From Syncephalis plumigaleata (lineage: Eukaryota > Zoopagomycota > Zoopagomycetes > Zoopagales > Piptocephalidaceae): a DNA stretch of 20,090 nucleotides. A program made the translations under genes and the position numbers. Shown piece after piece: positions 1 through 20,090 of this stretch (within the stretch, counting starts at the first letter, position 1; the number at the start of each line of letters is the position of its first letter). The DNA lies in assembly GCA_025201365.1 (NCBI GenBank), contig JAIXMF010000257.1, forward strand, positions 1 to 20,090, given 5' to 3'. The notes below the pieces were generated by a model. That model saw only the letters and a program-made list of their open reading frames with translations, was not told the DNA's origin and made no database searches.

Positions 1-1027
1 ACTTTTCAGTTACTAGATGAGTGGCATGGATTAATTGACCCTCTATCGTGGTAGAACTATCGAGTGTATCATCATTATTATTATTATTATTATTATCTGA
101 CGTGTTCTTTTTACTGCCGTGTCGTTCAGTTTGCGCTTGATATCGTCGTGCACCGCATGTTTGTACATTGTCCGCGTCAACGGCTAGCACATTCAATCCG
201 TATTGATAGGCTAACGATCGACTTAGATAACCCTAATACGATTGCATTATTATTATGGTTATTCACTTATAATATCCATCTCTAAATAATGTAATATAAT
301 CCTACTTGTCCTGATCCTAGATCAACAATTTGTTTTATTTCTTTTGCTTTGGCTAATTCTGCGATAATCCATGCTAATCGTTCAACCTAGTCAACAATAA
401 ACAGGATCAACTAATTGTATTCGATATTATACGATGTCTAGTCTTACTTCGTGTACTTTCTTTGGATTCATACCGTATAATATCTGTTCTTTAATGGGTG
501 GCGATGGCCAACACTCTTCTGTTCATGAATGATCATTAACTAACTAGTAACAAATGCTATATATTTACATAGATATGTATATCAAATACCTGGTGTATGA
601 TTCAGTGCTAATGATTTGGCATTTTGTATATATTCACGTAACGATGCTGGCCATTCATCCTATATACGTTATGTTAACGAATAGCTTCGCATTATCGCTA
701 TTATTTTACTTTGATATTCCAGTGGCCGGCCAATTGAATACAATCATCATAAATAGTATTGATACAATCGATTGAGCAATCCGTCTCTATCAGTAACGTG
801 CTTGGTGGTAAGAGTGCTTCATGCCACGTTGAATCGAACTTTTCCCAGTGATTTAGAGTGAAAAAGTCGACAACATGAGCATTGGCAAGCCAACGAAACT
901 GCTCTAACCATTTTATCAGTGGTTCAAGAGAAGCACTACTCCTCTCACTGGATAGATTACTCTTCTCTAATAGGGAGGATAGTGATGGCGACACTACTGT
1001 GTCATAAATAGGAGCTGATTCTGACAT
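1..1027 (-). CDS. METTL25: METTL25/METTL25B-like SAM-dependent methyltransferase, 5' part (truncated by window edge)
   Basis: Five exons are visible, read on the minus strand: 1027-710, 659-590, 518-448, 386-306 and 232-<1. The introns are 50, 71, 61 and 73 bp and the joined frame is open for 257 residues before it leaves the window. Seen in the sequence: an N-terminal helical region with VVDFFTLNHWEKFDSTWHEAL (about residues 52-72, first residues of the family's FF..LW...W..AL motif), EWPASLREYIQNAKSLAL (about 108-125), GMNPKKVHEVERL (145-157), and the SAM-binding glycine loop IVDLGSGQGYLSRSLA (173-188). That loop is interrupted by the last intron between Q180 and G181. These match the METTL25/RRNAD1 family, which resembles rRNA adenine dimethylases in its fold; substrates are poorly defined and I infer none. 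A seven-Asn run from an (AAT)7 tract lies about residues 225-231. The start is the first ATG of the exon. Family assignment is secure; the 3' half is missing. Confidence 0.9.
74..94 (-). repeat. (AAT)7 coding microsatellite, poly-Asn
   Basis: Seven ATT triplets on the plus strand read as seven Asn codons in the last visible exon of the METTL25-like gene. They lie after the SAM-binding region, where a disordered insert would be tolerated. Confidence 0.85.
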
Positions 1028-1239
1028 GAAAAGAGAAAGAGGAAGTAAATAAATAAAAAAACAATAACACGCTAATGATTTTTCAATTGCAGTTCACTGC
1101 TCTATTCATACTAACTACAGAAATAAACTTATATGGAATAGTAGACAAGATATATATTATGATACTGAATGCCTTTAATAAAAAAGATTAGTTTTTACGT
1201 AATAATCACGAGTTGTAAATACGATCCAATTCTTGTCCT

Positions 1240-2012
1240 CTACATATACTCGGCTTCCCACAGATCACGATTGTAATTTTCTATTAGATCCGTGGTATCT
1301 TTAAACTTTGCCTGCCACAAAGCGAATCCACCTCGTAGAACGAGTACTTGCTGCGTTATACTACTCGTAGCATCGCTGTCATCCTTAGCACCCTTAGTAT
1401 TCCTCATTTGCAATACTGTCTGATGATATATACCCGCTGAGGTTGGTCCTCGAACCTGAGAGAGAGCACAATGGAAAATGATCCTAGGTACGTGCGCGTA
1501 TTCTTTAATTAAACTTGGTAACTGTTCCAGCAATCGGTGTGATGGTACATTGATGGCCGAAACAATGTTGCCGCCCTCAAAGTCATCGTCTCTCACGTCG
1601 ATAATCACATAGTCAACGCTAAATAAGAATCAATAATACATATACATATACATATACATGCACGTCAATCATCGATGGTAAACATCCGTAGAATTGCTAC
1701 CCATTCTTACCGTGGAGTGAGTTCGCGATTACGCAATAGACTGGCTAACTCGTCGCTGTCGATATACTCTACGGTATTCTGACCCGAACAATGGCTGAAT
1801 ATTGTCATGGTCATTCTATGTAATATAGGCGAGCTACTATGAATAGCTCTAGGAAAAGGCAGGTACACGCGACTTGAGGAATTACCAATTAATTTAGTTG
1901 TTCCACAATAACCACAACTGTAACTACTACTGCTACTACTGATAGGCGACAACCTACGATATGATAAATAAGAGTAAAAATAATTAAATAGTCTTGTTCG
2001 CTTAAGAAGCAT
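1240..2012 (-). CDS. YCH1: Rhodanese-domain Cdc25-like phosphatase of the Ibp1/Ych1/Acr2 family
   Basis: Two exons, 2012-1711 and 1618-1240, join across a 92-bp intron with a GTAAGA donor and TTTAG acceptor, giving 226 residues. The rhodanese fold is visible from about residue 78: VEYIDSDELASLL, then VDYVIIDVRDDDFEGGNI, and the active-site loop HCALSQVRGPTSA. In that loop Cys151 and Arg157 form the C-x5-R phosphatase signature; LRGGFALWQ follows near the C-terminus. Family members (S. pombe Ibp1, S. cerevisiae Ych1) are small cytosolic or nuclear protein phosphatases related to Cdc25 and arsenate reductase Acr2; the exact substrate cannot be read here. Known members are about 140-160 residues, so the first 66 residues are an extension: basic and Ser/Tyr-rich at first, with almost no acidic residues. 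Translation from Met67 (ATG at 1814) would give the family-sized protein. The intron carries a short CATATA repeat. Confidence 0.92.
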
Positions 2013-2417
2013 GCATTAGCGGAAGCGACACAACAGAAACAATGCTTAATAGGAAAATAGAATAAAAAGAAAAAGAATGTCCACGGAGAATAAATGGAGA
2101 GAGGAGAGAAAAGGGCAATGGTTTAAATTAGGAATGATTTATCTGCTGTCACGCTAACGAATAACATGCAAGTAGTAGCAACGAGTAAAGAAAAAGAAAA
2201 CGTACGCTCATCTTCAATAGGATAATGCTGATGATGCAAGTCACTAACACGTTTAGCAATTGAGCTTTTCGTTCGGTGTTAATGCTTTTCCTATTTTTCT
2301 TCCTATCGCTGAATTAGTATAGCCGACTATACTTTTTGTCAAACCTTTTCTTTTACTTCATTAGTACATACGGAGTATTGTCACTCCGAACGTAAAACTA
2401 GCATATCTTGCCAGCAC

Positions 2418-2460
2418 CATCATCAGTATCATCATCATCATCGTCATCATCATCGTCATT
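2418..2460. repeat. CAT-type triplet microsatellite
   Basis: Imperfect tandem CAT/CGT triplets, non-coding, about 0.4 kb upstream of the phosphatase start. Confidence 0.8.
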
Positions 2461-2547
2461 ATTCTATAGTACCTCGTCAATGACGTTTTTTTCCCTTTCA
2501 ATAATGCATACACCGGTTCTGTCCAAATAGCTTTGTGTAGCCATTGC

Positions 2548-2590
2548 TTCTCTCTTTTTCTCTCTCTTTCGTTCTCTCTCTCTCTCTCTT
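2548..2590. repeat. CT/GA-rich dinucleotide tract
   Basis: A long run of CT and TCTCTT units, almost pure pyrimidine on the plus strand. It lies about 0.55 kb upstream of the phosphatase gene, so it could be a GAGA-like promoter tract or simple low-complexity DNA. Confidence 0.75.
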
Positions 2591-2871
2591 ACCTGCATAG
2601 GATAGTCTGGTCTGATAGCCAATGAATCTTTATTCGCGTTAGGTTGCCTTCGTCAATTGGTTAGGATAGGGAACAACCCGTGCATACTGCCCGTTAATCC
2701 TTTGCATCTTATTGCCTTGCATATGGCCTTTTTCTTATTTATTCAATTGCTCGTTCTTTCATACTCTACATATGATTATATCCAGTCTGCATATGCATCT
2801 ACTATATCATGACATTGATATGTTTCTTTATTTTACTGTTAGTATTATAGGTGAAATAAATAGATTGGCAA

Positions 2872-4854
2872 TTATGCAGTTTGTTGCGCGCGTTTAATGC
2901 CAAAGTAAGGAATCTGTACTGCTTTAGTCGATGGCACTAAACTGCAAGTTGCCTGTGGATCAATGATGATGTAGCCGGAATACAACCAGTCCTCATTGGT
3001 TGGTAGTCCTGATGGTTCTACAAATGTAGCGTGAATGATTACCTCCTTGTTTGGTTTTATCGTTACTACATTGGGATGGAATTCTACACTGGCATAATGA
3101 TGTTTGTACTGGTTGGCGTTAACGTCACCATTAGCATGCGTTTGTGCATTTGGATTTGCAGGAATTGTGGCTGCACCACGAGAATAAATACAGTATACGC
3201 GCTCTTGTTTGCTGTTGTTAGTGATGCTTATCCGTTCGGAATGGCCATATATAACATTACTGTTCAATTTTAGACGATTCAATAATGGTATTACCGTTGG
3301 TGACACTATAGTGTTCAGTTGTACCATGTTAAAGACATTAACCATGCCAGCACCTTGATGCACCACCGGGTCTAGTGCGTCACTGAGATGGGATGCAATT
3401 GGATAGGCCGAGCTTTGTAGCAGTGCCTTGATCACCACGACATTGAGTGATTTCCTAGGGTATAGTTGTAATAATAATGCGAGCGTACCAGCTAGATAGG
3501 CTGTTGCCGCGGATGCACCACTATAGTAGCCATACATCTGCTTAGTTTGCGACAGATACGTGGTAAATAAGTGATAGCCAGGTGCTAAAATATCTACATC
3601 AAGTTTCGAGTAATCTGAAGCGAGTGTGTTTACGTTTATACGCATTTTCCCTATTTCATTAGTGAAGCCTGCATCTCCAAAGAAGTTAAGCCTAGTTCGT
3701 GGATCGATCCAGAGCTGTTTAACGATCTTCCTGGCGTCCTCGTGAGTAATGGCAATGACAGGTATTGGACATGAGGATAAAGGCTTTACTTGCTCGTTTA
3801 CCTCCACGGCTATAATGACACCTATGGCGCCTTTTCTCGCGGCAGCCTCCATGACAGTCGATGGCTTGCAGCCCTTTGCCATTAGTAGTGCAATCTTGTT
3901 CTTTACATTGTTGCGTATCATACACTTATCACCATTTGGCACGGCATTAACAATCTCCACTTCCACCTCTCCTAGTTCAATGTTCTTGAAGAAGCAATAG
4001 GATTGATAGGTGATGGGCGCGCTAATGTCATTACCCAGCCAGAACCATTGCGACATATGATAGGGAATTTCCGCGGCACCCACTGAGATTAGTTCAGCAC
4101 CAGCCAGTGAGACCATATCCATGCCTTGAATATCGATATTCCTATTGTCACCGGCTGGTGCTACGACGATGATATTCTTGTCGGCCGCAATCTTGATCAT
4201 GTTTTTCATTTTTAGATGATTTTTACGGGTGTATACGATACTGGGAAGCACGATGATATCCATGTTATCCTTAATAGCTCGTTCCAGCGCATTCAATACA
4301 ACACTAGACTTTGTCGTTCCTTGACATCCAAATACACGGTAGATGCCAAGCGTTGTATTCGGAGCAATTCCCTTAAACATGGACGTATTTGAAATGACGA
4401 GACCCGCCATATTCGTGCCACTTCCCTTGCAGTCGACGGGTGCAGCATTCGTGGGGTATGGCACGTTCAAACCATTATAATTCTTGCCTACAAAGTCAAC
4501 GTTATACTTTGAGGTTAGCGGATGAAGTTCTAGATTTGGTGTAAATGCTTCGTGTTGATAATCGAGACCAGAATCGATAATGCCCATCTTGATACCGCTG
4601 CCATCCAGATTGGCGAGCGAGTGTACCAGATCAACTCCTGTTATGTCGTGTATGGTGTATGGTTTTATATATTTCCCCGAGAACAAAGATTGGTAAAGCG
4701 GACCATCATTCGTGAATGTCAGTTTATACCCGCTAAACCCTCCATCGCCAGCGTTATAGCTGACATACCGCCACGGATTGTATACATTGGTGGGGGAAAC
4801 ATGCTCCGCTTGGAGTAAAAGTGCAACTGATACAATAAACTTCAATGTACGCAT
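2872..4854 (-). CDS. Secreted subtilisin-family (S8) protein with PA insert; catalytic His and oxyanion Asn lost (probable pseudoprotease)
   Basis: One uninterrupted reading frame of 660 residues. It has a secretion signal (about residues 1-20, hydrophobic core IVSVALLL), then a subtilase domain split by a protease-associated (PA) domain (about 285-395, with KIALLMAKGCKPSTVMEAA and KGAIGVIIAVE). A C-terminal beta-rich region follows, probably the fungal Fn3-like domain of large subtilases (about 525-655). The Asp box is normal: MGIIDSGLDYQ, Asp94. The His box, normally GHGTHVAG, reads GSGTNMAG, so the catalytic His is Asn148 (codon AAT) and the preceding structural His is Ser145. The oxyanion-hole Asn of the AGN motif is Asp236 (APAGDN). 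The Ser box, normally GTSMAAPHVAG, reads GASAATAYLAG: Ser448 is kept but the following Pro is lost. Fold and length are otherwise intact with no stop or frameshift, so this looks like a maintained, proteolytically inactive protein rather than a decayed gene. It lacks introns, unlike most neighbours. Confidence 0.93.
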   Translation of the reverse strand: MRTLKFIVSVALLLQAEHVSPTNVYNPWRYVSYNAGDGGFSGYKLTFTNDGPLYQSLFSGKYIKPYTIHDITGVDLVHSLANLDGSGIKMGIIDSGLDYQHEAFTPNLELHPLTSKYNVDFVGKNYNGLNVPYPTNAAPVDCKGSGTNMAGLVISNTSMFKGIAPNTTLGIYRVFGCQGTTKSSVVLNALERAIKDNMDIIVLPSIVYTRKNHLKMKNMIKIAADKNIIVVAPAGDNRNIDIQGMDMVSLAGAELISVGAAEIPYHMSQWFWLGNDISAPITYQSYCFFKNIELGEVEVEIVNAVPNGDKCMIRNNVKNKIALLMAKGCKPSTVMEAAARKGAIGVIIAVEVNEQVKPLSSCPIPVIAITHEDARKIVKQLWIDPRTRLNFFGDAGFTNEIGKMRINVNTLASDYSKLDVDILAPGYHLFTTYLSQTKQMYGYYSGASAATAYLAGTLALLLQLYPRKSLNVVVIKALLQSSAYPIASHLSDALDPVVHQGAGMVNVFNMVQLNTIVSPTVIPLLNRLKLNSNVIYGHSERISITNNSKQERVYCIYSRGAATIPANPNAQTHANGDVNANQYKHHYASVEFHPNVVTIKPNKEVIIHATFVEPSGLPTNEDWLYSGYIIIDPQATCSLVPSTKAVQIPYFGIKRAQQTA

Positions 4855-5219
4855 TATCGTGTAGTAAGTGTTAGAATAATACCACTAGACTTCCCCGCTA
4901 CTATTACACTAGTAGACTATGTCGTTATTTGTATATTGGGGTAAAGAAAAAGAAAAACAGATAGCATGTCTATATCAGTATTTAGATGCTTTTACCTTTA
5001 TATAAAGATAGTACTATCATCGATAACGAAAACATATTCTCGATTAACAAATTAGTTCATGACCATGTGTTCTCCAAACCATTTTTACTCAAGTGAACAC
5101 TATCCGCTTCCCCCAGAAAGTTGCCAATTTATACGCTCGTACGACATTCTCCCCCGTTCTACAACTCTTTTTGTTTTTCAATCTTTTCTCGATAAACGCT
5201 CTCGATCGTAATACTTAGA
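4855..5219. promoter_or_regulatory. Shared divergent promoter between the subtilase-like gene and the proline-rich secreted protein gene
   Basis: These 365 bp separate two divergent start codons and hold no ORF. A near-palindromic TATA-like element, CTTTATATAAAG (about 4997-5008), reads on both strands. It is about 145 bp from the minus-strand ATG and about 215 bp from the plus-strand ATG. A role as TATA box is inferred from sequence and position only. Confidence 0.45.
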
Positions 5220-5849
5220 ATGCGTCCATTTACGACTTTGGTGACTATTGGCTTGCTTGCCGCTTTATTGCCCTATGCCACGGCATTGCCTACAGGCGAT
5301 TCTTTAACTGGCCCTGCACAAACCACCACCAATAACGATAACAATAATAACAATAATATTAATAGTAATAGACGTCCGCGATTAATGCCAGCATCCAATG
5401 CAGCTCTCTTAAATGATAATCAACCACCTGCGCAACCACTTCTAATGGCTTTGGCGACTCGCAATAATCAAGTGCTACCGCAATTTTTACGCGAGCCACC
5501 ACAACTCCCATCCAGGCCACCACGAGTTCCATCCAAGCCACCACGAGTTCCATCCAGGCCACCGCGAGTTCCATCCAAGCCATCACGAATTCCATCCGAA
5601 CCAGTACTACGCCCGTCCAATCCATCGCAACTTTCACGCGAGCCACCACAACTTTCACTCGGACCACCGCTACTTCCACTCAGACCATCAAAACTTGAAT
5701 CCAAGCCAGTACTAAGCTCAGTCCCGATGACACGAACTTCAGCCCCACAACCACGACTTACTAGACGTCCTGCACTTGCTCCACCAGATGCTGATGCGAT
5801 AAAACTAGGTCAGTTTAATTTACAAAAGCCAAAAGAGGACAAGGAATAG
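5220..5849 (+). CDS. Secreted proline-rich heptad-repeat protein, function unknown
   Basis: Uninterrupted frame of 209 residues. It starts with a clear signal peptide (MRPFTTLVTIGLLAALLPYA, cleavage probably near residue 22). An Asn-rich low-complexity stretch follows (about residues 38-50, from AAC/AAT triplets), then eleven consecutive seven-residue units spanning residues 88-164. The best-preserved units read RVPSKPP or RVPSRPP; later units drift (QLSREPP, QLSLGPP, LLPLRPS). The C-terminus is short and charged (KPKEDKE). There are no cysteines and no recognisable catalytic domain. The many Pro, Arg, Lys and Ser residues fit an extended cell-wall or extracellular protein, possibly O-mannosylated; that is inference. 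I do not recognise a family. AATAAA at 5881 lies about 30 bp after the stop. The gene is divergent from the subtilase-like gene. Antisense ORFs over the repeat are by-products of its period. Confidence 0.75.
   Translation: MRPFTTLVTIGLLAALLPYATALPTGDSLTGPAQTTTNNDNNNNNNINSNRRPRLMPASNAALLNDNQPPAQPLLMALATRNNQVLPQFLREPPQLPSRPPRVPSKPPRVPSRPPRVPSKPSRIPSEPVLRPSNPSQLSREPPQLSLGPPLLPLRPSKLESKPVLSSVPMTRTSAPQPRLTRRPALAPPDADAIKLGQFNLQKPKEDKE
5481..5711 (+). repeat. Eleven-copy 21-bp tandem repeat encoding Pro-rich heptads
   Basis: Eleven in-frame 21-bp units. Those from about 5502 to 5585 are nearly identical (core CCACGAGTTCCATCCAAGC) and the outer copies have diverged, as expected when recent expansion happens in the middle of an array. 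The units encode x-(V/L)-P-S-(K/R)-P-P and variants. Confidence 0.9.
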
Positions 5850-6132
5850 AATAAGCGATAGAAAAAGACATAGATTATGGAATAAAAAAACACGCGAGAG
5901 TATAGCGAAAGGTTTGATGTAGACACATTCTTGCGATATCCCTATCGTCAATAAACATTACACGTTAACATGTTACATTTTCTGCTTCAATGTAACTAGT
6001 ATTACCATTATTAGCATACAATTGATGCCTTAGTCTTGCACTTTTATATTGTACAATGATCGTTTTATTCACTTACTTTGACTTTCAAGTTGCTTGCTCG
6101 TATCGATTATGCTAAATGACTTTATAACGGCA

Positions 6133-6228
6133 AGCCTGCCACAATGGAACTACTTGGAGGGTGTACGACAAGGTTGGATTCCAAAATATCCCTCAAAACA
6201 TATCCACAACTGCGATAGACATTGGTAA
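6133..6228 (+). pseudogene. Isolated C-terminus of a second GH5 exo-beta-1,3-glucanase (relic or orphan last exon)
   Basis: In one frame this stretch reads SLPQWNYLEGVRQGWIPKYP and continues SKHIHNC to a TAA after DRHW. It aligns without gaps to the C-terminus of the intact glucanase at 14445-15857 (SPQWDYLLGVEEGWIPRNP, then AKRHHHC and stop). It keeps PQW, YL, GV, GWIP, K, the final Cys and the closely following stop. About 50 bp upstream, near 6085-6101, TTC ACT TAC TTT GAC TTT CAA weakly resembles the GWFFWNFK segment that precedes it in the intact gene. I could not find the catalytic domain, NEP or GEW motifs in the 280 bp upstream. It is therefore most likely a truncated paralogue. It could instead be the last exon of a gene with a long intron, but the proline-rich gene sits immediately upstream. 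The strand is opposite to the intact copy. Confidence 0.7.
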
Positions 6229-6313
6229 TGACGCGATAGACAACTGACATCATCTTTCTTACCATTGCAATAAACTATCAATGTGTAACACGCACCATCA
6301 CTAACATATACGA

Positions 6314-6385
6314 ATGAGGCTGCTTTGCATTCTACTATTTAGCTATACTTGCTTGCAGTCAACAATGCCATTACATTCGGAATAA
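6314..6385 (+). other. Signal-peptide-like short ORF, possible decayed secreted-protein gene
   Basis: ATG followed by a hydrophobic run (MRLLCILLFSYTCLQS) that looks like a secretion signal, then a stop after 23 codons. A longer open frame (about 6406-6741) follows in a different phase. The only GT in the first ORF (6358) does not splice into that frame at any nearby AG. It is either the start of a frameshifted secreted-protein gene or chance. I recognise no family. Confidence 0.25.
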
Positions 6386-6405
6386 AAGGCCAAGAAACTT
6401 AGTAG

Positions 6406-6741
6406 TACATCAATATAAAAACGACTAATCAAGTGGTACGAAATACAATACAACACAATGTGTTATTGGCCTTTTCTTTGCTCTACGCAAATGACATGAC
6501 ACGAACCAATGACATCCATTTGTATGATGGTAACCTTACTCTTGGCACATCGTATCCGTTAAACACTAGGACTATTCGCTCTTGGCGATACTTATCGACT
6601 ATTGTCATGAAAGTAGTACGCTATAGTATTGGTAATAGGCAGCACTATCAACTTTGCATTATCAATGGCGAAATTGTTATAAATACCCATACAGTATTCC
6701 AGACTAATCATTCACAAATAAGCAATATATACGCAAATTGA
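6406..6741 (+). other. Open frame without an ATG start, possible degraded exon
   Basis: About 111 codons are open, ending at TGA 6739-6741, and preceded by two in-frame TAG codons. It has no ATG near its beginning, no low-complexity bias and no domain I recognise. It follows the signal-peptide-like ORF at 6314 in another frame, so the two could be fragments of one broken secreted-protein gene. This is weakly supported. Confidence 0.22.
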
Positions 6742-6784
6742 ACCACATCGATTAATCGTATCTTAACAAGCGCGCATTACCACC

Positions 6785-6955
6785 ATGTTTCTCCAATATC
6801 TTATCAATACGCTATTATGGTCCAAGGACAACAATAAATCGTCTACCAAGAGTGAGATCAAGACTACTTCAAGAAGTATCGACTATTTACCATCTGAACA
6901 TAGCAAATATGCCCTGCCATACGGTGATACTAGAAAACCGTGGTGGATACGATAA
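6785..6955 (+). CDS. Possible small protein, 56 residues, unrecognised
   Basis: ATG in a good eukaryotic context (TTACCACCATG) opens 56 codons ending at TAA 6953-6955. The product has a hydrophobic start (MFLQYLINTLLW), a Lys/Ser/Thr-rich middle and an aromatic basic end (RKPWWIR). It could be a small membrane-anchored or mitochondrial protein, but I recognise no family. An ORF of this length can occur by chance, so it needs transcript or conservation evidence. Confidence 0.3.
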   Translation: MFLQYLINTLLWSKDNNKSSTKSEIKTTSRSIDYLPSEHSKYALPYGDTRKPWWIR

Positions 6956-7408
6956 CAGGTGACATTAGGCAAGACAATATCATAGATAGTATTTATTTCA
7001 GTAATCATTTGACTACGAATTTACAATGATCATTTACGAGCATTGCAACATCTACCTTTTCTTATATTAAGACAAGTTGCAATCATTCCAAATACTTTTA
7101 CTTCTTTCAGTTAAACCTTACCATTAGTTTTATAGTTATTCAAATTGTTACAAGCAATAAATATGCTCTTTTGTTTATCTAATCATGATTGTTGTATAGC
7201 ATTAACAGCAAAGTAATCATCCTGATCATTACTCTAAAGAGTCATTCCTTAGCTAGATGTGTATGATCGTTGTTGTATCATCATTACACCAAAAGAAAAA
7301 AGAAAACATTATCGATATCAATATATGAGATTGGTTGTATGTTAGAATACGAACGTACACGCGTTAACATAGTGGAATGCGTACGCATGCAAATGCAGTC
7401 CGTTTTAT

Positions 7409-8021
7409 TTAGGCCTGCTGAGCACGGATCATCTTCTTGACGATCTTTTGCTCTTCAATCAAGAAAGCGCGAACAATACTATAGTAAGAGAGGAAAGAAA
7501 GCAATACAACATCATATTGATTAGTCATTTGTAATTATTACAAATATATATACATATACTAGAAAAGCCGTAGCAAAGTAGAATACGATTCACGTATCTT
7601 CTTGCTCGTACACTATTCCACTATCACGCTATTGTTCTATTACTTACCGGTTGCGGACGCATTTGGCGCAACGGCTACCACCATAGGCACGGTTGACGGT
7701 CTTTTGGCGCTTAGAGATGCGGGAAAGCTCAATTGGACGCATGGCAGGGAGCTAATGACACGTAGAAGAAATACATCAACAATAGTAATGTCAATTAGTT
7801 ATGGAGTAATGTGATATTGCCTGTAGCGGACATGAGCAATTGAGATATAGCTAGTTACTTACACCGAGCAACTTGGTACCGCAGTCACCGCACTTTGGAA
7901 CAGTACCGGCCTTCTTGATGTGATGGTACACCAAGCGGCCACCAGGGGTCTTGACGATCTTGACCCGGTTGGATTTTGTGTTATAGCCGTTGTGGCGACG
8001 GTATACGAGACGTTGAACCAT
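7409..8021 (-). CDS. RPL34: 60S ribosomal protein eL34
   Basis: Three exons, 8021-7863, 7751-7648 and 7478-7409, with introns of 111 and 169 bp, give 110 residues, a normal length for eL34. Conserved blocks in order: [20 protein letters not shown] at the start, [58 protein letters not shown], and [15 protein letters not shown] near the end. The two Cys-x2-Cys pairs (PKCGDC and RCAKC) are the family's zinc-type motifs. Exon junctions fall at KLLG|LPAMRP and inside the Arg of VRNR|IVRAF. The stop overlaps an AATAAA signal (TAAATAAA). It is a structural protein of the large ribosomal subunit. It is divergent from the AYR1-like gene across 786 bp of repeat-rich DNA. Confidence 0.97.
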
Positions 8022-8215
8022 TGTGATAGATTACCTAGATTCCGAAATACAGCATTATTAGTCTATGCTGCTTCAAAAAGTATCGCGTGTATAATAAACA
8101 GAAAGACACGACTGGCAATAGGATATAGAGAACGTAACAGGGATTCATAATAGTCATAGTGACCGAATTCCATATTCTATTCCTCTTGTATGTTACCAAG
8201 TAGTTAGTTACATGG

Positions 8216-8250
8216 TCATCCATCCATCCATCCATCCATCTATTCATTCA
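8216..8250. repeat. (CATC)n/(CATT)n tetranucleotide microsatellite
   Basis: Six or so perfect CATC units followed by CATT units. A related imperfect array sits about 110 bp further on, at 8362-8392. Confidence 0.85.
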
Positions 8251-8361
8251 TTGACTTGCTAAATTATAGATTGCTGCTTCTATACAGGATAATAAAGACG
8301 CTACTACTTGATCGCATCATCCTATAAATATATCTATTATAGTGGCAATATCATATATATA

Positions 8362-8392
8362 TGCATCCATCCATTCATCCATTCATCCATCT
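8362..8392. repeat. Imperfect CATC/CATT tetranucleotide repeat
   Basis: CATCCATCCATTCATCCATT and following units in the eL34/AYR1-like promoter region. It has the same unit type as the array at 8216, suggesting one origin or a local mutational tendency. Confidence 0.75.
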
Positions 8393-8807
8393 CTATTATC
8401 GCAGCATCATTTCTATATGCATATATGCATACGCATTCATATATTATATATCCATCAATGAATGACTAGATGTTATGGCTTATTATGTCGTTTATGCTTT
8501 CTGTCTATTATACACGCATAGTGTTCTAGATGCTTACCGTCCGGTAAACAATGGATGGACTTCGAGAAGGGAGGAGGCCGAACACGCTGAGTGGGTGAGT
8601 GAATTGTGTCTCATTGAGCAATCGCCCACACACACGCACACACAGAGCAAACGGTGCACTTTCCCTAATCCCGATCCATTCAATGCGAATTGAAACATAT
8701 TACTACATTCATAGGAAATACGCCTGTACAAATGACGAAGTATTCCGTAAATCACACCTTGTATACGCACCTTCTCCTACTTCTTATCGAAATACGTTTG
8801 TATAGTT

Positions 8808-9665
8808 ATGGCAACCAATCAACATTCGGAGCGTAAGGTGGTACTGCTCACCGGTTGTAGTTCGGGCGGTATCGGTGCCTATATGGCATTGGAGTTCGCC
8901 AGCAACAACTGTATCGTGTACGCTAGTGCTCGTCGACTGGAAGCCATGACGGAACTAGAGCCACACGGTATTCATACACTAAGCGTGGATGTCACCAAAG
9001 AGGAAACGATGCAGGCTGCCGTCAACACTGTCATCGAGAAAGAAGGCCGTATCGATATCCTCGTGAATAATGCTGGTTTATCGCGTACCGCTCCTTTAAT
9101 CGAGCAAGATTTGAATACGGCTCGCAGGGTGTACGACGCCAATGTATGGGGCCTACTAAGAATGTCGCAGATTGTCGCTCCTCATATGATGAAGCGTCGC
9201 TCGGGTAATATCGTCAATGTGTCATCGATCGTTGGCGTGGTTCCCATTCCCTGGTCTGGTATCTACGCTTCGTCAAAGGCCGCCGTACGTTCCATGTCGG
9301 ATATCATGCGTATGGAATTGCTGGGATTCAACGTGAACGTTACAAACGTGTATCCCGGATCTATCAAATCCAATATTGCCCAGAATAGTAGTCAAGAGTT
9401 TGAGTGGAAGGAGGACAGTTTGTACGAGGCGTATAAGCAACGCGTTGAAGAGCGAGTATGGTTATCGCAGCAAAAAGGTTGTACGCCAACCGATGATTTC
9501 GCCAAAGCAGTCGTGGCTAAACTGTTGCAATCCTCACCACCACGCGAGATTTACTACGGCAAGCATTCCACCATATTTTGGTTACTTTCATTTTTGCCGG
9601 GCTGGCTCACCGATCGACTACTCCTCAAACGATTTGGTCTATTACAACAACAACAACAACAATAA
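8808..9665 (+). CDS. AYR1: NADPH-dependent 1-acyl-dihydroxyacetone-phosphate reductase-like short-chain dehydrogenase
   Basis: Single-exon frame of 285 residues with a classical SDR fold. The cofactor loop is TGCSSGGIG (residues 15-23), NNAG is at 87-90, the catalytic Ser is Ser140 in VNVSS, and the catalytic Tyr/Lys are Tyr153 and Lys157 in YASSK. After YASARRLEAM (38-47) an Arg-Arg pair follows beta-strand 2, consistent with NADP preference. A C-terminal hydrophobic stretch (TIFWLLSFLPGWL) fits the ER or lipid-droplet attachment of Ayr1 proteins. Ayr1 reduces acyl-DHAP to lysophosphatidic acid in glycerolipid and ether-lipid synthesis; sub-family choice over other SDRs is likely but not proven. 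The protein ends in six Gln encoded by CAA repeats that run directly into TAA TAA TAA TGA. AATAAA lies at 9773. It is convergent with ATM1. Confidence 0.9.
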   Translation: MATNQHSERKVVLLTGCSSGGIGAYMALEFASNNCIVYASARRLEAMTELEPHGIHTLSVDVTKEETMQAAVNTVIEKEGRIDILVNNAGLSRTAPLIEQDLNTARRVYDANVWGLLRMSQIVAPHMMKRRSGNIVNVSSIVGVVPIPWSGIYASSKAAVRSMSDIMRMELLGFNVNVTNVYPGSIKSNIAQNSSQEFEWKEDSLYEAYKQRVEERVWLSQQKGCTPTDDFAKAVVAKLLQSSPPREIYYGKHSTIFWLLSFLPGWLTDRLLLKRFGLLQQQQQQ

Positions 9666-9671
9666 TAATAA
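9645..9671 (+). repeat. (CAA)6(TAA)3 microsatellite across the stop codon
   Basis: Six CAA codons pass directly into three TAA codons and then TGA, so the reading frame terminates inside a triplet repeat. Four consecutive in-frame stops make read-through unlikely. Confidence 0.9.
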
Positions 9672-9846
9672 TGAGGAATACACTATCAAATGCTATTGCG
9701 TACTACTAGTATAATGCACGATTTGTATTACCTAGTCTTATTCTCATGCACAAATGATAATTGATGAAATGTAATAAACGTAATAGTTTAATTGTTTTCA
9801 TTTAGTTATGTATTTATTAATTAAATTGGTAATTATATATAATCAA
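9666..9846. other. Convergent 3' intergenic spacer between AYR1-like and ATM1
   Basis: This 181-bp AT-rich spacer holds both 3' ends. AATAAA at 9773 serves the plus-strand gene; I see no clear second signal. Confidence 0.5.
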
Positions 9847-12800
9847 CTATTGCTTATCAGTTGAACTATTACTATTACTACTATTGTTGTTGTTAACAGG
9901 GGATTCATCAACTGACTCTATAGTTATTTCATCATCATTCTCCTCCTCTTCATTCGTTCGTTTCTCGGCTTCAATCAGTTCTTGAGACCACCACATGTCG
10001 CGGTATACACCTTGACCATCAACCCCACTGAGAAGAGCTTCATGTCGACCTTGCTCGACTACTTCGCCATCCTTTAATACTACAATCAAATCAGCATCGC
10101 AAATGGTACGTAATCGATGCGCGATAAACACGCTAGTGCAACGTTTCTCATCCAGAATACCATGGATATTGGCGAGAATCGATTGTTCCGTGTGTGTGTC
10201 AAGAGCCGAGGTGGCCTCGTCAAAGAATAGAATGGGTGGATCTTTGAGGATGGTACGTGCTAGGGCTACCCGTTGTTTCTCACCGCCTTATTATTCGTGG
10301 TGTAGAATACGTGTATTAGATTAGCGTAATTGCCTCGATTAGTGCAAATGTTAGATAGTTTACCTGAAATCATTAGACCTCGTTCTCCCACTCGTGTTTG
10401 ATATCCCTCAGGCAATCGTTCGATAACGTGATGAATTTGTGCTCGTTCCGCTGCATACTTCACTTGTTCCATTGTAGCCGATGTGTTACCATAAGCAATA
10501 TTGTGATGTATCGTGTCATTAAATAGAGCGGTATCCTATGAATCACACATGGTACAAGTAAGTAGGTGTTCATTGCGAATAGTGCAAGGTATGCAGCTTA
10601 TATCGCTTACCTGTGGTACAACACCAATAAGACGACGTAGACTTTCGAGTTTTACATGTCGGATATCCTGACCGTCAATGAGGATACGACCCGATTGTGG
10701 TTCGTAAAAACGGAACATAAGCCGTAATACAGTTGATTTACTAATCGATTATTTATTATCATATTCCATTAGATTAGAGTAGTATACTATACTATAGTAA
10801 TGGTGTGCTACTTACCCACAACCACTTGGTCCTACAACGGCCACCTTACTACCTCGAGGAATAGTAAATGACGCATTACGTAAAATGGGTCGATCTGGAT
10901 GATAGCCGAATGTGACATTCTCAAATGTAATCTCACCACCTTTAAATTCTAATGGCATTGCATTGGGTGTATCCTAATAATAAATAGATAAATAAATCAG
11001 CAATAGTAATAGTAATAGTAACAGTAGTGACTTACTGTAATACGCTGATCAATAGCTTGCAGGTTGAATAGCGTGTCCATATCGGTCAATGCTTGTCGTA
11101 GATCACGATAGACGGATCCGAGAAAGTTGAGCGGCATCGATAGTTGGAATACCAATTGATTGATAAGCACCACATCACCAACTGTTAGTTGACCTGATAC
11201 GTAACATCGATGTAAGTATACCCATATAGCAATAATATATACCATGGTTACCTTGTAGTACACCTTGTGCAGCCATCGCCATCATACTTGCTAATGAAGC
11301 ACTAAAGATTGTATTCTGACCGGCATTCAAGAATGCTAAGCTACCGGCTATTTTAAGCGATGCCTTTTCGTATTTCAACATGGCTGCATTATATCGTGAT
11401 AACTCGTATTTCTCATTACCAAAATACTATATAAATGTATAAATACATATGCGTGTCATTGATATGTGTAGACTCACCTTTACAGCCTCGTAGTTAATTA
11501 GCGAGTCAATCACTCGTGTGGCTGCCTCATTATCGGCAGCGTTGGCTTGTCGACGAAACTTTGTACTATAATCGATCGTGACATTCATACAATTAGCATT
11601 TTCCCTTTTGTTACTAATAATGTACACTTTTCATTACATACCGCCATGATGTCACACTTACGGTGAACAGTGTGTAAGCAGCCATAGTACCGAGAGTAAC
11701 CAATGCATACGATGTGCCAAATTTATACGACTACCAATCAATATAATCAGTATTACTCGTTAATACGTGCTAGTATTCAATACACGACTCGTATACTTAC
11801 TAGAATACCGCACACCATGGATATTTCCAAGATAGTAGGTGCTAGATGTAATACAGTGGAGGTAAGCACGAAGCTTATACCTCTAAATAGGAGTAGAATA
11901 GAAGCAGGTTAGATTACATTCAGTATAATTTATTCATTCCACCATAATCAACTTACTTGGTACCACGATCAATGGCTCGTGACAGACCGCCCGTCTGACG
12001 TGAAAGATGAAACGAGAGATCCAACGATAGTAGATGAGCAAAGATATTATCAGCTACACGTCGAATGGCACCCTGTGCCACTTTGGCAAACACGGCATTT
12101 CGTAACTCTTGAAAGGCGAAGCTTCCTACTCTCGATAGACCATCTAGTGGATTACGAGTGAGCACGAATGAATTACTACTGCTATAGTATAGTATAATAT
12201 AGGCATACTTACATCCAATGAGTACAGCACCCGCTATAGTCATTAGTGTGCCATCCTCGGGTATGGGCATATTTAGCGAATCGACGACTTGTTTAAAGAA
12301 GAATGGCACTTGAACATTACAAAGCTAGATTATTGTATTCGATCATTATACTATCTATTCATTTGATTTACCGCTTCTATAATTATACTCACCTTGCCTG
12401 CTGCAAGTAGTGCTAGTGCAAGAATGACGCGTCCTTTAATCGCGTAGTCACCTTTTGGCCATACATATCGCATCATTCGTTTGATAATATCAATATCCGA
12501 TGTAGATTTCCCGCCTTCTATATCAACTACGGCAGCTGCTTTTGTTTTCTTATTGCTGTCATCGATCTTTGTTCTAGATGTTGCTACTGACGCGTTCTTG
12601 ATCTCATTTGATGTTGATGCTGTGCTTTTCATACGATACTGCTGCCATGAACACCAACCAAATGATGATACCCGACTATTAGTAATTGACTGGTATATAT
12701 ACATGTATATATAATGATGTTGTTATATAAATACATTAATTGCTATGTCAACTACTATTACTTACCATCATATCATGATAGTTTAACTTGTTGGAACGCG

Positions 12801-13079
12801 TTCCTTTACTCATACTTTGAGCAACATTATGACCATATTTATGTCGACTCGATATATTCGACGTAACGAGTCTAGCCTAATAATTACCAATAAACAGTTG
12901 AATATCTACTATCCTTGCTATTCATTCTGTAAGAGTATTTAGCAACTTACACTAGAGAATGAACGGTAAGAACAAGCGAGTTTTGTCGTTCTAGCTATCC
13001 CGCCTCCACTATGAATAGACCCAACGAAATGTCGACTTGTAGTCGTTGTGCCTTGTCGGGAGACATAAACACTCAGCAT
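9847..13079 (-). CDS. ATM1: Mitochondrial ABC half-transporter Atm1/ABCB7
   Basis: Fourteen exons on the minus strand: 13079-12951, 12876-12766, 12689-12393, 12324-12213, 12143-11957, 11882-11801, 11730-11642, 11565-11478, 11426-11252, 11193-11036, 10973-10816, 10740-10611, 10535-10364 and 10286-9847. All junctions keep frame and give 775 residues. The first about 45 residues are rich in Arg, Ser and Thr without acidic residues, a mitochondrial presequence. The transmembrane part has [60 protein letters not shown] and [15 protein letters not shown], hallmark Atm1 blocks. The ATPase domain is intact: Walker A GPSGCGKST (524-532, with an intron inside the Gly529 codon), Q-loop VVPQ, signature SGGEKQR (629-635), Walker B LFFDE (Asp652, Glu653) and H-loop His686. 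Atm1 exports a glutathione-linked sulfur species from the matrix for cytosolic Fe-S assembly. The C-terminus carries an acidic and Asn/Ser-rich tail. The last intron ends in AAG. Confidence 0.97.
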
Positions 13080-13581
13080 GACGATGAGTAGGAAGCAACT
13101 ACTACAACTACAACTACAGTAATGACAATAGGAAAGAGGAGAAGGAGAGGAGAAGGAGAGGAAGAAGGAGGAGGTTAACCCTTGAAACTATTCAATATCG
13201 GCTAGTGCTAGAAAACCGCGTTAATACTCGGATAACATCGTCATTTTAAATACAAATTGCGCGGTTTTTGCCGTCATCACTATCAGGAACTCTATTGGGA
13301 ATCAGTCTCCATTTAAGATATGTTCGCTGTGACACACACACACATACATCGAAATGCGGTATTATTGCCATGACTAATCCAATAGTTAAATAAAGCAATT
13401 AAGCCATAAGCTAGTCTATATTGAGTATGTACATGTATGTATATGAAATGATTTAATAGATAGATAGATAGATAGATAGATAGGTAGGTAGGTAGGTAGG
13501 TAGATGGATAGTGTACAATAACCAAGTATACGGTGGTATTGGAATTATAGTTGCTCTTCTATCGTACTACTGAGCATAGAC
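13080..13581. promoter_or_regulatory. ATM1 upstream region and APS2 3' flank, with purine tract and tetranucleotide repeat
   Basis: About 500 bp without a supported gene. A GGA/GAA-rich purine tract (about 13131-13174) lies 50-95 bp upstream of the ATM1 ATG on the plus strand, so it is pyrimidine-rich on the coding strand, as is common in fungal promoters. A TAGA/TAGG repeat lies at 13457-13510. Promoter function is inferred from position. Confidence 0.5.
13457..13510. repeat. (TAGA)n(TAGG)n compound tetranucleotide microsatellite
   Basis: Perfect TAGA units convert to TAGG units and end in TAGATGGATAG. It is non-coding and lies about 70 bp past the APS2 stop on that gene's 3' side. Confidence 0.9.
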
Positions 13582-14195
13582 TTATTCAAGCTTGTCCAAA
13601 TGATCTAGACGCATCAGTACAACGTTTTTACTCGTTTCCTGAATCTCGCCTGCCAGGAATATCTCATCAAGAATGGCGTATACCTTTCATCGTTTACCAT
13701 CAATATCATTGTAATGCAATATGTCAAAAATGATTCATGCTTACCTTGTAGAAATTGAATACTAGATCAAGTTCACAGACATTACCAAAGAATGCATCCA
13801 GTACTTCGACAAAGAAGTGAATCGCTTCCAAATAGGCTAGTTCGTTGTCGTTGGCATCGATACAAAAGCAAAAGAACAAGCCTGCATATCGGCGATAGAC
13901 TATTTTGTAGTTGCGAAACTAGTATCATGTTCATTCGTATTAATGACAATCGTTTATCATTATTATTGTTAGTGTCATTCCACTTACTTCAACGAAATTC
14001 GACTGATGTTTCTGGTCGCGTGGTGCCACCAGTCGATGTACTTCACCTTTCAGTTTGAGCTTTTCTTCATCATCAAACGGCATATACCATTTGGCTAGAC
14101 GCGTCTTACCCTGTCGATTCTGAACTAGAATAAAACGAATCTACAAGTCTAATTAGTAATAGGTGGCTGCATCTAACAATAGAATACGTTACCAT
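13582..14195 (-). CDS. APS2: AP-2 adaptor complex sigma subunit
   Basis: Four coding exons, 14195-14193, 14140-13988, 13918-13745 and 13683-13582, with introns of 52, 69 and 61 bp, give 143 residues, the family's normal length. The sequence matches AP-2 sigma along its whole length: [19 protein letters not shown] at the start, the [19 protein letters not shown] block, [35 protein letters not shown] and [14 protein letters not shown] near the end. AP-2 sigma forms the small longin-type chain of the clathrin adaptor at the plasma membrane and helps bind dileucine cargo motifs. The [14 protein letters not shown] and [14 protein letters not shown] blocks favour AP-2 over AP-1 sigma. The first coding exon is only the ATG, immediately followed by a GTAACG donor; the second begins with Ile2. 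Confidence 0.97.
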
Positions 14196-14444
14196 AGTAA
14201 TAAGAATAGCAATTAAGTATAAAGTGGTGTGGAAGTAAGAGGAATACTAAGGTAGAAGAGGTAGAAGAGGTAGATAGATAGAAAGAGATATGGTGTGGAC
14301 AAATAACAATGTCAGTCGCAACACTTGTTACAAATATGTTGAGCACATCCCATGATGAGCATAACCATTACACTGTTACTTTAATAGTCTAATTTATTGG
14401 TATATTCATAGATGAATGGAAATAGAAATAGCATAGTAATGTAG
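14196..14444. other. Spacer between the glucanase 3' end and the APS2 start
   Basis: These 249 bp carry the APS2 upstream region and the glucanase 3' end, with a GGTAGAAGA-type purine repeat at about 14250-14290. No gene seen. Confidence 0.5.
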
Positions 14445-15857
14445 CTAACAATGATGATGACGCTTAGCGGGATTACGTGGAATCCAACCTTCCTCGACAC
14501 CAAGAAGATAATCCCATTGTGGTGATTCCTCCGTCTTGAAATTCCAAAAGAACCAGCCTCGTCCCGCTTCATACGCGTCCATTTGTAGTTCTGCAAATCG
14601 ACGTAACCAAGCGCGATATTCAGGCGTGAATGACGACACGTCATTGTGGCCATCGCATGTGCCATTCTCGTGAATAGGACGACCATTACGAGCGGGGAAT
14701 GTTCCATCCCAGCGTGCGCCCACTTTAAATCCATTAAGCCATTTAGCGCAGTCATTTGTAGCCAGTGACCTAATTCACCATTAACAACAACAACAACAAT
14801 AAGCATGTTATTTCTCTTAACTTACCATTCTCCTACAATGACCGGATAATGTTCGGCTGCAGCTTGGAGTTCCTTACGTTTAGCACATACAGTGTTGGCA
14901 TGTCCATCCTTGTCCATGCCTAGCAAGTCATCCATAAACACTTGATAATGATGTGTATCCAGCATGAGGTTGTCATTATTATGCTTGTTCATGAAATCAT
15001 TCCACTGATGAATCGGTAGGAATGCATCGGCCACGACAATCGACTGTTCGCCTCCCATTAGTTCACGCAGGCTACCAATGCTTTCGTCGTAAAAGTTTCG
15101 TACGACATTCATGTCGAGACTCCAGTGGGCCGGTTCATTCACCAGTTCAATGCCCACTACATTGCTATACGCGTTGGTGGAGAATTTTCGCGCCAATTGA
15201 CGTAGTACACGGATGGAGCGATGTACATTATTCATGTTGCTAGTCCAAGCGGCGACACCCTTCTTCCCGCTATTGTCGAATCCATTCTGCGAACCGGGCA
15301 CACCGTGTAGATCAATAATAACCCGTATGCCGTATTGATCGGCCCAGTTAATACCGCGTGTCAAATACTTGAGCTGTCCCTGCACCCATGGCTCGTGTCG
15401 TTGCTTTTCTACTGCCCAGTAACCAACCGGGATACGTACGTGATTGATACCGGCATCGGCAAGACGACGGAAATCATCCTCGGTCACCCATGTCTTCCAG
15501 TGGTGTTTAAGCTGTCGTTCGGCTTCCTTACGACCTAGACGCGTGCAGAATGACCATTCATCCTCGGTCTGACTCTCGAGTGGGCCCGATTCGAATTGTT
15601 CGAATAGACTGGGTGTAATCCCTATTAGATAGATAGATCATGGATGACATACCAATGATTAGTCGAGAATGATCTAACGAGACATTATTTTCAAATGGAA
15701 TACACATCTATGTGTATGTATGTGTGTATGATCACTTACAGGGTTCGATCACTAGCCAACCACCAAGATTGACACCTCGAATTGGTTCTTGCGCCACTAC
15801 TAAGACACTGCTAATCAGCAGCAAGGCGGCTACTTTGAATGACGAGGCAAATATCAT
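14445..15857 (-). CDS. EXG1: Secreted glucan 1,3-beta-glucosidase (exo-beta-1,3-glucanase, GH5)
   Basis: Three exons, 15857-15740, 15621-14826 and 14769-14445, with introns of 118 and 56 bp, give 412 residues, typical for the family. A signal peptide (core VAALLLISSVLVVA) is followed directly by [20 protein letters not shown], the N-terminal GH5 exo-glucanase signature. Other landmarks are HVRIPVGYWAV, IIDLHGVPGSQNGFDNSG, the acid/base Glu202 in ELVNEP, the DTHHYQVF loop (261-268) and the nucleophile Glu304 in VGEWS, where the second intron splits the Trp305 codon. The C-terminal GWFFWNFKTEESPQWDYLLG and GWIPRNP blocks are complete. The enzyme removes glucose from the non-reducing ends of beta-1,3-glucan in the cell wall or medium. 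AATAAA lies about 50 bp past the stop (14393-14398). A truncated paralogue lies at 6133-6228. Confidence 0.96.
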
Positions 15858-16740
15858 GTCTAACTATAATCCACGTGTTATACAGCTATCCTATCTATAA
15901 TATCGGCGGATATTGGTGTTTTTCTTTTTAGTAATGAATGTATTAGAATGGCAAATAATGAATAGATAAATGATTATTGTGTAAAGTACATTGGTCAACC
16001 AACGATGACAATAGCAATAGTAGTGACAGTGATAGTGACAACGATAGTAATGGTCGTATTAATTGGCTTTTATAAGAGTTATTCCTGTTGTCGTCGTTGA
16101 GTTAATGCGCTACTTTATATACGTAAATGCACTCCTTACCCGGTTGCCCAGTCCATATCATCATCATCATCATCATCATCATGTAGACATGTATAAAAGC
16201 GTATACGTACATGTATGTACCTTCCTATTATTGAACTGATATGCCGACAGAGTAACCAACAATTAATCAATTATCAACTATCTCCACCTTGGTGTCTTAA
16301 TTAAAAAAAGGCCCTTGTCCACGCATCTCTATTGTCTTTTAATTAATCGTCTCTTATCATAGTTAGTTATGATGTCATCATTACTACCCTTATTCCATCA
16401 GTACTTGACAACAATCATTACACAGCAGTATCAATAGTATCAATAGCAATAATAATAACAATAATAGGATACGAATAGTAGTAGCAACACACATTCACTT
16501 TATTACTTCATTAGTAGACTCTTTAACTTTACAAATATAATCATTGGGTTGTCCCTTTTTATGTTTTTACTCGATTAGGTGAATACATGTTGTCAAGGAC
16601 CATGTAAATGACCAGCATTGACTGGTAACAGTTACCGAAATTGATATTGATCGATTTATAATATTTGATATTTATAGTGATATATATATGTATGTATGAT
16701 AAAAATTGACGTGTTCTCTTCCTCTCTACAATCTAAACGA
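15858..16740. promoter_or_regulatory. Glucanase upstream region and 3' flank of the GRDP-like gene
   Basis: About 0.88 kb without a supported gene. A TATATAAAG element on the coding strand (16113-16121) lies about 256 bp upstream of the glucanase ATG, a plausible TATA box for a regulated secreted enzyme. A CAT repeat lies at 16158-16182. The rest is AT-rich with AAT/ACT-type triplet tracts (about 16430-16480). Confidence 0.45.
16158..16182. repeat. (CAT)8-type triplet microsatellite
   Basis: Near-perfect run of ATC/CAT triplets in non-coding DNA upstream of the glucanase gene. Confidence 0.85.
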
Positions 16741-19273
16741 TTAATCGTTATTACCAGCATTGGTGTCGCCATTATCGGATGAGAAGGGAACTAGATCGGA
16801 AATGGGATCACCGCCATAAAATGTTTGATAATTGTGACTCGTAGCACGTTCGATGAGCTCGTCCGATCGCCATGTATCATATGGTATGGGCATGTCATAA
16901 AGTGTATCATCCGAGGCATTCAATCGATCAATCTTATCCAACGAGTCAACTTCGAAATGCGGGCCTACGGCACAGGCAAGCATCATTGTACTGCAAGCAG
17001 TGCTATTAAACAACGATATGTAACACGTTAGAATAAACAGCTTGTTTCCCTAAATGATAATAATCTATACGTTGGATTACTAACCGATCTCGTTCAGAAT
17101 GACTAGTACGTGAATTGGTGTTTGCACAACGATTGTCACCATTATCATCTCCTGTATCGCTATCGTCATAGTCATTATCGGTATCGGTATCGTTACTTGT
17201 TGTCTTATTTTCCTTCTTGGTCTTCTTCGTCTTTGTCTTATTCATCTTATCCTGATTCCATCCATTAGGACCAACACCATGATGCACAACACATGCACTT
17301 ATTTCCGTGTTAGATTTCGTCTTATTCCATTGTATTCGTCGGTATAAATAGTACGGAAGACCGACTGGACCCGTGAATAGCACCTTGGATAGTTTCGTTC
17401 GTTTTAGCGGATCTTCCGACGAATACGGTTCTATCGTATTGTCAGTGAGACATAGTCAACAATTACTATCACTAATCGTATTAATTACCTTGGAATTGTT
17501 TATACCAAGAATCAGCAGTGGTCAAGTAGGACGTGTTTAGTCTTTTATCTGATACAGTGTCATCATGATTGACGATTCTACCTATTAGTTTAAGGGTGTA
17601 ATTCTATACCATTGATTATAATAGCGGATTAGCATTCCACTGGTGTGTTACAGAGAAATGAACGTGCCTGATATCTCTTTGGATGTAGTTGATGAGTATG
17701 CCAAGCTAGATCGATATCTATTAATTGACGAGTAAACACGTAAGTGTACACGTTGGCTAGTTAATCAAGTTAATAATGCTTGCATGGTTACCTAATGTCG
17801 GCACTAGAAACGCCTTCTTATCTACGGCCATAAGTGCTAGGAATTTACCATATCGTTCGACTGCTTTGTGTAATACATTGTGCTTTTGCCAATGCAGGCA
17901 CTCAATGATACGACGTGTAAATCGTCGATTACGCTTCACTGCACTGATCAAATCAAGCGAGCAAGGCGTGCAACTATAACGAGAGAAATACTATTAATAT
18001 CCACGATATCATTCCTAATCGGATTGCCTTACTTATCACGGTAAGCAGCCGGTATAAGACGTAGTGTGGGTGCACGCATCTTTATCAACGAGCCACGATG
18101 CTTTGTTTGGCGTGCCGCGTCAATACGTGCATTAATCGCACACCAAGTTAATGGTTTATCCTCATTGGGCTCTATTAAACTGGGTGCTGCCGCTAGTAGA
18201 TATTGCATATCCAATCTGCCTGCTTTCATATCCACCTGACCTGTTGTATGATTGAGCCACGTGCCACTACATATCATCGTTATAATAAGTTATTGCAATA
18301 AAGAATGGAACAATCAGAATTACCGAGGCAAACTAGAGGAGTCATTGTCAAAGGCAATCATCGCATCTTGAAACAATTTAGCCGAAATGGTATCAGACGA
18401 CAAAGTGACATAGCATAGCGGACACTCGAATGTTGTATGATGTAGACGCATGCTATGATACACGTCTAAATGGAACGAGCAGTTAATGGTAATAACGGGA
18501 AATACGCAGACATTCATTTGGTCTAGCATCAAAATGACTAACCGTATAATACAGATATATTGCCCGTACAGAATGGACATTTCATGGAAAATGGCGATTT
18601 ACACGTAGAATCAAGTGTATAGGATAATCCGGTGATTTGTTCCCATTCCAACTGTGACCGAGAATCAATACAAAATACATCCCTATCCACTTCTTTCTCG
18701 GTCTGTATTCATCATAAGCTTGATTGCTTCGCTATTATATCTATTCTATTCAGTGTCTTACCAATTGACTTAAAGGCATACAATACTTGAGCATATGTTT
18801 TCCGAATAAGCGTGTCATATCCTCCATGTAACGAAGCGGCGATAGCATGTGTGTAGACCACATCATGGCCACGTCTAATTGTAATAATATCAGCAATCCT
18901 CCTCGTGATATGTCTATTCTATTGTTGTCATTGTTGTCATTTATTCTCTCCTCCTTTCTTACCAAGCGGTGGTGTCGGCATATTGTCAGGACGTCGCTTG
19001 TGCAAATAGGCAAGCCAATGGAGATAGCGTTGTTCCGCGCGCAACAGCATAACTTCATCCTCGACAATATTGTCGCGCTCTAACGTGGCAAACCGTTGTA
19101 GCAATACCATATGCCGACTCACTAGCGTATGATACATAAATAAGTTTAGTTGCTTTCACGCTGGTTGCATTTCAGGTCATGCTCAATTCATTCTACTTAC
19201 AAGTTTCCACACTAACTACAGTGTCGACTTCTGCACTCGTAGTTTTTGTCGCATTAGTGGTTTCTTGCGACAT
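16741..19273 (-). CDS. GRDP-like / DUF1399 family protein with CPxC zinc-ribbon-like motifs
   Basis: Eleven exons on the minus strand: 19273-19201, 19121-18963, 18874-18762, 18702-18543, 18465-18324, 18266-18033, 17973-17792, 17717-17652, 17581-17489, 17430-17085 and 17002-16741. They join in frame to 609 residues. Two signatures mark the family (glycine-rich domain-containing protein-like, DUF1399): LDVAMMWSTHMLSPLRYMED (77-96) and DIDLAWHTHQLHPKRY (355-370), followed by IVNHDDTVSDKRL. Between them are two Cys pairs, CPFC (157-160) and CPLC (183-186), that probably bind a metal; CTPC (295-298) is a third pair. LFTGPVGLPYYLYRRIQW (about 425-442) is another family block. A Lys/Thr-rich stretch (468-485) then an Asp-rich stretch (about 488-506) are low-complexity inserts. 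The C-terminal exon is acidic and Asn-rich at its end. The family's biochemical role is not established and I infer none. Two introns use GTTAGT donors. The exon 8/9 junction (17652/17581) is the least certain. Confidence 0.88.
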
Positions 19274-20090
19274 ATTATACTAAACTATTATATATATATT
19301 ACGTATGTATGTAACAATTAGTCGGTGTTAATATACTGCTGACAAGTGATGAGCGTAACTGGAAATAAAATAAGAATACTGCGGCAAATAGTAAAAGGAA
19401 TGCCTTGAACTAAACGCACACTGTAAAGCAGCATGGTGCTACAGGAGACAATCTTTATTCGTGCTGCTGTATAGACATATCATAAGTGACAGATGACATG
19501 GCATGGCATAGTATGGCATTGCAAACTACTGCAGAATAGCCTGTTATTTAGGCATTTCTATACTTTAGTATGAATTATCACTGATGCGATATGTGACTGA
19601 CTACTTTAACAGGAATTGTAGAGTGTAAATACCTTTCATTGCCTATAGTGTAAATTACTAGAATTCTAATATCTGTTGAATATGGTATCGCCATAGCACG
19701 TGGGACCCGTGTATTTAGTCGTATAAATATATTTAGCGAAACAAATGCGGGAATAATGCTGAAAGAGAATGTTCTTGTAACTTCTTGTACGTTTCGCTTT
19801 TCTCTTCATTTTCACTTACATCTTTACATTGTTGGCATCAAGTGAGCGTGCTGTTTCAGCGAGATACTAAATAGACATGTCTATCCAGTGTGCACCAATG
19901 ATGCAACAGGCGATTAGAACACAACGGAAATAGGAGATGTCACAAGTGCATGTGATGCTAGCATGGATTTGAGCTAGGAGTTGCAAATATTCGAAACAAT
20001 TGCCATTTTGTCATTATCGTGACTAGTCGGCATTTCAAAAGTGTTGCATATAAACGTCGACAATTCTTTTAGTTCAAACAAATGTTTGCG
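19274..20090. other. Right-hand intergenic sequence
   Basis: These 817 bp upstream of the GRDP-like gene contain no supported ORF or RNA gene. A GGCATGGCATAGTATGGCAT direct-repeat patch lies at about 19500-19519. The promoter of the GRDP-like gene must begin here. Confidence 0.55.

What the first reader, a model, noticed from the sequence alone, without database searches (positions are those of the whole stretch)
2872..4854. A full-length secreted subtilase whose active site has been dismantled
The subtilase frame is open for 660 residues with an intact signal peptide, PA insert and C-terminal domain, yet the His box reads GSGTNMAG (His to Asn148, and the neighbouring His to Ser145) and the oxyanion Asn is Asp236. 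Asp94 and Ser448 remain, but the Ser box has also lost its Pro. At least four independent active-site changes in an otherwise unbroken gene argue for selection on a non-proteolytic role, such as ligand binding, inhibition, or decoy for host or prey inhibitors. Inactive subtilases are little described in fungi.
Basis: partly seen in the sequence, partly recalled or inferred. Interest (0 to 1): 0.72.

Follow-up and report, generated by a model that had tools for sequence, protein, structure and literature searches.

The report
Fungal clade of dead secreted subtilases
A fungus carries a family of secreted proteins that still fold like protein-cutting enzymes but have lost parts needed to cut, which suggests that they were kept for another job, probably binding something outside the cell.

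Summary
Correction: the catalytic His is the first His of GHGTH, so the decisive change is His to Ser145; Asn148 is non-catalytic and varies in paralogues with full triads. Asp236 replaces the oxyanion Asn; Asp94 and Ser448 remain. Both assembled haplotypes share these changes.

It is not a one-off. In its genome it falls in a clade of seven triad-defective loci (97/91), nested in a larger clade (100/100) without I9 propeptide and long C-terminal extension (propeptide undetected in 9 of 9 triad-intact and 6 of 6 defective rows; found in 8 of 9 canonical rows). All seven have Pro for the substrate-strand Ser204. Haplotype dN/dS is 0.60 for this gene alone (p=0.16, not significant), 0.45 pooled over five defective pairs (p=7e-5). 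AlphaFold gives a subtilase fold.

Best reading: a maintained, secreted pseudo-subtilase that binds rather than cuts; propeptide loss came first and may have freed export from self-cleavage. Ligand unknown; the remodelled strand weakens the inhibitor-decoy idea; slow decay is not excluded. Pseudo-subtilases are known (CspC); my searches found no such fungal clade in print.

The parts
2872..4854 (-). Open reading frame of the pseudo-subtilase, 660 aa
   Evidence: Pfam
4792..4854 (-). Signal-peptide-like N-terminus, about residues 1-21 (MRTLKFIVSVALLLQAEHVSP); judged by eye, no predictor run
   Evidence: helix 2-16 in the model
4657..4791 (-). Residues 22-66: short linker where related canonical subtilases carry an I9-type propeptide; no propeptide match here; 18-66 has pLDDT under 50
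   Evidence: (E 3.6)
3382..4602 (-). Subtilase (Peptidase_S8) domain, residues 85-491, interrupted by the PA insert
   Evidence: coordinates
3724..3936 (-). PA domain insert, residues 307-377
   Evidence: coordinates
2905..3237 (-). Fn3-like C-terminal domain (fn3_5), residues 540-650
   Evidence: coordinates
4573..4575 (-). Asp94 (GAT), catalytic Asp position, kept
4420..4422 (-). Ser145 (AGT) at the catalytic His position
4411..4413 (-). Asn148 (AAT), second, non-catalytic His position
4237..4245 (-). Pro204-Ser205-Ile206 at the place of the substrate-binding strand; Pro204 shared by all 7 rows of the defective clade
4147..4149 (-). Asp236 (GAC) at the oxyanion Asn position
3511..3513 (-). 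Ser448 (TCC), catalytic Ser position, kept
3499..3501 (-). Ala452 (GCC) in place of the Ser-box Pro

Best explanation
A secreted pseudo-subtilase: an S8-PA-Fn3 protein exported by a signal peptide that folds as a subtilase but cannot perform the normal Asp-His-Ser reaction, and is retained for a binding role. Shown: domains and predicted fold; loss of the general base (H145S) and of the oxyanion Asn; the same state in both haplotypes; placement in a clade of triad-defective paralogues; no detectable I9 propeptide in the surrounding clade; pooled purifying selection on defective pairs. Inferred: (1) an ancestor with an intact triad lost the I9 propeptide and the long C-terminal extension and came to fold without them; (2) this freed export from autocatalytic self-cleavage, so active-site losses no longer blocked secretion; (3) in one subclade the substrate strand changed (S204P, in six of seven rows as Pro-Glu) and triad residues were lost piecemeal, differently by lineage; (4) the remodelled cleft and/or PA face now bind an extracellular protein or peptide. 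The ligand is not identified.
For: Triad readout: of 37 ORFs of at least 500 aa from own-genome loci, 10 (5 haplotype pairs) lack a triad residue and 27 keep it (in one of these, L027, the Asp lies outside the ORF read); three loci fetched later (L069, L230, L231) are also defective, L230 read at Ser and oxyanion positions only. Tree with bacterial outgroup and the four active-site boxes removed: seven defective loci form one clade, 97/91; the six other than the query 100/99. Propeptide HMM, canonical rows scored with themselves left out: E at most 2e-12 in 8 of 9 canonical rows; E at least 0.058 in 9 of 9 His148-less triad-intact rows and at least 0.25 in 6 of 6 defective rows. All 16 Pfam I9 matches in the genome lie within about 520 bases of S8 matches, none at these loci (one search read). 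S204P in 7 of 7 rows, Ser in 17 of 18 triad-intact rows. dN/dS of five defective haplotype pairs 0.445, p=7e-5; no indel in the query's CDS between haplotypes against 16 internal indel events in the flanks compared. AlphaFold pTM 0.77; Foldseek top hits C5a peptidases and cucumisin. Plant subtilases need autocatalytic prodomain removal for secretion (passages of PMC11203471).
Against: This gene's own dN/dS is not significantly below 1 (0.60, p=0.16). Outside the boxes it keeps 22 of 35 near-invariant positions, against 30-35 of 34-38 in 18 triad-intact rows: constraint is relaxed. Of 20 derived-conserved columns of the defective clade, the query itself shares only 8, and two of the seven rows (L059, L230) are nearly identical around Pro204, so they count as one. 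I read open frames of at least 500 aa, so their openness is no evidence. No expression data, no orthologue, no ligand. Prodomain-less plant phytaspase is unstable and not secreted, so this clade must fold another way, which is not shown.
Confidence: 0.67

Rival explanations
1. Slow decay: a gene family that outlived its use; the active site went first and the frame has simply not yet been broken.
For: Query-only dN/dS 0.60, p=0.16; relaxed retention of near-invariant residues; some relatives have stops inside their matches (e.g. C103:17k and C373:874k, one TGA each; C79:201k, four), which may be introns or damage; the ORFs that I read were picked for being open.
Against: Five defective pairs pooled lie below 1 (0.445, p=7e-5), no higher than five triad-intact pairs of the sister group (0.60; difference not tested). 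The defective neighbours C103:14k and C103:17k differ at dS 0.97 and dN 0.45 over 387 codons, one pair with patches of gene conversion. Pro204 is shared by all seven rows.
Confidence: 0.15
2. Bodyguard decoy: the dead protein soaks up host, prey or competitor protease inhibitors and so protects the fungus's active subtilases, as PsXLP1 does for PsXEG1.
For: The genome carries many triad-intact subtilases that would profit (27 of 37 ORFs read, haplotypes counted); the fold is predicted to be kept. Precedent: passages of the decoy review PMC5814044.
Against: Canonical inhibitors bind the substrate cleft (recalled). In all seven rows of the defective clade the substrate-strand Ser is Pro, unlike what an inhibitor sponge should keep. 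The nearest triad-intact paralogue is only 30-32% identical.
Confidence: 0.13
3. Altered catalysis: Ser448 still acts, with a His supplied by the substrate (substrate-assisted catalysis, recalled from engineered subtilisin) or a rearranged acid network (Asp at the oxyanion position as in sedolisins, recalled).
For: D94 and S448 are kept in the query, unlike in most of its sister rows; N236D matches the sedolisin residue at that site (recalled).
Against: No Glu or Asp stands at 145 or 148; the oxyanion Asn is lost; the substrate strand is changed; the sister loci read at those positions have lost Asp and Ser.
Confidence: 0.05

Closest known systems
Pyrolisin-type S8A subtilases with PA and Fn3-like domains (streptococcal C5a peptidase ScpA/ScpB, cucumisin, SBT3, Vpr)
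   Same: Fold and domain order; Foldseek best hits 8bty, 3eif, 3vta, 3i6s; best sequence hit 8jmw, titled Vpr
   Different: Intact Asp-His-Ser triad, oxyanion Asn and, in the secreted ones, a propeptide (recalled); the query lacks the His and the oxyanion Asn and shows no propeptide
CspC and CspA, subtilisin-like pseudoproteases of Clostridioides difficile (PMC6636752, passages)
   Same: S8 fold with triad residues lost; a non-catalytic role in spore germination
   Different: Bacterial spore proteins; CspC keeps an uncleaved prodomain and has a jelly-roll insert, whereas this clade shows no propeptide and the query carries PA and Fn3 domains
PsXLP1 bodyguard decoy (PMC5814044, passages)
   Same: Inactive secreted paralogue of a secreted hydrolase in a filamentous microbe
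   Different: Truncated glucanase; here a full-length subtilase with a changed substrate strand
RALPH effectors of powdery mildew, RNase-like proteins (PMC6464244, listing and start of abstract)
   Same: An expanded family of secreted proteins on a hydrolase fold; the pseudoenzyme character is recalled
   Different: Different fold; a role in infection is claimed there and unknown here
Batrachochytrium S41 subfamily lacking the catalytic Lys (PMC5567314, passage)
   Same: An expanded protease subfamily of early-diverging fungi lacking a catalytic residue
   Different: Family S41, not a subtilase
Zoopagomycota subtilase expansions (PMC6784888, section 11 and passages) and Entomophthorales 'group C' subtilases without I9 (PMC6169396, passages)
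   Same: Early-diverging fungi; S8/PA/fn3_5 expansions forming their own group; group C lacks I9
   Different: Section 11 says nothing on catalytic residues; group C has no other Pfam domain than S8 and, by the authors' filter, a complete triad

Membership tests
Peptidase family S8 by homology (Pfam PF00082) | Significant match to the subtilase domain | tested here: met
   93 bits against cut-off 21.8
Active S8 peptidase | Asp-His-Ser triad | tested here: not met
   Asp94 and Ser448 kept, His is Ser145
Active S8 peptidase | Oxyanion Asn | tested here: not met
   Asp236 by alignment; the neighbouring loop 237-251 is low-confidence in the model, so a shift to Asn237 is not excluded
Active S8 peptidase | Peptidase activity | not testable with these tools
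   needs purified protein
Pyrolisin-type S8A architecture | PA insert in the S8 domain and Fn3-like domain behind it | tested here: met
   PA 27.5 bits (cut-off 23.9), fn3_5 33 bits (cut-off 27.6); fold hits ScpA, cucumisin
Secreted pre-pro-subtilase | I9-type propeptide between signal peptide and S8 domain | tested here: not met
   own HMM E 3.6 in the query; E at most 2e-12 in 8 of 9 canonical rows
CspC-type pseudo-subtilase | Triad loss in an S8 fold | tested here: met
CspC-type pseudo-subtilase | Retained prodomain | tested here: not met
   no propeptide match; CspC keeps its prodomain
CspC-type pseudo-subtilase | NCBIfam CspC_non_triad model | tested here: not met
   17.4 bits against a cut-off of 675
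Bodyguard decoy | Binds an inhibitor of an active paralogue more tightly than the paralogue does | not testable with these tools
   indirect evidence against: substrate strand changed

The most novel reading that the evidence does not exclude
A propeptide-first route to a secreted pseudoenzyme family: once a fungal subtilase lineage learned to fold and leave the cell without its I9 propeptide, catalysis became optional, and one subclade radiated into extracellular recognition proteins on a dead protease scaffold, with a new conserved Pro-(Glu)-Ile element where substrate once lay.
Probability: 0.38. Interest if true: 0.8.

Novelty: new variant of a known kind. Interest (0 to 1): 0.6.

Why it matters
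Surveys of fungal subtilases filtered out S8 proteins with defective triads. One removed sequences with ambiguous alignment around the triad as pseudogenes (PMC5371821, passages). One removed proteins with 2 of 3 catalytic residues replaced (PMC5567314, passages); that rule would have kept the query itself, which lost one, but not its more degenerate relatives. One removed incomplete triads as potential pseudogenes, while noting that some may be neofunctionalised (PMC6169396, passages). A maintained clade of secreted pseudo-subtilases would therefore largely have been overlooked. If real, it is a natural case in which the order of events (propeptide lost, then catalysis) can be read from paralogues in one genome, and it makes testable whether propeptide loss permits pseudoenzyme evolution by uncoupling secretion from self-cleavage.

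Tried and rejected
Rejected: my own first reading that all 24 rows with a changed residue 148 are dead. Position 148 is the second, non-catalytic His; 14 of those 24 rows keep the full triad. Corrected in notebook entry 3, and the statistics were recomputed. The pooled 0.398 over 10 'pseudo' pairs is superseded.

Rejected: NG86 dN/dS without transition bias as the final figure (0.42 for the query, Fisher p=0.044). With the transition/transversion ratio of the flanks, 2.17, it is 0.60, p=0.16.

Dropped before counts: of the pairs listed, those of L006 with L007 and L008 and the five under 90% identity (L028/L040, L028/L041, L029/L040, L029/L041, L040/L041) were left out of the pooled dN/dS. The trees use 21 of the 37 ORFs (one per near-identical pair; L006 stands for L007 and L008). 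L017 (canonical boxes) and L058 (His148 to Leu, triad intact), split genes read in pieces, are in no count. Of 73 homologous stretches prepared, 49 went into the alignment.

The organism was not identified. PMC8778642 and PMC7804941 (passages) say nothing specific on dead subtilases; the latter counts 91 non-peptidase homologues of all families in Aspergillus niger, so dead protease homologues as such are no news. Literature: pseudoprotease + subtilase + fungi found 0 papers; six phrases around 'inactive subtilase' found 6 papers, none about a fungal subtilase family by title, start of abstract or, for two, passages.

Not done: exons of split genes were not joined; unread family members (for example C112:334k, C340:687k, C373:677k, C329:768k) may be alive or dead.
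Full report
WHAT IS THERE. The open frame lies on the minus strand, 4854 to 2872, 660 codons from ATG to stop. Pfam gives Peptidase_S8 (residues 85-491), PA (307-377) and fn3_5 (540-650). The N-terminus MRTLKFIVSVALLLQAEHVSP looks like a signal peptide (by eye). Eight Cys and three N-glycosylation sequons suit a secreted protein. AlphaFold2 on the window protein with 49 homologues (47 from prokaryotic genome contigs, 2 from viral contigs) gives mean pLDDT 75 and pTM 0.77; residues 18-66 and the loop after the oxyanion position (237-251) are unreliable. Foldseek's best PDB hits are C5a peptidases (E 7e-29, TM 0.56 on the query length, rmsd about 8 A), other streptococcal S8 proteases, cucumisin and SBT3, i.e. 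PA/Fn3 subtilases.

ACTIVE SITE, CORRECTED. In G-H-G-T-H-V-A-G the catalytic residue is the first His (subtilisin H64; recalled). The data agree: in the alignment, column 145 is His in 18 of 18 triad-intact rows, whereas column 148 is A, M, K, G or R in 9 of them; an archaeal homologue reads GHGTAVAG (L080), and a survey lists HGT/S followed by H, F or A for pyrolisins and HGTR for kexins (PMC5371821 passages). The query therefore has catalytic His to Ser145 (AGT), oxyanion Asn to Asp236 (GAC), and Asp94 and Ser448 kept; the Ser box reads SGASAATA, with Ala for Thr447 and for Pro452.

TWO HAPLOTYPES. The window is contig C176 of a 32.6-Mb assembly in 383 contigs. A second copy lies at C1:2937341-2939320, 98% identical over 660 residues, frame intact, with identical codons at 94, 145, 148, 236 and 448. 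The two differ at 13 residues, none of them at these positions. Between them the CDS has 22 substitutions and no indel in 1,983 bases; 16 internal indel events fall in the flanks compared, which include parts of neighbouring genes (two further gaps there are ends of the stretches). Fourteen further pairs of ORFs with 93-99.6% protein identity look like haplotypes; some may be recent duplicates.

A FAMILY, NOT A ONE-OFF. The own-genome search gives 94 Peptidase_S8 matches and 70 matches to the query protein, exon by exon, with haplotypes counted twice. I read 37 ORFs of at least 500 aa from the 60 loci delivered by those two searches and later L069, L230 and L231. Of the 37, 27 keep Asp, His and Ser (13 with His148, 14 without; in L027 the Asp lies outside the ORF read). 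Ten do not: the query pair (H to S), C341/C112 (D to S; S to D or N), C46/C50 (S to D; oxyanion to Y), C362/C40 (D to G, S to D) and C103:14k/C373:871k (D to E, H to R, S to F). The three extra loci are defective as well: C373:540k (D to G, H to K, S to A), C373:769k (D to G, H to R; no Ser in the box by eye) and C103:17k (S to C; its Asp and His were not read). By my count these are about 8 canonical, 9 His148-less triad-intact and 8 defective loci. Because only open frames were picked, openness proves nothing. Proteinase K-like genes (e.g. L016, L025, canonical boxes) lie outside this set. Members that I could not fetch may be of any kind.

TREE. With the four active-site boxes removed and two bacterial homologues as outgroup (26 rows), all rows without His148 form one clade (100/100). 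Inside it seven defective loci, the query included, are one clade (97/91); the other six are 100/99 with the query as sister. C46/C50 joins them only weakly (79/56). End branches are long (median 0.88) and one row (L231) is 27% filled, so fine placement is uncertain. Two of the sister six (C341, C362) keep His but have lost Asp and Ser; the query lost His and keeps Asp and Ser. So the triad losses seen differ by lineage; the common ancestor may have been compromised otherwise.

PROPEPTIDE AND TAIL. A profile of the N-terminal region of eight canonical rows (6 fungal, 2 bacterial), each scored with itself left out, finds all eight at E at most 2e-12 (for a search of 24 sequences). It misses L003 (short ORF), 9 of 9 His148-less triad-intact rows (E at least 0.058) and 6 of 6 defective rows (E at least 0.25). 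By eye, most of these rows begin with a hydrophobic stretch in the same frame, so a propeptide in an upstream exon is unlikely for the query; L028 lacks a clear start. From the first Met to the Asp column there are 159-209 residues in canonical rows (L003: 79), 91-144 in the middle group (L028: 43) and 62-93 in the defective rows; after the Ser column 327-441 (L003: 66), 215-235, and 194-212 (L051: 68). Independently, Pfam I9 has 16 matches in the genome (weakest E 0.08); read, all 16 sit within about 520 bases upstream of S8 matches and none at the defective or His148-less loci, though Pfam I9 is blunt and misses several canonical members. Propeptide loss thus maps before triad loss.

WHY THE ORDER MATTERS. 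In plant subtilases an inactive precursor cannot cleave its prodomain and is trapped in the cell, and a prodomain-less form is unstable and not secreted unless helped in trans (passages of PMC11203471). A lineage able to fold and leave the cell without a propeptide would no longer need catalysis for export. This is inference; how this clade folds is unknown, and no free-standing I9 gene was seen.

SELECTION. With a transition/transversion ratio of 2.17 from the flanks, haplotype dN/dS is: query alone 0.60 (13 nonsynonymous, 9 synonymous; p=0.16); five defective pairs pooled 0.445 (50 to 46; p=7e-5); five His148-less triad-intact pairs 0.60; five canonical pairs 0.16. So this gene alone proves nothing, the defective group is constrained, and it looks no less constrained than its triad-intact neighbours (difference not tested). 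The defective neighbours C103:14k and C103:17k differ at dS 0.97, dN 0.45 over 387 codons, with a near-identical patch that suggests gene conversion. Retention of near-invariant residues outside the boxes is 22 of 35 in the query and 11-24 of 31-34 in the other five complete defective rows, against 30-35 of 34-38 in triad-intact rows: clearly relaxed compared with active enzymes.

A NEW MOTIF. In the seven-locus clade the substrate-strand Ser (column 204, Ser in 17 of 18 triad-intact rows; its role is recalled from subtilisin S125) is Pro in 7 of 7, followed by Glu in 6 of 7 (Ser in the query) and Ile in 6 of 7. L059 and L230 are nearly identical here, so the seven are six independent readings at most. 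Trp270 is present in 6 of 6 rows with a letter, but also in two triad-intact rows (L012, L021). In all, 20 columns met the criterion for derived and conserved, and the query shares the clade's state at 8 of them: it is the least derived member. Conservation of a new state where substrate used to bind, across rows about 30% identical, points to a new use of the cleft and away from a decoy that must mimic it.

WHAT IT WORKS LIKE, AND WHETHER IT IS ONE. It works most likely as a binding protein on a protease scaffold, as CspC does. It is a homologue of the S8 family with pyrolisin architecture but fails the tests for an active S8 peptidase and for a pre-pro-subtilase, and it is not CspC-type (no propeptide match; NCBIfam CspC model 17 bits of 675). 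The ligand stays open.

LITERATURE. Ten searches were made. PMC5371821, PMC5567314 and PMC6169396 (passages) filtered out degenerate triads. PMC6784888 (section 11 and passages) reports subtilase expansions in mycoparasitic Zoopagomycota with the same three domains, and heterozygous genomes in that group, which makes such a source plausible but unproven. Inactivated subtilases in Nicotiana benthamiana are presented as signs of a contracting proteome (PMC6778390 passages), a reminder that dead subtilases can be mere decay.

VERDICT. Observation confirmed with a corrected catalytic residue. Interpretation partly supported. The finding grows from a single odd gene to a clade, but function rests on inference. 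On rechecking, I lowered the main confidence from 0.70 to 0.67, raised slow decay from 0.12 to 0.15 and lowered the novel case from 0.40 to 0.38, because the frames were selected for being open, two of the seven motif rows are near-copies, and the query shares only part of the clade's derived residues.

Noticed in passing
own-genome loci L004, L012, L021, L022, L028, L030, L040, L041, L055 (and L058 in pieces): Subtilases with a full triad but no second His (A, M, K, G or R at column 148; L in L058) and, in the nine rows tested, no detectable I9 propeptide or long C-terminal extension; whether they are active proteases is open.
   Followed up: partly
window 5220-5849, plus strand: Divergently placed 209-aa Pro-rich repeat protein with a signal-like N-terminus (by eye), no Pfam hit; 97% identical copy beside the C1 haplotype, two weak matches elsewhere (C135, C73).
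   Followed up: partly
L059/L230 (C103:14k and C103:17k): Tandem defective subtilases with a patch of about 80 codons nearly identical inside otherwise diverged genes, suggesting gene conversion.
   Followed up: partly
L070 (Symbiobacteriaceae MAG) and L084 (Georgenia MAG): Bacterial S8 proteins that group with the fungal rows (100/100) apart from the other six prokaryotic rows; possible old transfer or shared ancestry.
   Followed up: no
   Followed up: no
L040 (C1:2181k) and L041 (C7:23k): Two loci 78% identical, dS 0.31, with Ala and Lys at column 148; either diverged haplotypes or a duplicate pair.
   Followed up: no
window 14822-15487, minus strand: Part of a GH5 exo-1,3-beta-glucanase gene; all 14 PDB hits at E 1e-10 or better but one rutinosidase are named glucanases, glucosidases or XOG1 (that XOG1 is from Candida is recalled), in line with a fungal source.
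   Followed up: partly
window 1240-1608 (-) and 8808-9665 (+): Neighbouring genes: a rhodanese-like domain and a short-chain dehydrogenase; nothing that points to the role of the subtilase.
   Followed up: no
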